This document shows, one piece after another, positions 1 through 64,000 of a stretch of 64,000 nt of DNA (position 1 is its first letter; every line of letters begins with the position of its first letter). The notes below the pieces were generated by a model. The model was not told where the DNA came from. It made no database searches and saw nothing but the letters and a program-made list of their open reading frames with translations. This stretch comes from Methanoculleus bourgensis MS2 (lineage in GTDB: Archaea; Halobacteriota; Methanomicrobia; Methanomicrobiales; Methanoculleaceae). The position numbers were made by a program, and so were the translations under genes. Where the stretch lies: contig NC_018227.2 in assembly GCF_000304355.2 (NCBI RefSeq), forward strand, positions 806,001-870,000, written 5' to 3'.

Positions 1-1560
1 TCACTCATCCGGTTCCCGGTCATTCTTCCGCGTCCGGCAGACGAGGTTGATCGCGTTGATCACGGCCTCGACCGACGCGAGGATGATGTCGTCGCTTGAG
101 GCGCTGGCATCAAAGACCCGGCCCCGTCCATCCTCGACGGCGATGGTGACATGTCCCAGGGCATCGGTGCCCCCCGAGATCGCCTCGATGCTGAATTCCT
201 TGAGGTGGATGGGGGCCGGGATGATCCCGAGGATCGCCTTTACGGCCGCATCCACCGGCCCGTTGCCGACGCTCGAGAAGATATGCTCCTCCCCGTCGAC
301 GGTCGCCCTGACGCTGGCCGTCGGGATAACGTGGTTGCCGGTCATGACGGCGATACCCTGGAGTTCCAGGGTCTTTCCGTTGGGGGCGAGCTGCATGACG
401 CTTTCAGCGATCTCGTAGAGGTCCGCGTCAGTCACCCGCTTGCCTCTGCCTGCAATCCCTTTCACCCGCTGGACGATCTCGTCGAGCTGGGCGTCGGTGG
501 GGGCTATGTGCGCCTCGGCGAGCATCTGCCTGACCGCGTGTCTGCCTGCGTGTTTGCCGAGTTTCAGCCTCCGCCGGTGGCCGACCATCTCCGGCGTCAT
601 AATCCCGGGCTCGAAGGTATCAGACCGCGTGATCACGCCGTGGGAGTGGATCCCGCTCTCGTGGGCGAAAGCGTTCTCGCCGACGACCGGTTGCGTGGGG
701 GGCGTGGTCATCCCGGCGTAGCGCGAGACGAGTCTTGAGGTCTCCACGAGGCTTGTCGTCTTGATGCCGGTGTCGATCCCGTAGATGGATTCAAGGATCA
801 TCACGGTCTGCGCGAGGTCAGCGTTTCCCGCCCGCTCGCCGATGCCGTTCACGGTCACCTGAACCTGGGAGGCCCCGCCCTCGACCGCTGCGATGGTGTT
901 TGCCACCGCAAGCCCGAAGTCGTTGTGGCAGTGGACGTCGATCGGACAGCCCACCTCCCGGTCTATTCGGGCGATGAGTTGTTTCATGGCTGTCGGGGTG
1001 ATCACGCCGACGGTGTCGGGTACATTGATGATCGTGGCCCCGGCATCCACCGCGACACGGTATACCTCTATCAGGTAATCCGGGTCTGTCCTCGTGGCAT
1101 CCATGGCCGAGAACATACACCGGTCGAGGTGGTCGCGGGCATATGCGATGATCTCGCCGGTGGCTGCGAGGACCTGCTCCCGGGTCTTTTTGATAGTGTA
1201 CTCGCGCTGGACGTCTGATGTCGGGATGAAGACGTGGACCATATCGACATCGCAGTCGATGCATGCATCCACATCGGCTTTGAGCGACCGCGCGAGGCCG
1301 CAGATCTCAGCGTTCAGCCCGAGACCCCTGATGGCCGTGACGATATCACGCTCGGAATCGGAGGACGCGGGAAAGCCGGCTTCGATGGTATGCACTCCAA
1401 TGTCGGAGAGATGCTCTGCAATACCGAGTTTCTCTTCACGTGTGAATGAGATACCCGGTGTTTGTTCACCGTCGCGCAGTGTGGTGTCGAAAACAGTGAC
1501 GTTACTTTTCGCACGGCTATCGGTGAAGAAGACAGTACGCTTCAGCGTTCCTGAACGCAT
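1..1560 (-). CDS. leuA: 2-isopropylmalate synthase (LeuA family)
   Basis: The 519-residue product fits the alpha-isopropylmalate/citramalate synthase family, which condenses acetyl-CoA with a 2-oxoacid; for LeuA this is the first step of leucine synthesis. The HMGL-like TIM barrel begins with FDTTLRDGEQTPG, and the metal ligands appear in VHCHNDFGLAVANT. The glycine-rich GGASQVQVTVNGIGERAGN motif follows. The C-terminal 130 residues form the LeuA dimer/allosteric domain (GNGPVDAAVKAI, then GTDALGHV). The stop codon is the first three bases of the window. The sequence alone does not separate LeuA from CimA; the full-length regulatory domain is compatible with both. Confidence 0.9.
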   Translation of the reverse strand: MRSGTLKRTVFFTDSRAKSNVTVFDTTLRDGEQTPGISFTREEKLGIAEHLSDIGVHTIEAGFPASSDSERDIVTAIRGLGLNAEICGLARSLKADVDACIDCDVDMVHVFIPTSDVQREYTIKKTREQVLAATGEIIAYARDHLDRCMFSAMDATRTDPDYLIEVYRVAVDAGATIINVPDTVGVITPTAMKQLIARIDREVGCPIDVHCHNDFGLAVANTIAAVEGGASQVQVTVNGIGERAGNADLAQTVMILESIYGIDTGIKTTSLVETSRLVSRYAGMTTPPTQPVVGENAFAHESGIHSHGVITRSDTFEPGIMTPEMVGHRRRLKLGKHAGRHAVRQMLAEAHIAPTDAQLDEIVQRVKGIAGRGKRVTDADLYEIAESVMQLAPNGKTLELQGIAVMTGNHVIPTASVRATVDGEEHIFSSVGNGPVDAAVKAILGIIPAPIHLKEFSIEAISGGTDALGHVTIAVEDGRGRVFDASASSDDIILASVEAVINAINLVCRTRKNDREPDE

Positions 1561-1601
1561 CGGCGTTTGTAGGTTTCATATCTACCCATTATACGAGGAG
1601 G

Positions 1602-1610
1602 TATATAAAG
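1602..1610 (-). promoter_or_regulatory. TATA box of leuA
   Basis: CTTTATATA on the minus strand lies about 42 bases upstream of the leuA ATG. That predicts an RNA start near 1578 and a short leader. The motif matches the archaeal box A; the start site itself is inferred. Confidence 0.5.
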
Positions 1611-1649
1611 AATGATGTCTGCTCCGGACGCTACCGGAGGGATTCAGCG

Positions 1650-1686
1650 ATATATTTAATAACATCTCACTCTAACATTGTTAGAG
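1650..1686 (+). promoter_or_regulatory. tRNA-Tyr promoter and leader palindrome
   Basis: An AT-rich box (ATATATTTA, 1650-1658) lies 35 bases before the mature tRNA-Tyr 5' end, a usual archaeal spacing. Just before the tRNA is a perfect inverted repeat, CTCTAAC-ATT-GTTAGAG (1670-1686). It would be a hairpin in the 5' leader that RNase P removes. Confidence 0.45.
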
Positions 1687-1692
1687 CAGAGA

Positions 1693-1799
1693 CCCGCCTT
1701 AACTCAGACTGGTAGAGTGCGCGGCTGTAGTATAGTATTCGCTCTCGGGCGAACTGCGCGGCTACCGCGATGTCCCCGGTTCGAATCCGGGAGGCGGGA
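1693..1799 (+). tRNA. tRNA-Tyr (GTA) with 33-nt intron
   Basis: The acceptor stem CCCGCCT/AGGCGGG gives C1:G72, the archaeal tRNA-Tyr identity pair. The D stem is ACTC/GAGT, the anticodon stem is CGCGG (1720-1724)/CCGCG (1765-1769), and the T arm is CCCGG-TTCGAAT-CCGGG. The anticodon GTA is at 1727-1729. An intron occupies 1731-1763, the canonical 37/38 position. Intron bases 1758-1761 can pair with loop bases 1725-1728, wobbles included, as the central helix of a bulge-helix-bulge motif, and TTCGC/GCGAA closes the intron stem. CCA is not encoded directly after discriminator A1799. Confidence 0.93.
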
Positions 1800-1815
1800 T
1801 CCACCAAACAAGAGT

Positions 1816-1888
1816 GCCCAGGTAGTGTAGTGGCCTATCATGACGGCCTGTCACGCCGTCGACACGGATTCGAATTCCGTCCTGGGCG
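1816..1888 (+). tRNA. tRNA-Asp (GTC)
   Basis: The 73-base cloverleaf has acceptor stem GCCCAGG/CCTGGGC, anticodon stem GACGG...CCGTC with loop CCTGTCACG carrying GTC, T arm ACGGA-TTCGAAT-TCCGT and discriminator G. CCA is not encoded. It lies 16 bases after tRNA-Tyr on the same strand, so the two are probably co-transcribed. Confidence 0.93.
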
Positions 1889-2109
1889 TCAATTTCTCCC
1901 ATTTTCATTCTGCGTTGAGCGTATGCGTTGTTGCCGTTGAAGGTAGCGCTTGATGCGCTCACTCCGGTTTTCCTTGGGTCCTCATTAGATCAAATAATTT
2001 CCAGTTGCACATTGAATCTGGCTGCCACGACAATTGCAAATCTATATATAAAAGAATCTATTTTTATCTCAAGAATAAAATATATATACTGTAATGCAGT
2101 ATCCAGTGC

Positions 2110-2235
2110 ATGCACGCTCTGCTGAAATGGGTTGAAAGTGATTCTGTATTCAATGCCCTCGGGATGCTTATCGCCGGGATAGGTATTTTTGCTATCGTGA
2201 GCCTGATGCTATATACCAGCGGTTTTCTGACCTGA
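2110..2235 (+). CDS. Possible 41-residue single-span membrane protein
   Basis: This short ORF starts at ATG 2110 just after an in-frame stop. It encodes a short polar N-terminus (MHALLKWVESDS) followed by one strongly hydrophobic segment (residues 14-36, ALGMLIAGIGIFAIVSLMLY) and a short tail, the shape of a small membrane protein. Upstream is an unusually AT-rich stretch with TATA-like boxes (about 2041-2050 and 2087-2096). No ribosome site is clear. The surrounding 1889-2109 and 2236-2480 hold nothing else I can support. The hydrophobic pattern is the main evidence, and chance is possible. Confidence 0.35.
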   Translation: MHALLKWVESDSVFNALGMLIAGIGIFAIVSLMLYTSGFLT

Positions 2236-2480
2236 ACGGCAATCGGCGCGCCTGAGCATCGTATCCTGGCGGCGCCGATTCCCCGGAACTATCTGCTCCT
2301 ATATCCTGCTGACGACTGGAGCATAGCATCGAAAATTTCACGCCGTAGCCTCTCGTGTTGAGCGCGAAGCCTTGACGCCCATGTGATGGCTATACTTTCC
2401 CGGGACGAATGATCAACCCTTATTACAAATCCCCTTTAACGTATGATACAAGCGGCTACAGTCCGCGGACGTGACCGGTT

Positions 2481-2996
2481 ATGACCTACAATACGCTACC
2501 AGAGACTGGGGACGATCGCCCAGATGAGCAGGACCTGCACACCCTCCTTGCCCGGCTCTCAGACCCGGATAAGGGCGTGCGGGCGGAGGCGATGCATGGG
2601 CTGGTAACGATCGGAGGACCCGCTGTTCCTGCCTGTATCGCCCTGCTGCACGACGACGACTGGAAGGTGCGCTACCGTGCGGCTGAGGCCCTCGGGCTTA
2701 TCGGTGATGACAGGGCGTATGCGCCCCTCACCGCTGCCCTTGGTGACGGCAAGGATCACGTCCGCTACATGGCGGCGAAAGGGCTCGGGCTGCTCGGTGA
2801 TCCTCGCGCGGTTGCGCACCTCAGGGCGGTGCAGCGGGATGAGAACGAGTTTGTGCGGCGGAGCGCCGCCGCATCGCTTGGCAGGATTGGCGGGGCGGAG
2901 GCGGTCGCGGCGCTCCGGTCTGCCCTGGAAGGCGAGGCGATTGGAGGCGTCCGCGAGGTGATCCTTGCGGCGCTCCGTGATGCGGGAGCGGACTAG
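2481..2996 (+). CDS. HEAT-repeat protein
   Basis: The 171-residue protein is almost entirely made of about 31-residue alpha-helical HEAT (PBS-lyase type) repeats. The recurring pattern is D-x-x-VRx-x-AAxxLGxIG near residues 31-48, 62-80, 93-111 and 124-141, with a final divergent unit. Such proteins act as scaffolds or, in some lyase-like members, bind tetrapyrroles; the sequence does not say which. The TAG stop (2994-2996) lies inside the CTAG terminus of the adjoining repeat element, so the element forms the end of this reading frame. A longer ancestral C-terminus is possible. Confidence 0.75.
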   Translation: MTYNTLPETGDDRPDEQDLHTLLARLSDPDKGVRAEAMHGLVTIGGPAVPACIALLHDDDWKVRYRAAEALGLIGDDRAYAPLTAALGDGKDHVRYMAAKGLGLLGDPRAVAHLRAVQRDENEFVRRSAAASLGRIGGAEAVAALRSALEGEAIGGVREVILAALRDAGAD

Positions 2997-3238
2997 TGCC
3001 GAGTCAATCATTCAACGTCGGATAGAGGCTTTACCAGTGCTCGTTGTCATCTTCAATGTAGAGATCTCCTCTCCCTCTTCGCGACCTCCCGCGTGAGATG
3101 TTGGTGCTCTCTATGGCCGCACTGCCTCACGCGAAGACGCGAAGGCCTTGATGAGGCGTTGCATCTCAGGCATCAAAATCTTCAAAATAACGTGACACGA
3201 TGCACTATTGCGACAATTTGTCGTTGACTCAGCACTAG
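2993..3238. repeat. CTAG-ended TIR element, nested copy (unit 1)
   Basis: The outer ends are inverted copies of CTAGTGCYGAGTCAA (2993-3007 and 3224-3238). Inside is a second unit (about 3035-3207) with its own inverted ends, AGTGCTCGTTGTCATCTT on the left and the reverse of TAGTGCATCGTGTCAC on the right. It surrounds a palindromic core with CTTCGCG and CACGCGAAGACGCGAAG. No ORF of substance is present. The arrangement looks like one small element inserted in another. Confidence 0.7.
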
Positions 3239-3472
3239 TGCTCGTTGTCATCTTCAATGTAGAGATCTCCCGCCTCTCTTCGCGACCTTCGCGGTTCCCG
3301 TGTGAGATGTTGGTACTCTCTAGTACCCCTCACGCGAAGACGCGAAGACGCGAAGGGGCGTTGCAGGGGATTATATCGAACTTCGCGCTCTTCGCGTACT
3401 TCTGCGTGAGACCAGAGTGCCCATCCCGGCACGTTCCAAAAATCTCTAAAATAAGGTGACACGATGCACTAG
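3235..3472. repeat. CTAG-ended TIR element (unit 2)
   Basis: This second unit shares the CTAG at 3235-3238 with the preceding copy. It starts CTAGTGCTCGTTGTCATCTT and ends with the inverted TAGTGCATCGTGTCACCTTA. The core is a long imperfect palindrome: CTTCGCGACCTTCGCGG on one arm, CACGCGAAGACGCGAAGACG centrally, then CTTCGCGCTCTTCGCG. The right end lies 8 bases from the stop codon of the phosphatase gene on the other strand. Confidence 0.75.
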
Positions 3473-3480
3473 ACCCACGA

Positions 3481-4200
3481 TCACTCGCGGGCGACGATCA
3501 CCGTGATGTTGTCGGTGCTTGCCGCATCCTTGGCGGCATCGATCAACCTCCGGCATGCTGCACCGGGTTCATCGGCGATCGCAATACCCTGGATAGTGCT
3601 CTCCGGGACGTAGTCGTGGAGCCCGTCCGAACTCATCACCAGGACCGACCCGGCGATGTCCCGCTCGTCGAGGTCGACCTGCACCCTGGCCGCAAGCCCG
3701 AGCGCCCTGGTCAGGATATTCTTCTTCGGGTGGAAGATCGCCTCGGCAGGGGAGAGCACCCCTGCGTCCACGAGGTCCTGGACGTAACTCTGGTCGCGCG
3801 TATGCCAGACTGACGAGGGGGTGATGATGTGGGTCCTGCTGTCGCCCACCGTGCCGATCCAGCACCTGCCTGACCCGCTGACGATCGCCGCCGAGAGCGT
3901 TGTTGCGGCATCCAGGTGGTTATCCCGGTTATAGGTATACACCGCGAAGTTCGCGTGCTGGAATGCACGTTCGAGCACTGCGGCAGGTTTCGCCTCCCCG
4001 AGCCCCTCGCCTGCGGTCTCTTCCAGGATCGCGACCGCCATCCTGCTTGCTACGTCTCCGCTGGCGTGCCCGCCGAGCCCGTCCGCGACGGCGAATACGT
4101 GATACCCGGCCACCTCGCCGGCAAAGTATGCGTCTTCATTCCGTTCCCGCCTTCCCTGGTCGCTCATCGCCGCGTACCGGAGCCCCGACTCTCTCCTCAC
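3481..4200 (-). CDS. PP2C-family serine/threonine phosphatase
   Basis: The product has the PPM/PP2C metal-phosphatase motifs in order: RNEDAYF, VADGLGGHASGDVAS, TLSAAIV, GTVGDSRTHII, LTRALG, VLVMSSDGLHDYV and STDNITVIV. The Asp residues in the DG and DN motifs bind the two metals. It should dephosphorylate Ser/Thr-phosphoproteins in the cytoplasm. The frame is open back to ATG 4323, but that stretch is Arg-rich, unlike the family, and overlaps the upstream gene. I prefer GTG 4200 (VRRESGLRYAAMSDQG), which gives about 239 residues, the usual size. ATG 4167 would cut into the first strand. Confidence 0.85.
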   Translation of the reverse strand: MRRESGLRYAAMSDQGRRERNEDAYFAGEVAGYHVFAVADGLGGHASGDVASRMAVAILEETAGEGLGEAKPAAVLERAFQHANFAVYTYNRDNHLDAATTLSAAIVSGSGRCWIGTVGDSRTHIITPSSVWHTRDQSYVQDLVDAGVLSPAEAIFHPKKNILTRALGLAARVQVDLDERDIAGSVLVMSSDGLHDYVPESTIQGIAIADEPGAACRRLIDAAKDAASTDNITVIVARE

Positions 4201-4267
4201 CTGCTCTGCACCACAGAATTCTCGGGGTGCCTGATCGAAGATTCTTTTGGTGCCGGAAGGGCTCTTC

Positions 4268-5207
4268 TCACGAGAACGCCGGTGAGATCCCGTTCTCTCT
4301 GGCGCATCGGATGGCATACTCATACTCCCGCGCTGTTATCGGACGCTGCAGTGCCGCAAGCACCGGGCTTCTTCCCCCTTCGGCCGCCCTCCATGCCGGG
4401 TGGTACTGGGCCATGATGTTCACGTAGGAGTCCCGCGAGATCTCCTCGGCGATAAACTTCATCACGATCTCGCTGTTTGCGAGGTTCCCGGGGAGCACCA
4501 GGTGCCTGATGATCATCCCCCGCACGGCAAGGCCGTCCCTGACCATCAGGTCCCCAACCTGCCGGTGCATCTCCACGAGAGCAGCCTGCATGTGGACGGT
4601 GTAGTCCCGGGCATGGGAGAGTTCCCACGCCACGTCGTCCCGCCCATACTTCGCATCGGGCATGTAGATGTCGATGACGCCGTCGAGGAGCCGGAGGGGT
4701 ATCCACTGAGTCGTAGCCGCCGCTGTTGTAGACCAGCGGGATGTTGAGGCCGCGTTCGGCGGCGATGACGACCGCACGGAGGATCTGGGGGACAACGTGC
4801 GATGGGGAGACGAAGTTGATGTTGTGGCATCCACGGTCCTGCAGGCGGAGCATGATCCCGGCGAGATCTTCGCACGAGACCGCGTAGCCAACCCCGCATT
4901 GGCTGATCTCGAAGTTCTGGCAGAATTCACATCGCATGTTGCAGTTCGTGAAGAATATCGTTCCCGATCCGTTCCTGCCCACGAGCGGGGGTTCCTCGCC
5001 GAAGTGTGGGCTGTAACTCGAGACCGTCGGCAGGAGGCCGGTCCGGCAGAACCCCAGCTCGTCTTCGATGCGGTTCACGTGGCACTCCTGGGGGCAGATG
5101 ACGCAGTCGCGGAGCACCTCGTGCGCCCGCCCTGCCCGCTCCTCCAGTTCGCCGCTTCGAGCCAGGCGTATGTACCCGGGTAGTTGGGTTCGTTCTGCTT
5201 CAACCAT
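4268..5207 (-). pseudogene. Radical SAM protein (PflX/COG1313-like), frameshifted
   Basis: The N-terminal frame (from ATG 5207) carries a Cys-rich CVICPQECHVNR segment and the radical SAM cluster motif CNMRCEFC, continuing to YNSGGYDSVDT. The protein then resumes in another frame as LRLLDGVIDIYMPDAKYGRDD through to the stop at 4268. The break coincides with the GGGG run at 4696-4699: removing one base restores a single protein of about 312 residues. Family members resemble pyruvate formate-lyase activating enzymes; the substrate is unknown. The shift could be a sequencing error or a real mutation. Confidence 0.8.
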
Positions 5208-5535
5208 GTTCTGTCACTCTCGGGCCCGGAGCAGAAGAAGGTTGACCCTGTTCTACCCATCTGCCTGTACCGTGGCCGGGTCTCCTCCAGGATGATATCC
5301 GCCACTCTCCGGCGCATGGGACCGGGCCTGGGAAGACCGTGTCCGGTGTACCCTCCTCCAGCAGCAGGCACACGGGTCGTTCCATGAACCATATCAATCC
5401 TGGAACCGGGGCCCGGGATGTTCGCGCTCCCGAACACATCTCCCTTTTTGGGGGAGAGTCCATACGCGCTAACTTCAGGTGTGGGGATTCGCGAGGATAC
5501 CGCTCAATTCAGGAGGCGAGGGCTGGTTTGGGATA
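5208..5535. other. Intergenic stretch, no supported gene
   Basis: Overlapping reading frames here (for example on the minus strand from 5437 or 5463) are Arg/Gly/Pro-rich, run into the radical SAM coding region in the wrong frame and show no domain. I see no gene. A leader and promoter for the radical SAM gene may lie near 5208-5260, without a clear TATA box. Confidence 0.4.
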
Positions 5536-5812
5536 CTATGGGACTATTTCACCTTATCATGTGGGTCCTGGTGCAGATCGCCACCTCACGCGAAGGCGCG
5601 AAGAGCGCGAAGAGGTCCGGTTGGGAGGGGCTACACGGGCATCAAGACTTCGTGTGAGACTGAAGCACCTCTTTATACTGCAACCGCTCGCGTTGCCGTG
5701 AAGAGCGCAAAGGGGGGCGGTTGGGCGGAGCTACACTGACTTCGCGTCCTCACGCGTGCTTCCGCGTGAGGCAACAATCGCATGAACAATATCAGATGAG
5801 ATGCTCTACTAT
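5536..5812. repeat. TIR element, inverted relative to the 55.7-kb pair
   Basis: The left end (GACTATTTCACCTTATCATG, then GGGTCCTG) matches the reverse complement of the right end of the 55.7-kb units. The right end (ACAATATCAGATGAGATG, then CTCTACTA) matches the reverse complement of their left end. Internally it carries CACGCGAAGGCGCGAAGAGC and, farther right, TCACGCGTGCTTCCGCGTGA. It is longer (about 277 bp) than the 180-bp units because of an internal duplication-like stretch. The terminal CTAG has decayed to CTAT. Bases 5813-6058 beyond it show nothing supportable. Confidence 0.65.
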
Positions 5813-6058
5813 TGGTTGGTCTGTGGTCAATAGTTCCCTCCCCGGAAAACGGTCTTGATCCCTGTCAGGGGGCACGCGAGTCCCAGAGAACCCCCGGGCA
5901 CTGCTCCCGCCCCCACGAGGATCGGGGGGAAGAGCGCCGAATGTGTGGGCGGGGCGGGTGTACGGAGAGCTGCTATTGAGCCCCGGGTCTCACCGAAAAC
6001 CCGCTACAAAAGAGTGGGGGCCGGGGTTCGCCCTCCCGTCCCGGTATTCGCATCCCCT

Positions 6059-6481
6059 TCAGGACCGGGCGATCCCGTCCGGCGCGTTCTTCTTCCGGCA
6101 GACAGCGTCGATCACGCCGTGCTGCACATTGTAGAAACTGTGCGGGACATCAATCTCACAGTCGAGATCGATGACCGTCTCCTCATCCCCTCCTGTGCAG
6201 AGGGTCACGGATTCATTCTGGAACGTGACGTAGGGGGCGCCCTCTGCCCGGGCATTCACCGCAGCGGTGATGTAGATACAGTCGTCCCCCTCGATCACCT
6301 CAAACTCGGCCTCTTCGTCCCCGTCCTCCCCGGACGGGTCAAAGTAGGGTGCCGCGTCGGGCGGCCCGCTGATGATGGTAAACCCGATGATCCTGGGGTC
6401 ATGCAGCGGCATCTCACTCAGGATCTTCTCCATCAGCCGTGCAATATTCTTGAACATCTCGTCGTATGGATTATTCGCCAT
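6059..6481 (-). CDS. Hsp20/GvpH-like small protein
   Basis: The protein of about 140 residues has a helical N-terminus (MANNPYDEMFKNIARLMEK), an acidic linker and a beta-rich C-terminal half. The stretch FEVIEGDDCIYITAAV...EIDVPHSFYNVQHGVIDAVCRKK resembles the alpha-crystallin/CS fold pattern of archaeal Hsp20 and GvpH proteins. This is a fold-level resemblance, so chaperone function is an inference. ATG 6481 is chosen over TTG 6523. It overlaps the upstream ArsR-type gene by 11 bases, which implies translational coupling. Confidence 0.6.
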   Translation of the reverse strand: MANNPYDEMFKNIARLMEKILSEMPLHDPRIIGFTIISGPPDAAPYFDPSGEDGDEEAEFEVIEGDDCIYITAAVNARAEGAPYVTFQNESVTLCTGGDEETVIDLDCEIDVPHSFYNVQHGVIDAVCRKKNAPDGIARS

Positions 6482-7094
6482 GTGTACCACGTATCTGGTA
6501 TCGGTCGTTGGTTCGTTCGACAACCCCGGTATACATGAGGTTGTTCAGTCTCTGTTTCAGCTCATCCGTGGACAGGCTGCACATTTCCTCGAGTTCCGCG
6601 AGCGTCAGGTCGAAGTGAGAGAGGGCGAGGAGAATCTCCAGGTCCCCGTCGCCAGTGATGAAGTCCTCCCCCGTGCGCATGACCTCGACAAACCTCGATT
6701 CGATGTCCCGCTCCAGTTGTTCGAGGTTATCCAGAAGTTCGTCGCGAGCCCTGACCATTCTCCTGAATACCGTGAGATTTCTCGCAAACCTGGTCTTCTG
6801 GTCCTCATCAACAGTGGGAAGCGTAACCCTATCCTGCTTCTGCAGGTTTACGATGACATTGATGTCATGCGAGAGGTAGTAATACTTTCGCCTTCGCTCG
6901 TCCTGGCAGGAGATGAGGAGGTGCTCGCGCTCCATCATCTGCAGGTGGTCTATCACCGCCTTCGGACTGAGCACAAGGCGCTCGGAGATCTCAGTCACAA
7001 AACACGGTTTCTGCCGCAATAGTTCTATTATCCGCCGCCTGTTCCGGTTTCCCAGGATATCAAGGAGACGGGAAACCTCACCGCCCTCAAGCAT
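6471..7094 (-). CDS. ArsR-type winged-helix regulator
   Basis: The first 75 residues form a winged helix-turn-helix of the ArsR type: LLDILGNRNRRRIIELLRQKPCFVTEISERLVLSPKAVIDHLQMMEREHLL, then a wing RRRKYYYLS. Residues 100-140 look coiled-coil. The last 60 residues (LEILLALSHFDLTLAELEEMCSLSTDELKQRLNNLMYTGVVERTNDRYQI) look like a second winged helix. No metal-binding Cys cluster is obvious. The gene is followed, with overlap, by the Hsp20-like gene, so the pair may be a stress-response unit. A palindrome over its own start suggests autoregulation. Confidence 0.8.
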   Translation of the reverse strand: MLEGGEVSRLLDILGNRNRRRIIELLRQKPCFVTEISERLVLSPKAVIDHLQMMEREHLLISCQDERRRKYYYLSHDINVIVNLQKQDRVTLPTVDEDQKTRFARNLTVFRRMVRARDELLDNLEQLERDIESRFVEVMRTGEDFITGDGDLEILLALSHFDLTLAELEEMCSLSTDELKQRLNNLMYTGVVERTNDRYQIRGTHGE

Positions 7095-7098
7095 GTTT

Positions 7099-7125
7099 AC
7101 TAAACGTTAGTGATCTTGATATAAA
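7099..7125 (-). promoter_or_regulatory. Promoter and operator-like palindrome of the ArsR-type gene
   Basis: TTATATC (7119-7125 on the minus strand) is a TATA box about 28 bases from the start codon, giving a near-leaderless transcript. Between them is the inverted repeat ACTAA-ACG-TTAGT (7099-7111), placed over the predicted transcription start, where a repressor would block initiation. The guaB stop is only 8 bases farther upstream. Confidence 0.45.
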
Positions 7126-7132
7126 AAACATA

Positions 7133-8599
7133 TCACTCGAAGAGGCGGTAGTTCGGCGCCTCATCGGTGATCATGATATTGTGCGGGTGACTCTCGCCGT
7201 AGCCTGCAGACGTGATCCTGAGAAATCTGCCGTTCTTCTTCAGGTCCGTCACAGTCTTTGACCCCGTGTAGCCCATCGCAGACTTCAGGCCGCCGACGAG
7301 TTGGTAGATGACGTCCGAGACCCGGCCAACATAGGGAGTGACCCCCTCGACGCCCTCAGGGACGAACTTGGTCCTCCCGATCTCCTTCTTCTGGAAGTAA
7401 CGGTCGCTCGACTCCCCGCCGCTCATGACGCCGAGCGATCCCATTCCCCGGTACTGCTTGTAGCGCCGGCCCTTGATCGTCGTAATCCTCCCCGGCGCCT
7501 CATCGGTGCCGGCAAAGAGGCTGCCTGCCATGACGCAGTCCGCACCGGCGGCGATCGCCTTTGCGATATCCCCGGAGTAGCGGATACCGCCGTCTGCGAT
7601 CACCGGCACGCCGGCCTCCTGCGTCACCTCAGCGACGTTTGCTATCGCGGAGACCTGCGGCACGCCCACGCCCGCGACGATCCTTGTCGTGCAGATGGAA
7701 CCCGGCCCGATGCCCACCTTCAGCCCGTCGACGAAGTCGGTCAGGACGGAGGCCGCCTGTTTAGTGGCTATGTTCCCGGCCACCACATCGACACTGGTGC
7801 TTCCCTTGATCTCCCTGACGGCGCCTACGACGTTCATGTTATGGCCGTGCGCACAGTCCACCACCAGGGCGTCGGCACCCGCCTCAACAAGCATCATGGC
7901 CCGCTCAAAGTCAAAAGGACCCACTGCAGCGGCGACTTTGAGTTTCCCGTTAGCATCACGGTTCGCGCGGGGGTACTGCCGTTTCTCGAGGATATCCCGC
8001 ATCGTGATGATGCCGACGAGGCGCCTCTCTGCATCCACAACGGGAAGACGCTCAACCTTATTTGCGTACATGGTCTCGAGCGCATTCTCAACCGTGATGT
8101 CTTCGGACGCCGTGATCAACTTCTTCGTCATGTACGCGGTGATCTTCGCATCGCCCTGCTTTGGCAGGATCGCCCTGATATCCCTGCGGCTGACGATACC
8201 GATCACCTTCCCGTCCTCAAGGACCGGCACCCCGCCGACACCGTACTGCCGCATGACCCGTTCCACATCAGTGACCGTGGCCTCAGGACCGACCGCCACA
8301 ACCTCGCGCTCGATCAGGTCCTCGGCCTGTTTAACGACCCTGACTTCGGCAACCTCGCGGTCCTGGGGCATGTTCCGGTGAATGACACCGATGCCGCCCT
8401 CCCGTGCCATCGCTATCGCCATCACCGACTCGGTCACCGTATCCATGGCGGCGCTCACGAGGGGGATATTCAGGGGAATGTTCCGCGAGAACCGCGACCT
8501 GACGTCGGCCTCATCGGGCTCGACCCACGATTCGGCGGGCTCAAGAAGCACATCGTCGAACGTGAATGTTGTCTCCATCTTCATCTTCTCGATATACAT
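7133..8599 (-). CDS. guaB: IMP dehydrogenase
   Basis: The 488-residue enzyme oxidises IMP to XMP with NAD+, the committed step of GMP synthesis. The start region has [12 protein letters not shown]. Two CBS domains are inserted at about residues 95-205 ([23 protein letters not shown] and [24 protein letters not shown]). The catalytic loop [11 protein letters not shown] contains the active-site Cys, and the flap [10 protein letters not shown] is present. The exact start is uncertain among Met codons at residues 1, 6 and 8. It lies 3 bases downstream of mfnB and is probably co-transcribed. Confidence 0.95.
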
Positions 8600-8602
8600 A
8601 CG

Positions 8603-9292
8603 TCACACAAGCATCTTCATTGCTTTTTCCACAAGTTCAATCCTGATCGTAGCGGTTCGGTCGCCTCCGCAGACCATCCCCCGGACACCGATGATCTCCG
8701 GATTGATGCGCTTTAAGGCATCAAGGTCCTCAAACTTCAGCGAACCGGCAAGGGCCGTCTGCAGTCCAAGATCCCGATTCTGCTCAACGAACCGGGTCAG
8801 TGCCTCCTCGTCCATGAAGGCAAATGTACTCTTCCCATCTTTAATGCCGGTGTCGATCATGGCGACATCCGCTCCGGCATCCGCAACCAGCCGGCTGATG
8901 GCAAACGGAGAGATCGTACCCATTCTCTGAAAATCAGAATAGGCAGCGATAACGACATATTTCTCGGGAAACTCCCGTTTCACTGCCGTGGTCACTGCCT
9001 CGATAACGTCGCGGGCACGGTCGGTTCCATCGAACATCAGGCCGACCTTGATAAAATCAGCACCAGCGTGCGCGGCACCGTAAGCCGAGAGAGCCGCAGT
9101 TCCTGGCTTGTACTCATTGTCCCCGATTGCAGCACTGACAGGCTTTTTGCCGGCAATCTTCTTGATCTCCTGGATGACCCAGGGAAAATTCGCACCAAGT
9201 GAGCCTTCTGAAGGCTTCTTTACGTCAATGATGTCAGCGGAAAGCGAGCTTCTTGCCTCCTCAATGCTGCTTGGACTGACGAGTAATTGCAT
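8603..9292 (-). CDS. mfnB: (5-formylfuran-3-yl)methyl phosphate synthase
   Basis: The 229-residue protein matches the DUF556/MfnB family. MfnB makes the furan precursor of methanofuran, the first C1 carrier of methanogenesis, from two molecules of glyceraldehyde 3-phosphate. The hallmark [20 protein letters not shown] near the N-terminus contains the Schiff-base lysine region, and IKVGL and [12 protein letters not shown] follow in a TIM-barrel pattern. The gene strongly supports a methanogen host. It is divergent from the HisA-like gene and leads into guaB. Confidence 0.92.
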
Positions 9293-9336
9293 AGAAATTA
9301 ATGTTCCTTCACCCTAATAGTGATTGCGTTGAGGAC

Positions 9337-10017
9337 ATGGAACTGATTCTTGCAGTCGATCTTGCAGGCGGCCTGGTTGTGCACGGAAAATCAGGTAACC
9401 GTGCCGGCTACCGGCCGCTCAACTGGGGGCTTGCCCCTTCAGCCGAACCTGAGACCTATATATCCACCCTGCAGCCCCGGTTTCTGTATATCGCCGACCT
9501 GGAGAGCATCCAGGGCAGAACCCCGCAGGACGACCTGGTCAGGCGTTGCGCCGCCCTAGTAGAGCGGTGCTACCTCGACCGGGGCTGCCGGTCCCCCGCC
9601 GAGAGTACGGCGGTCGAGGGGGTGACGCCGATCATAGGCACCGAGACGGCAGCCGCCGCCATTGAAGACCTCCGCGCATACCAGGCCGGCTATCTCAGTA
9701 TCGATATCAAGGGAGGCCGGGTGCTCCCCTGGGGCATCAGGCCGGCGGAGATGCTGCGCCGCGCATCAGGACTCTCATTTGAGGGTTGCATCATCCTCAA
9801 CATCGGCGCCGTGGGGACAGAACAGGGACTCGTCCGGGAGAACCTCGAGGAGATGCGGGCATGCTACCCCGGTCGTCTCCTCTACGGGGGCGGCGTCGCC
9901 GGGGTCGACGATATCCACCTCCTCTCTGACATCGGGTTTGACGGTGCAATCATCGCAACTGCCGTCCACCGGGGGACAGTGCCGCTTGACTGGATACGGA
10001 GAGGATCTCAGTGCTGA
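9337..10017 (+). CDS. HisA/HisF-related TIM-barrel protein (COG1411-like)
   Basis: The protein (about 226 residues) resembles ProFAR isomerase: ELILAVDLAGGLVVHG at the N-terminus, the phosphate-site-like LLYGGGVAGVDDIHLL and GAIIATAVHRGTV near the C-terminus, and GYLSIDIKGGRVLPWG in the middle. It is not a true HisA, because the paired half-barrel signature is altered. Related methanogen proteins have no settled function. ATG 9337 follows GAGG (9331-9334) and is better than ATG 9301. The end overlaps tmk by 7 bases, and mfnB is divergent, so a cofactor role is possible but unproven. Confidence 0.75.
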   Translation: MELILAVDLAGGLVVHGKSGNRAGYRPLNWGLAPSAEPETYISTLQPRFLYIADLESIQGRTPQDDLVRRCAALVERCYLDRGCRSPAESTAVEGVTPIIGTETAAAAIEDLRAYQAGYLSIDIKGGRVLPWGIRPAEMLRRASGLSFEGCIILNIGAVGTEQGLVRENLEEMRACYPGRLLYGGGVAGVDDIHLLSDIGFDGAIIATAVHRGTVPLDWIRRGSQC

Positions 10018-10628
10018 TCACCATCGAGGGGATCGACGGGAGCGGCAAGAGCACCCTTCTTGCCCGTCTTGGGGAATTGCTCGCCGACCTCGACCCCCTC
10101 TTCACCCGCGAGCCCGGCGCCACCTGGGTGGGCGACTCGGTGCGGCGGGCGGTTGCCGCGCGGATGGACCCGATCACCGAGGCGCTGCTCTTCTCCGCCG
10201 ACCACGCCGCGCATATCGACACCCTGATCCGGCCCGCGCTCGATGCGGGAAGGCTCGTGATCTCAGACCGCTACTCAGACTCCAGGTTCGCCTACCAGCC
10301 GGTCGTCCTCGACGGCGTGCTCCCCGACCCGCTCCTCTGGCTCCGCCAGATCCATGCGGGGTGGTCGATCCGGCCGGACCGGACGTTTCTTCTGGTCCTG
10401 CCGGTCGAGGATGCCATGGCCAGGCTTGATCCTGCAGAAAAAAGGGAGTATTTTGAGAATGCCGGGATCCTCGCGCGGGTGCAGGAGAACTACCTGAACC
10501 TTGCAGCGTCCGATCCCGCGAGGTTTGTCATCGTCGATGCGCTGCTCCCAAAAGAGGAGGTCGCCCGGTTCATCGCCGACGAGATCAGGACGAGTGTCCG
10601 ATCGTCACGACGACGTCCCCGAGCGTGA
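10011..10628 (+). CDS. tmk: Thymidylate kinase
   Basis: The 205-residue kinase converts dTMP to dTDP. The P loop is GIDGSGKST, the DR-box is [13 protein letters not shown], and [18 protein letters not shown] matches the dTMP-binding segment. A lid region follows ([11 protein letters not shown]). The GTG start is preceded by GGAGAGG and overlaps the end of the HisA-like gene. The 3' end overlaps the oppositely oriented valS by 44 bases; the Arg-rich tail (SSRRRPRA) is the overlapping part. Confidence 0.9.
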
Positions 10629-13179
10629 GGACGTCCACCTCTTCTCCTGCCACCTGGTAGGCGACCTTCGGCGTGAAGGCGTCGGGCGGCACCGGGATCT
10701 CCTCGCCGTTGACCGTGAGGGTTGCGGGCGGGTTCCTGAGCTGTTCGGGCGGGAGCGCCTGCACGGCATCCATGAACGGCCGGGCCAGTTTCCGTAACGT
10801 GGGGCCGATGACCGCCATGTTGAAGTCCACGCCGCTCACGACCTCTTCGAGCCGGGGCGTGCCGGTGCTCCACCGGGCATCGGCGGCGAGTGCTCGCCCG
10901 GCGTCGCCGGCGTCATCGACCGGTTCCGGCGCGTAGATCATCACGTGGCCGAGCGGTGCGTTCAGCGCCATGCCCCGGTCGTGCTTGTAGCGCCTGAGTT
11001 CCGCGACCGTCTTCACGAGGAGGTCGCCGTGGCGCCGCGCCTCGTCGTCATCGTACGCGAAGTCGGGCCAGGCCTCCTTGTGGACGCTCCTCCCGGTCAG
11101 GTTGTGGTAGCACTCCTCTGCGAAGTGCGGGATGATCGGGGCGAGGAGGCGGCAGAGGACGTCCATGGTCGTCCGGAGTGCGCTGCATGCACTGGCCCTG
11201 CTGCTCTCCTCCGCATACAGCCGGCCCTTCGTGATCTCGATGTAATCGTCGGCGAGCGTGTTCCAGGCAAACTCCCTGATCTCCCTGAGCGCCCGGTCGA
11301 ACTGGTACTTCTCCATGGCGTCGGTGACCTCAGCGACGGTATCGGAGAGCTGGACGAGGAGCCACCGGTCGGTAAGCTCCGTCACCGGTGCCTCAGGATC
11401 AGCCTCCCGCTCCAGGTGCCCCATGACGAACCTGAAGATGTTCCAGAGTTTTGTCTGGAAACGGGACGCGGCGACGACATCGTTCCAGTTGAACATGATA
11501 TCTGAGCCGGTCGTCGCGCCCCCGGCCCCCCACTGCCGCAGCGCGTCTGCCCCGTAGGTGCCGACGATCTCCTCGGGGGAGATGATGTTGTTCCTGCTCT
11601 TGCTCATCTTGAACCCGTCTTCCCCGAGCACCATGCCGTTTATGAGGATCTGGTCCCAGGGATGGCTGCCGACGAGTGCTTTTGCCCGGAGGATCGTGTA
11701 GAACGCCCACGTCCGTATGATATCGTGGCCCTGGGGGCGGAGCTGTGCCGGGAAGAGCGGGGGTCTGCCGTCCCCTCCGTCCCACCCGGTGACGTGGAGC
11801 ACCGATATCGACGAGTCCATCCAGGTGTCGAGCACATCTTTTTCGCCGGTGAACTCCGTCCCGCCGCACCGCGGGCAGGGGGTTTTCGGCGTATCGACGG
11901 TCGGGTCTATCGGGAGATCCTCGCCGGCCGGGAGGACCATCTCGCCGCAGGCGTCACAGAACCAGACCGGGATCGGTGTTGCGAAGATCCGCTGCCTGGA
12001 TATGCACCAGTCCCACTCCATCGACTCCGCCCAGTTCTCAAGCCTCGCGAACATATGCTCCGGCGACCACGATATCTTCCGGGCGGCGTCCATGATATCG
12101 TCCCGGTGGATCTTCACGAACCACTGGCGCTCGGAGAGGATCTCGATCGGGGTCTTGCACCGCCAGCAGGTCCCCACCCGCTGTTCGAGTTCTTCCTGCC
12201 GTTTCAGGATCCCTGCTTTCTCCATATCCCGGAGGATGGCTTCCCTGCAGGCTCCCGACGACATCCCCACGTAAGGACCCGCGATCGCGGTCATGGTGCC
12301 CTTTCGGTCGATGGCCTTGCGGAGTTCCAGGTGGTGCTGCTTCCACCAGTAGACGTCCGTCTTGTCCCCGAACGTGCAGATCATCACCGCGCCGCTGCCG
12401 AACTCAGGGTCGACCGCGACATCCTCGATGATCGGCACCTGGTGCCCGAAGATGGGGACCACAAGCCTCTTCCCCTTCATGCCGCGGTAACGCTCGTCGT
12501 CAGGGTGGACCGCAACCGCAACACAGGCCGCGAGGAGTTCGGGCCTGGTGGTGGCGATCTCGATGCCGTCGAAGTCGAAGTAGTTGAGCGTGGTCGTGCG
12601 GGGGACGTAGTTGACCTCGGCAAACGCGATAGCGGTCTCGCACCGCGTGCAGAAGTTCACCGGATGCTCGCTCTGGTAGATGTCGCCGGCTTTGAGCATC
12701 TGCAGGAACGACGCCTGGGTCTTTTTGTAGTACTCCGGGAGCATGGTGATGTACTCGTGGCTCCAGTCGACGGAGAACCCGAGCCTGCGCATGGTCGCCC
12801 GCATCTTCTCGATGTTCCCGATCGTGAGGTCGCGGCACATCTCGCGGAACTTCTCTCTCGATACATCGTTTTTGGTTATCCCGTAGGTCTCCTCGACTTT
12901 CACCTCGGTGGGGAGGCCGTGGCAGTCCCACCCCTGGGGGAACATTACGTTGAACCCGCGCATACGCTTATAGCGTGCGATAAAGTCGATGTAGCACCAG
13001 TTCAGGGCATTGCCGATATGGAAGTTGCCGGTAGGGTACGGCGGCGGAGTGTCGATGATGAACCGGGGTTTTGTTGAACCGCGATCAAAATAGTTATCTT
13101 CATCCCGCCAGGTATCCTGCCAGCGCCTCTCCACTTCCTCGATATCGTAGTTTTTTGGTAGTTGATGTGACGGCGACAT
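10585..13179 (-). CDS. valS: Valine--tRNA ligase
   Basis: This class I synthetase has [16 protein letters not shown] as its HIGH region and [10 protein letters not shown] as KMSKS. The editing domain ([22 protein letters not shown]) and two zinc-ribbon-like CxxC segments are clear ([10 protein letters not shown], and CDACGEM with CPRCGGTEF). ATG 13179 ([20 protein letters not shown], about 864 residues) is chosen over GTG 13227 because a GAGGTT site lies upstream and the extra residues are atypical. Confidence 0.95.
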
Positions 13180-13373
13180 TTTCAGCGTATAACCTCTTTC
13201 TTTCCTGTGAAATATATTGATCGACACGGGCTTTCCCTTTATCTGGTACCGATACCGTGCGCGGATTCTCTCTCCCTGTTCTGGAGCCTGCCGGGTTTTT
13301 CAGCGTCTGGGGAAGGCGGAGAGCCCGGTCTTGATCCTAAAGGCTATTTCTCTGCAGCACCAATGGTGTAGGA

Positions 13374-14570
13374 ATGACTAAGCCGCTGGGGTTGGTTCTG
13401 GCATCGGCGCTCACCCTTGTCTTCATAGGTCTCGCCCCCCTGCTCCAGCCGGCATGGCTGCTCTCATGCCTCCTTATTCTGTTCTCGCTCGTCCTCTTCC
13501 TCATCAGGGATACCAGGTATGTATCGCTCTCGATCATCGTGCTTGCTGCGCTCTATGGGCTTGGCTGGCTCTCGATGTTCGTCTTCACCTGCACGCTTGG
13601 TATCGTCGTGATCGGGGAACTGGCGTTCCGCCTCGCCCGGGGAGAACCGGCATCGTACCTCTATCACCTGGTTGCCGCTATCGGTGCATCGTTTGCGGTG
13701 ATGCTCTACCTCGGATATAGCGCGCCGCTCGTCGTCGTTATGGGCGTGGTTGTTGCGGTGCTGCTCCGGGCGGTCCTCCGTGGCCGGGACGACGCCCTGA
13801 TGATCGAGGCGCTTGGTGTGGCGATGACCATGTTCCTCTTTGAGGAGATCAACTTCGAGGTCGATCTGGCCATCCTCGCCGCCGCGGCGATCATCGCGTT
13901 CGGGTTCGGCTACACCTCCTACCGGTTCCGGGTGGCAGACATCAGCGGTCTCTTCTCGGGGGCCATGATCGGGATCATCCTCATCGTCTTTGCGGATGTC
14001 CGGTGGTTCCTGATCATGCTCACCTTCTTCATCATCGGCGCCGGGGCTACCCGGTACCGCTATGGGGATAAGGAGATGCTCGGGGTCGCCCAGGAGCACG
14101 GGGGTGTGCGCGGCTACTTCAACGTCTTCGCAAACGGCCTCGTGGCGACCGCAGCCGCCATCCTCTACGGCGTAACGGGTCATGCGGCCTTTGTGGCGCT
14201 CTTCATGGGGAGCGTCGCCTCTGCCGCCGCCGATACGACCGCAAGCGAGATCGGGGTCACCGGGAAGACACCTTACCTGATCACGACGCTCCAGCCGGTG
14301 CCCCGGGGGACGAACGGCGGGGTGACCCTCCGCGGAGAGGTGGCGGCCGTCATCGCGTCGGCAATCGTCGCCGTCACCGCCTGGCTGATGGGTGTTGCCG
14401 ACCCCTGGATGGTCGTCGTCACGGTCATCGCCGGTTTCATCGGCACCAACGTCGACAGCCTTGTGGGGGCAACGCTCGAGAACAGCGGCAGAATCGGAAA
14501 CTCAGGCACGAACCTGGCTGCTACATTCGTCGGTGGGGTCTCAGCGATGGTTCTCTATCTCCTGGGGTGA
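13374..14570 (+). CDS. DUF92 family membrane protein
   Basis: The 398-residue protein is almost wholly hydrophobic, with about ten predicted membrane segments. The C-terminal 230 residues match the DUF92/TIGR00297 family, related to plant VTE6 phytyl-phosphate kinases: GAGATRYRYGDKEMLGVAQEHGGVRGYFNVFANG, VASAAADTTASEIG and GAGATLENSG-like GATLENSGRIGNSGTN. The N-terminal 150 residues form extra membrane helices. A polyprenol phosphorylation role is possible by homology only. The promoter region is shared with the divergent valS. Confidence 0.8.
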   Translation: MTKPLGLVLASALTLVFIGLAPLLQPAWLLSCLLILFSLVLFLIRDTRYVSLSIIVLAALYGLGWLSMFVFTCTLGIVVIGELAFRLARGEPASYLYHLVAAIGASFAVMLYLGYSAPLVVVMGVVVAVLLRAVLRGRDDALMIEALGVAMTMFLFEEINFEVDLAILAAAAIIAFGFGYTSYRFRVADISGLFSGAMIGIILIVFADVRWFLIMLTFFIIGAGATRYRYGDKEMLGVAQEHGGVRGYFNVFANGLVATAAAILYGVTGHAAFVALFMGSVASAAADTTASEIGVTGKTPYLITTLQPVPRGTNGGVTLRGEVAAVIASAIVAVTAWLMGVADPWMVVVTVIAGFIGTNVDSLVGATLENSGRIGNSGTNLAATFVGGVSAMVLYLLG

Positions 14571-14680
14571 GGAGGGCTCGCCGGGAATGCTCTTCTCTCG
14601 CCCTGCCTCGTGAACGTTTCACACCCCTTCCGCGGTAGCGCACTCTTCTGCGTGGGGTAATGTTGTGGGTGAAATTTTGC

Positions 14681-14816
14681 CTGAAAATCCCCTCAAAATT
14701 GGAAACGGAGTTTTTGTTTGTTGTGCCCCAAAACGCGACTTACCAGCGGTTAATCACCCTTCGGGCATTTTCATCAGTTGAGCCTGTGGCCGATGCGGTC
14801 TCATAGGCGTTTCAGA
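14681..14816 (+). repeat. 137-bp dispersed repeat, copy A
   Basis: This stretch aligns over its whole length with the minus strand of 47671-47807. Shared blocks include GAAAATCCCCTCARAATTGG, TTTGTTTGTTG, ACGCGACWTACCAGYGGT and GAGCCTGTGGCCGA. No reading frame is conserved between the copies. Each contains a short CCC-TTC-GGG hairpin and an inverted repeat near the end. It lies 110 bases after the DUF92 stop on the same strand. An RNA or a small mobile repeat are both possible. Confidence 0.65.
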
Positions 14817-14834
14817 CGAAAAACTGGTGGGGCA

Positions 14835-14916
14835 TTTCACCTTTACTTGAAGGTGCGTTGGAGTGGTCGCCGTTTCACGCGAAAGCACGCGTGAGGGCGC
14901 GAAGAGGGGCGGTGTG
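14835..14916. repeat. Degenerate half-copy of the TIR element
   Basis: CATTTCACCTTTACTTGAAG followed by TCACGCGAAAGCACGCGTGA and GGGCGCGAAGAGGGG follows, with mismatches, the left half of the 5536-5812 element. No right end is visible before the stop of the next gene at 14931. Confidence 0.45.
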
Positions 14917-14930
14917 GGAGCCCCCACCTC

Positions 14931-15761
14931 TCAGTACTTATACCACCGGCCCTTCTCGTCGTACTCTCCCTGCTGGATGCGTGTGCCTTCGGCGTGGTTG
15001 CGGAAGAAACTCACCTTGTAGGCGTACAGGAACGCCGAGAAGAGCACGATCACCACCGCCGTGACGCCTGAGATGACCCAAATCCCCTCTGTCCCGATGA
15101 GCGTGAGGATATCCTGCGGCATCATGGCCTGAATTTCGGTGGGGCTCATGCTGGTGAGCGGTTCGAGTTTGTCTATGAGTAGCGTGGTCCAGACAAAGGA
15201 GCCGGCAAACCAGAGCGCTATGAAGATGATGACGTTTGTCAGGTAGAAGAGGATGGTGCGGCCGAGGTTGTTCATGACAAACTCGATGCTCCGCCGGATC
15301 GACTCAAAGACGTTCGTCTCTTCAAATACCGCCACGGTGTCGTAGAAGAACGTGAAGAAGACGATCGATATAAGCACCCCGAAGAGGAGCGGCGCCATAC
15401 CAGCGGCGGCACCGGCACCGAGGAGCGCGAGCGGTATCGCGAGCAGGAAGACCGTCAGGATGGCCGCAAAGATGATGACAAGCCACGGGAGGAGTATCCT
15501 GAAGTAGTAGGTCTTGCCGGACTGCACGAACACGTCCGCGGAGAACGCCTCGTTCCTGACCGTGCCGTAGATCCCGCCGGCCAGGAACGGTATCACGAGG
15601 GAGAGCAGGAGCATCAGGGGCTCTGCGTAGAAAACCCCGCCTGAGACTGCGATGGTGGCGGTTGCAAAGAGAAAGCCGCCCATGACAAGCCCGACCGACC
15701 AGATGATGGGATGCCGGAGGAGCCCGACAGCATCTTTGAGTGATTCAAGCGTCATGATCAC
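14931..15761 (-). CDS. DUF4013-like multi-span membrane protein
   Basis: The 276-residue protein has about six membrane segments in a pattern typical of archaeal DUF4013 proteins: IIWSVGLVMGGFLFATATIAV, LVIPFLAGGIYGTV, ILLPWLVIIFAAILTVFLLAIPL, LLFGVLISIVFFTFFYDTVAV, a cytoplasmic VFESIRRSIEFVMNNLGRTILFY motif, and a final pair. The tail is short and charged. The start overlaps the preceding gene by 4 bases (ATGA), so the pair is co-translated. Function is unknown. Confidence 0.7.
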   Translation of the reverse strand: MIMTLESLKDAVGLLRHPIIWSVGLVMGGFLFATATIAVSGGVFYAEPLMLLLSLVIPFLAGGIYGTVRNEAFSADVFVQSGKTYYFRILLPWLVIIFAAILTVFLLAIPLALLGAGAAAGMAPLLFGVLISIVFFTFFYDTVAVFEETNVFESIRRSIEFVMNNLGRTILFYLTNVIIFIALWFAGSFVWTTLLIDKLEPLTSMSPTEIQAMMPQDILTLIGTEGIWVISGVTAVVIVLFSAFLYAYKVSFFRNHAEGTRIQQGEYDEKGRWYKY

Positions 15762-16348
15762 CGGTCCCTCGGCATGGCGACGATCTCGCGCACCTGCAGG
15801 TCAAAGAACGTCGCGGTATGCGCCGGGCGGATGACACAGACGGTATCGGCACCGCTCGCGGTGCCCCCCACCGCGACCACTTCTTCATCGATGCCGATCG
15901 CACCCTGGTCTGCCGCAATGAGGACGCACTCCACCGCGACCTTCAGGCCGACCGCAACGACGCGCCGCAACGCCTCAGCGATGGCTTCGGTGCGGGAACT
16001 GCCGCCGAGTTTCGGCGAACGGGTGATCGCGCGCTCAAGCCCCGAGAGCGCGTGCGTGCCGGTGACGATCTTTGCTCCCTCCGCCTGGAGGGTCGCGGCC
16101 GCCTCTTCCGCGAACTCCCAAACGCCCGGTTTTGAGAAACCGACCACGTGGGTGACGACGACCAGTTCGAGGTCCGTCCCCCTCATGGCGTCCCGGAAGG
16201 CAAGCGCCGTCCGGCCGCTGGTGCTCGCGACCACGATCTTGTTGATGCCGAGTTCCCGGGCCCGCTCGACGGCGAACCGGGCGGCGTCGGGGGTGTTCTC
16301 CGCGCCGGGGGCATCGAAGTAATATGTATTTCTGGTTACGAAGCCCAT
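15758..16348 (-). CDS. Pyruvate kinase C-terminal-domain-like protein (COG1751-like)
   Basis: The 196-residue protein resembles the free-standing family related to the pyruvate kinase alpha/beta domain: NTPDAARFAVERARELGINKIVVASTSGRTALAF, then VVVTHVVGFSKPGVWEF and AVECVLIAADQGAIGIDEEVVAVGGTASGADTVCVIRPAHTATFFDLQVREIVAMPR. No kinase domain is attached. Biochemical function is not known to me. It is the first gene of a two-gene unit with the DUF4013-like protein. Bases 16349-16576 upstream hold no supported gene. Confidence 0.75.
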   Translation of the reverse strand: MGFVTRNTYYFDAPGAENTPDAARFAVERARELGINKIVVASTSGRTALAFRDAMRGTDLELVVVTHVVGFSKPGVWEFAEEAAATLQAEGAKIVTGTHALSGLERAITRSPKLGGSSRTEAIAEALRRVVAVGLKVAVECVLIAADQGAIGIDEEVVAVGGTASGADTVCVIRPAHTATFFDLQVREIVAMPRDR

Positions 16349-16576
16349 GCAATCATGTTGTTTTCGCTCCTAATTGAATCCCCCGTTTCGGCAAGCAGCG
16401 CCGGGTGGGCACCTGTCGATGGGGGGCGGACTTGTGGCGGAGAGTGAGGCAGCGCACCGACGGTGATCCACACCGGCAGCACGGCCGGGCCGCACAATCC
16501 GGGAAAGAAGGTGATAAATGGTGTATGACCCAACACTACTCCAAAGCCGCACGGTGCGCTATACTAGGAGTTGCTC

Positions 16577-17746
16577 ATGATCACACTGGCCATTGCAGGA
16601 AAACCTAACTGTGGGAAATCAACGTTTTTCAGGGCGGCGACCCTTGCCCAGGTAGAGATCGCCAATTACCCGTTCACGACCATCGACGCCAACCATGGTG
16701 TTGCGTATGTCAGGACCGTCTGCCCCTGTCAGGAGATGGGTGTTCCGTGCGGGAACTGCCGGGATGGGGTTCGGTTTATCCCTGTCGGGCTGATCGATGT
16801 CGCGGGTCTCGTTCCCGAAGCCCACATGGGGAGGGGGCTTGGGAACCAGTTCCTCGATAACCTCAGGCAGGCGGATGCGATCCTCCAGGTCGTCGATGCC
16901 AGCGGCGCGACGGATGCCGAAGGGAACCCGATCGATATCGGCTCGCGCGACCCCGTGAAGGATATCGAGTTCCTCCAGTACGAGATGTCGATGTGGATGT
17001 ACGGCATCCTCTCGCGGCACTGGGAGAAACTCAAGCGGCAGGCCCAGGCGAGGGATTTCTCTCTCGCGGCGGCGATCGCCGATGTCTTTGCCGGTCTCGG
17101 CGTGACGCTTGAGAGCGTCCGCGACGCCGGTGAGGCGGCCGGTGTCGACCTCCGGACTGCCGGGGAAGAGGACCTGATCCGGTTCTGCCGGGAACTGATG
17201 GTGCGCAGCAAACCGATGCTGATCGTCGGGAACAAGGCCGACCAGGCGTCGAAGGAGTGTCTTGACCGGCTCGCAAAGCACGACGTTATCTTTGCGAGCG
17301 CGGCAGGGGAACTTGCGCTCCGCATGGCCGCGGAGGGGAAGTTCATCACCTACCTTCCCGGCGACCTGAGTTTCGCGATCAGCCCCGGGGCAAACCTCAC
17401 CGCCGCACAACGAGCAGGGCTCCAGAAGGTTGCGGATTTCATGCAGGCGTTCAACGGGACCGGTGTCCAGCAGGCGCTTGATGCCGCGGTCTTCAACCTC
17501 CTCGATATGATCGTCGTCTTCCCGGTCGAGGACGAGAACAAACTCACCGACAGCAAGGGCAGGGTGCTTCCCGATGCGTTTCTCATGAAACGCGGGTCGA
17601 CCCCCCGCGACCTTGCCTACCAGGTCCACACTGATATCGGCGAGGGGTTCCTGTATGCCGTCGATGCGAAGACCGGGATGCGGGTCAAGGATAGCCTCGA
17701 ATTGAAGAACGGCGATATCATCAAGATCGTCAGCGTCCGGAAGTGA
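16577..17746 (+). CDS. YchF/Obg-like GTP- or ATP-binding protein with TGS domain
   Basis: The protein of about 389 residues starts at ATG 16577 after TAGGAG, spaced 6 bases. Motifs are AGKPNCGKSTFFRA (G1), DVAGLVPEAHMGRGLGNQFLDNLRQ (G3 region) and VGNKAD (G4). The C-terminal 80 residues are a TGS domain (FPVEDENKLTDSKGRVLPDAFLMKRGSTPRDLAYQVHTDIGEGF). Between G1 and G3 is a Cys-rich loop, CPCQEMGVPCGNC. The family associates with ribosomes. NKAD rather than the altered YchF motif suggests GTP use. Confidence 0.88.
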   Translation: MITLAIAGKPNCGKSTFFRAATLAQVEIANYPFTTIDANHGVAYVRTVCPCQEMGVPCGNCRDGVRFIPVGLIDVAGLVPEAHMGRGLGNQFLDNLRQADAILQVVDASGATDAEGNPIDIGSRDPVKDIEFLQYEMSMWMYGILSRHWEKLKRQAQARDFSLAAAIADVFAGLGVTLESVRDAGEAAGVDLRTAGEEDLIRFCRELMVRSKPMLIVGNKADQASKECLDRLAKHDVIFASAAGELALRMAAEGKFITYLPGDLSFAISPGANLTAAQRAGLQKVADFMQAFNGTGVQQALDAAVFNLLDMIVVFPVEDENKLTDSKGRVLPDAFLMKRGSTPRDLAYQVHTDIGEGFLYAVDAKTGMRVKDSLELKNGDIIKIVSVRK

Positions 17747-17812
17747 GCTCAGGCCCCCCTCCCCCGCTTCCCCCTACCGGCGGCTCACGGGGAGGGGCTA
17801 AACCGGCAGGAA

Positions 17813-17820
17813 TTTATATA
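17813..17820 (+). promoter_or_regulatory. TATA box giving a near-leaderless transcript
   Basis: TTTATATA lies with its centre about 27 bases from ATG 17844, the usual TATA-to-start distance in archaea. The transcript should therefore begin at or next to the start codon. No ribosome site precedes the ATG, in agreement. Confidence 0.5.
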
Positions 17821-17843
17821 CGACCGGGGAATATCCGATCAGT

Positions 17844-18164
17844 ATGAGCGGCGAGGTCTATCAGGCGCAGGTCCTCCGGAACTTCTTCGATACCATCACC
17901 GGAACGGACAGGAACCTGACCCGGATCTACATGTGTGTCATGAGCCTCGCCAAGCTCCGCATGGAGTCTCCTGAGAGGATGACGTTCCTCGTAGACCAGC
18001 TCCGTAAATCCAAGCAGCGGCGGGAACTCTCGGTCGATATCCTCGATTATATGTGCGACGTGGCGCGCGACCTCGAACTTGCCACGGTCCAGACCGCGTT
18101 CGGCGTGAAAGACGTCAACGCGTTCGCCGACGAGTTCACGGGGATCAGCCTCGACTCGCTCTGA
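17844..18164 (+). CDS. Small helical protein, function unknown
   Basis: The 106-residue protein is predicted nearly all alpha-helical and has no membrane segment. Notable stretches are MSLAKLRMESPERMTFLVDQLRKSKQRRELSVDILDYMCDVARDLELATVQTAFG. I do not recognise the family. Good codon use and a well-placed TATA box support a real gene. It stands alone between the GTPase and the MATE gene; bases 18165-18404 after it hold nothing I can support. Confidence 0.65.
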   Translation: MSGEVYQAQVLRNFFDTITGTDRNLTRIYMCVMSLAKLRMESPERMTFLVDQLRKSKQRRELSVDILDYMCDVARDLELATVQTAFGVKDVNAFADEFTGISLDSL

Positions 18165-18404
18165 TCAATTTTTGCGCTATCCTCTTTTATGAGACAGTAA
18201 CCGGGGGAGGTTCGTGATCTTCTGCGGCAGCGCGCGATCCCGTCACAGCTCCTATGACCGTCGCCTCACGCGTACGACCTCTGATTCAATGAGGGTTGTG
18301 AGGGGGATGGTGAGCCAGAGCCCTTGACTCTGGAAAGCCGGCAGGATGCCCCTCTCTTCTCCAGTGTTTTGCAGGCGCGCCGGGATCCCCTGCGAGTTAT
18401 GCCG

Positions 18405-19742
18405 TTATATCGCGGCCGTCTTCCAGGTGCCGCGCCGGTACATCGAGAAGAGCATCCCTACCTGCAGGATAGCCCCACAGACCACCGCGAGCCAGACCCC
18501 GATGATCCCGATCCCGAGCAGGTCGGGGAGGATGTAGGCCAGCGGCACCTGGAAGAGGACCATGGAGAAGAGCGTGGCGTACATGGGTCTCTTTGTATCG
18601 CCTGCCCCGTTGAGCGCGAATCCGAGGACTATCGCGACGGCGATGAAGACGTAGAACGGCGCGACCGTCTGCATATACGACATGCCGATCTCGGTGCTCG
18701 TGCCGCTCGGATCGAAGATCTCGATGAGCGAGGGCGCGGCAAAGAAGAATATCACACCGACCAGCGCCATGAATCCGCCGTTCATGAGCGCGGAGAGTCG
18801 CACACCCTGCGCCGCCCGCTCTGGTTTGCCCGCACCGAGGTTCTGGCCCACGAGCACGGCAGTGGCGGTCGCGACCCCGAACCCGGGCATAAGTGCGACC
18901 GTCTCGAGCCTCCCGACGATCCCGTAGGCGGAGATGGCCGCGGTCCCGAAGACCGCCACGACCGCCATCATCACCATGAAGGTGACACTTCGAAGCCCCG
19001 ACTGGACTGAGTTCGGGACGGCGACCAGGATCAGCCTCCGTGCCAGCGCCCCCTCAAACGTTGTCCTGAGCGAGAATGGTATCGGTGTCCGTCCAGAGAG
19101 GAGCAGGGCAAACGCTATGGCGAACGCCACGCCCCGGGAGATGACGGTGGCGTATGCCGCCCCGGCGACCCCGAAGGCAGGGACTGCCCCGTAGCCGAAG
19201 ATCAGGAGCGGGTCGAGGACGATGTTGAGGATATTGGCAAGGACCACCAGGAGCATGGGCGTGGTGGCATCACCGCAGCTCTGGAACGAGGAGTTGATCA
19301 CCCAGAGTTCGACCATCGTCGCGATGCCGGCGAAGAGGACCGCCAGGTAGGATGCCCCGAGGACCGCGACGTCCGGTTCTGCGCCGAGGAAGAGGAGCAT
19401 ATCCTCAGCGAAGAGGATACCCACGGCGGTGAGGACTATCGAGAATACGAGCCCGAGGATCAGGGTGTGATAGACCGCCTTTGCTACCATATCGAGATCC
19501 CGCGCCCCGTAGTGGCGCGAGACAAAGGCGGTGTTGGCGGTGACGAGACCGATGATGATCGTCATGAGCACCATAACGATCGTGCTGCTCATGGCGACCC
19601 CGGCGATCGCCTCATATCCCAGGCGGCCGACAAAGAAGAGGTCGACCATCTCGAGGACGCTCTGCAGCACGTTCCCGGCAACGATCGGCGCTGCTACCGC
19701 TATGAGACCCCGGAAGAGGTCGCCCTCGGTCAGCCCGGTCAT
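18405..19742 (-). CDS. MATE family efflux transporter
   Basis: The 445-residue protein has twelve predicted membrane helices and the two-lobe MATE pattern: PIVAGNVLQSVLEMVDLFFVGRLGYEAIAGVAMS in the first lobe and a matching RRLILVAVPNSVQSGLRSVTFMVMMAVVAVFGTAAISAYGIVGR in the second. VGQNLGAGKPERAAQGVRLSAL is the conserved post-helix loop. Such transporters export cationic compounds by Na+ or H+ antiport; the substrate is not predictable. Its start overlaps the end of the upstream membrane gene by 4 bases. Confidence 0.9.
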   Translation of the reverse strand: MTGLTEGDLFRGLIAVAAPIVAGNVLQSVLEMVDLFFVGRLGYEAIAGVAMSSTIVMVLMTIIIGLVTANTAFVSRHYGARDLDMVAKAVYHTLILGLVFSIVLTAVGILFAEDMLLFLGAEPDVAVLGASYLAVLFAGIATMVELWVINSSFQSCGDATTPMLLVVLANILNIVLDPLLIFGYGAVPAFGVAGAAYATVISRGVAFAIAFALLLSGRTPIPFSLRTTFEGALARRLILVAVPNSVQSGLRSVTFMVMMAVVAVFGTAAISAYGIVGRLETVALMPGFGVATATAVLVGQNLGAGKPERAAQGVRLSALMNGGFMALVGVIFFFAAPSLIEIFDPSGTSTEIGMSYMQTVAPFYVFIAVAIVLGFALNGAGDTKRPMYATLFSMVLFQVPLAYILPDLLGIGIIGVWLAVVCGAILQVGMLFSMYRRGTWKTAAI

Positions 19743-20578
19743 GCAGTCAGTTTGTCTTTATATGACTCCAGGATCTGGATGACAAAGCGCTGGTGCTCTT
19801 CCAGTGCCTGCTCATCGTCGGGGGAGGTCTCGATCCCGACAGCGTAGAGGAGGACCAGGGCGTTATCGAGGTCGAGCGCCGCAGGGTTCTCGTTCTGCTC
19901 CGGGCTGAGATGGATGGCAAGATATTCGTAGTCAGCCTCGGCGAAGGTATGCTCCGGGCTTGCCGTCACCCGGGAATCTGCAAGGTCGCCGGCACGCTCC
20001 CGGAGAATCAGCAGTGCGTCCTCCAACGCGCCAGTGGGGAGCGGCGCGGCCGTCTTCAGCCGGTCAAGCGTCTCTGTGCATTTCTCTGCCGCGTTCCGGT
20101 AGAGGCCGAACTTATACGTCAGCAGGGACTGTGCGACTGCATGTCCGGTCTCCTCATCGATCGCGGCGAGGAGCGGCTCGATCCGGCCGATGTAGTCATT
20201 CAACATCTGCTTCATTGTTCTCTTCTCTGGTTTGGGCGCATTAAACAATTTCTCTACCCTGACCGCAAGGAGGGTGATCGTCGCTGCGTAGAACGTCTGC
20301 ACAATCGCTCCTGTGCTGATCTCGTTGGGCACGATAAAGATGAGAACTGCGTAGAGCGGCACAAAGAGCGAGACGATATCCTTCCGTGGTTTGAGGTACG
20401 CCTGGTAGAAGAGGATGAACGAGGCGACCACGCATCCTGCGATGCCCGCCCAGACGGCGTGCTCAAAGCCGACTGAGAAGAGCAGCAACTCGATCCCGAT
20501 CCCCCCAAACGAGACCGCAGGTACCGCCATCCAGAGGCGTGATTCAGATCCGGGTGTGGTGGTGTTTGTCTTCATCAA
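19739..20578 (-). CDS. Membrane protein with cytoplasmic helical domain, unknown
   Basis: The 279-residue protein has an N-terminal block of about four hydrophobic segments (residues 15-115, including FGGIGIELLLFSVGF and FVPLYAVLIFIVPNEISTG). A soluble, helix-rich domain follows (YKFGLYRNAAEKCTETLDRLKTA and LLYAVGIETSPDDEQALEEHQRFVIQILESYKD). I do not recognise it. The stop overlaps the MATE start, so it is the upstream partner in a two-gene unit. Confidence 0.65.
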   Translation of the reverse strand: MMKTNTTTPGSESRLWMAVPAVSFGGIGIELLLFSVGFEHAVWAGIAGCVVASFILFYQAYLKPRKDIVSLFVPLYAVLIFIVPNEISTGAIVQTFYAATITLLAVRVEKLFNAPKPEKRTMKQMLNDYIGRIEPLLAAIDEETGHAVAQSLLTYKFGLYRNAAEKCTETLDRLKTAAPLPTGALEDALLILRERAGDLADSRVTASPEHTFAEADYEYLAIHLSPEQNENPAALDLDNALVLLYAVGIETSPDDEQALEEHQRFVIQILESYKDKLTA

Positions 20579-20631
20579 CCGTTCTCAGGATGTATTGGTG
20601 TGCAGGGCATAAACAGGGTTCTCTTTGGTGC

Positions 20632-21927
20632 TCAGGGAGACGCGAGGCCGGGGACGTCGACCTCCACGTCCCGGTCCGCGAGAGCGCCCATGCCGGGGGA
20701 GAGCTTCTCGCTCTCCTCTGCGTATGAGGCCTGCAGGATCTCCCGCTGGTTCTCAGCCCGGGCCCGTGCAGCAGTCTTCGTCTCGCGCTCCTTCTGGAGT
20801 TCAGAGAGCCGTGCGGTGAGACGTTGCTCTTCGATCACGCACGGGAGCGCGGCATAAGTCTCCCGGAGCGCCGCACGCTGCTCCCCGATCTCCTTTTGCC
20901 GGTGCAGGATCTCGCTCATCCCGGCGGGAAGGGTCTTTGGGTCCGAGAAGAGGCTGATCTCTTCCTGGTTCTTGAGGGCGAGGTCCCCCTGCCGGACCAG
21001 GGCGAGGGTTGCCGGCATCAGAGATTCGGTCTGGCTGACCAGGGCATCCTCGTCGTCAGGGAGGGGGGCTGTGTATGCATCGAGGATCCGGTCGAACGCC
21101 ACGGCTGTCGCACCATCCCCGGCCTTCGCTGCCACCTTCCCTGCCTTCCGGAAGACGTGGATGGCAGTGGTCCGGATGGAAGCGGCCTGCTGCCCTACTT
21201 CCTTATCCATGGTATCGAGTTCACGGATCCGCTCACCGATCTCCTCCCGTCTTGCGTATTCCGGGCGCAACCTGAGCGCGGCGAGGTCTTCCTCAGTCTT
21301 TTGGATCTCTTTGTTCATCTTCTCCAGCGCCGCCGCGTAGTCCCTGACCTGGCCAGAGGCAGCGGCATACTCTTCCCTGATCCGGGTGAGGGATTCATGC
21401 AACTCCCGGATGGCTTCCACCTGCTGCCGATCCGTCCGCGCACGGGCGACCGCCTCAGTCATGGCATTTATCTCTCTCCCGAGATCCCTGAGGGTGGTGC
21501 GCACCTCCTTCATCTCATCCGGGTAGAGGGAGGAGAGGTACTTCCCCTGCCCCCTCACCGTCTTGAGCGCGCTCTTCAGTATATCGGCGGCGGTGGCGTA
21601 GAAGGTCTCCGGGTCGCCGGAGAGTTCGCGGGAGAGGATCTGGGTCATGGACTTCGTGAACTGGGGGAGCGCCTTCTTTGATATATCCCGGAGCCGGGGG
21701 TGGACCCCCTCCTCGCCGCCTGCCGTCTCCATACGGGTGACCACATCCCTGAGATGGTCGAGGGTGCCGCTGATAGCCTCCTGTGACGGGGCCGTCGCAC
21801 CAGAGAGGCTGTTTCTTATCTCCTCCTCGCGGGCATCCAGCCATCCCGGCAGGTCGTCAAAGGAGAGTACCAGTGTTTCTTTTTGAGGTTCGGTTCGCCG
21901 AAAGAGGTTTCGTAGTTGCTTAAACAT
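20632..21927 (-). CDS. Coiled-coil protein, unknown
   Basis: The 431-residue soluble protein is dominated by heptad-like helical stretches, notably residues 150-235 (AVARARTDRQQVEAIRELHESLTRIREEYAAASGQVRDYAAALEKMNKEIQKTEEDLAAL) and 330-410 (EILHRQKEIGEQRAALRETYAALPCVIEEQRLTARLSELQKERETK). No catalytic motif is visible. It may be structural or an adaptor. It is 53 bases upstream of the membrane protein gene on the same strand, so the three genes may form an operon. Confidence 0.65.
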   Translation of the reverse strand: MFKQLRNLFRRTEPQKETLVLSFDDLPGWLDAREEEIRNSLSGATAPSQEAISGTLDHLRDVVTRMETAGGEEGVHPRLRDISKKALPQFTKSMTQILSRELSGDPETFYATAADILKSALKTVRGQGKYLSSLYPDEMKEVRTTLRDLGREINAMTEAVARARTDRQQVEAIRELHESLTRIREEYAAASGQVRDYAAALEKMNKEIQKTEEDLAALRLRPEYARREEIGERIRELDTMDKEVGQQAASIRTTAIHVFRKAGKVAAKAGDGATAVAFDRILDAYTAPLPDDEDALVSQTESLMPATLALVRQGDLALKNQEEISLFSDPKTLPAGMSEILHRQKEIGEQRAALRETYAALPCVIEEQRLTARLSELQKERETKTAARARAENQREILQASYAEESEKLSPGMGALADRDVEVDVPGLASP

Positions 21928-21981
21928 GGGTCCACCCGATCCTGGTATACCCTGTGACGGCCGCCCTCATCAAGGATTCCG

Positions 21982-23261
<1,280 letters not shown>

Positions 23262-23308
23262 AACCTGATAACAAAAATAGGAGTGGAAGTATAATATTAC
23301 TTCATCTT

Positions 23309-23641
23309 ATGTCATACCTCGCCTATGTCGCAGGGTTCGGCGTTGCCGTTGTCACTTTTCTGTGGCTCCGCGACCTGCGGATCTTCTACCGGACAGGTCT
23401 CTCCGGCTACCGGAAGGCAGCCTACAGGGGCGTCCTGTATACGGCGCTCGCCCTGCTCGGCTACTTTATCACCAGTTTAACCGAAGACTGGGTCTTCCTC
23501 GGTCTCGGCCTGGTCCTTGCTGCGCTCTACCTCCAGGGTCGGGTCGAGCGGGAGCGCGTGTGGCGCAACGAAGGCACGATTCAGCGGTTCTTCGGCAGCG
23601 TGGAGCGCACAAAAGATATGAGTTCGCGCAAGAGACCATAA
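23309..23641 (+). CDS. Small membrane protein, unknown
   Basis: The 110-residue protein has three likely membrane segments: LAYVAGFGVAVVTFLWL, GVLYTALALLGYFITSL and WVFLGLGLVLAALYLQG. A basic, soluble tail follows (RVERERVWRNEGTIQRFFGSVERTKDMSSRKRP). I do not recognise the family. It is divergent from larB, has a TATA-like TATAATAT about 15-20 bases upstream, and lies 16 bases before hisS, so it probably leads the hisS-top6 operon. Confidence 0.6.
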   Translation: MSYLAYVAGFGVAVVTFLWLRDLRIFYRTGLSGYRKAAYRGVLYTALALLGYFITSLTEDWVFLGLGLVLAALYLQGRVERERVWRNEGTIQRFFGSVERTKDMSSRKRP

Positions 23642-23657
23642 TTAGGGAGAATATCGA

Positions 23658-24890
23658 ATGCTTCAGAAACCACGGGGAACAAGGGATTTTTTACCAGATG
23701 AGATGGAACGACGGCGACTGATCGAGGGGCGGATGCGTGAGGCGGTCCGCCGGTGGGGATACCGGGAGGTCTGCACGCCCGATTTCGAGCACCTTGAGCT
23801 CTTCACGATGAAGTCGGGCGAAGGGATCATCCAGGAGATGTACACCTTCGAGGACAAGGGAGGTCGGCAGATGACGCTCCGGCCTGAGGTGACGGCGGCG
23901 GTGCTCCGGATGTACGTCAACGAGGGCAAGGTCCTCCCGAAACCCATCCGCTGGTGCTACTTCGCCGACTGTTTCCGCTACGAGCGCCCGCAGAAAGGTC
24001 GCTACCGGCAGTTCTGGCAGTTCGGCGTCGAGCTGATCGGTGCAGATACGGCGAGCGCCGACGCCGAGGTGATCATGCTTGCCGACGAGGCACTCCAGTC
24101 AAGCGGCGTCACGTTCGACCTCCATGTTGGTCACCTCGCACCAATGAAGCATCTCCTCTCCGACCTCTCCCCGGAGGACCAGCGGGTGATCATGGCCTGC
24201 CTCGATAAGCGTGACCAGAACGCTCTCTCGGCGGCGCTCGAGGGGAGGGGTCTTACCCACCTCACCGAGCCCCTTGCGGCGCTCTCTGAGTGCCAGACCG
24301 TCGCTGAGGTCTTTGAGATCGCAGGTGACGTGCCGGAGCGCGCGCGGATCGAGGAGACGTTCGCGCTCCTCGACTCGCAGGGGATCGAGTACCGGCCTGA
24401 CTTCGGTATCGCCCGGGGGCTTGACTACTACACCGGGATGGTCTTTGAGGGGTTCGCCCGGAACCTCGGCGCTGAGAACCAGATCCTCGGCGGCGGCACC
24501 TACCGGCTTGCCCACCTCTTCGGCGGCGACGACGTGGCCTCATGCGGGTTTGCTATAGGGTTTGACCGGGTCATGGTCTCGATCGGCGACTTCCCGCTCG
24601 AGCCCGGGACCGTTGTCGGCGTCGTCTGCACGCCCGAGGCGCGCGAGCGGGCGCTTGAGGTTGCCCGGGCCTTCCGGAACGCAGGGGTAAGGACCGAGGT
24701 CGACCTCATGGAGCGAGGGATGGGCGCCCAGATCGCCCACGCCGCAAAGACCGCGGACTTTGCCGTGGTGCTCGGGAAGCGCGAGGTCGATGCAGGCACG
24801 GTGACCCTCAAGAACCTGCACACCGGCGAGCAGCAGGAGAAGAGCCTTGAGGAAGCCATCGCTGAGGTAGCACGGCATGGCGATCGCTGA
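23658..24890 (+). CDS. hisS: Histidine--tRNA ligase
   Basis: This class II synthetase has 410 residues. Motif 1 lies near PRGTRDFLPDEMERR; motif 2 is CYFADCFRYERPQKGRYRQFWQFGVELIG, and the HisA box is ARGLDYYTGMVFEGF. Motif 3 is ASCGFAIGFDRVM. A C-terminal anticodon-binding domain follows (GVVCTPEARERALEVARAFRNAGVRTEVDL). It overlaps the top6B start by 14 bases. Confidence 0.94.
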   Translation: MLQKPRGTRDFLPDEMERRRLIEGRMREAVRRWGYREVCTPDFEHLELFTMKSGEGIIQEMYTFEDKGGRQMTLRPEVTAAVLRMYVNEGKVLPKPIRWCYFADCFRYERPQKGRYRQFWQFGVELIGADTASADAEVIMLADEALQSSGVTFDLHVGHLAPMKHLLSDLSPEDQRVIMACLDKRDQNALSAALEGRGLTHLTEPLAALSECQTVAEVFEIAGDVPERARIEETFALLDSQGIEYRPDFGIARGLDYYTGMVFEGFARNLGAENQILGGGTYRLAHLFGGDDVASCGFAIGFDRVMVSIGDFPLEPGTVVGVVCTPEARERALEVARAFRNAGVRTEVDLMERGMGAQIAHAAKTADFAVVLGKREVDAGTVTLKNLHTGEQQEKSLEEAIAEVARHGDR

Positions 24891-26679
24891 GGATCTCGCC
24901 AAACAGCAGCGGAGTATCAGCGTTGCAGAGTTCTTCGAGAAGAACAAGCACCTTCTTGGTTTTGACTCGCCGACGCGCGGTATCATCACCACCATCAAGG
25001 AAGCGGTGGACAACGCGCTCGACGCCTGCGAGGAGGCGGAGGTGCTCCCCGATATCTTTGTCGGCGTGAGAAAGGTCGATACCGAGGTCTACCGGATAAC
25101 GGTCGAGGATAACGGCCCGGGGATTGTGCCCAAGAACATCCCCTTCGTCTTCGGGAAACTCCTCTACGGCTCCCGGTTCCACCAGATCCGGCAGAGCCGG
25201 GGGCAGCAGGGTATCGGGATATCGGCGGCGGTGCTGTACGCCCAGCTCACCACCGGCACCCCGGCTCTGGTCATCTCCCGGACGGGGGCGCGGGAGAAGG
25301 CTCACCGGTTCGAGCTGATGATCAAGACCGAGACCAACGAGCCTGAGATCGTCAGCCACGAGGAGATCGACTGGGACCGGACGCACGGGACGAGGCTCGA
25401 GATCCAGTTCAAGAGTACCCTTGCCGCAAAGAAGCGGCTGCTCGACTACCTCCGCCTCACTGCAATCGTCAACCCCCACGCCAGGGTCACGGCCGATATC
25501 GACGGCGAGGTGACGACGTTTGAGCGGGTAGCAAGCGAAGTCCCACCGTGCCCAAAACCCATCCTCCCCCACCCGCACGGGATCGAGTTCGGGGCGTTGA
25601 AGAGGCTTGCCGATGCAAGCACCGGGACCGTTGAGGAGTTCCTTATCGGGAGTTTCTCCCGTGTCGGCATGAAGACCGCGGACGAGATGATCGGGATTGC
25701 CGGGCTCAAACCCTCCCGGAAGGTGAAGAGGCTCGATGCCGATGAGTTGAAGCGGCTCCTTGACGCCATGCAGAGCGTGAAGGTTCCGGCCCCGCCGGCG
25801 CAGCAGTGCCTCTCCCCGATCGGGGAGGATCTGATCTGCAGGGGCCTTGAGAAGGAGATCCAGCTCGACTTTGTCAGGGCCCGGACCCGCCCGAGCGCGG
25901 TCCATGGCGGGCACTCGTTCATCATCGAGGCGGCGATCGGGTATGGGGGGAAGCTCCCGGCAGAGGGGAACGCCCAGCTCTTCCGGTTTGCAAACCGCGT
26001 CCCGCTCCTCTACCAGCAGGGCGCCTGCGCTATCACGAGCGCTGTCTCACAGGTGAACTGGAAGAGCTACGGGCTCTCGCAGCAGGGGCTTCCTGTGGGC
26101 CCGGCGCTGATCATGGTCCATGTGGCATCCACGAACGTCCCCTTCACAAGTGAGAGCAAGGACGCGGTCGCGTCCATCCCTGAGATCGAGCGCGAGATCG
26201 TGCTCGTCCTCCAGGAACTCGGCCGGGAACTGAAAGCCTACCTCTCCCGCCGGGAGCGCAAGAAGCAGCAGGACGACCGCGCCCGGGCGGTATGCTCGAT
26301 CATTCCCGAGATCGCCGCCAAGGTGAGCGAGATCGTGGAACTCCCCCTGGTGGATACCTCCCCGATCGAGGGGAAGATCATGCGGAAAGTAGTCGCCAAG
26401 AAGCGGACGAGCGACGGGAAGGTCTGTATCGAGGTGAACAACTACACGGCGAGGGAGGTCGCGCTCACCCTCTACAACCTCTCCCGTGATGCGGCGGAGG
26501 ATGCGGACCCCCGGCCCGACTTCGTGGACGATATCGGCGGGGAGTACAATAAGGTCTGGCGGTGCACGCTCGGCGCCGGCGAGGCCTGGCAGGTTGTCTA
26601 CACGGGGGCGGGCGACGGGACGCTCGACCTCCGGGGTGTGGAGGATAACAGGAAAGTGGTGGTGGATCTCGATGTCTAG
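24877..26679 (+). CDS. top6B: DNA topoisomerase VI subunit B
   Basis: The 600-residue ATPase subunit belongs to the GHKL family: [20 protein letters not shown] (N box), [27 protein letters not shown] (G1) and [17 protein letters not shown] (G2). A transducer domain with the switch lysine region and a C-terminal Ig-like region follow. With subunit A it relaxes and decatenates DNA using ATP. It ends by overlapping top6A (the ATG is 8 bases before the end), so the two subunits are translationally coupled. Confidence 0.95.
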
Positions 26680-27760
26680 GGAAGAGATGGATGCTCTTGC
26701 AAAGGGGCGGCTGGTAGGTATCGCCCGCGAGTGGTATGACCAGATGCGGGACGGTATTGTGCCGTTCGTGCGGTTGCCGACGCGGACGAAACAGAATATC
26801 GAGTACGATGACGAGAGCGAGGTCTGGAAGTACGGCGATAAGGAGAGCACCCGGGCGGCGACGACCGAGAAGAGTGCGGTCCACCTCCTGAAGATGGCCT
26901 ACGTCATCGGGTTTTTGAAGCAGCAACTCGTGGAGAACCGATCGTCGACCTTGAGAGAGCTCTATTACATCTCAGAAGGGTGGAGGCGAGCGAAGTTCTC
27001 GGCACAGGATGAGAGCAACCTCCTCGTCGAGGACCTCGAGATCATCACCGACGTCCAGCGGGAGGCGTTCCACCTCAGGCCGGAGGAGGACGGGGCCTCG
27101 ATCTTCGGCCCCCTGCGGATACGGGAGACCACCCGGCGGGGCGTGCGTGAGATGCACTGCCAGGAGGATGTCGGGGAGGCAGGCTACCCCATCCCGAACA
27201 ACGTCGATACCCTCGACTTCGTCGACCATGACGCGAAGTTCGTCATCGCTATCGAGACCGGCGGTATGTACGCCCGTCTGATGGAGAACGGGTTTGATGA
27301 GGAGTACGGGGCGATCCTGGTCCACCTTAAGGGGCAGCCGGCGCGGTCCACGCGGCGGGTCTTACGGAGGCTCAACGACTCGCTCGATCTGCCTGTCGTG
27401 GTCTTCACCGACGGCGACCCGTGGTCCTACCGGATCTACGCGAGCGTCGCCTACGGCTCGATCAAGAGCGCCCATATGTCTGAACTCCTGGCGACCCCCC
27501 AGGCGCAGTTCATCGGGGTGCAGCCCACTGATATCTCTGACTACAACCTCCCTGCCGATCACCTCACGGAGCAGGATATTAACGCCCTGAAGGCGGAACT
27601 GACCGATCCGCGGTTTGCGACCGAGTACTGGCGGAGCCAGATCAACCTGCAGCTTGAGATGAAGCTGAAGTCGGAACAGCAGGCGTTCGCGAGCCGGGGA
27701 CTTGATTTCGTGACGAAGGAGTACCTGCCGACGAGGTTGTCGGAGATGGGGGTTATCTGA
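26672..27760 (+). CDS. top6A: DNA topoisomerase VI subunit A (Spo11-like)
   Basis: The 362-residue subunit holds the DNA-cleaving tyrosine in [13 protein letters not shown]. The TOPRIM acidic residues are at [11 protein letters not shown] (Glu) and [12 protein letters not shown] (DxD). ATG 26672 overlaps the top6B stop; the frame is open farther upstream but only inside top6B. The gene is followed after 7 bases by a short accessory gene unrelated to topoisomerases, which suggests an insertion at the operon's end. Confidence 0.95.
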
Positions 27761-27767
27761 GGGGGCC

Positions 27768-27992
27768 ATGGAATTGGGGTTTGACCGGGAGAAGAACCGG
27801 CAGGAGAGGCTGGCCTTTGTCCGGAGACATGCTCTCTGGGTCAGGCGGGTCCCAAACGAGGTCTGGAGCCGCGAGCAGGCCGATCTGATCGATGCGTTCC
27901 TGGCGAACGCCGGGAGTTACGCCCTTTCCCGTGCCCGGTACCTCGAGATGCACCAGGCTCTCGCGAAACGGCGGCACCCTGGATCTTCGTGA
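27768..27992 (+). CDS. Small helical accessory protein, copy 1 (orphan)
   Basis: The 74-residue protein (MELGFDREKNRQERLAFVRRH...) differs from the protein at 34659-34901 by only a few residues over its first 70. The DNA is about as similar. It is rich in Arg and Glu, predicted helical and has no known motif. Here the nucleotidyltransferase-like partner is missing; homology begins at the ATG, just after top6A. It may be an inactive remnant or an orphan antitoxin-like gene. Confidence 0.6.
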   Translation: MELGFDREKNRQERLAFVRRHALWVRRVPNEVWSREQADLIDAFLANAGSYALSRARYLEMHQALAKRRHPGSS

Positions 27993-28081
27993 TCCCCAAA
28001 GACCTCATGGCGGTGTTCTCCGGAGTGGGGGGGCGGGGCGCGATCATCTTACTGCGCGGTGATGAGGACCGGTGCAGATAG
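27989..28081 (+). other. Short overlapping ORF, possible remnant of a third gene (copy 1)
   Basis: GTG 27989 overlaps the preceding stop (GTGA) and opens a 30-residue frame starting VIPKDLMAVFSGVGGRG. Its counterpart after copy 2 starts MIPDDFALVLFGGE in the same overlapping position. The shared N-terminus suggests both are truncated starts of a lost or degraded gene. Bases 28082-28219 show nothing else. Confidence 0.3.
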
Positions 28082-28219
28082 CGATTGAGTACCCCGCGAA
28101 GGAGCGTTGGTCTCTGTCGCGGTGAAAGGGTTAGTGACCGGGGAACAACCTTCTTTGCCGGGAGATCCGGGCCTCTCCCCCATCCTTTCTGGTCGATGCC
28201 CCCTCATTCCCGGCGCTCT

Positions 28220-29881
28220 TCAGTCGGGAAGGAACGCTCTCATCGCCCTCACCTTGTTCCGGATCGATGCCCGCTCAACGCCGAAGAAAGAACTGATCTC
28301 CTGCCCGAGGGGAGGGGCACCCCTTCCCGGCCGGATAAGATCCTCATCCTGGCAGGCTGCATACACGATCGCCGCACTCCAGAGAACCGCGTCTCCTCGC
28401 GCGAGCGGTGCGGCCGGATGATCGAAGAGGTCCTTGACGATCCTTCTGCAATGCTCCAGAATGGTGTTATCCGGAAAACGTTGGCAGAAGTCCTCGCACC
28501 TCTCAAAGATCATGGCGGCGCGTATATTGCCGGCGAGCGCTTCCGGTGTTCCGCCCTCAAGCAGGTTGGAGAGTTCCTTCTGGACCTCTTCGTTGTCGAG
28601 GTCAAACCCGGCCATCTCGACGAGTTCTCTCACCGCGAAATTGAAGAACGCATCGAGGTCGTCCGTGTCGACGCCTGCCTCCTCCGCTTTCATGAGGATA
28701 AGCTTGAAGATGGCCTGGCCTTTCTCCGGGCTCGTGGCTGCTTTCTGAAAGGCGGGTTCCGCTTCTTTGAGGACGGCGATGAGTTCAGAAGCGTTTGTGA
28801 GGTGGCCGGATGCTTCCATATGCGTCAGGAACCGGCAGAGGATCGGGACGGCGTTCTCCGGCCAGTCTTCCGGGAAGATCGGGTTTTGCGACAGTTCATC
28901 GACCAGGCACCTCTGCACGGACAAGGCATCCCATGCATCGATCTTCACTTCGTAGACGATATACATGAAAGTACAGAAGGCCATGACGGTATCCCCGGCC
29001 ATACAGGCAATTCCTTCTCCGTATGCCGCCCTCTCCGCCTCAACAAACTCGTTGATATCAGGTCCGATATCCTGGATGACGGCAGCCATCGCGGCGTTCA
29101 CCTCGGTTTCGTCATCAAGCGGGATCTCATCCAGGAGCTCACCCGGTTCTTCGGGAACGATCTCATCTGCGCTCCATCCCGGGGGGTACCAGAGGAGTGC
29201 GGTATCAGGGTCCTCGACATAGCCGCAGACGCCGTTTCTTGGGGAGTTGGCAATGAGGTCTACACAGTCGGGATCGTATTCGGTCGATGAGAGGCATTCA
29301 CGGCAGTAATAATGTTGGAAATCCTCGTCAAAATCGTTCAGGGCAAGTTCGGCCTCGCCGCCGCAGAGGTCGCAGGGGATGATTGGCGGGTCGTTCCGTG
29401 CGATCAGGCAGAGCGGGCCGTCCCGCGGGGCAACGGACGTCTCCCCGATAACCTTCAGGTCCAGCGATGTGGGGGAGCCGAAGTCGTAGTCATAGGTGAA
29501 CGTGCTGCCCGGAGCGATGAGGTGCGAGAGAGGGACATTCATGCCGTTTGTAAAACGCTCGGCGTCCGAGTCGTATGTGGCCCCGCCGATCCGGAAGGAA
29601 CTGAGATGCTCGCAACACTCCACCCACACATCGCGGATCAGCTGGTCGAGATCTCCAAGCCGGGCGTCGTGTCGTGCGAGAACCACCAGCCAGTATTCCT
29701 TATGGTACCGCCCCTGTATCATGATGAGGAGCGAAGGTTCCTCTCCGGTGGGCCAGCCCGACGCCTGAAGGCATTCCGTGCCGTGTTTAAGGGCCTTCCA
29801 TTTTGTCACGGGAGCCCTGCAGAGCAGGCAGGTACCGGGTGAGACCTTTGATGTCATCCACCAGAATGGTATGATTGCCAT
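28220..29881 (-). CDS. Zinc-ribbon / pRiA4b ORF-3-like / DUF6398-like fusion protein
   Basis: The 553-residue protein has an N-terminal CxxC segment (CLLCRAP, near residue 18). A region at about 50-150 resembles plasmid pRiA4b ORF-3 (YWLVVLARHDARLGDLDQLIRDVWVECCEHLSSFRIGG, then LSHLIAPGSTFTYDYDFGSPTSLDLKV). A four-Cys zinc ribbon follows (CDLCGG...YYCREC, about 170-195), then a long helical middle. The C-terminal 75 residues fit DUF6398 (GDAVLWSAAIVYAACQDEDLI...ISSFFGVERASIRNKVRAMRAFL), which ends in a helix-turn-helix-like pair. Function is unknown; the last domain may bind DNA. The opposite-strand frame over this gene is an artefact of GC-rich codon use. Confidence 0.7.
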   Translation of the reverse strand: MAIIPFWWMTSKVSPGTCLLCRAPVTKWKALKHGTECLQASGWPTGEEPSLLIMIQGRYHKEYWLVVLARHDARLGDLDQLIRDVWVECCEHLSSFRIGGATYDSDAERFTNGMNVPLSHLIAPGSTFTYDYDFGSPTSLDLKVIGETSVAPRDGPLCLIARNDPPIIPCDLCGGEAELALNDFDEDFQHYYCRECLSSTEYDPDCVDLIANSPRNGVCGYVEDPDTALLWYPPGWSADEIVPEEPGELLDEIPLDDETEVNAAMAAVIQDIGPDINEFVEAERAAYGEGIACMAGDTVMAFCTFMYIVYEVKIDAWDALSVQRCLVDELSQNPIFPEDWPENAVPILCRFLTHMEASGHLTNASELIAVLKEAEPAFQKAATSPEKGQAIFKLILMKAEEAGVDTDDLDAFFNFAVRELVEMAGFDLDNEEVQKELSNLLEGGTPEALAGNIRAAMIFERCEDFCQRFPDNTILEHCRRIVKDLFDHPAAPLARGDAVLWSAAIVYAACQDEDLIRPGRGAPPLGQEISSFFGVERASIRNKVRAMRAFLPD

Positions 29882-29960
29882 AAGATAATGAATGATCGTG
29901 GTCTGTTGTCTTCTCCGGGAACGCGATCAGGACGCCCCTCCGCATGCCCGGACTACTGGG

Positions 29961-30049
29961 GCATGTCACCGTATTGTGTGGGTCCAGATGCATGGAAGTG
30001 ATCACTACCTCACGCAGAAGTGCGCGAAGGTCACGAAGACGAAGCGGTC
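29961..30049. repeat. Degenerate half-copy of the TIR element
   Basis: GTCACCGTATTGTGTGGGTC, then CTCACGCAGAAGTGCGCGAA and GCGGTCC follow the left half of the 5536-5812 element in the same order, with scattered mismatches. No matching right end is visible. The rest of 29882-30188 shows no gene. Confidence 0.5.
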
Positions 30050-30188
30050 CACAACGGATCTTCCGCGCACCTGCATGACCGCTCCGGGGGGCCCCGGCAA
30101 CTACCCCTTACGGGTGGGGCTCTTTCGTCAGGATTACTTTCGCCCCGCACGGCACACCTTAATGCCTGACCGGGGCGATAGCAAATCC

Positions 30189-30500
30189 ATGCTACGAACC
30201 CGGATTGTGATCGACAGGGTCCGGAAGGATGGACTTGTTTTCGCCTCTGACTACTCGGACTGCGACCATTCGATGGAGGGTTTCAGGAAGGTTATGTTCC
30301 GGGCGAAGGAGGTGACTCCCCTCAAAACCGGGGCGGCGTACTCGCTTGAGTATGAGACGGAGGATATCCTCAAACCCTTCGTGCAGAAAAGCCGGAGCGG
30401 GAAGACAACCTACCGTTATCCCCAGAGGTTCTATCACAAGATAACAAACGTCACTCTTGTATCAACCGATCCCGACCCGGACCTCCTGCTGGACCTCTGA
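30189..30500 (+). CDS. Small protein, unknown
   Basis: The protein of about 103 residues (MLRTRIVIDRVRKDGLVFASDYSDC...) looks beta-rich, with alternating hydrophobic strands (AAYSLEYETEDI, TYRYPQRFYHKITNVTLVS). I do not recognise it. The frame is open upstream to 29892, but that part crosses the degenerate repeat. ATG 30162 (MPDRGDSKS) is an alternative start. There is no neighbour clearly in operon. Confidence 0.5.
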   Translation: MLRTRIVIDRVRKDGLVFASDYSDCDHSMEGFRKVMFRAKEVTPLKTGAAYSLEYETEDILKPFVQKSRSGKTTYRYPQRFYHKITNVTLVSTDPDPDLLLDL

Positions 30501-30642
30501 CCCCCCATGAATCCCTCTGCACGGTCTATCGGAACGACACAGCATCCCGAATCCGGAGGAGTGGTGCTGCGAGCGGTCGGCAACCCTGTAGCGGCCCGGC
30601 AGCTCATGTTACCTGGGCGCACACAGAGGTTCCAGAAAGGCG

Positions 30643-30918
30643 TCACAGTTCTTCCAGCCATTCAGCGATCGGGACAATGTGGACGGCCCGCCCGTCGACG
30701 GTCGTCTCCGCCGATTCCGACGCAGTGACGATCGTTCCTTCGTCAAGGCCGTGTGCGTCCATCGCCTCGACAAGGCCGCGCATCTCCCGCTGCCTCGTAG
30801 CGTCGTCCTGCAGGGACTGCGTCACCTGGACGGCCTGGACAATCGTCCGGCCTGACCTGACCAGGAAGTCGCACTCGTAGCGGTCCCGGTGGTAGAAGAT
30901 ATCGCCGTACTTCTTCAT
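30643..30918 (-). pseudogene. C-terminal remnant of an AAA ATPase / DUF4143 protein
   Basis: The 91-residue frame reads KKYGDIFYHRDRYECDFLVRSGRTIVQAVQVTQSL...TRQREMRGLVEAMDAHGLDEGTIVTASESAE. This is the nuclease-like C-terminal segment of archaeal DUF4143 ATPases (the strand-D-x-hydrophobic and QV patterns). The P-loop ATPase domain that should precede it is absent: upstream sequence at 30919-31193 has no continuing frame. It is probably a decayed fragment. Confidence 0.65.
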
Positions 30919-31164
30919 CCGTTTATCGATTATGCTCGATGATAATTCACAAAAGTGTCGATTATGATCTATGATTTTTCTACATCCCGGAAAGAGCGTC
31001 CGGGGAACTCCCCCTGCGCATGCTGGTGATGGGAGCGGTGCCCCATCGTCCGGTTCACAATTCCCCCATGGCTAATCTACACGCCAGAGGTGGTCAGACA
31101 CGACACTTGCAGGTATGGATCAGCGCCGCTTGAGCCAGTGGACCTGCCGGGGGAACGATTGCCG

Positions 31165-31197
31165 CAAAGCCCCGTCCTTGAGGGCAGGATAGTTCAC
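31165..31197. mobile_element. IS200/IS605-like end remnant
   Basis: An imperfect hairpin, CCCGTCC-TTGA-GGGCAGG, is followed by ATAGTTCAC. This resembles the right-end hairpin and conserved TTCAC of archaeal IS200/IS605 elements. No transposase or TnpB gene is near. The TTCAC contains the hxlR stop codon, so it may also act as that gene's terminator. Confidence 0.4.
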
Positions 31198-31553
31198 AGC
31201 ATGCAATCGTGGCAGTCCTGGGCCCCGCACGCAAGGTTATCGATCTTCCACCGGAGCGCCCACCGCTTGATGTCTTTGATCACCTCAACGAGCCCAAGCC
31301 CGCTCCCGGTGAGCGTGTACTCGCTTCTGACGGGGACTGATCCGGCCTCCACCCTCTTCTTGACGAGGCCTTCCTCCTCCAGTTCCTTCAACCGGGCGGA
31401 GAGGACCTTTGCCGTGATCCCCGGGAGCTGCTCCTTTATCTCGGTGAACCGGCGGGTGTAGTTCTCCCCCTTGTAGAGTTCGAGGATGATCAGGAGGGTC
31501 CACTTTCGTCCCAGGTATTTGACGGTCTGATTGACCGTACACTCAGCGTGCAT
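31194..31553 (-). CDS. HxlR-family regulator
   Basis: The 119-residue protein has the HxlR winged-helix signature: CTVNQTVKYLGRKWTLLIILELYKGENYTRRFTEIKEQLPGITAKVLSARLKELEEEGLVKKRV...SEYTLTGSG. It has one Cys near the N-terminus and a C-terminal cluster ACGAQDCHDCML that could sense redox state or bind metal. It is divergent from hcp, and two palindromes lie between them, so it probably controls hcp. Confidence 0.88.
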   Translation of the reverse strand: MHAECTVNQTVKYLGRKWTLLIILELYKGENYTRRFTEIKEQLPGITAKVLSARLKELEEEGLVKKRVEAGSVPVRSEYTLTGSGLGLVEVIKDIKRWALRWKIDNLACGAQDCHDCML

Positions 31554-31579
31554 GGTATAGTTAGAGAAACCTCTTCCTA

Positions 31580-31623
31580 CTTATATCTTAGTATCTAATA
31601 GATACCCTGTATCAAAAAGATAC
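31580..31623. promoter_or_regulatory. hxlR-hcp intergenic TATA box and twin operator-like palindromes
   Basis: Two inverted repeats, GTATCTAATAGATAC (31591-31605) and GTATCAAAAAGATAC (31609-31623), share the half-sites GTATC/GATAC. Their centres are 18 bp apart. They lie just downstream of a TATA-like CTTATATCTTA (about 31580-31590), over the predicted hcp start of transcription. The layout fits a repressor site for the adjacent HxlR protein. Confidence 0.65.
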
Positions 31624-31639
31624 TATGGAGTGAGCATGA

Positions 31640-33256
31640 ATGTTCTGCAATCAGTGTGAAGAAACAGCAAAGGGTTTTGGCTGCACCGTACGCGGTGTCT
31701 GCGGCAAAGATGCGGAGACCGCCGGGCTCCAGGACGTCCTGATCTACACCCTCAAAGGGCTCTCGGTCCGGAACCTCGCGGCGATGAAGAAGGGCGGTGG
31801 GGACCCGGATGCCGGGGGGTTCATCGGCCGCTGCCTTTTTGCCACCCTGACCAACGTGAACTTTGACCCTGCACGTTTTGAGGCCGCGATCCGGGAGGCG
31901 GCCCGTATCCGCGACGCCCTCCCGCCGGCCGGAGACGCGGAGCCCGCGGCCTGCACCTGGGCCCCCGAGAGCCCGGCGGCTATCGCGGCAAAGGCGCAGG
32001 AGATCATCGCCGCACGGGAGAGCGTGGATCCTGACCTGCAGTCGCTTCGCGAACTCCTCGTCTATGGGCTCAAAGGTGTCGGCGCCTACTCTCACCATGC
32101 CGAAGTCCTCGGCTACGAGGATGAGGAGGTCATGACCTTCCTGCAGGAGGCGCTCGCCGCCACGCTGCAAGACCTCACCGTTGATGAGATGGTCGGCTAC
32201 GTGCTCAGGTGCGGCGAAGTCGGCGTGAAGACCCTCGCCCTCCTCGATGCCGCGAACACCGCTACCTACGGGACGCCCGAGATCACGACGGTCAGCACCG
32301 CGGCAGGCGCACGCCCGGGCATCCTTGTCACCGGCCACGACCTCAAAGACCTCGCCGACCTCCTTGAGCAGACCGCGGAGGCGGGGGTGGACGTCTACAC
32401 CCACGGCGAGATGCTCCCGGCGCACGCCTACCCTGGTCTTCGGAAGTACGGGCACCTGGTCGGGAACTATGGCGGCTCCTGGCCCTTCCAGCGGGAGGAG
32501 TTCGAGCGGTTCAACGGTCCGGTCCTCGTCACCACGAACTGTCTCGTCCCCCCGAAGGACTCATACCGCGACCGGGTCTACACCACCGGGCTTGTCGGGT
32601 ATGCGGGGCTCGAGCACATCGGTGTGTCTGAGGACGGGAAGAAAGACTTCTCTGCCCTGATCGAGCATGCGAAGCGGTGCAAGCCCCCGGAGGACCTCTC
32701 CCGCGGCGACCTGGTCACGGGATGCGCCCACGCCCCGGTCCTTGCCATCGCTGACGCGGTCGTCGACGCGGTGAAGTCCGGCGCCATCAGGCGGTTTGTC
32801 GTGATGGCGGGCTGTGACGGGCGCTATGCTAAGCGGGACTACTACACCAGGTTTGCGAAGGCCCTCCCGGCCGATACGGTCATCCTCACCGCCGGGTGCG
32901 CGAAGTACCGCTACAACAGCCTCGGTCTTGGCGATATCGGCGGTATCCCCCGGGTCCTCGACGCCGGGCAGTGCAACGACTGCTACTCCCTGGTGGTCAT
33001 CGCCCAGGCCCTCGCCGAGGCGTTCGGCGTCGGGATCAACGACCTCCCGATCTCGTACAACATCGCCTGGTACGAGCAGAAGGCGGTGCTTGTCCTCTTA
33101 AGCCTCCTCTCGCTTGGTGTCAGGGATATCACCCTCGGTCCCCGCCTCCCGGCCTTCATCTCGCCCGGAGTCCTCAACGTGCTCGTCGAGAACTTCGGGA
33201 TCCGGGGGAACACGACGGTTGAGGAGGACCTTGGCCTGATGGTGCCGGGGAACTGA
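31640..33256 (+). CDS. hcp: Hydroxylamine reductase / hybrid-cluster protein
   Basis: The 538-residue protein starts [24 protein letters not shown], whose Cys residues (3, 6, 15, 21) hold the proximal Fe-S cluster. Later motifs fit hybrid-cluster ligands: [41 protein letters not shown] and GQCNDCYS. Hcp proteins reduce hydroxylamine or NO and act in nitrosative or oxidative defence in anaerobes. The start follows GGAGTGA. The HxlR-type regulator is divergent. Confidence 0.93.
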
Positions 33257-33313
33257 ACATCTTTTTTCCGAAGAGTTGGGTTTCGTGAACCCGGGTGTGG
33301 GTTTTCAGTCAAC

Positions 33314-33340
33314 TCCCCCGCCCTGAAGGGCTGAGTTTGA
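33314..33340. mobile_element. Second IS200/IS605-like hairpin remnant
   Basis: CTCCCCCGCCCTGAAGGGCT, then GAGTTTGAGAC, is a hairpin (GCCC-TGAA-GGGC) of the kind found at IS200/IS605 ends. It lies 58 bases after hcp. No transposase is present. It could equally serve as the hcp terminator. Confidence 0.3.
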
Positions 33341-33349
33341 GACGCTATT

Positions 33350-33891
33350 CTAGTGCATCGATTCCAAATTAGCAGATCATATCTGGCCTTCGTCCCATGC
33401 CCCGCGGAGCGCTCCCCTCCGTCCCCCCCACCCCGCCTGGCCTGCGGCCTCCTCCCCCGCCCCCAGGGGCGGGGGCAGTCATGGCGATATCCGGTGGAAC
33501 GCCGCGCCAGGGGGTGGTGCTGACGCCGGTTTCCCGAAAGACCGGGAAGAATCGGCCAGCAAGAACCAGCTAGAAACTGGTTCTTCCCCGGGATCTCCCC
33601 ATGCAGTGGACCGTGGTGGATATCGCCATGGGGGTGGGGCTGACGGGGAGGGGGCGTCGCCCCCTCCCCTGTCTCTGCCTCGTGTCTTCAGCGTCCAGAC
33701 TCAATTCCTACAGATAGCCATACGCCTGTAACCCCCTCCCCGCAGGCGGGTACCCGTACGTTCCTCCTCAAAGCCCCCGCCCCCGGAAGGGGGCAGTATG
33801 TGGGGATACCGGGATGCAAACCCCGGAGAGTGTAAAAAGATCGATACTCTCCTCCGTTGAGAGTGCCGGTAATTGAGAATCGTTGCACTAG
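33350..33891. repeat. 542-bp element with CTAGTGCA inverted ends
   Basis: The left end CTAGTGCATCGATTCCAAAT (33350-33369) is matched by the reverse complement of the right end, CTAGTGCAACGATTCTCAAT, with four mismatches in 20. The inside is very G/C-skewed, with GGGGGC tracts and GGATATC/GATATCC motifs in both orientations. No convincing ORF exists. The terminus matches the smaller CTAG-ended elements. The rest of 33257-34072 shows no gene. Confidence 0.6.
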
Positions 33892-34072
33892 GGATGGTTC
33901 TCGTCTGGGTGGTTGAACTCGAAGGTGCCGCAGGGGTGTTTCTTGCCGGAGGTTCACACTTCGTCACCGGGTACACAGGGCCCAAGAAGCGGAGAGATTG
34001 AACGCCCCGGCATCCGAGCGGGGCACGTGCAATTAATATAGTGCCCGGTATGACTCTACCAGAGGAGAGGGA

Positions 34073-34675
34073 ATGCAGATCACGAGTGCTTCTGACGGGA
34101 CCATCCTCATCGACGGCAAGGTTGTGACCGCGCTCGATCGCTTTGTGGCTTCGGTGACGGAGATCATCGAGCGGTATACCAGCTACGTGATCGTCAGTGG
34201 GTATGTCGCAATCCTTTTTGGCAGGGCCAGGGGCACGGAAGACATCGATCTCTTCATCGACTATATGGACCGCGATACGTTTCGATCGTTTGCCGGAGAA
34301 CTCCTGGCACGAGGGTTCTATTTCCTGAACTCGGATGACGTCGGCGAGATCTATTCGATGCTCCGCGACGGGTTGGCCGTGCGGATTGCAGAGGAGGAGA
34401 GGATCATCCCGAACGTCGAGATGAAGTTCAAGAAGGACGACTTCGACCGTTACGCGATGACCATGGCGAGAGCGGTGATGTTCGACGATATCCGTTTTTT
34501 CATATCGCCCATCGAGCTGCAGATCCCCTACAAACTCTATCTTGGGAGCGACAAGGATATCGAGGATGCCGTCTACCTTTGGGTGTTGTTCTGCGAGATG
34601 CTGGACGGGGATCTCATGCGATCGTTCATGGAGCGCCTGCATGTCCGGGGGGAACCGTATGGAATTGGGGTTTGA
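34073..34675 (+). CDS. Nucleotidyltransferase-fold protein (putative toxin-like partner)
   Basis: The 200-residue protein contains VIVSGYVAILFGRARGTEDIDLFID, which fits the hG-G/S plus Dx[DE] pattern of the minimal nucleotidyltransferase fold (AbiEii/MNT-like) used by toxins and antitoxins. Here the G[GS] reads SGY and the acidic pair is D-I-D. The C-terminal half is helical (IELQIPYKLYLGSDKDIEDAVYLWVLF), as in AbiEii-like proteins. It overlaps the next small gene by 17 bases. A toxin role is inferred from fold and gene layout only. Confidence 0.65.
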   Translation: MQITSASDGTILIDGKVVTALDRFVASVTEIIERYTSYVIVSGYVAILFGRARGTEDIDLFIDYMDRDTFRSFAGELLARGFYFLNSDDVGEIYSMLRDGLAVRIAEEERIIPNVEMKFKKDDFDRYAMTMARAVMFDDIRFFISPIELQIPYKLYLGSDKDIEDAVYLWVLFCEMLDGDLMRSFMERLHVRGEPYGIGV

Positions 34676-34901
34676 CTGGGAGAAGAACCGGCAGGAGAGG
34701 CTGGCCTTTGTCCGGAGACATGCTCTCTGGGTCAGACGGATCCCAAACGAGGTCTGGAGCCGCGAGCAGGCCGATCTGATCGATGCGTTCCTTGCGAACG
34801 CCGGAAGTTACGCCCTCTCCCGTGCTCGGTACCTCGAGATGCACCAGGCCCTTGCGAAACGGCGGCGCCCCGGATCGGTGGATAAGCACGGTTCCGCATG
34901 A
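34659..34901 (+). CDS. Small helical accessory protein, copy 2
   Basis: The 80-residue protein starts at ATG 34659 after a GGGGGGAA purine run. It is nearly identical to the 27768-27992 product over 70 residues; differences include Arg7 to Trp and Val28 to Ile. It is basic and helical, with VRRHALWVRRIPNEVWSREQADLIDAF. It lies inside the end of the nucleotidyltransferase-like gene in another frame, so the pair is coupled. It may be the partner (antitoxin-like) or a cofactor; I do not recognise the family. Confidence 0.65.
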   Translation: MELGFDWEKNRQERLAFVRRHALWVRRIPNEVWSREQADLIDAFLANAGSYALSRARYLEMHQALAKRRRPGSVDKHGSA

Positions 34902-34969
34902 TCCCCGATGACTTCGCACTCGTGCTCTTTGGAGGAGAATGTGCATTTTACGCGGGTGGGACGGCGTAA
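34898..34969 (+). other. Short overlapping ORF, possible remnant of a third gene (copy 2)
   Basis: ATG 34898 overlaps the preceding stop (ATGA) and encodes MIPDDFALVLFGGECAFYAGG before a stop. The related orphan copy has VIPKDLMAVFSG in the same position. Both frames end early, so a longer ancestral gene is possible. A second small frame from 34938 reaches 35040 and overlaps the hicB start; I could not support it. Confidence 0.3.
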
Positions 34970-35029
34970 CTCCCGGCGTTCGCCAATTGCTTAAAGCGAT
35001 TGAGATCTATAACCTCCTGGAGGATGACA

Positions 35030-35278
35030 ATGCCGCATAACTACGCAATCGAGATCATCTACAGCGATGAGGATGAGGGGTTCATCGCCGTGGTCCCGGA
35101 ACTTCCGGGGTGCTCTGCCTTCGGCGAGACCGAGGAGGAGGCGCTCCGGGAGGTGAAGGTCGCTGTCTCCCTCTGGCTTGAGGCCGCCCGTGAGGAGGGG
35201 AGAGTTATCCCGGAACCTGCCGGCAGGGAGCGGCTCCGGGATATCCTTGCCGGGAAGGGCGCCGCGTCTGGACCGTGA
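35030..35278 (+). CDS. hicB: HicB-family antitoxin-like protein (orphan)
   Basis: The 82-residue protein has the HicB partial RNase-H fold: NYAIEIIYSDEDEGFIAVVPELPGCSAFGETEEEALREVKVAVSLWLEAAREEGRVIPEP. The usual DNA-binding tail is short. ATG 35030 follows GGAGG (35019-35023); ATG 35000 would add an atypical leader. No complete hicA is next to it, so it is an orphan, as is common for this family. Confidence 0.8.
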   Translation: MPHNYAIEIIYSDEDEGFIAVVPELPGCSAFGETEEEALREVKVAVSLWLEAAREEGRVIPEPAGRERLRDILAGKGAASGP

Positions 35279-35416
35279 GCGCGAATGGCGTTTCTCAAAG
35301 CGCACACTGTTTTTAAGCAACTGAGTCTCGGGCTGGCTCTTCCGTGCAGATCCCACTCACTCTGGAGTTACCCGGTCCCTTCATATTTTATCCATGGCCC
35401 TGACTGTTCTGCGGTA

Positions 35417-36085
35417 TCACTCAAACTCCGCGAGCGCCACCACCGGCACCGCGTCCAGGTCGTCGAAGACCACCGGGTAGAGCCGTAAGATCCAGGGCTC
35501 CCCAAGCAGGCGGCCGTAGGAGAGGTCCACATCCTCGAGCAGGAAGATGTGCGGGTGGTTGCAGAGGAATGCACGGTGGACCTTCGTGCCTTCCTCCGGG
35601 TATGAGGGGGTGGCGATGGATATGGTATCGATCCCGAGCAACCTGAGGGCCGGGTTCTGCATGCGGAGGAAGCCCGGCACCTCGTGGTGCACCCAGGGGT
35701 GTCTTTTCGCGTAAGCCTCCGGGTCGCTCTCCCGGATCCGGCCGCTGCCGGTCCTGACGAAGAGCGCGCGGGCGTTCCGGACCGCGTCGAGGTGCCCGAG
35801 GAGGTCGTGGATCCGGATCGGCTCTTCGCCGGTCCTGGGTATCTCGATGCACCGCGCCGGTGCAAAGACCGCCTCCGGTGCGAGGAGGGCGCTGACCGAG
35901 CCCCCGCCCGGGCAGGAGTGCCGGGGGAGGTTGATGTGTGTCCCGGCGTGGCTGGAGAAGGAGATCTGGCTCTTCTCCTCGGCGTCTCCTCTGGCGAGTG
36001 ATTTCGTGGGGTTGATTGTGAGCGGTTCCGTTCCGGGATAGAGCGGTGTTCCCCGGTTCAGGGGGTATGAGATCGGGATGAGCAT
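35417..36085 (-). CDS. Cyclase / kynurenine formamidase-like protein
   Basis: The 222-residue protein belongs to the putative cyclase (KynB-like) family of metal hydrolases: YPGTEPL near the start, then HAGTHINLPRH, where the usual HxGTHxDxPxH has Asn in place of Asp. DAVRNARALFVRTGSG and LLGIDTISIATPSYPEEGTKVHRAFL follow. The Asp-to-Asn change may alter metal binding. The start overlaps the upstream HAD gene by 28 bases. The substrate is not known. Confidence 0.75.
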   Translation of the reverse strand: MLIPISYPLNRGTPLYPGTEPLTINPTKSLARGDAEEKSQISFSSHAGTHINLPRHSCPGGGSVSALLAPEAVFAPARCIEIPRTGEEPIRIHDLLGHLDAVRNARALFVRTGSGRIRESDPEAYAKRHPWVHHEVPGFLRMQNPALRLLGIDTISIATPSYPEEGTKVHRAFLCNHPHIFLLEDVDLSYGRLLGEPWILRLYPVVFDDLDAVPVVALAEFE

Positions 36086-36789
36086 ATGCTCTCCCGTAGG
36101 TACCCCCTGAGTTCATGAAGGTTCTCCACGATCTCTTCCACCCCTGGGCGGCCAGCAAAGCGGTTTGTATCACCGGGCCGGACCCTGGCGACGAACCGGA
36201 CGCCGGTCTCGCATGCCGCCTGCCAGTCGTTTGGGGCGTCGCCGACGAAGAGGGCCTCAGAGGGCGACGCGCCGGTCTCTTCGAGGATCTCCCTGATGCA
36301 CTCTGCCTTCGTCTTCGGCGAGCCGTAGATCCGGACAAAGTACTTTGTGAGGTCCCGGCGGCGGGCGATCTCGTGCATCTCGCCCTCCGGGGTTGCAGAG
36401 ACGATGTAGAGCGGGAGCACACGGGAGCAGTCCCTGAGGAGTTCTTTAGCCCCCTCGACGTATGGCACGGTGAGCATGGCGTCAAAGATCAGCCGGACGT
36501 ATTCGTCCGCGAGCCGCTCCTCCTGCTTGGGGGTGAGGGGCTCGCGGAGGATGTTTGCGTAGATGTGGCGGAACTTGTCGTAGCGGGACATCCCGCCGTT
36601 CTCGAGGTGGAAGGCGATGATCTCGTCGAGGTGCTCGGGGGGCGCGAAGGAGAAGATCTTCCTGAACGCTACGGTCTTTAGGGGGATGGACTCGACGATG
36701 ACGCCGTCGAAGTCGAGGATGAGGGTGGAAAGCGTAATGTTCGAACAGATATTCTCGCCATTCATGGTCGTAAGCTCCATAAAACTCAA
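36058..36789 (-). CDS. HAD-superfamily hydrolase
   Basis: The 243-residue phosphatase-like protein has HAD motif I LILDFDGVIVES, motif II IVSATPE, the Lys motif GSPKTKAECI, and motif IV LFVGDAPNDWQAA. The cap domain lies between motifs I and II (residues 35-110). It resembles phosphoglycolate or beta-phosphoglucomutase-like enzymes; the substrate is unknown. It precedes the cyclase gene with overlap, giving a two-gene operon. No function follows from the neighbours. Confidence 0.82.
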   Translation of the reverse strand: MSFMELTTMNGENICSNITLSTLILDFDGVIVESIPLKTVAFRKIFSFAPPEHLDEIIAFHLENGGMSRYDKFRHIYANILREPLTPKQEERLADEYVRLIFDAMLTVPYVEGAKELLRDCSRVLPLYIVSATPEGEMHEIARRRDLTKYFVRIYGSPKTKAECIREILEETGASPSEALFVGDAPNDWQAACETGVRFVARVRPGDTNRFAGRPGVEEIVENLHELRGYLRESICSSRSHTP

Positions 36790-36985
36790 TACAGGCTTTC
36801 CTTAAGTAATTTCAGATGGGCCAATTGGCCTTCGAATGGCACGGCCGTCCGTGACATAAGAGTCATTTCTACAAAGCATTTGAGTAGGAGGCGCGTTCCG
36901 GTAAGGTAATGACAACCTCACCTGTAATGAATTGATCGACTGTTTTTTCCGGTAGTCAAGCTAAAACACTGGGTGAGATCTAAAC

Positions 36986-37666
36986 ATGGTTGTCTGGGTT
37001 GCACGAGATGAACTGGTGCCGCTGGTTGAACAAAATCTCATGAGTGCCGTGAGCGTTCTTGATATCGGATGCGGGATCCGTCCGCAGACGCTGCTGAAAG
37101 ATCCGCCGATCCATATCTGCTGCGAGCCATGCCTAGAGTATGTGACTTATCTGCAGAAGAACGTGATACCGGAGCGCAAGAATCTTGTCGTTCTCAATCT
37201 CGATTGGGACGCAGTAGTCAAAACGTTTCCAGAGCGGTCTGTCGATACCGTCGTTATCACAGATGTCATCGAGCATCTCACGAAGGGGGATGGGAAACGG
37301 CTACTGGCCTTGACGGAAACAATCGCTCGAAACCAGGTGATTGTCTTTACGCCCCTTGGGTTGCTGCCACAGGACCATGACTCCGATCTCGACGCCTGGG
37401 GACTCCACGGGGGCGCGTGGCAGGCTCATAAATCAGGCTGGTCGCCGGATGACTTCGACGAGACATGGATCATCTATGCATCAGACGATTTCCATCGGTA
37501 TGATGTCCACGGAAACGCATTCGAGGAGCCGTTCGGTGCGTTTTATGCGGTAAAGACATGGCGCGATACAAAACCCTCCATTACAACACTCGCGAAGAAA
37601 CATTTACTTCGGCATCACTGCCACAGACTTATCGATAGAGCATTTGATATTGCGTGTTCAAATTGA
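36986..37666 (+). CDS. SAM-dependent methyltransferase
   Basis: The 226-residue protein has a class I methyltransferase core: SVLDIGCGIRPQTLL (motif I), CCEPCLEYV, NLDWDAVVKTFPERSVDTVVITDVIEHLTKGDGKRLLAL (motifs around the acidic loop). The C-terminus contains GLLPQDHDSDLDAWGLHGGAWQAHKSGWSPDDF, seen in methyltransferases of polysaccharide loci. The ATG is preceded by AT-rich sequence. It marks the left edge of the glycan island. Confidence 0.8.
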   Translation: MVVWVARDELVPLVEQNLMSAVSVLDIGCGIRPQTLLKDPPIHICCEPCLEYVTYLQKNVIPERKNLVVLNLDWDAVVKTFPERSVDTVVITDVIEHLTKGDGKRLLALTETIARNQVIVFTPLGLLPQDHDSDLDAWGLHGGAWQAHKSGWSPDDFDETWIIYASDDFHRYDVHGNAFEEPFGAFYAVKTWRDTKPSITTLAKKHLLRHHCHRLIDRAFDIACSN

Positions 37667-38141
37667 TCAATTGCGCGCTGATAGATGACGGGGGAAAATA
37701 GGAAAAGAACTTCAACCGCGGAACTACTTGTGAGACAAGCTCAAATCCATCCCCATTGACCAAAATGTGGCCTGCGACGTTCGGGAGATGCGTCAGCACA
37801 CCGCCCCATGCACTCAATGCTGCCGGGACTTTAATCCCTTCTATTGATGAGACACCTGAAAGAGTGGCAATTGACGATTTATGAAATTTCTGTCACTTAT
37901 TCCAGTGGGACCACTTGGTCTAGGACATCAATGCATCAGAAGGGAAGATTCTGGTCATCCCAGCCCCAACCATGAGCACCGTGGCTCTATCAGATGAGGT
38001 TGGTGGACTGCCGAAGAGCGAGCAAAAATACGCCCCCGGGGTTTGAAATGGATCAACATTGTTTATGAAGAGCAGAACTTCGAACACATCCAAAGAAATA
38101 TAGAATTGTATCGATCATTTTTAAACGAGGACCAGAGCATT
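37667..38141. other. AT-richer intergenic stretch, no supported gene
   Basis: A minus-strand frame ending at 37629 (GVLTHLPNVAGHILVNGDGFELVSQVV...) stays open for about 85 codons after a stop at 37.88 kb but lacks a good start and a recognisable domain. Its base composition differs from nearby genes. I leave it unannotated. A plus-strand frame before 38142 extends the reductase gene but is not supported as coding. Confidence 0.3.
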
Positions 38142-39029
38142 ATGCGATTACTGCTATTGGGCGCCACGGGAATGTTGGGCCATAAATTGCTACAGATACT
38201 ATCAGGACAGTTCTCTGTAATAGGGACCATCCGCGGGGGTGTAGCAAGATATTTAAATCACTCTATATTGAAGCCAGATCTCCTGAAAGGACATGTCAAT
38301 GCAGACAACATCTCCACTGTTGAAAAAGCGATTAAAGCATGTAAACCCGATGTCGTCATAAACTGCATCGGCATCGTCAAACAACTGCCGACCGCCCATG
38401 ATCCCCTCCAGAGTATTGCAATAAACGCCCTCTTTCCGCACCAGGTCGCGCACATCTGCCAGCAAAGAGGAATCCGACTGATCCATGTCAGCACAGACTG
38501 CGTCTTCTCCGGCCGGAAGGGGAACTACCGTGAGGATGATTTCGCCGACGCCGACGACCTGTACGGTCGGACTAAGTACCTCGGTGAGGTGGACTACGAA
38601 AATGCCCTCACTCTTCGGACCTCCATCATTGGCCGCGAGCTTGGTACCAGCCACGGTTTGATCGAGTGGTTCTTGGGTCAGGATGGCGGAACAGTCAGTG
38701 GCTACACAAATGCAATTTTCAGCGGCCTGACGACGAACGCTCTCTCCGATGTCATTGCCACTATCATTACGGATTATCCGGAGATGTGCGGAGTCTGGCA
38801 TGTCGCATCTGAACCGATCAGCAAATATGACTTGCTTAAACTGGTCAAAACAGTCTATAATCTCAGCATAGAAATCCAGCCGGATAACTCAGTCGTGATC
38901 GATCGAAGTTTGAATGGAAGCAGGCTGCGAGAGAATACGAATATTATAATCCCCTCCTGGCAAACAATGATCGAGCAGATGCACCGGGATCCGACACCGT
39001 ATGCAACAATGAGGTCGAAAAAATGCTAA
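38142..39029 (+). CDS. RmlD-like sugar-nucleotide reductase
   Basis: The protein of about 295 residues is an RmlD-type short-chain reductase: MRLLLLGATGMLGHKLLQIL (NAD(P) Rossmann), VINCIGIVKQLPTAHDPLQSIAINALFPHQVA, then HVSTDCVFSGRKGNYREDDFADADDLYGRTKYLGE with the catalytic Ser/Tyr/Lys. It lacks the C-terminal cupin of CapF, so it resembles the WbvR-type 4-reductase. ATG 38142 follows GAGGA (about 38127). The stop overlaps the next gene by 7 bases. Confidence 0.82.
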   Translation: MRLLLLGATGMLGHKLLQILSGQFSVIGTIRGGVARYLNHSILKPDLLKGHVNADNISTVEKAIKACKPDVVINCIGIVKQLPTAHDPLQSIAINALFPHQVAHICQQRGIRLIHVSTDCVFSGRKGNYREDDFADADDLYGRTKYLGEVDYENALTLRTSIIGRELGTSHGLIEWFLGQDGGTVSGYTNAIFSGLTTNALSDVIATIITDYPEMCGVWHVASEPISKYDLLKLVKTVYNLSIEIQPDNSVVIDRSLNGSRLRENTNIIIPSWQTMIEQMHRDPTPYATMRSKKC

Positions 39030-40081
39030 CAGATAAGACGATACTTGTCACTGGGGGTACAGGATCGCTCGGCAAAGTCCTGATAAGGCGGTTGCTTTCC
39101 GGCGAGATGGGTTGTCCCAAAAAGATCATTGTATTCTCGCGCGATGAAGCAAAGCAACATTTCATGCGGATGGAGTATCTGAACCGGACAGCGGCAACTG
39201 ATGAGGTCATCTATAACAATTTCAAACGCATGCTTGAGTTCCGCATTGGAGATGTCAGGGATTTTCACAGCGTTAACAGGGCTCTCCGGGGAGTAGATAT
39301 CGTCTTTAACACCGCTGCATTAAAGCAAGTTCCTTCCTGCGAATACTTCCCTTTTGAAGCGGTTTTAACAAACATCACCGGCCCGGAAAATATTGTCAGG
39401 GCAATACGAGAGCAGAACCTCCCCATCGACACCGTCGTTGGCATCTCCACGGATAAAGCCTGCAAACCTGTTAACGTCATGGGCATGACAAAAGCAATTC
39501 AGGAGCGCATATTCATCCAGGCAAATCTTGATTGTCCAAACACACGCTTCATCTGTGTCCGGTACGGCAACGTTCTCGCATCTCGCGGTTCAGTGATTCC
39601 CCTGTTCCACGACCAGATCCTCAAAGGCGGCCCGATCACCATCACAACTACAGACATGACGCGTTTCCTGCTTAGCCTTGACCAGGCAGTTGACACAATC
39701 TTCGAGGCGGTAAGATGTGCACATCGGGGTGAGACCTATATCCCCCGCGTCCCGTCGGCAAAGGTGACCGATATTGCTGCCGCCCTTATTGGAGATCGTC
39801 CCATCAAGATGACCGTCACCGGAATCAGACCCGGAGAAAAGATTCATGAAATTCTTGTCTCCGAAGAAGAGGCGCACCGCACCATACCCCGTGGCGACTA
39901 CTATGTTATCCAGCCAATTCTACCCGAAATTCGTAGAGAGGTAGACTCCGGACCAACCATTGGTAAGGAGTACAGTTCCGCTGACAACCTGATGACACTA
40001 GAAGAACTGCAGAGTGAATTACACAAGTTTGGACTTCTCCTTGAGGACCTGGAAACAAACGGGGGCGAGTTGCTCAGATGA
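39023..40081 (+). CDS. UDP-N-acetylglucosamine 4,6-dehydratase (inverting type; CapE/WbjB-like)
   Basis: The 352-residue extended SDR has TILVTGGTGSLGKVLIRRLL, FNTAALKQVPSCEYFPFEAVLTNITGPENIV and VGISTDKACKPVNVMGMTKAIQERIF. The Met-Gly-x-Thr-Lys form in place of YxxxK is characteristic of the FlaA1/CapE group, in which dehydration and C5 epimerisation are combined. Product would be UDP-2-acetamido-2,6-dideoxy-L-arabino-hexulose. It sits in a reductase-dehydratase-epimerase set. Confidence 0.85.
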   Translation: MLTDKTILVTGGTGSLGKVLIRRLLSGEMGCPKKIIVFSRDEAKQHFMRMEYLNRTAATDEVIYNNFKRMLEFRIGDVRDFHSVNRALRGVDIVFNTAALKQVPSCEYFPFEAVLTNITGPENIVRAIREQNLPIDTVVGISTDKACKPVNVMGMTKAIQERIFIQANLDCPNTRFICVRYGNVLASRGSVIPLFHDQILKGGPITITTTDMTRFLLSLDQAVDTIFEAVRCAHRGETYIPRVPSAKVTDIAAALIGDRPIKMTVTGIRPGEKIHEILVSEEEAHRTIPRGDYYVIQPILPEIRREVDSGPTIGKEYSSADNLMTLEELQSELHKFGLLLEDLETNGGELLR

Positions 40082-41175
40082 AGGTGATGACCATCCTGGG
40101 TACCAGGCCCGAGATTATCCGCCTGAGCCGGATTATCCCGAAGCTGGATCGGCTTTGTGAACATGTGCTGGTACATACCGGGCAGAATTATGACCCGAAC
40201 CTGAGCGAGATCTTCTTCGATGAACTCGGGATCAGGGCGCCGGATCATTTCCTGGGTGTCCAGGGGAGATCGTTCGGCGACCAGATCGGTCAGATAATCC
40301 ACACCTCCGAAGAGATTATGCGATCCGAGCAACCGGACCGACTGCTCATTCTCGGCGATACAAACAGCAGCCTTTCGGCAATCGTCGCGAAACGAATGGG
40401 AATTCCAGTTTATCACATGGAAGCAGGCAACCGGTGCTACGACGATCGGGTTCCAGAGGAAGTCAACCGGCGAATCATCGACCACTCCAGCGACGTCCTG
40501 CTGCCGTATACCGAACGGGGCCGGGCAAACCTGCTCCGTGAGGGCATTGCAGGTGAGCGTATCTACGTGACAGGAAACCCAATCAACGAAGTTTTAGAAC
40601 ACTATCGAGGTTCTATCGAGAGTTCCGGCGTTCTTGAACGACTGAATTTAGAGCCCGGCCGATACTTCCTTGTCACCATGCACCGGGCCGAGAATGTCGA
40701 TATCGAGTCGCGCCTCCGTGCATTGATAGCAGCGATGGAAAGGCTCCACCAGTTCTATAATGTGCCCCTCATTTGCAGCCTTCATCCCCGTACACGGGAT
40801 ACAATGAAGCGGTTCGGGCTACTGGAGCGGATCTCTCCCGGCATACAGTTCCACGCTCCGTTTGGCCTCTTCGATTTCATCCGGCTCGAGCAGAACGCCT
40901 GTTGCGTCTTGAGCGACAGCGGCACAGTTCAAGAAGAGTGTTGCATCTTCCATGTCCCCAACGTAACCCTCCGTGATGTGACTGAACGACCGGAAACGAT
41001 CGAGTGCGGCAGTAACATCCTGAGCGGAGCCGACCACGACACGATTGTGCGTGCAGTCAAATGTGTGCTCTCCCGAGATCCTGACTGGAAGGTGCCGGAT
41101 GAGTACATGGCAGGCAGAGTCAGCGACACGATAGTGAAGATCATGGTGGGGTACAGCCCGGAACGAAAGAGATGA
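40078..41175 (+). CDS. UDP-N-acetylglucosamine 2-epimerase family (CapG/WbjD-like)
   Basis: The 365-residue protein has the non-hydrolysing 2-epimerase fold: MTILGTRPEIIRLSRIIPKL, HTGQNYDPNLSEIFFDELGI, HMEAGNRCYDDRVPEEVNRRIIDHSSDVLLPYTERGRANLL, TMHRAENVD and SDSGTVQEECCIFHVPNVTLRD. In the three-gene route this is the last step, giving UDP-L-FucNAc or UDP-L-QuiNAc. It is the second such epimerase in the window (another at 48951). It overlaps the preceding stop by 4 bases. Confidence 0.88.
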   Translation: MKVMTILGTRPEIIRLSRIIPKLDRLCEHVLVHTGQNYDPNLSEIFFDELGIRAPDHFLGVQGRSFGDQIGQIIHTSEEIMRSEQPDRLLILGDTNSSLSAIVAKRMGIPVYHMEAGNRCYDDRVPEEVNRRIIDHSSDVLLPYTERGRANLLREGIAGERIYVTGNPINEVLEHYRGSIESSGVLERLNLEPGRYFLVTMHRAENVDIESRLRALIAAMERLHQFYNVPLICSLHPRTRDTMKRFGLLERISPGIQFHAPFGLFDFIRLEQNACCVLSDSGTVQEECCIFHVPNVTLRDVTERPETIECGSNILSGADHDTIVRAVKCVLSRDPDWKVPDEYMAGRVSDTIVKIMVGYSPERKR

Positions 41176-41206
41176 GATCACCCTCACACGGGATGTGCCG
41201 GTTCTT

Positions 41207-42403
41207 ATGAAATTTGCTCTCGTCTCTCTTGGGTTGCCCCCATCCCAGTCAGGACAGTCACTGGTACTGTATCATCTATTGAAGGATCTCGAGCCCGATC
41301 AATACTGTCTGATCACACAGAAGAATTTTCATCTCTATGGGAGTCAGGGGAACGGGTCATCTCACCTGCCCGGCGCATACCACCACATCAATCCAGATTA
41401 TCAGGTAATCCGTGGAATGCTCAGGCTCGCGTCAACAGCACGCAGTACAGGTATCCTCAGTGCGCTCTTGAAGGTGCGGGTCCACCAGTTGAGAAGGATA
41501 ATCCGCCAGGAACAATCTGAGGCCGTCATTGCCTGTACCGGGGACCTCTTTGATCCTCCTGCAGCATACCAGGTAAGCAGGTCACTCGATATCCCCTACA
41601 TCCTGTATGCGTTTGACCATTACTCTCATCAATGGATGCCTCCTCTCCTGCATGCGTTTGCGCGAAAGCATGAAGAGCAACTCATTCCAGGAGCGGCAGA
41701 AGTTATCGTCCCCAATGAGTTCCTCTGCCGGGAGTACCGCCGGACATATGGTATTGAGGCGACGGTCCTGCACAACCCCTGTGACCTCTCGCGGTATCAA
41801 GCGAGTCCGGAGCACGATAGAGCCGACAAAGAGAAAGAGGTCACAATACTCTATACTGGGGCAATCTATGAAGCGCATTATGACGCCTTCCAGAATTTGA
41901 TCCAAGCTTTACATACTCTGGATCGGCCGGAAGTCCGTCTCCATATCTATACACCGCAATCGGAATCCAGGCTGAGAGCAAATAATATCTCCGGAGAGTA
42001 TGTTACGTACCATAAAAACCAACCGATCTTTATGATGCCTGAGATTCAACAAAAAGCGGACATTTTATTCCTTCCACTCGCATTCAACTCACCATATCCG
42101 GAGATCGTGAAGACGGCATCGCCAGGAAAGATCGGCGAGCTTCTTGCCGCAAGGCGTCCCGTACTGGTGCATGCACCTGCAGACTCCTTTGTTTCATGGT
42201 ACTTCAAACAGCACTCCTGCGGTCTGGTGATCGATAAAAGCGATCCTGTTGAACTCGCAAACGGGATCGAGGCGCTCATTGAGGATCGGGAACTTCAACA
42301 GAACTTAAGCACCGCCGCATATGCCCGCGCAAAAAAAGACTTCGATGATGTGACCATCAAAAAACCACATGATGCCCGTGGGGCCACAGGCATACCGGAT
42401 TAA
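41207..42403 (+). CDS. Glycosyltransferase family 4, 3' end split by IS110
   Basis: The GT-B protein starts MKFALVSLGLPPSQSGQSLVLYHLLKDL and has EVIVPNEFLCREYRRTYGIEATVLHNPCDL with the C-terminal donor domain (ILYTGAIYEAHYDAF, then ADILFLPLAFNSPYPEIVKTASPGKIGELLAARRPVLVHAP). The last 13 codons before the stop (after ATCAAA, near 42361) are insertion-sequence DNA. The original 3' end is preserved beyond the element at 43874-43915: GAA AGG TTT... encodes ERFADLVESRCIR followed by TGA. The lost tail is short, so partial activity is possible. Confidence 0.85.
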   Translation: MKFALVSLGLPPSQSGQSLVLYHLLKDLEPDQYCLITQKNFHLYGSQGNGSSHLPGAYHHINPDYQVIRGMLRLASTARSTGILSALLKVRVHQLRRIIRQEQSEAVIACTGDLFDPPAAYQVSRSLDIPYILYAFDHYSHQWMPPLLHAFARKHEEQLIPGAAEVIVPNEFLCREYRRTYGIEATVLHNPCDLSRYQASPEHDRADKEKEVTILYTGAIYEAHYDAFQNLIQALHTLDRPEVRLHIYTPQSESRLRANNISGEYVTYHKNQPIFMMPEIQQKADILFLPLAFNSPYPEIVKTASPGKIGELLAARRPVLVHAPADSFVSWYFKQHSCGLVIDKSDPVELANGIEALIEDRELQQNLSTAAYARAKKDFDDVTIKKPHDARGATGIPD

Positions 42404-42578
42404 AATAGTTGGGTGGCCATTTCTCATGGGGTAGTGAAGGCTGACCCCTTTTTGGGACCTGATCCCGTGAAAAAAACTAACCAAGCCATCGTTTCGGAAG
42501 CATACCTGCATCATCGAATGCGTATACGAAAAGGCTCCTGAAGCATTTTGGATCTACCCCACCAGTCACTGAGGTGTT
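42404..42578 (+). ncRNA. Candidate bridge-RNA region of the IS110 element
   Basis: IS110-subgroup elements encode a bridge RNA in their 5' non-coding end that pairs with donor and target DNA. Here about 175 bases separate the false end of the glycosyltransferase frame from the transposase, and they contain no ORF. The location fits; I could not derive the fold or guide loops by eye. Confidence 0.4.
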
Positions 42579-43862
42579 ATGAAGGAACTAACCAAGGTGT
42601 GTGGAATCGATGTCCATAAGATGTTTCTCCAGGTTTGCATTCTCTCGCGATCTGGAGAATACTCCCAGCACCGTTTCCACAACACTCCTCATGGGATTCT
42701 CGCACTAAAAGACCTTGTGCTTGCTGAAGGGTGTGAGGTCGTTGCCATGGAATCGACCGGGATCTACTGGTATCGCCTCTTTCTGGAACTCGAGTCAGAT
42801 ATCCGGACGATCGTTGCCAACGCGCGCCAGATCAAGAGTATCCCGGGGCGCAAGACGGACATGAATGATGCCCGATGGATTGCCGAGCTCGCTCTCCACG
42901 GGTTGATCCGGCCTTCCCGGATCTTTCCCCGGCGCGATCGTGAGTTCCGGGATCTGACCCGCAACCGGGAAACACTGGTGAGAACCCGGACAACCATCAA
43001 GAACCGGATTCATAAGATCCTGGATAGTGCCGGTATCCGCCTGAACGTAGCGCTGAAAGACATCTTCGGGAAATCGGGTCGTCACTTGCTCGCCGGCATC
43101 GCTGAGCAGAAGGATCTGGAGGCCACCCTCGCGACTATCCCCTCACCCCTGATTCTCCGCCGTGCTGATCAACTCCGAGAGATCCTCCAGGATAGCCCTC
43201 TCTCTCCTACCCAGCTGCATCTCCTCACGACCCAGTTGCACCTGCTTGAGGAGATTGAGGAGAAGATCGCTCATCTGGATGAGCTGATCCTTGCCTCACT
43301 CGAGGATTCCCAGATGGAGGCACTCCCGATTTGTACCTCGGTGCCGGGGATCAGCATCACTGCGGCGACAACTATTCTCGCAGAACTGGGTGATGTCCGG
43401 GACTTCTCATCTGCGGATCGTCTGGTTTCCTGGGCGGGACTGGCACCATCAGTCTATCAATCTGCCGATACCCTGGTGTGTGGCAAGATCACAAAACAGG
43501 GGTCAAAGAGTCTCCGCTGGATCCTGGTGCAGGTGGCCCAGGCGGCAAGTCGGACTACGGATACCGTCTTCTCCCGCTTCTTCCGGCGTATCGCCTTCCG
43601 AAGGGGGCGGAATAAGGCAATTGTCGCTCTTGCCCGGAAGATCCTCACTATCCTCTGGCATCTCCTGGTGAACCGAGAACTCTACGTCGAACCGGGTGTC
43701 CAGAGAGTGCGGAAACTCCCGGCACGCGCCACCTTGTCGAAGATCTCGATCGATGATGCGACCGAGATCCTGTTGAACGCGGGGTACCGAATTTACTCGC
43801 CCGAGAGCCAGAAGTCGGCCGGCAAGGGGGTGGGGGCAAAGAGGGCCACCCATCCCCTTTAA
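42579..43862 (+). CDS. IS110-family transposase (DEDD/serine recombinase)
   Basis: The 427-residue protein has the RuvC-like DEDD domain (KVCGIDVHKMFLQVCIL; AMESTGIYWYRLF; GRKTDMNDARWIAELALHGLIRPS). The C-terminal Tnp20 domain has SVPGISITAATTILAELGDVRDFSSADRLVSWAGLAP...KITKQGSKSLRWILVQVAQAA, which carries the catalytic Ser region. The start follows GAGGTG. The protein appears intact, so the element may be active. Confidence 0.93.
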   Translation: MKELTKVCGIDVHKMFLQVCILSRSGEYSQHRFHNTPHGILALKDLVLAEGCEVVAMESTGIYWYRLFLELESDIRTIVANARQIKSIPGRKTDMNDARWIAELALHGLIRPSRIFPRRDREFRDLTRNRETLVRTRTTIKNRIHKILDSAGIRLNVALKDIFGKSGRHLLAGIAEQKDLEATLATIPSPLILRRADQLREILQDSPLSPTQLHLLTTQLHLLEEIEEKIAHLDELILASLEDSQMEALPICTSVPGISITAATTILAELGDVRDFSSADRLVSWAGLAPSVYQSADTLVCGKITKQGSKSLRWILVQVAQAASRTTDTVFSRFFRRIAFRRGRNKAIVALARKILTILWHLLVNRELYVEPGVQRVRKLPARATLSKISIDDATEILLNAGYRIYSPESQKSAGKGVGAKRATHPL

Positions 43863-43919
43863 CATTTTCATACGAAAGGTTTGCTGATCTTGTGGAATCT
43901 CGATGCATCAGGTGATATA

Positions 43920-44621
43920 GTGGATTATAGCGACATGTACCGGAACGGCGAATACCTTCGGAAGAACCCCACATGGGATGCGGGGGATTCATCATGGAAA
44001 GCCGAGCAGATTCTGCAAATGCTCCTGGAGCATAATATCCGCGTGCGTACCATCGGCGAGGTCGGGTGCGGAGCGGGCGAGATACTGGTCAATCTGCAGA
44101 GAGCGATGGGCGACAACTGTGTTTTCCGGGGTTACGACATCTCACCCCAGGCGATTGAGCTCTGCAAGCCTAAATCAAACGCAAAACTGCACTTTTTCCA
44201 GCGCGATCTTCTCCAGGAGCCTGATATTAACTGGGATGTCCTCCTTGCCATTGATGTGATAGAGCATGTTGAGGACTACCTCGGGTTTCTGCGCGCAATT
44301 AAAGGTAAGGCGACGTATAAGATCTTCCACGTTCCGCTGGAATTCTTCGTCCTCTCCGCACTCCATTCTGGGTTCTTACGCAAGCAGCGATCGAATAGCG
44401 GCCATCTGCACTATTTTACGAAGGATATACTCTTACAGATGTTCAATGAACTTGGCTACGATGTCCTCGATACTCGTTACACACCTGGATTTCTGGTTTC
44501 GCGGGGACACGGTTGGAAAGACGCTCTGCTCTACATACCCCGGAGGATTGGTTTTCTCCTTCACAAAGACCTGACCGTGAGAATATTCGGCGGATATTCC
44601 CTGCTGGTGCTGGCACGATAG
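43920..44621 (+). CDS. SAM-dependent methyltransferase
   Basis: The 233-residue protein has VRTIGEVGCGAGEILVNL (motif I), FRGYDISPQAIELCKPKSNAKLHFFQRDLLQEPDINWDVLLAIDVIEHVEDYLGFLR and a C-terminal RSNSGHLHYFTKDILLQMFNELGYDVLDTRY. GTG 43920 (VDYSDMYRNGEYL) has AGGTGA upstream. It starts 4 bases after the original glycosyltransferase stop (43913-43915), so the two genes were adjacent before the IS110 insertion. Confidence 0.82.
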   Translation: MDYSDMYRNGEYLRKNPTWDAGDSSWKAEQILQMLLEHNIRVRTIGEVGCGAGEILVNLQRAMGDNCVFRGYDISPQAIELCKPKSNAKLHFFQRDLLQEPDINWDVLLAIDVIEHVEDYLGFLRAIKGKATYKIFHVPLEFFVLSALHSGFLRKQRSNSGHLHYFTKDILLQMFNELGYDVLDTRYTPGFLVSRGHGWKDALLYIPRRIGFLLHKDLTVRIFGGYSLLVLAR

Positions 44622-45174
44622 GGGCGGCCGAGCCTGATACTGCGCTCGATAGTACCAACACAAAGCCGTTCAGTGAGGACATCTTCCCGATTGGCCGCCC
44701 TTAAGCCAGTTCAGCTCGGATGATACTATAAAGGCACGATGACCTCCCCTGATACAAGGTGAGACTGCAGGGGTAGCGCAACAAAATTTCTGTAAATTCC
44801 CTCATCTCCGCCGCTTCTTTGCATCAACACCCGCTTCCCCACAGGTTATTGCCTCTGCCAACATAACTCCGGAAGATTCCTCCAGACTCGGCAGGACAAG
44901 TGCCGGAAGCGGTCATCCCGGCACAGAAGGAGTCCCCTGCCCGTAAAAGTTTCCGCTGCTCTCCGGATCTGCCGGACATCGAAGGTACGCAGACACTCCC
45001 AGTCGGGATTGGCGTCAGTGTAGGGGTCGAACAGATTATGCCGGGCAGATTCCTTTAAAAACTCAATCAAAACATATATTTTAGCAAAAATAAATAGATA
45101 TCATTAATAAATATCAATTGTCGGCATTCGTGTATGATGGATCAAATGTATTCCAACGCCTGCGGATAGATAGT
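44622..45174. other. AT-rich intergenic stretch with inverted repeat
   Basis: GGGCGGCC (44622-44629) and GGCCGCCC (44693-44700) form a stem with a 63-base loop directly after the methyltransferase stop, a possible terminator. The right part (about 45060-45115) is very AT-rich and holds likely promoters for the next gene. Apart from one weak minus-strand frame, reported separately, I see no gene. Confidence 0.4.
44846..45070 (-). CDS. Weak 74-residue ORF
   Basis: A TTG-started frame encodes IEFLKESARHNLFDPYTDANPDWECLRTFDVRQIRRAAETFTGRGLLLCRDDRFRHLSCRVWRNLPELCWQRQ. Residue use is protein-like and the upstream bases are AT-rich, but I do not recognise a domain. It might be a remnant of a glycan-locus gene. 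Confidence 0.25.
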   Translation of the reverse strand: MIEFLKESARHNLFDPYTDANPDWECLRTFDVRQIRRAAETFTGRGLLLCRDDRFRHLSCRVWRNLPELCWQRQ

Positions 45175-46419
45175 ATGAAGCACAATCTGTTAATCATCAC
45201 CCCCGACTTTCCCGAATCCGCCGATACATACGTCGGTGGAATTTTCGTAAAAAACTTCATCGATTCAATAAAATCCCATTTTCAGGAAGTTGTCGTGGTG
45301 GCGCCCGTCCTCTTTTCCGGCAAACTCATGCCGAACGACCGGCTCTGTAAAGACTATCACTATGATAACGTCTCGGTGTTCTACCCTCGCTGCTTCTTCC
45401 TCCCGAGGTGCCTCCATCTCCCGGGGATCACCAACAGGTCGAAATTGTCCTTCGACACCCGACCATACGTCGTGGAGCGGTTGGTCAAAAAGATGGGTAT
45501 AAAGTTTGACCTGATCCACGCCCATTTCACGTGGCCGTCGGCCTATATCGGCGTAATGCTGAAGGAGAAGTTGAAGATCCCGGTCATCACAACGGTTCAC
45601 GAGGATCCGGCATGGCTATCTGAAGAGAACAACATGAACCACCCCCTGATCCAGAAAGCCTGGCTGAACTCGGATGCCATACTTAGAGCGAACACATACG
45701 ACATATCCACATTGAAAAACTACAACGCAAAGGTCTTCCGGGTCCCAAACGGCTTCTCCACGATCTTCCGGCCGATGGATGGTACGGCTTGCAGAACCGC
45801 GCTCGGGCTACCGGAAGATCGGCGCATCCTTTTGTCTGTCGGGAACCTGGACGTCATCAAAGGCCACCGTTACCTCCTCTCAGCGATCCAGAATATCGTT
45901 CAGGAGCATCCGGACTTGCTCTGCGTCATTGTTGGCAGCGGACCGCAGAGAGCAACACTGGAGAGGCAGATCGTTGATGAAGGCCTGTCGGAATATGTAA
46001 TGATGGTAGGAAACAAACCCCACGGTGAGATCCCGTTCTGGATGAATGCATGTGACCTCTTTGTTCTCCCAAGTTTAAACGAGAGTTTTGGGATAGTCCA
46101 GATTGAAGCCATGGCCTGCGGAAAACCTGTTGTTGCAACTGCCACCCCTGGAAGTAGAGAGATCATCGTCTCCGACAGGCATGGGCTATTATGCCAGCCC
46201 GCAAACGCGGATGATCTCGCAGAAAAGATCCGTGTCGGGCTACAGAAGGACTGGAGCCATGAGGAGATCCTGCAATTCGCGGAGAGGTTTTCGTGGGACA
46301 GGATAGCCGAAGATATCCTTCAAATCTATGATACGGCAATATACGAGCGGCATGGGTTGGGCAAAGCCTCTGGGGAGGTAATTTCGCCTATCCCAACTGT
46401 ATCCTCAAGCCATCACTGA
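45175..46419 (+). CDS. Glycosyltransferase family 4
   Basis: The protein of about 414 residues starts MKHNLLIITPDFPESADTYVGGIFVKNFIDSI and has an N-terminal GT-B domain (FDLIHAHFTWPSAYIGVMLK). The donor domain has LLSVGNLDVIKGHRYLLSAIQNI, VGSGPQRATLERQI and LFVLPSLNESFGIVQIEAMACGKPVVATATPGSREII, with the E-x7-E motif. It should add a sugar to a lipid-linked glycan at the inner membrane face. It ends in a 15-base overlap with the oppositely oriented next gene. Confidence 0.9.
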   Translation: MKHNLLIITPDFPESADTYVGGIFVKNFIDSIKSHFQEVVVVAPVLFSGKLMPNDRLCKDYHYDNVSVFYPRCFFLPRCLHLPGITNRSKLSFDTRPYVVERLVKKMGIKFDLIHAHFTWPSAYIGVMLKEKLKIPVITTVHEDPAWLSEENNMNHPLIQKAWLNSDAILRANTYDISTLKNYNAKVFRVPNGFSTIFRPMDGTACRTALGLPEDRRILLSVGNLDVIKGHRYLLSAIQNIVQEHPDLLCVIVGSGPQRATLERQIVDEGLSEYVMMVGNKPHGEIPFWMNACDLFVLPSLNESFGIVQIEAMACGKPVVATATPGSREIIVSDRHGLLCQPANADDLAEKIRVGLQKDWSHEEILQFAERFSWDRIAEDILQIYDTAIYERHGLGKASGEVISPIPTVSSSHH

Positions 46420-47535
46420 ACCGTTCAGGTATCGGTACAGACCTAGCAACCTCCCCTCCATCTCCCCCCAGTTATACCTCTCAAGAACCGCCCTCCGCCC
46501 GTTCTCCCCCATCCTCCGCGCCTCTTCGGGGTGCTCCATCAGGTAGATAACCGCCTCCGCAATCGCACCCGGGTCCGTCGGGTCGACGAGCACCCCGCAC
46601 CCTGCCGCACCGACCACCCTCCTGATCTCCGGAAAGTCGCTTGCGACGATGGGGAGGCCGCAGAGCATGTAGTCAAAGAGCTTGTTCGGGAGGCCGATGT
46701 AGGCGTTGTAGTAGTCGGGCTGGAAGACAAGGAGGGCGATACTCCCCCTGCACAGGGTCTCATACATCTGCCGGTAGGGGAGGTAGCCAGTCATCGTGAT
46801 CTCGGGTCTTGGGTCGGTCTTTGCCGCAATCGCACCGATATCCTCACGGACGTTCCCGACGAGCGTCAGGGAGACGTCGGGGAACGTTGCCTTCACCCTT
46901 GAGATCGCCTGGATGCACTCCCTGATGCCGTGAAACATCTGCATGTTCCCGGCCATGTAGACCACGCTATGGCTGTTCCTTGCCTTCGGAACCGGCGGCG
47001 CCTGATCGGTGACCGAGTAGTTGGATATGATCACAGGCTCCGTCCCGTTCCCCCGGAATCGCTCAGCGACGCTCTCGCTGACGGCAATTTTTGCGTCGGC
47101 AAACCGCGCGAGCAGGAGTTCCACCGGGGAGATCAGGGACGCCAAGGTCCTCGTGAGGACGGCCACCTCCGGGAGGCCGAGGTCGAACGGGATCTCGCTC
47201 GGCCAGTGCTCGTGGATGTCGTAGACGACCTTCCGTCCCCTCACCGCCTTCAGCAGGAGCGCTAGAAGGAGAGCGTCCGGCTCATGGCAGTGAACGACGT
47301 CGCACTCCTCTCCCAGGCACGCCCGAAACACCCGCCAGAGCGTCACCGGGTGGAGGAGAGTCGATGCAGGTTTTGGTATGGTGACGATCCGCACGTCACC
47401 CTCCTCCGCGACGCCTCCGGCATCCGAGGGGGCGATGATCGTGACGTCGTGCTCCTTTGCAAGGCTCTTCGCCTCTTTCTCGAATATCCGCCCGTCGTGA
47501 GGCCGGTGGGTTGTGGTGAGCATGCAGATACGCAT
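46405..47535 (-). CDS. Glycosyltransferase family 4
   Basis: The 376-residue protein has MRICMLTTTHRPHDGRIFEKEAKSLAKEHDVTII, DVVHCHEPDALLLALLLK, VVYDIHEHWPSEIPFDLGLP and a donor domain (VVYMAGNMQMFHGIRECIQAISRV; GSIALLVFQPDYYNAYIGLPNKLFDYMLCGLPIVASDFPEIRRVVGAAGCGVLVDPTDP). It lies in the minus-strand glycan gene set. Confidence 0.9.
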   Translation of the reverse strand: MRICMLTTTHRPHDGRIFEKEAKSLAKEHDVTIIAPSDAGGVAEEGDVRIVTIPKPASTLLHPVTLWRVFRACLGEECDVVHCHEPDALLLALLLKAVRGRKVVYDIHEHWPSEIPFDLGLPEVAVLTRTLASLISPVELLLARFADAKIAVSESVAERFRGNGTEPVIISNYSVTDQAPPVPKARNSHSVVYMAGNMQMFHGIRECIQAISRVKATFPDVSLTLVGNVREDIGAIAAKTDPRPEITMTGYLPYRQMYETLCRGSIALLVFQPDYYNAYIGLPNKLFDYMLCGLPIVASDFPEIRRVVGAAGCGVLVDPTDPGAIAEAVIYLMEHPEEARRMGENGRRAVLERYNWGEMEGRLLGLYRYLNGSVMA

Positions 47536-47670
47536 AGGTCAGGGTTCAGGCCTCCCTGCCCGGGAGCGAACAAGAGGGCTGAGCAGCCCCTCATTATATG
47601 GAGGGGCATTTATAGTTTGTCGAGGATGAACGGCTCCGGCAGAACAGAAGCATCCGAAAAATAGATGAAA

Positions 47671-47807
47671 CCCCCAAAACGGCCATGAGGCCGTTTCGGC
47701 CACAGGCTCAATTGATGAAAAATCCCGAAGGGCGATTCACCACTGGTATGTCGCGTTTGGGAACGCAACAAACAAAGGCTCCGTTTCCAATTCTGAGGGG
47801 ATTTTCC
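47671..47807 (-). repeat. 137-bp dispersed repeat, copy B
   Basis: Read on the minus strand, this matches 14681-14816 over its length, with roughly four in five bases identical by eye. In this copy the last part forms a perfect hairpin (AAACGGCC-TCAT-GGCCGTTT) followed by a G-rich run. It lies downstream of the 47906 gene on the same strand, as copy A lies downstream of DUF92. The rest of 47536-47905 holds no supported gene. Confidence 0.65.
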
Positions 47808-47905
47808 TGTGAAACGCCTGAGTGGATGGTAACGCATCCGGCCTGGGGCGCCCTCATGCAGGGCTCAGTTCTCTCCGCTGGCGCCGGTCGTGGCAACGAT
47901 CCAGA

Positions 47906-48901
47906 TCACGACTGCAATGTCGTGATAACCCGGCGAAGTTCCTCTCCCCTACGTTCTACAGAGAAGAAATCAGATACTCTCTCTCGTGCAGCAGGCCCCA
48001 TATCGGAGGTGAGGGCTCTCGAGATAGCATCGACGGTCGCCCTGGTATCCCCGTACGGTACCACAAACCCCACATCTCCCACCACCTCCGGGAGAGCGCC
48101 CCTGTCCGTCACCACGGGGACGCATTCGCACGACATCGCCTCGGCGAGCGCCACGCCGAACGACTCCCGGTAGGAGAGCTGGCAGTAGACCTTTGCCCGG
48201 CGGTACCACTGGATAATCTCATACTGCCCAATGGGCTCGATAAATTTGACATTTTCGGGAGCTTTCTGTCTCAGGATCGCGATGGCGTCATCAAGCGCCC
48301 GACCGAGGAGAACAAACCGTGCTTCTGGGAAGTGTCGGGCTGCTTCTATGAATGTGTCAAGGCCTTTCACCTTGATATTTGCTGCGCTGACGAAGCATAC
48401 GGTGAGGACGACGTTCTCCTTCTGCCCCTCGGGGGAGAACACAGAAGTATCGACGCTGTTGTAGACCGTCTCGATCCGGCGGGGTCGGGCTACCCGCAGG
48501 ATCTCCCTCTTGCTGAATTCTGAGACCGCGAGGATACAGTCAGCATTCTCTATGATATACTGGATTTTACCAGTCAGTCTCTGATCCAGAAGCGCACCAT
48601 ACCCGATATCTGGTTCTCTTGCCACTTCGTAACCGCCTACGACGACCAAGGATTTCTTTCCGAGCAGCCTCGACAACATAACCGCGAGGAATGCATGGCT
48701 ATGGGCAAACCATGAGAATGTCATATCGGCCCTGAGAACCCCAGAAAGTATCGCAAGTCCCAGAGACAACTTCTGAGTCATCTTTTGGACCGGGTTGCCT
48801 CCGACGATGACTTCCCTGACAGGATATCTCTCTCTAAGCATGCGCAGGTCCCCCTCTGCAAAAGAAGAAGGGATGCTCGTTAGAAATAAAATCTCTGGCA
48901 T
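47906..48901 (-). CDS. Glycosyltransferase family 4
   Basis: The protein of about 331 residues has a short N-terminal domain (MPEILFLTSIPSSFAEGDLRMLRERYPV) and a donor domain (VSAANIKVKGLDTFIEAARHFPEARFVLLGRA; YRRAKVYCQLSYRESFGVALAEAMSCECVPVVTDRGALPEVVGDVGFVVPYGD). ATG 48901 follows GAGGATT; the upstream ATG 48934 is less likely. It is in line with the wecB-wecC cluster. Confidence 0.88.
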   Translation of the reverse strand: MPEILFLTSIPSSFAEGDLRMLRERYPVREVIVGGNPVQKMTQKLSLGLAILSGVLRADMTFSWFAHSHAFLAVMLSRLLGKKSLVVVGGYEVAREPDIGYGALLDQRLTGKIQYIIENADCILAVSEFSKREILRVARPRRIETVYNSVDTSVFSPEGQKENVVLTVCFVSAANIKVKGLDTFIEAARHFPEARFVLLGRALDDAIAILRQKAPENVKFIEPIGQYEIIQWYRRAKVYCQLSYRESFGVALAEAMSCECVPVVTDRGALPEVVGDVGFVVPYGDTRATVDAISRALTSDMGPAARERVSDFFSVERRGEELRRVITTLQS

Positions 48902-48950
48902 TCTAATCCTCAGACTGTCCACGGAACTATTCATTAATCGATGTAGACAT

Positions 48951-50012
48951 CTAGAGCCCGGTGAGGATCTCCTTGATCAGTACGCTGGCGTTCCCATTCC
49001 CAAATACGCTCCCCTGACGGGCTCCAGGCGAAAAGTGCCGAATAGTATCGACGATCTCCTCCCTCCCCGCCCCCACAAGCACGTTCCACCCGGCCTCGAC
49101 CGTCTCGACCCACTCCGTGTTCTCCCGGAGCGTGATGCAGGGCACGCCGAGCATGTAGGCCTCCTTCTGGACGCCGCCTGAGTCGGTGAGGATCTTTTCT
49201 GCATGCGCCATCAGGTGGAGCATGTCGAGGTAGCCGAGCGGTTCGGTAACCAGGACGTTCTCCGGCATCTTCGCAAGGAGGCCATACCGCCCGAGATAGT
49301 TCCGCGTCCGGGGATGGACCGGGAAGACGACGGGCCTCCCCGCCTCCGCGAGGGCGCCGAGGATGGCGACCATGTTCTCCTGGCTGTCGGTGTTCGACGG
49401 CCGGTGGACGGTGATGACGAGGTACTCCCCCGGTCGAACCCCGACCGCCTCAAGGATCCGGGAGCGCTCTTCCGCAACCGCACGGTTGTAGTTCATCGCA
49501 TCAACCATCACGTCGCCGACAAGGTGGACGCCCCCCGTGATCCCCTCGGCCGCGAGGTTCTCCACAGCAGTCTTTGTGGGGCAGAAGAGGAGGTCAGAGC
49601 AGTGGTCGGTGAGCACCCGGTTGACCTCCTCTGGCATCCGGCGGTCAAAACTCCTGAGCCCCGCCTCGACATGCGCCACCGGCACGTGGAGTTTTGCCGC
49701 CGCAAGAGCGCCCGCGAGGGTTGAGTTCGTGTCACCGTAGACGAGGACGAGGTCCGGGTTCTCCTGCTGGAGGACGTCCTCGATCGCCCCGAGCATCGCC
49801 CCGGTCTGGTGGCCGTGGGTCCCGGAGCCGATATTGAGGTTGTAGTCTGGCTTCGGGATGGCGAGTTCCTCAAAGAAGACCTCCGACATCCCGTGGTCGT
49901 AATGCTGCCCGGTGTGGATCAGCACCTCCTCGTGCTCTTTGCGGAGTTCCCGGGAGACGGGGGCGCACTTGATGAACTGGGGCCGCGCGCCGACGATCGA
50001 TGCGATCTTCAT
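48951..50012 (-). CDS. wecB: UDP-N-acetylglucosamine 2-epimerase (non-hydrolysing)
   Basis: The protein of about 353 residues converts UDP-GlcNAc to UDP-ManNAc. Motifs: MKIASIVGARPQFIKCAPVSREL, HTGQHYDHGMSEVFFEELAIPKPDYNLNIGSGTHGHQTG, HVEAGLRSFDRRMPEEVNRVLTDHCSDLLFCPT, TVHRPSNTD and DSGGVQKEAYMLGVPCITLRENTEW. ATG 50012 has GGTGAT upstream. It follows wecC by 5 bases. Confidence 0.93.
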   Translation of the reverse strand: MKIASIVGARPQFIKCAPVSRELRKEHEEVLIHTGQHYDHGMSEVFFEELAIPKPDYNLNIGSGTHGHQTGAMLGAIEDVLQQENPDLVLVYGDTNSTLAGALAAAKLHVPVAHVEAGLRSFDRRMPEEVNRVLTDHCSDLLFCPTKTAVENLAAEGITGGVHLVGDVMVDAMNYNRAVAEERSRILEAVGVRPGEYLVITVHRPSNTDSQENMVAILGALAEAGRPVVFPVHPRTRNYLGRYGLLAKMPENVLVTEPLGYLDMLHLMAHAEKILTDSGGVQKEAYMLGVPCITLRENTEWVETVEAGWNVLVGAGREEIVDTIRHFSPGARQGSVFGNGNASVLIKEILTGL

Positions 50013-50017
50013 GGTTA

Positions 50018-51448
50018 TCACCGAACCGGGTGGCTGTTTTTGTCGCCGCGGCCGATGCCCTTGTAGATGAAACCGGCCCGGATGAACGCGTCCGGGTCGA
50101 CGACGTTTCTGCCGTCGATGATGACCGGGTGCTCCCGGCCCGAGAGTTCCTTTACCCGGGCAGGCTCGAGGGAGGCGTAGTGGTGGTGGCCGGTGAAGAT
50201 GGTGACGACGTCCGCCCCCGCGAGGGTTGCGTCAAGGTCGTGTGCAATCTCCACCCCCGGGTAGTCGTCCACGAAGGGGTCATGGACCCTGACCTCTGCA
50301 CCTGCCCTCTCCATCGCCGCAAGGTAAGGCTCTGCAGGGGTGTTTCTGGTATCATCCGAGTTCTGGATGAACGCCCACCCGAGGAGCGCGACCGTCGCGC
50401 CCTCCGGGGACTTCCCGGCCCGCCTGAGCCCCTCGGTGGTCAGGTGGACCATATGCCGGGGCATGAACTCGTTGATCGTCCGTGCGACGCCGAAGATCGA
50501 CTCCTCCCCGTGCGGGTACCAGAGATCCCCTCCGAGGACCTGCGCGCCCCGCTCCAGGTGCCAGGAGTCCTTCGTGAGGCAGTGGCCGCCGACCCCGGCG
50601 CCCGGCCAGAGGATCGCGCGGGTGATCCCCTCGCCCTTGAGAGAGTCGATCCCCGCCCGAACGTCGTAGACGTTGACGCCCATCGCCTCGCAGTGGAGGG
50701 CGAGCTGGTTCGCGGCCGCGATCTGGAGGTCGCGGAAGGCGTTCTCGGCGGTCTTGGTCACCTCGGCCGCGGTCGCGGTCATCGGGATGATCTTCCCGGT
50801 CGTAAGGACCGGCCGGTAGAGTTCCATCGCCCGCCGGGTGGAGACCTCGTCGATCCCGCCGACGATCCGGTCGTGCTCGCGGATATTCCGGAGCAGTCGC
50901 CCGACCATCACCCGCTCGGGGGCGTGGGCGAGGCAGAACTCCTCCCCGGCGACGAGCCCTGACTCCGCTTCCAGGATCTCCCGGGCCATCCCGGCAGTCG
51001 TGCCCGGGGTGACGGTCGACTCAAGCACCACGAGCGTTCCCTCGGTGATGTGCCGGCCGACGTTCCGGAGCCCCTCGATCAGGGCCGAAAAGTCGGGGAT
51101 GAGGTCTTTTGGATCGAGAAACGGCGTCTGGATTGCGAGTGTGACCGCGTCGCACCTTGCGATCTTTGAAAAATCCGATGTGCACCGGAACTTCCCGGCG
51201 CCGACGACCTTCCTGAGGAGGTCCTCGAGCCCCGGCTCCTCGCCCTTGAGCGGGGACTCTCCCCGGTTCAGCATCGCGATCTTGTAGCCAGAGGAGGCCG
51301 AGTCCCGCTGGAACCCGAGGACCGACTCAAACTCAGGTGCGTCCGCAAAGAGCACCGTGGCGGGGATGCCGACATACCCCATGCCGATGACGCCGATTGT
51401 CTTGATCGGTCCTCTCTCATCAATGATCGATTGTAACCCGTTACTCAT
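50018..51448 (-). CDS. wecC: UDP-N-acetyl-D-mannosamine dehydrogenase
   Basis: The protein of about 476 residues belongs to the UDP-sugar 6-dehydrogenase family. It has KTIGVIGMGYVGIPATVLFAD (NAD), LVVLESTVTPGTT, FCLAHAPERVMVG, the Lys/Asn region EVTKTAENAFRDLQIAAANQLAL and the catalytic Cys loop LWPGAGVGGHCLTKDSWHL. Coupled with wecB it gives UDP-ManNAcA. ATG 51448 follows GAGGG; the upstream Met overlaps the next gene. Confidence 0.92.
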   Translation of the reverse strand: MSNGLQSIIDERGPIKTIGVIGMGYVGIPATVLFADAPEFESVLGFQRDSASSGYKIAMLNRGESPLKGEEPGLEDLLRKVVGAGKFRCTSDFSKIARCDAVTLAIQTPFLDPKDLIPDFSALIEGLRNVGRHITEGTLVVLESTVTPGTTAGMAREILEAESGLVAGEEFCLAHAPERVMVGRLLRNIREHDRIVGGIDEVSTRRAMELYRPVLTTGKIIPMTATAAEVTKTAENAFRDLQIAAANQLALHCEAMGVNVYDVRAGIDSLKGEGITRAILWPGAGVGGHCLTKDSWHLERGAQVLGGDLWYPHGEESIFGVARTINEFMPRHMVHLTTEGLRRAGKSPEGATVALLGWAFIQNSDDTRNTPAEPYLAAMERAGAEVRVHDPFVDDYPGVEIAHDLDATLAGADVVTIFTGHHHYASLEPARVKELSGREHPVIIDGRNVVDPDAFIRAGFIYKGIGRGDKNSHPVR

Positions 51449-51461
51449 CAAAAACCCTCGT

Positions 51462-52376
51462 CTATGCCGCAAAACACCGTGCGACTTCCTCGCAGATCTC
51501 CATATTCAGCAGCGCCTGTGCGGGGCTGACCGGGAACGCCCGCCCCTGTGCCACGCAGTCAAGGAACGTCGAGAGTTCGAGTTTCAGCGGCTCCTGCTTG
51601 TTCACGAGCACCTTCTCGATGATGTTCTCCTGCACGTACCGCTCATCCTCAACCGCGTACCTCCCGGGCTTCCTGTGGATGTAGATCTCCTGGGCCATAA
51701 AGTCGCCCTCGATGGTGAACTCCTCCTCCTCGATGTAGATCATCCGGATCTTCTTAGAGGACTTCCTGCTTGCCGAGAGGTAGACCGGAGTCTCCCCGAA
51801 GGAGAAGAGGGCGCTACAGACGTCCTGGTTGCCGCTGCCGGAGAGGTGGTAGGCCCCCTCAGGGAGGAGAACATTCCTCATAATATCGATGTCGTGGATC
51901 ATCAGGTCCTCGACGACCGAGGAGCCGCTCACCCGGGAAGAGGCAGGGTTGTGCCGTTTCATCTCGATGTAGAGGGGGTCGCGGACGATCTTTTTGATCT
52001 CGGGGATGATCGGGTTGAACCGCTCGATGTGCCCGACGCCGACGACGAGGTCGTCGGGGATCTTCCCAATAAGCCTTCTCGTCTCTTCCGCCGTCGCGCA
52101 GACGGGCTTCTCGATGAGGAGCGGTACCCCGGCGTCGAGTACCGTCTCCGCAACCCCAAAGTGGAAAGGCGTCGGGACACAGACGCTCACCGCATCCACA
52201 GAGCGAAGCAGATCCTCAGCGGTCGGAGAGACCGTTGCCCCGAAGGCGCTGGCAAGGTCGCGGGCCGCCTCCCCATTGAGGTCATACAGGTAGAGCGAGT
52301 CCACCGCTTTCAGTTCCGAGTACACACGGGCATGGTTCCTGCCCATCATTCCGACACCGATTACCCCTACGTCCAA
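51462..52376 (-). CDS. Gfo/Idh/MocA oxidoreductase (UDP-sugar 3-dehydrogenase-like)
   Basis: The protein of about 304 residues has an N-terminal Rossmann fold LDVGVIGVGMMGRNHARVYSEL, the EKP motif (LLIEKPVCATAEETRRLI) and a C-terminal GFO/IDH domain with SSRVSGSSVVEDLMIHDIDIM. Related enzymes oxidise C3 of UDP-GlcNAc or its uronate for diamino-sugar synthesis. The frame is open back to 52451, but TTG 52376 with GGTGA upstream fits the Rossmann start. It leads the wec operon. Bases 52377-52614 show no other gene. Confidence 0.82.
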   Translation of the reverse strand: MDVGVIGVGMMGRNHARVYSELKAVDSLYLYDLNGEAARDLASAFGATVSPTAEDLLRSVDAVSVCVPTPFHFGVAETVLDAGVPLLIEKPVCATAEETRRLIGKIPDDLVVGVGHIERFNPIIPEIKKIVRDPLYIEMKRHNPASSRVSGSSVVEDLMIHDIDIMRNVLLPEGAYHLSGSGNQDVCSALFSFGETPVYLSASRKSSKKIRMIYIEEEEFTIEGDFMAQEIYIHRKPGRYAVEDERYVQENIIEKVLVNKQEPLKLELSTFLDCVAQGRAFPVSPAQALLNMEICEEVARCFAA

Positions 52377-52614
52377 AGTTTCACCGCCGATAGTATTGCC
52401 ACGTACGCACACCCGGGAGCTCCGGATGATAATAGTAGTATACATTAGCATCGCTCTGTCATGACATTATCGTGAAGGGAATGTTCCCTGGTTCCTGGAT
52501 GGGGAGGCCTGCCGGATCACGGCCGTCTCTCCTGCTTCGGTTCAAAACCAATAAGGCCTTTCCCGGCGAAAACCCTTGCTTGTGTTTCGTCCCTCCCGGT
52601 ATCTTGCCCGCGTC

Positions 52615-54060
52615 ATGCGTATCGACCCCGTCCAGCGCCAGAGCCTCATCAGCCTTACATCGACGATCGGGCTCACCGCGGTCGGGTTCCTCTCCACGAT
52701 GTACTTTGCCCATGCGGTCGGCCCGTCGATACTGGGTGCCTACTTCCTCTTTGTTGCCTACTTCAGCGTCTTCAACCTGATTGGGGACGGCGGGTTCGGG
52801 GGCGCCGCTGTGAAGCGGATTAGCGAGGGCGAGGACCAGAATGCGTACTTCACTGCGTTCGTCCTTCTCCGGGTGATCCTGATGGCTGTCTCGGTGGGCT
52901 TTCTCCTCATCGCGCGGCCATATCTCGTCAAACTCACCGCATCGGGGGTGCTCCCCTGGCTGGTCCTCGCGCTGGTCGTCAGCACCTTCACGAATATCGC
53001 CTCAAATAGCGTCTACGGCAGAGGGATGGTCGGCGTCAACCAGATCAGCAGTCTGATCGATAACCTGGTCCGGATAGGTATCCAGGTTGCCGCGGTCGTC
53101 CTCGGCTATGGGGTTGCCGGCCTCGCCGGTGGGTTCGTTGCGGGGATTCTGGTCTCCGGGCTCTTTAACTTCCGTTTTCTCGATCTCTCGCCGGCGCCGT
53201 TCCGTCGGTCGCACGTCTCGAGCCTCTTTGCCTTCTCGGTCTGGACGTTCCTCAGCTCGAGCGGCTACCTCGTCTTCTCGTATGCCGATACCATCCTGAT
53301 CGGCCACTTCATGACCGAGGCCGACATCGCCATCTACCGGGTGGCGCTCCAGCTCACATCGATTGCCGCGTTCGTCACCCTGGCGCTCCATACCACTCTC
53401 TACCCGAAAGTCAGTTACTGGGGGAAACAGGGAGACCTCTCACTGGTAGAGTCTGCGCTCGCCCGCGCCTTCACCTACTCGCTCCTGCTCGCGGTCCCGG
53501 TCGTTGCAGGAGGCTGGATCCTCGGCGAACGCCTCCTCTACTTCTTCTACGGGGCATCGTTTGCCGCCGGGGCGGGGGCTCTCGCGATACTCCTGCTTGT
53601 TCAGGTGGCGAGTGTCTTCATGTATCTCCAGACGATGTGCTTGAACGCCCTCGATAGGCCGAAAGACTCGTTTCGGGTAACAGCGGTCGCGGTCACCGCG
53701 AACATCGTGCTGAACATCCTCCTCATCCCGGAGTACGGCATCGTCGGGGCCTCGGCGGCCACGCTCGTCACCATGGTGCTGAACGCCGCGCTCGCCCGCC
53801 GCGCTCTCTCCCGGAGCATCCGGGTGCGGATAGAGCCCCGGGCCGTGGGTCATATCGTCCTTGCCGCGCTCATCATGGCAGCCGTTGTCATGGCCTTTTC
53901 GTTCGCAATCCCGCTCTCGAATGTCTTCGTAGTCCTGGGAACCGTTGGACTCGGCGGGCTGGTTTATATCCTGGTCCTTCTCAGGATTGACCGCGGTATC
54001 CACGACGAGCTGAAAGAACTGACCCGGAAACTCGGGATCCCGTGGCCGGAAGGACTCTGA
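52615..54060 (+). CDS. Polysaccharide flippase (Wzx/MATE-like)
   Basis: The protein of about 481 residues has about 14 membrane helices, with LISLTSTIGLTAVGFLSTMYFAHAVGPSILGAYFLFVAYFSVFNLIGDGGFGGAAVKRISEGED, typical of the PST/oligosaccharide flippase family, and a C-terminal polysaccharide-biosynthesis domain. It should move lipid-linked sugar across the membrane. ATG 52615 is preferred to TTG 52576. Its partner polymerase is not in the window. Confidence 0.88.
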   Translation: MRIDPVQRQSLISLTSTIGLTAVGFLSTMYFAHAVGPSILGAYFLFVAYFSVFNLIGDGGFGGAAVKRISEGEDQNAYFTAFVLLRVILMAVSVGFLLIARPYLVKLTASGVLPWLVLALVVSTFTNIASNSVYGRGMVGVNQISSLIDNLVRIGIQVAAVVLGYGVAGLAGGFVAGILVSGLFNFRFLDLSPAPFRRSHVSSLFAFSVWTFLSSSGYLVFSYADTILIGHFMTEADIAIYRVALQLTSIAAFVTLALHTTLYPKVSYWGKQGDLSLVESALARAFTYSLLLAVPVVAGGWILGERLLYFFYGASFAAGAGALAILLLVQVASVFMYLQTMCLNALDRPKDSFRVTAVAVTANIVLNILLIPEYGIVGASAATLVTMVLNAALARRALSRSIRVRIEPRAVGHIVLAALIMAAVVMAFSFAIPLSNVFVVLGTVGLGGLVYILVLLRIDRGIHDELKELTRKLGIPWPEGL

Positions 54061-54232
54061 TGGTCGGCGGGACGCTTCACCCGGTGCGCCGGGCACGGCC
54101 GCCTTCTCCCGCACCTGCCGGACGGGAACCCCTGCCCGTTCAGGATCCCCGGGTCGAGGAGCCCCGCGGCGAGAGGAGAGGGAGTCGACTTGAAATAATA
54201 GGCGCGGCAACGCCTGATCATACGCGAGGAAG

Positions 54233-54823
54233 ATGATGAAGAAGGAAGTCCGCGAATTGAAGCACGAGGAGTTCCCGCTTGCAGAGAAGGTCTGGACGCA
54301 CTACCGCAACCAGAAGGCAGACCCGGGCCGTGAGAGGATCTTCGGTGTCTTTGTCGACGGCGCCCTGGCGGCGACGGCCCGCTGTACCCGGCACCCGGAA
54401 GGCCTCGAGATGGACTGTGTCTTCACCCTGGACGAGTACCGGGGGCACGGGTATGCAGCGGAAGTCGTGCAGAGACTCCTCGATGAATGCGGCTCAGAGA
54501 CGATCTACATCCACTCAACGCTCCCCCTGATCGGGTTCTACGGGAAACTCGGGTTTGTGCCCATCCCGGAGGCGAAACTGCCGGTGAGTATCAGGGAACG
54601 GTTCGTCTTCTGCTTCGGGGAGATGGCGGGGTGCAACGTCGCCCCCATGATGAGGAACCCCGTGGCCGGACAACCCCGACCGCTGCCCTCCGCCCCTTGC
54701 CCGCTCCTTCACGCGGCAGCCTTCCGGCAGGGCCGCGCGGGGAGAACATGTTCACCGGCGGATCTCCGGGAGCGGGATTGTGCCTCTCCCGATCTGTGCG
54801 ACGGCAAACCTGATGTACGATGA
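54233..54823 (+). CDS. GNAT-family N-acetyltransferase
   Basis: The first 125 residues are a GNAT domain (FGVFVDGALAATARCTRHPEGLEMDCVFTLDEYRGHGYAAEVVQRLLDECG, with the acetyl-CoA loop RGHGYA; then IYIHSTLPLIGFYGKLGFVPI). The remaining 70 residues are Pro/Arg/Cys-rich and do not resemble GNAT proteins, so the original stop may have been lost. GAGG lies before the ATG pair. The stop overlaps the GT2 start by 4 bases. Confidence 0.8.
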   Translation: MMKKEVRELKHEEFPLAEKVWTHYRNQKADPGRERIFGVFVDGALAATARCTRHPEGLEMDCVFTLDEYRGHGYAAEVVQRLLDECGSETIYIHSTLPLIGFYGKLGFVPIPEAKLPVSIRERFVFCFGEMAGCNVAPMMRNPVAGQPRPLPSAPCPLLHAAAFRQGRAGRTCSPADLRERDCASPDLCDGKPDVR

Positions 54824-55647
54824 AGCCCGATAGGCCCGATCGCCGGGGGTCGTACCGTATGGGGAGGATCGATTATATTGTTCCTACATGGAACAGCGAA
54901 TCGACGTTAGCGTTAACCCTCTCCTCTATCCGAAAATACGGCCGCCCGAACAGGGTCATCGTCGTCGATAAGCACTCGACGGACCGCACCACGGTAATCG
55001 CAAAGAACTATGGTTGCGATATCATCTCCTCCGATAAGAGTCTCGGAGCCGCAAGAAGGCTTGGGGCACGCGAGGCCCGGACGGACCTCATCGCCTTTGT
55101 TGACTCCGATGTAGAGCTTCTTCCGGAGTGGGAAGAAGTCCTGCGGGCCTGGGCAGATGGGCGCTACCCGGATGCAGGGGTGATCGGCGCACTCTACGAC
55201 GACGACTATCTCCGGCCGGCAACCGCACCGGTCTCACTCCTCGGGGGTAACGGGGCATTTGGCTGCTCTGTGACCCGCCGGGGGTGCGTGCTGGCATGCA
55301 CGCCCCTCGATAGTCTCTCAAGCGGCGAGGACGCGCTCTATGCTGAGTTCCTGGCGGAGAAGAACCTGCGGTGGTATATCCTGCCCGTCTACGTCAACCA
55401 TCACCGGGAGCTTGGGAATATCTCAGATACCCTGAGGTGGCGGTGGCTGGGCGCCGGCCTCCGACGGCGGAGGGGGTTCCGGGCCTCGATATGCAAATCT
55501 GTCCTTGGCGGCGCAGTCATCGGGCTCCGGATGAACGGTCTTGACATCTCCTACCGGGAGAATCTTACCCTGCGGCTGAACTACTTCATCGGCTACATGC
55601 TCCCCGGCAGGTATTTCGAGATCGACAGGGAAAAAAGACGATCGTGA
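54820..55647 (+). CDS. Glycosyltransferase family 2
   Basis: The 275-residue protein has a GT-A domain: IDYIVPTWNSESTLALTLSSIRKYGRPNRVIVVDKHSTDRTTVIAKNYGC, AARRLGAREARTDLIAFVDSDVELLPEWEEVL (DxD-like) and LGGNGAFGCSVTRR. It is coupled to the GNAT gene by an ATGA overlap and marks the right edge of the glycan island. Confidence 0.85.
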   Translation: MKPDRPDRRGSYRMGRIDYIVPTWNSESTLALTLSSIRKYGRPNRVIVVDKHSTDRTTVIAKNYGCDIISSDKSLGAARRLGAREARTDLIAFVDSDVELLPEWEEVLRAWADGRYPDAGVIGALYDDDYLRPATAPVSLLGGNGAFGCSVTRRGCVLACTPLDSLSSGEDALYAEFLAEKNLRWYILPVYVNHHRELGNISDTLRWRWLGAGLRRRRGFRASICKSVLGGAVIGLRMNGLDISYRENLTLRLNYFIGYMLPGRYFEIDREKRRS

Positions 55648-55687
55648 CCGGCGCCGGCGCCTCCCGGGTATCTACGGTAAAATGGTC

Positions 55688-55865
55688 CTAGTAGAGCATT
55701 TCATCTAATATTGTCCATGCAATACCATCTCACGCGAAGGGCGCGAAGCCGCGAAGTTCGGTTGCTGGGCGGCAGAGTCCCCTTCGCGTTCTTCGCGTCT
55801 TCGCGCGAGGTGGCGATCGCTACTACGCATCAGGACCCGCAACATAAGGTGAAATGGTCCACTAG
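55688..55865. repeat. CTAG-ended TIR element, tandem unit 1
   Basis: It starts CTAGTAGAGCATTTCATCTA and ends with the inverted TAGTGGACCATTTCACCTTA-like sequence. The core contains CTCACGCGAAGGGCGCGAAG and the matching arm CTTCGCGTTCTTCGCG. It has no ORF and shares the final CTAG with unit 2. It is 178 bp. Confidence 0.8.
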
Positions 55866-56045
55866 TGTATCATTTCATCTAATATTGTCCAGGCAATACC
55901 CTCTCACGCGAAGGGCGCGAAGCCGCGAAGTTCGGTTGCTGGGCGGCATCGTCCCCTTCGCGTTCTCACGCGTGGCTTTCCGCGTGAGGTGGCGATCGCT
56001 CACCCCGCATCAGGACCCGCACCATAAGGTGAAACGGTCCACTAG
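55862..56045. repeat. CTAG-ended TIR element, tandem unit 2
   Basis: It starts CTAGTGTATCATTTCATCTA at the shared CTAG and ends with the inverted TAGTGGACCGTTTCACCTTA. The sequence is closely similar to unit 1 over 180 bp, except for a TCACGCGTGGCTTTCCGCGT change in the right arm. The right end is 5 bases from the stop of the gene at 56051. Confidence 0.8.
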
Positions 56046-56050
56046 AGACC

Positions 56051-56503
56051 TTAATGTTCGATCTTTCTGATGTGGTCGATGGCGTTCTCGGCCAGTTTCT
56101 CCCGTCCCTGCAGCTCGGCGACGTCCCGTATCGCCTCAAGCATGTGGACGGAATCCTCCAGGAAACTCAGGATATCGGCGGGGTAGAGGTCGATCCCGTA
56201 TTCATCAAGGAGGTGGGCGCTGATCTGCCGGTGATCAAGTCCCATCTCCCGGAACTCGATGATGGTGAGGGTGAACTTCCGCTCCGGGCACCCGCAGAAG
56301 GGGGCACTTTTGCATTTGCAGTCCATGAAGTCCCGGAAAAAAGCCAGGAGCTGCTCGCGCATCCGGCGGTCGAGGCTATCAAAGTTGATTACCCTTCCTA
56401 CAGATTCGAGAAACGCGCCTGAGAAGGCGTGGTCAGGGAGCCGGAATCCCGCCGCCCGCTCCAGTTTCCGTGCCGCCCGAAACCGGGCCTTATCCGCGAT
56501 CAC
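56051..56503 (-). CDS. Cys-rich archaeal protein, unknown (possible helicase-associated type)
   Basis: The protein of about 150 residues contains a Cys cluster, CKCKSAPFCGCPERKFTLTIIEFREMGLDHRQISAHLLDEYGIDLYPADILSFLEDSVHMLEAI. I recall a similar cluster near the C-terminus of some archaeal superfamily II helicases, but this is a stand-alone protein without helicase motifs. GTG 56503 overlaps the upstream stop (GTGA) and is preferred to the distal start. It is the second gene of a unit with DUF2150. Confidence 0.6.
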   Translation of the reverse strand: MIADKARFRAARKLERAAGFRLPDHAFSGAFLESVGRVINFDSLDRRMREQLLAFFRDFMDCKCKSAPFCGCPERKFTLTIIEFREMGLDHRQISAHLLDEYGIDLYPADILSFLEDSVHMLEAIRDVAELQGREKLAENAIDHIRKIEH

Positions 56504-57126
56504 GACGTCTCTCCGGGCACCTCGTCGAACTTCGCAAGCGATTTCATGGCGTTGCTCATGGTCTCGATCTCGATGAGCCACTCGTCGAAGAGGCCGGGGT
56601 TCTCCATGTCGTCCTTGATGTACTTCGCGCAGCAGGTGGCGCCGTCGATCACGGCGGCCCCGATATTCGCCGCAACCTCGAGCGCCTCCTCGAGTTCCTC
56701 CTCGTCGAGGGCCCTGCCTTTCTTCACGAGCGTCTTGATATCCTTATCAAACCCGCCCTCGAGGTACTTCCGGCAGGCGGTGAAGAGCACCAGCAGGGAG
56801 AGCTGGAGCGACCCGATGATATCCTCAAGTTCCCCCGCGGGAAGCCCGGTCATGACGATCAGCTCCACGTCGTCGAGCTTCGCCGTGGCCTCCTCCTTCG
56901 TGAGCCGGTCGTTCTGGTAGAGACGGATGATCTTTAAGACGGAGAGGGTGATATCCTCGGTGAAACTGTAGAGCATCTGCTCCCCTTCGGAGACCTCTTC
57001 GCCCTCGGCGGGCTCAAAGTCCGCACCCTCCAGCGTCGTTAGCCAGTTGTCCCAGCGCTCCTGGTTGTAAAAAATATAGAAGAGTTTCATGGGCTCTGCC
57101 TGTTTGGCTTTCGCTTTCTTCGCCAT
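56500..57126 (-). CDS. DUF2150-like archaeal protein
   Basis: The protein of about 208 residues starts MAKKAKAKQAEPMKLFYIFYNQERWDNWLTTLEGADFEPAEGEE and continues with helices LSVLKIIRLYQNDRLTKEEATAKLDDVELIV and DDMENPGLFDEWLIEIETMSNAMKSLAKFDEVPG. It fits the euryarchaeal DUF2150 family. Function is unknown. It is co-translated with the next gene by a GTGA overlap. Confidence 0.75.
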   Translation of the reverse strand: MAKKAKAKQAEPMKLFYIFYNQERWDNWLTTLEGADFEPAEGEEVSEGEQMLYSFTEDITLSVLKIIRLYQNDRLTKEEATAKLDDVELIVMTGLPAGELEDIIGSLQLSLLVLFTACRKYLEGGFDKDIKTLVKKGRALDEEELEEALEVAANIGAAVIDGATCCAKYIKDDMENPGLFDEWLIEIETMSNAMKSLAKFDEVPGETS

Positions 57127-57240
57127 ATCAGTACACATTCGGAGTGCCTCTTTTAAAAATCATTTGCTCTTCGGGCAGATGACCGGAATTGCCGCGATCC
57201 GCGAAGATTCATCTAGAACAAATGAGCATAAGTTGAGCAG

Positions 57241-58011
57241 ATGGCAAGAGTCTGCAGGCTTGACGCAGTCCTGAAATCCTACGAGCCCATCGCGATCGCA
57301 CTCTCCGGAGGGACGGATAGTTCGGTCCTGCTGGCCAGCGCCCGGCGGCACGGAGTCCGGGCGATCGCAATCAGCGTCGATACAGGGCTCGCCCCACCGG
57401 GAGAACTCGCGGCGGCGCGGGAACTCGCGGACCGTCTGGGTGTTCCGCACGTCACAATACCGCTTGATATGCTCGATATCCCCGCTGTCCGGGAGAACCG
57501 GCCGGACCGGTGCTATGTCTGCAAGCGGGCGATGATGGAGGCGATTGTCGCTGAGGCAGGGCGGCGGGGGTGCCGGACGGTGGTCGACGGGACCCACGCT
57601 GATGACCAGCCTGCAACACGGCCCGGGATGCGGGCGCTCCATGAACTCGGTATCAGGAGCCCGTTTGCGGAGTGCGGTATGGGGAAGGTGGATATCGAGG
57701 CTCTTGCGGCGGATCTCGGGGTGGCCGTCCGCCCGCCGTCGGCATGCCTCACGACCCGTATCCCCACCGGTGAGCCGGTCACCCGGGAGTGTCTCGCGCT
57801 CGTGGGGGTCGCCGAGGCCCTCCTCGCGCGGGAGATTCCCGGGACCATACGGGTCCGGTGCAGCGGTCGCCGGGCCATCATCGAGGCCGACCCGGCGTAC
57901 CGCCGGAGGCTGGAGCGGCTGCTCGGTGCGGTGAAGGACCTTGGGTTCGAGGACGTGGCAATCGCGCCGGGGGGCTACGAAGAGGGAGGTGCGGATTCGT
58001 GGAAGCGGTGA
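57241..58011 (+). CDS. larE: ATP-dependent sacrificial sulfur transferase LarE
   Basis: The 256-residue PP-loop protein has IAIALSGGTDSSVLLASA, DRCYVCKRAMMEAIV and PSACLTTRIPTGEPV. The last contains the Cys that in characterised one-Cys LarE gives up its sulfur for the nickel-pincer cofactor. larB is 34 kb away; no larC or larA is seen. The end overlaps thiI, so sulfur-transfer genes are grouped. Confidence 0.88.
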   Translation: MARVCRLDAVLKSYEPIAIALSGGTDSSVLLASARRHGVRAIAISVDTGLAPPGELAAARELADRLGVPHVTIPLDMLDIPAVRENRPDRCYVCKRAMMEAIVAEAGRRGCRTVVDGTHADDQPATRPGMRALHELGIRSPFAECGMGKVDIEALAADLGVAVRPPSACLTTRIPTGEPVTRECLALVGVAEALLAREIPGTIRVRCSGRRAIIEADPAYRRRLERLLGAVKDLGFEDVAIAPGGYEEGGADSWKR

Positions 58012-59201
58012 TGGTCAGGTACGGCGAGATCTTCCTCAAGAGCGAGCCGGTGAAACGGCGGTTCATATCGATAATGACCCAAACCATCAGGCTCGCGCTG
58101 GAGGCTGAAGGGCTCTCCCACCGCATCGAGACCCCGCGGGGACGGATCCTGATCTTCGGCGACGAACCGCAGCGTATCGCCAAAATTGCCGTCAGGACGT
58201 TTGGAGTGGTGAGCGTCAGCGTCTGCACAATGACCTCCGCTGATATCCCCGGGATCTCTGCTGCGGCCGTCGAGCACGCAGAGCGCCGTCTCCGGCCCGG
58301 GATGTCGTTTGCGGTCAGGGCGCGCCGGTCGGGTGTTGAGGGGTTCAACAGCCAGGAACTCGCGGCTGCGGTCGGCTCGGCCGTCCTCGACCGGATCCCT
58401 GAGGCCACGGTGAACCTGACGGCACCCGACTACGAGATCTTCGTGGAGGCCCGGGAGTTTGGCGGCCTTGTCTATGACGAGAAGATCAGCGGGCCGGGCG
58501 GGCTCCCGTACGGGACACAGGGTGAAGTGATGGCCCTGCTCTCGGATGGCATCGACTCGCCCGTCGCGTCGTGGCTGATGATGCGCCGGGGTTGCCTGAT
58601 GGTGCACGTCCATATGCACAGCGGGCGGTTTGGCGGGGCTGACTCTGAGAAGAACGTCCTGCAGAGCCATGCCCGGCTCTCTGCCTGGGTTCCGGGGCAC
58701 ACCCTCGACCTCCTCGTCGTGGACATGGAGCCGTTCTTTGAGGTGATTACAGCGTTTAGGGAGCCCCGTTACCGGTGCATTCTCTGCAAGCGGTTCATGC
58801 TCAGGGTAGCAAGCATCCTTGCCGAAGAGCGGGGCGCCTACGCGCTTGTCAACGGCGACAACCTGGGGCAGGTGGCGTCCCAGACCCTGGCGAACATGGC
58901 GGTGATCGCCCCGGCGGCGAGCGTTCCCGTGCTCCGGCCGCTCATCGGGTTTGATAAGGAGGAGGTTGTCGAGCGCGCACGGGCTATCGGGACGTTTGAG
59001 CCCCATCCCGGGAGTGTCGGGTGCACGGTCGCCCCCCGCCACCCCTCGACGGCGGCGCCCGCGGCGACGATAGCGCGGATCGAGGAGGAACTCGGTGTGG
59101 ACGACCTCGCGGCGCGGGCGGCGGGGACGGTGCGGCGGTACCGCGCAAAGAATGGGGTGATTGAGGGGGCTCCCCGCTCTCAGCCTGCTTCACCTCCATG
59201 A
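57999..59201 (+). CDS. thiI: tRNA 4-thiouridine synthetase ThiI
   Basis: The protein of about 400 residues has an N-terminal ferredoxin-like region (VEAVMVRYGEIFLKSEPVKRRFISIM), a THUMP domain (AVRARRSGVEGFNSQELAAAVGSAVLDRIPEATVNLTAPDYEIFVEAR) and the PP loop VMALLSDGIDSPVASWLMMRRG. It also has CILCKRFMLRVA. There is no rhodanese domain, as usual in archaea. GTG 57999 follows GAGGGAGG. The frame is open farther upstream inside larE. Confidence 0.9.
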   Translation: MEAVMVRYGEIFLKSEPVKRRFISIMTQTIRLALEAEGLSHRIETPRGRILIFGDEPQRIAKIAVRTFGVVSVSVCTMTSADIPGISAAAVEHAERRLRPGMSFAVRARRSGVEGFNSQELAAAVGSAVLDRIPEATVNLTAPDYEIFVEAREFGGLVYDEKISGPGGLPYGTQGEVMALLSDGIDSPVASWLMMRRGCLMVHVHMHSGRFGGADSEKNVLQSHARLSAWVPGHTLDLLVVDMEPFFEVITAFREPRYRCILCKRFMLRVASILAEERGAYALVNGDNLGQVASQTLANMAVIAPAASVPVLRPLIGFDKEEVVERARAIGTFEPHPGSVGCTVAPRHPSTAAPAATIARIEEELGVDDLAARAAGTVRRYRAKNGVIEGAPRSQPASPP

Positions 59202-59207
59202 CCATGG

Positions 59208-59290
59208 CCTCACGCGAAGGCCGCGAAGCCACGAAGGGGTGTTGCAGGTACCCGGACAGATCTTCGCGTCCTTCGCGGCTTCGCGTGAGG
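59208..59290. terminator. Long palindrome between convergent genes
   Basis: CCTCACGCGAAGGCCGCGAA and its arm (...TTCGCGGCTTCGCGTGAGG) form an imperfect stem of about 30 bp with a loop of about 20. It lies 6 bases after the thiI stop, between two convergent genes, and can work as a bidirectional terminator. The sequence is the same core as in the CTAG-ended elements, without their ends. Confidence 0.6.
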
Positions 59291-59407
59291 TGCCTGGTGC
59301 GGATAGCGAGAGGCGGGATCAACGCGGGCGCCCATGTTTCAGGTTCTCATCCGAAGGTGATGTTGTCGTTCCTCGCACCCGTTCGAAAAAAGGATTCTCC
59401 GGGGCCT

Positions 59408-60586
59408 TCAGAGAATATTCAGCCCGTTTTCCCGCGCAATCTCGACAAACGACTCGCCGACGTGCCGGATCTGCTTTGCGGTCAGCCCGAAGGTGTTGAA
59501 CTTCCAGACCCTGGTGGAGCCCGGGATGACGCCTGTGATCCCCCGCTTCTTCAGTTCGCTTGAGAGGAAGTATCCGCGCTTTTTATGCTGCTGTGCGACC
59601 GTATCGAAGGAACCGCGGGTGTCTATCCGGGTCAGGGTGTGCCGGCGCGGGTAGTCTGAGAGGACCTTCGTCCCCTCGATGGAGAGGAGGGCGTCCGTGA
59701 CCTCCTGCGAGTGCGCAACCTCAGTCTCCCAATGCTGCACCCGCTCCCTGACGTGGGGGAACGAGGCCATCATGCCGACGACGGTGACGCCCATGAGGGT
59801 GCACCCCATCATCTCCACCTCTTTCATGCCGAATGTCCGGCCGGTCACGTCGCCCTTTGCCTTTGTCGTCCGGAAGACCCGCTCGGCGTGCTCGTTCGTC
59901 GTTGCGAGGAGACCGGACGGCGCCGGGGCTGCCATGCTCTTGTGGCCCGACCCGACAACGAAGTCGGCGCCGAGCGCTTTCCCGTCGACGGGCATGATCC
60001 CGACCGAGTAGGCCCCGTTGACGAGGACCGGGATGTCGTACTGGTGGGCGACCTTCACGATCCCGGCGACGTCATGGACGTTCCCGTACTGGTAATCGAC
60101 GTGGTCGACGAAGAGCAGGGGCGGCGTTCGCGAAAACTTCCTGATCACCGCCTCGATCTTCTCCGCGGCGGTGTCGGGGGTGATGTGGTTCTTTGCATCT
60201 TTTGGGATCTCCTGGGGGATCCCGCCTGCTGCCTCGACCGCCATAAACTCGGTGTAGTGGGCAAGCGACGTGACGATGACCGGGTCGCCCTTCTCCACAT
60301 ACGTGCTTGCGACCGCCTGGAACCCCCGGCGCGCCCCCGGGACCACCCGTACCGTATCCATATTCAGCCATGCGGCGAGGTCGGCGTGGAATTGGGCGAT
60401 GGGGGGGTTCTGGATATAGTCGAGCCTGAACGGGCTCCGGCAGTTGTCGCAGACCGAGTAGCCGTCGCCGAACGCGATCGCCGCCTTCATGGCATCGGCG
60501 GTGAGCCGCCCGCCCGCCTGGATGGGGTCGATGTTGATGTACATCTCTTCGACGTCGCGAGCGTCGATATCGACTCCGCACTTCAC
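59408..60586 (-). CDS. pscS: O-phospho-L-seryl-tRNA:Cys-tRNA synthase
   Basis: The 392-residue PLP enzyme converts Sep-tRNA(Cys) to Cys-tRNA(Cys). It has the N-terminal YSVCDNCRSPFRLDYIQNPPI with conserved Cys, the PLP-anchoring GARRGFQAV and VGSGHKSMAAPAPSGLL (Schiff-base Lys). GMKEVEMMGCTLMGV contains another conserved Cys. The pathway is typical of methanogens. GTG 60586 overlaps the preceding small gene (GTGA). Confidence 0.93.
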   Translation of the reverse strand: MKCGVDIDARDVEEMYINIDPIQAGGRLTADAMKAAIAFGDGYSVCDNCRSPFRLDYIQNPPIAQFHADLAAWLNMDTVRVVPGARRGFQAVASTYVEKGDPVIVTSLAHYTEFMAVEAAGGIPQEIPKDAKNHITPDTAAEKIEAVIRKFSRTPPLLFVDHVDYQYGNVHDVAGIVKVAHQYDIPVLVNGAYSVGIMPVDGKALGADFVVGSGHKSMAAPAPSGLLATTNEHAERVFRTTKAKGDVTGRTFGMKEVEMMGCTLMGVTVVGMMASFPHVRERVQHWETEVAHSQEVTDALLSIEGTKVLSDYPRRHTLTRIDTRGSFDTVAQQHKKRGYFLSSELKKRGITGVIPGSTRVWKFNTFGLTAKQIRHVGESFVEIARENGLNIL

Positions 60587-60765
60587 CGTACCAACTCCTC
60601 TTCAATGATTGCGATCTGCCGCTTCACCTTCGCAATGGAGGTTGCGGCGCGCTTTTGCTGTGCCTCATCAAGGTCATGCCCGGGAGCTGTCTCACGTAGC
60701 AGGAACCGGAGGTCGGAGAGGATGAAGAGTGCCTGAAAAACTGCATCTACGGCTCTTTTTGACAC
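60583..60765 (-). CDS. Small helical protein coupled to SepCysS
   Basis: The 60-65-residue protein (VSKRAVDAVFQALFILSDLRFLLRETAPGHDLDEAQQKRAATSIAKVKRQIAIIEEELVR) is predicted to be two or three helices. The end overlaps the SepCysS start by 4 bases. It may be a minimal version of the SepCysE-type adaptor, but I cannot show homology by eye. GTG 60765 has GGTGAT upstream; TTG 60780 is the alternative. Confidence 0.55.
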   Translation of the reverse strand: MSKRAVDAVFQALFILSDLRFLLRETAPGHDLDEAQQKRAATSIAKVKRQIAIIEEELVR

Positions 60766-60895
60766 GAGATCACCATACAAATATCAGTGAGAATATATTA
60801 GATTAAGCGTATTATGGGCATTGCCCTGGTGCCGGACACTTTCGCGCCGCGCGGCTCAGGCATTTATGCGCTGAGGGCATGGAGAGTTATTGGGC

Positions 60896-62056
60896 ATGAA
60901 GATCGTTCATGTAGCAGACACGCACCTGGGATTATCGGCATTTAACCGGGTCGATCCCGAAACCGGGATGAACCTGCGCGAGCAGCTCATCTACGACAAC
61001 TTCCTTGCTGCAATCGACCGGATCATCGGGATGCATCCGGATGCGCTCGTCCATGCGGGCGACCTCTTCCACCAGGTCAAGCCGAAGACCCGCGCCTACA
61101 CGACGGCGCTTGACGCCCTCTGCCGCCTGCAGGATGCCGGGATCCCGATGATCGTGATCGCGGGCAACCACAGCATGGCGAAGACCCGTTACACGGCATC
61201 GCCGTTCGAGGTCCTCGAGCGGGGAGGCTACCGCGCAAACGACCTCTACGTCGCCCACCACAACCGCTACCGGCGGGTTGAACTCGACGATACGGTCTTT
61301 CACCTGATACCGAATATGCTCCAGCCCGAGGGGTACCGGGCGGCGTTTGAAGGGATCGAGTTCTCAAGCGGCACAAACGTGCTCGTCACCCACGGTCTTG
61401 CGAGCATCCTCTCAGATAAACGGCTGCATACCGTTGCTGAGCACGAACTGGATGCGACCATCATATCAGACCGGTTCGACTACATCGCGCTCGGCCACTT
61501 CCACGGCCAGGTGCAGGTCGCGGATAACGCCTGGTACAGCGGATCGCTTGAGTACTGCAACTACGGGGAGATTACGGAGACCAAGGGGGGCCTCGCCGTG
61601 GACCTGGCAACCGGGAAGGTCGATCCTCTCGACCTCCCGCACACCCCCATGATCAGCCTCGGGAGGGTCAACTGCGACGGGCTCTCGGCCCGGGAGGTCG
61701 TGGACGCCGTCCTCGCGGCGGTCGAGGATGCCGGGAAGGCAACCTCCCAGGCGATCTGCCAGATCACGCTCGACGGAATACGCCGCGAGATCCTCAGGGC
61801 GCTCGACCAGAAGGCTCTCTCTGATGCCCGGAGCCGGATGCTCGACCTCAAACTCCGGGTGATAGCGGTCGACGACACCGCCCAGATCTTCCGGGAAGAG
61901 TCGCTTGCCGGTGTAGACTATGTCGCCGAGTTTGAACGGTTCGTGGAGAGGGAGCACCTTGCCCCCGGTGATGAGGAGTATGTGAAGAAAATCGGGACCC
62001 GGGTCCTCCGATCGGTCATCGCACGCCACAGAGAGGGAGAGAGTGCTGCTGAATAA
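60896..62056 (+). CDS. mre11: DNA double-strand break repair nuclease Mre11
   Basis: The protein of about 386 residues has metallophosphoesterase motifs in order: VHVADTHLGLSAFN, HAGDLFHQVKP, IVIAGNHSMAKT, VTHGLASIL and IALGHFHGQVQV. It forms the nuclease partner of Rad50, processing DNA ends. ATG 60896 is chosen over TTG 60890. It overlaps rad50 by 14 bases. Confidence 0.93.
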   Translation: MKIVHVADTHLGLSAFNRVDPETGMNLREQLIYDNFLAAIDRIIGMHPDALVHAGDLFHQVKPKTRAYTTALDALCRLQDAGIPMIVIAGNHSMAKTRYTASPFEVLERGGYRANDLYVAHHNRYRRVELDDTVFHLIPNMLQPEGYRAAFEGIEFSSGTNVLVTHGLASILSDKRLHTVAEHELDATIISDRFDYIALGHFHGQVQVADNAWYSGSLEYCNYGEITETKGGLAVDLATGKVDPLDLPHTPMISLGRVNCDGLSAREVVDAVLAAVEDAGKATSQAICQITLDGIRREILRALDQKALSDARSRMLDLKLRVIAVDDTAQIFREESLAGVDYVAEFERFVEREHLAPGDEEYVKKIGTRVLRSVIARHREGESAAE

Positions 62057-64000
62057 ACTTGTGATGCGCAACTTCAAGCGGTTCCGGGACCAGGAGATCA
62101 TCTTCCAGGACGGCATCACCGGGATCGTCGGGAACAACGGGACCGGCAAGAGCAGCATTGTGAGCGCTATCCTCTTTGCTCTCTATGGGCTCCAGGGGAC
62201 GGGAATCGACGGGGACTACATCGTCAGTTCGTTTGCGGGCCCGCAGGACGTCTGCGAGGTCCGCCTGGACTTCCTGGCCGGCGGCAACGAGTATGCCGTC
62301 GTCCGTAAATTCAAGCGCCGCCCTTCCTCCACCCTCCATGAGGCAAACCTCTACCTGAACCAGAGACTCCTCGCAAGCAGCGTCCAGAAGGTGGGGCAGG
62401 AGGTGCAGCGGATCGTCGGCATGGGTCCGGGTGACTTCCGCAACACCATCTATGCCGGGCAGAAGGAACTCCTCACCCTGATCGAGAGCAGGGCCGGGTC
62501 CCGGAAGGACTGGTTCATGCAGGTGCTGGGCATCGATTACCTCAAGAAAGACAGCATGGAAGCGTTGAAGGAGGTCATCGATGCCAGGGAAGGGAGCCAC
62601 CGGGAGATCTCCGGGAGGCTCCAGGAGCTGGACGCAGGCGGTGCCCGTGACCGCATCCAGACGCTCCGGACCGAGCTTGCCGGTGCAGAGGAAGAGGCGG
62701 GGAGGATCGCGGCCGCGGAGAGGAGTGCCGGGGAGACGCTTGAGCGTGCCCGGGAGGAGCGCGACCGTCTGCTCCTGGTGCGTGACTGCTACCTGCGCCT
62801 CGCAAAGGAAGAAGAGGTGCTGATCGCTGAGGTCGGGCGGCTCCGCACCGAGTGCCGGGAGGGGGAAGCGGAGATCGCGGAACGCATGAGACTGCAGGAC
62901 GACCTCGAAGCCCTCTCCCTCACCGCCGGCCGCTACGAGGCCCTGAAGGCGGAGGTCGCCGCGATGACCACTGAGAAGGTCAGGGCCGACCACCTGGCTC
63001 TCGCCGCCGCAGCCGCACGGGAGCAGGTGCGGGAGTACAATGAGCGCCGTGCGAAGATCGAGGCGGACCTCGCCGCACTTGCAGAGGATGAGGAGGCCGT
63101 CGCCGCCCTTGCCCGGAAGGTCGGGGAGCGGCAGGCGCTCCGTGACCGTACTGTGGCGATGAAGGGCCTCCAGCCTGAGTATGATGCCCTCCGCGAAGAA
63201 CTCGCCCGCATGGACGAGCGGTTCGTCCAGACTGAACGGCGCGTCCTGGAGAACCGGGCTGATATCGAGGGGGTCGAGGAGAAGGCCGGGCACCTTGCGG
63301 CGCTCGAGGCTGAGGTCGGTGGGTATGACGCCCTCCGTGCCCGTGACGAGGTGCTCCTCTCGGCAGCAGGGTATGCCAGGGAGGAAGAGCGGTGCCTGCG
63401 GGAGGCTCGCACCGCATCAGATGAGATGGACCTACTCGAGAGCGAGATCGCCGGGCTTGCCCGGCAACTCGCCGGGATAGGTGCCGTCGAGGAGGGGATC
63501 GAGACGGCCGAGAGCCGGAAGGACTACCTGACATCGCGGATCAGTGCCTGTGCCACACGCCAGCAGGCGGTCCGCGAAGAGATCCGGAGGCTGGCCGAAC
63601 ACCAGGCAGAGATCCTCAAAGCAGGTCCGGACGGGTCCTGCCCGATGTGCCACCAGGGTCTCGGGGAGCACTACGAAGGACTGCTCGGCGACCTTGCAAC
63701 AGCCGCCGCGTCGATGCAGGAGACGCTCGCGGGTCTTGAGCAGGAGCATGCGAGAGCGACCGCCGAGCACCAGGAGGTTGTTGCCGGGCTGCAGGACCTC
63801 CTGCAGCAGCGCACCGCCCTCCAGCGCATAAAAGAGCAGCACGCACTCTACTCCTCCCGCTACAGGCAGAGCGCCGACGCCGTGCGGCGGTGGCAGGCCG
63901 AGGCCGGAGAGCACCGCGCCGCGATACGGGCGCTGGGTCTGGAGGGGTATGATCCGGCGGCGCACGATGCCCTCAGGGAGCGGCTCCGGGACCTTGCAGA
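62043..64000 (+). CDS. rad50: DNA repair ATPase Rad50 (partial, runs off the window)
   Basis: From GTG 62043 the frame is open to the window end (652 codons). The Walker A motif GIVGNNGTGKSSIVSAILFALYG is at residues 31-50, and a long coiled coil begins near residue 180. The zinc hook CPMC is at residues 533-536 (TGC at 63639). The descending coil and C-terminal ATPase half are beyond the window. It is coupled to mre11 by the overlap. Confidence 0.93.
   Translation, partial: MLLNKLVMRNFKRFRDQEIIFQDGITGIVGNNGTGKSSIVSAILFALYGLQGTGIDGDYIVSSFAGPQDVCEVRLDFLAGGNEYAVVRKFKRRPSSTLHEANLYLNQRLLASSVQKVGQEVQRIVGMGPGDFRNTIYAGQKELLTLIESRAGSRKDWFMQVLGIDYLKKDSMEALKEVIDAREGSHREISGRLQELDAGGARDRIQTLRTELAGAEEEAGRIAAAERSAGETLERAREERDRLLLVRDCYLRLAKEEEVLIAEVGRLRTECREGEAEIAERMRLQDDLEALSLTAGRYEALKAEVAAMTTEKVRADHLALAAAAAREQVREYNERRAKIEADLAALAEDEEAVAALARKVGERQALRDRTVAMKGLQPEYDALREELARMDERFVQTERRVLENRADIEGVEEKAGHLAALEAEVGGYDALRARDEVLLSAAGYAREEERCLREARTASDEMDLLESEIAGLARQLAGIGAVEEGIETAESRKDYLTSRISACATRQQAVREEIRRLAEHQAEILKAGPDGSCPMCHQGLGEHYEGLLGDLATAAASMQETLAGLEQEHARATAEHQEVVAGLQDLLQQRTALQRIKEQHALYSSRYRQSADAVRRWQAEAGEHRAAIRALGLEGYDPAAHDALRERLRDLA

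Follow-up and report, generated by a model that had tools for sequence, protein, structure and literature searches.

Tandem CTAG-flanked MITEs in Methanoculleus bourgensis and their probable mobilisation by IS630-type transposases

Tandem units and further copies in the window

The window analysed here is a stretch of 64,000 nucleotides from the chromosome of Methanoculleus bourgensis MS2. At positions 55688-56045, it presents two short units arranged as CTAG-unit-CTAG-unit-CTAG. A preliminary description of this DNA had proposed two units of about 180 bp with a single CTAG at their joint; the positions given there were exact and the units measure 170 and 176 bp. The features of this locus are the following (strand is indicated where it was assigned):

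55688-55691: CTAG, left copy of the 4-bp target duplication
55692-55861, minus strand: unit 1, family A MITE of 170 bp, left end TAGAGCATTTCATCTAAT, right end TGGACCATTTCACCTTAT (reverse complement), nhmmer full-length hit
55731-55805: imperfect palindromic core of unit 1 (CACGCGAAG ... CTTCGCG)
55862-55865: CTAG common to units 1 and 2
55866-56041, minus strand: unit 2, family A MITE of 176 bp of a different subtype (CGTGGCTTTCCGCGTG variant), nhmmer full-length hit
55905-55985: imperfect palindromic core of unit 2
56042-56045: CTAG, right copy of the target duplication

The two units are short, non-coding and bounded by imperfect terminal inverted repeats, as is typical of MITEs. They lie in the same direction and present an overall identity of 88%, whereas the best matches found elsewhere reach 97% for unit 1 and 96% for unit 2. 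Other copies are present in the window:

2993-2996: CTAG target copy, which holds the TAG stop codon of the open reading frame 2481-2996
2997-3234: family C composite, with C ends around a nested B unit
3038-3204, plus strand: B unit nested in the C composite, with flanks that are now CCAG and CTAT
3235-3238: CTAG common to the C composite and the following B unit
3239-3468, plus strand: family B MITE, whose ends resemble those of the IS630-type insertion sequence at G000:1857 kb
3469-3472: CTAG, right target copy
5536-5539: CTAT, left target copy (non-CTAG site)
5540-5808, plus strand: diverged A-type MITE inside another repeat, absent from the preliminary description
5809-5812: CTAT, right target copy
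33350-33353: CTAG, left target copy of the D element
33354-33887: family D element, 534 bp long, with TGCATCGATTCCAAATTA and TGCAACGATTCTCAATTA at its ends
33888-33891: CTAG, right target copy of the D element

These copies were assigned to four families with an identical target. Family A units are about 175 bp long with the ends TGGACCRTTTCACCTTAT and TGGAGCATTTCATCTAAT, and family B units about 220 bp with the ends TGCTYGTTGTCATCTT and TGCATCGTGTCAYCTTAT. Family C starts with TGCCRAGTCAA and several of its copies are composites that enclose a nested B unit; family D starts with TGCATCGATTC. Whole-genome searches of the single 2.79-Mb contig identified about 40 loci for each of families A and B, and we estimate that this chromosome carries about 180 A/B units. 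Beyond such searches, sequence was read from stretches that represent part of the chromosome. We also searched the genome with the end motif CTAGTRNNNNNTNNCANCTHA and obtained 370 matches when one mismatch was allowed, against 8 for the reversed control. The single pattern that had been proposed for all four ends of the units near 3.2 kb and 55.8 kb thus holds as a loose motif of multi-copy ends, but it does not define one family: the two sites have the target and this motif in common, yet the former contains B and composite C elements and the latter A units.

Two minor features of these copies can be added. The interior of the D element at 33354-33887 appears unlike those of families A, B and C. 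In addition, C composites with a B unit inside C ends have spread as a whole to several loci (2997-3234, L004, L022, L023 and L025).

Target duplication and empty sites

The tetranucleotide CTAG was observed 20 times in the window compared to about 58 expected occurrences, and 104 times in a spread-out sample of 400 kb compared to about 360 expected. With CTAG depleted about threefold relative to expectation, chance does not account for its occurrence at every joint. The duplicated target consists of four bases, NTAN, and is mostly CTAG. Full-length family A hits show identical 4-mers on both sides at non-CTAG sites too. Among 35 solitary units with good ends, 23 were not bounded by CTAG on both sides and 11 of these 23 presented an exact 4-mer repeat: ATAG (two), CTAT (two), GTAT (one), GTAG (two), TTAG (one) and CTAC (three), in families A, B and D. 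None of 20,000 permutations reached 11 identical non-CTAG 4-mers, and the agreement between left and right flanks peaks at exactly the four duplicated positions. Unequal flanks were found in a minority of copies, mostly B units nested in C or copies that differ by one or two bases; as a group, rather than copy by copy, they are explained by mutation, nesting or misplaced ends.

The dinucleotide TA usually lies within the duplicated stretch, yet four bases are duplicated. A duplication of TA is known for IS630 and ISY100 (PMC2170065). Such a canonical IS630/Tc1-mariner duplication of TA only, with the outer C and G belonging to the ends of the element, would look the same as a 4-bp one at CTAG sites. 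This alternative is hardly credible, since the direct repeat at non-CTAG sites includes both outer bases, empty sites hold one target copy, and the reading frame of a gene interrupted by a relative in CGAG/CGAG (described below) is back after the removal of four bases. Our own first reading of the NTAG/CTAN ends was a TA-only duplication, which was dropped as both outer bases were found to be duplicated.

Empty sites with a single target were found in relatives, as the preliminary description had anticipated for a mobile element. The search of the joined flanks in the genus revealed relatives without an insertion at the 3.2-kb site, among them G034, where a single CTAG is followed by the same flank. 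Five relatives lack the family A copy at 1,019,414 and have one CTAG there, which contains the stop codon of the upstream gene. One B site is matched in G034 by one copy of CTAC whose left flank has diverged, and an A site flanked by ATAG corresponds to a single ATAA in G028. The repeat that hosts the A copy at 5540-5808 (CTAT) has paralogous copies without the insertion. Around the 55.8-kb array, the flanking genes are conserved in relatives and the intergenic spacer is too diverged for an empty site to be read. The units are therefore multi-copy sequences with target-site duplications and empty sites, as expected of MITEs. A literature search for a report of MITEs in Methanoculleus returned nothing relevant.

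It can also be observed that the insertions at 2993-2996 and G000:C1:1019414 both sit in CTAGs holding the stop codon of the upstream gene. The target duplication keeps this stop codon intact in both cases.

Probable IS630-type partners and the formation of arrays

The preliminary description had noticed no obvious transposase in the window, which is consistent with our finding of IS630-type transposases elsewhere on the chromosome. The genome encodes three DDE_3 proteins, whose catalytic halves fit the IS630 model NF033545 with 118 and 159 bits (cut-off of 100) as well as PF13358. Their N-terminal helix-turn-helix part lies in a frame of its own that overlaps the catalytic one, which suggests programmed frameshifting of these split transposases. 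Frameshifting is known for IS630 elements (PMC5009743). As a side observation, a run of seven A is found near the frame overlap of the IS630-type transposases at L043 1361-2565, L054 5338-6553 and L055 10018-11234.

The three IS630-family insertion sequences of the genome all stand at CTAG. Two of them are copies of IS-1 and present C-like ends, and the third, IS-3, is present in one copy with B-like ends; the C composite at 2997-3234 has ends like those of the IS630-type insertion sequences at G000:570 kb and 620 kb. By end similarity, families B and C probably have autonomous partners. The search for a transposase gene with the same ends revealed IS630-type elements with B-like and C-like ends, whereas the genome yielded no autonomous element bounded by A or D ends. 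The similarity of these ends to those of B and IS-3 suggests that the transposase of A and D is also of the IS630 type. Both copies of IS-1 adjoin A units with one CTAG in common, in one case at both ends, which indicates that autonomous elements join the same arrays. Homologues of these insertion sequences in the genus are bounded by CTAG where the boundaries are readable. Since every autonomous IS630 copy of Methanoculleus with both ends readable stands at CTAG, our reading of a 4-bp stagger for the archaeal enzyme relies on the MITEs and on bacterial relatives.

Another type of transposase could in principle generate similar duplications. MITEPsy1 of Pseudomonas syringae duplicates four nucleotides, CTAG or YTAA, and has a putative IS5 origin (PMC3189936), so that an IS5-type (DDE_Tnp_1) transposase duplicating CTAG/YTAA-like sites might have moved the units. 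We consider this to be extremely improbable: none of the IS4/IS5-type transposases of the genome (six matches to PF01609 and one to PF13586) was found with the ends of these elements, and B-like and C-like ends are carried by IS630-type elements instead.

We then considered the origin of the arrays. We examined 27 pairs of neighbors with exactly one 4-bp site in common, and 14 of them combine units of different families. In all 13 A-A pairs, both members have a closer match elsewhere than the adjacent unit. These mixed-family pairs and the closer similarity of neighbors to distant copies are explained by serial insertion. The preliminary description had raised the possibility of unequal recombination, and tandem units might indeed derive from one inserted copy by this process or by replication slippage. 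The orientation of A-A pairs, mostly head-to-tail (11 of the 12 of known direction), and the array at L044 13466-13994, with near-identical neighbors and GTAG joints, are in line with such an origin. It is nevertheless very unlikely to be the main source of tandem units given the 14 mixed pairs and the best matches found elsewhere for all 13 A-A pairs, and the head-to-tail bias can be accounted for otherwise, likely by the loss of long inverted repeats. Mixed-family neighbors present no clear bias in orientation.

We conclude, with a probability of about 0.92, that the units are MITEs moved in trans by IS630-type, CTAG-targeting transposases and that the arrays form by serial insertion into regenerated CTAGs. 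The initial view of a non-autonomous family with terminal inverted repeats, inserting site-specifically at CTAG, is supported by the multi-copy ends, the single-target empty sites and the IS630-type elements with matching ends. Under the proposed mechanism, an IS630-type transposase would join the ends (TGG...CCA and similar) over a stagger of four bases with TA in the middle. Given its strong preference for CTAG, a single CTAG would be turned into two that flank the new copy, such that each insertion would leave two intact targets where one stood. Later elements of any family with the same target could then land in either CTAG, and the rarity of free CTAGs would lead to arrays sharing single CTAGs. 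Transposition is presumably cut-and-paste, and the similarity of the ends suggests that each family is mobilised in trans. Apart from the copying of their four-letter target, these elements are ordinary selfish DNA.

In the 400-kb sample, an element was found on both sides of 6 CTAGs and on one side of 17. By a rough hand estimate, random insertion into about 90 sites would yield about 2 two-sided CTAGs, which leaves an excess. The purging of insertions in genes would produce such an excess.

Related systems and the palindromic core

A scan of genome contigs identified 80 related transposase loci, many of them in Actinomycetota and others in further phyla. Based on the comparison of multiple copies and a scan of the ends, CTAG was found on both sides in 22 of the 44 relatives scanned, which represents most of the readable cases. 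Other relatives presented the flanks CTAC/CTAC, GTAG/GTAG and CGAG/CGAG. The CGAG/CGAG copy is inserted in a 2-oxoglutarate dioxygenase gene of Streptomyces: removing the insertion sequence and one CGAG yields a continuous DIOX_N domain across the joint with the frame restored, whereas the gene would stay out of frame if the repeat taken out were just 2 bp long. This Streptomyces also carries two insertion sequences in tandem with one CTAG in common.

Several known systems present related properties. IS870 of Agrobacterium is a member of the IS630 family. A CTAG target is required by IS870, according to the title cited in PMC6471742, and ISPsy32 of Pseudomonas syringae, also of the IS630 family, uses CTAG repeats as its target (PMC8027508); both resemble the Methanoculleus elements in their target, but they are autonomous and bacterial. 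No description of MITE arrays was found for IS870 or ISPsy32 in the literature available to us. IS630 of Shigella sonnei combines a DDE_3-type transposase with a preference for 5'-CTAG-3' (Tenzen and Ohtsubo, as cited in PMC2170065), like the Methanoculleus partner elements. However, it was reported to duplicate TA only (PMC2170065), whereas four bases are duplicated in Methanoculleus; elsewhere, the target of IS630 is stated as NTAN (PMC5678879). MITEPsy1 is a small non-coding MITE that duplicates CTAG or YTAA as the Methanoculleus MITEs duplicate their four nucleotides (PMC3189936), but it is probably derived from IS5, measures 100 bp and has few copies and other ends. Finally, the MITEs/SMRs of Haloquadratum walsbyi are also abundant non-autonomous elements of an archaeon and often target other mobile elements (PMC3119063). 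They nest mostly inside PATEs and IS605-type elements, whereas the Methanoculleus arrays are built end to end at regenerated CTAGs.

The elements described here are thus new MITE families of a known kind, related to an IS630-type, CTAG-targeting subgroup. The 4-bp duplication is the sole feature that departs from the description of a TA duplication (PMC2170065); its novelty is mild and it may already be recorded in ISfinder. These results suggest that a widespread IS630-type subgroup, found in archaea and several bacterial phyla, probably uses a 4-nt NTAN stagger and not a 2-nt TA stagger, and that the copying of a rare target seeds self-extending arrays. Our analysis identifies a large repeat population in a Methanoculleus methanogen and offers a simple rule for tandem transposons: a rare target is regenerated by being copied. 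If the 4-bp duplication is confirmed for the enzyme, it would broaden what is known of target joining among IS630/Tc1-mariner elements and provide a natural pair for the comparison of 2-nt and 4-nt staggers.

The palindrome CACGCGAAG...CTTCGCG, which had been described as the conserved core of the units, is common to families A and B but is not specific to these elements. The exact motif has 181 matches in the genome and was present in 8 genomes out of a sample of 197 from the phylum; a literature search for the CGCGAAG palindrome returned nothing relevant. In the 400-kb sample, no recognisable transposon end was detected near 7 of 29 cores. Because the palindrome also stands alone, here and in relatives, it is a separate repeat that the MITEs carry, rather than a feature that defines the mobile unit. 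Examples of CGCGAAG palindromes without transposon ends are found at 59205-59290 of the window and in other Methanoculleus genomes (L273, L274 and L277).
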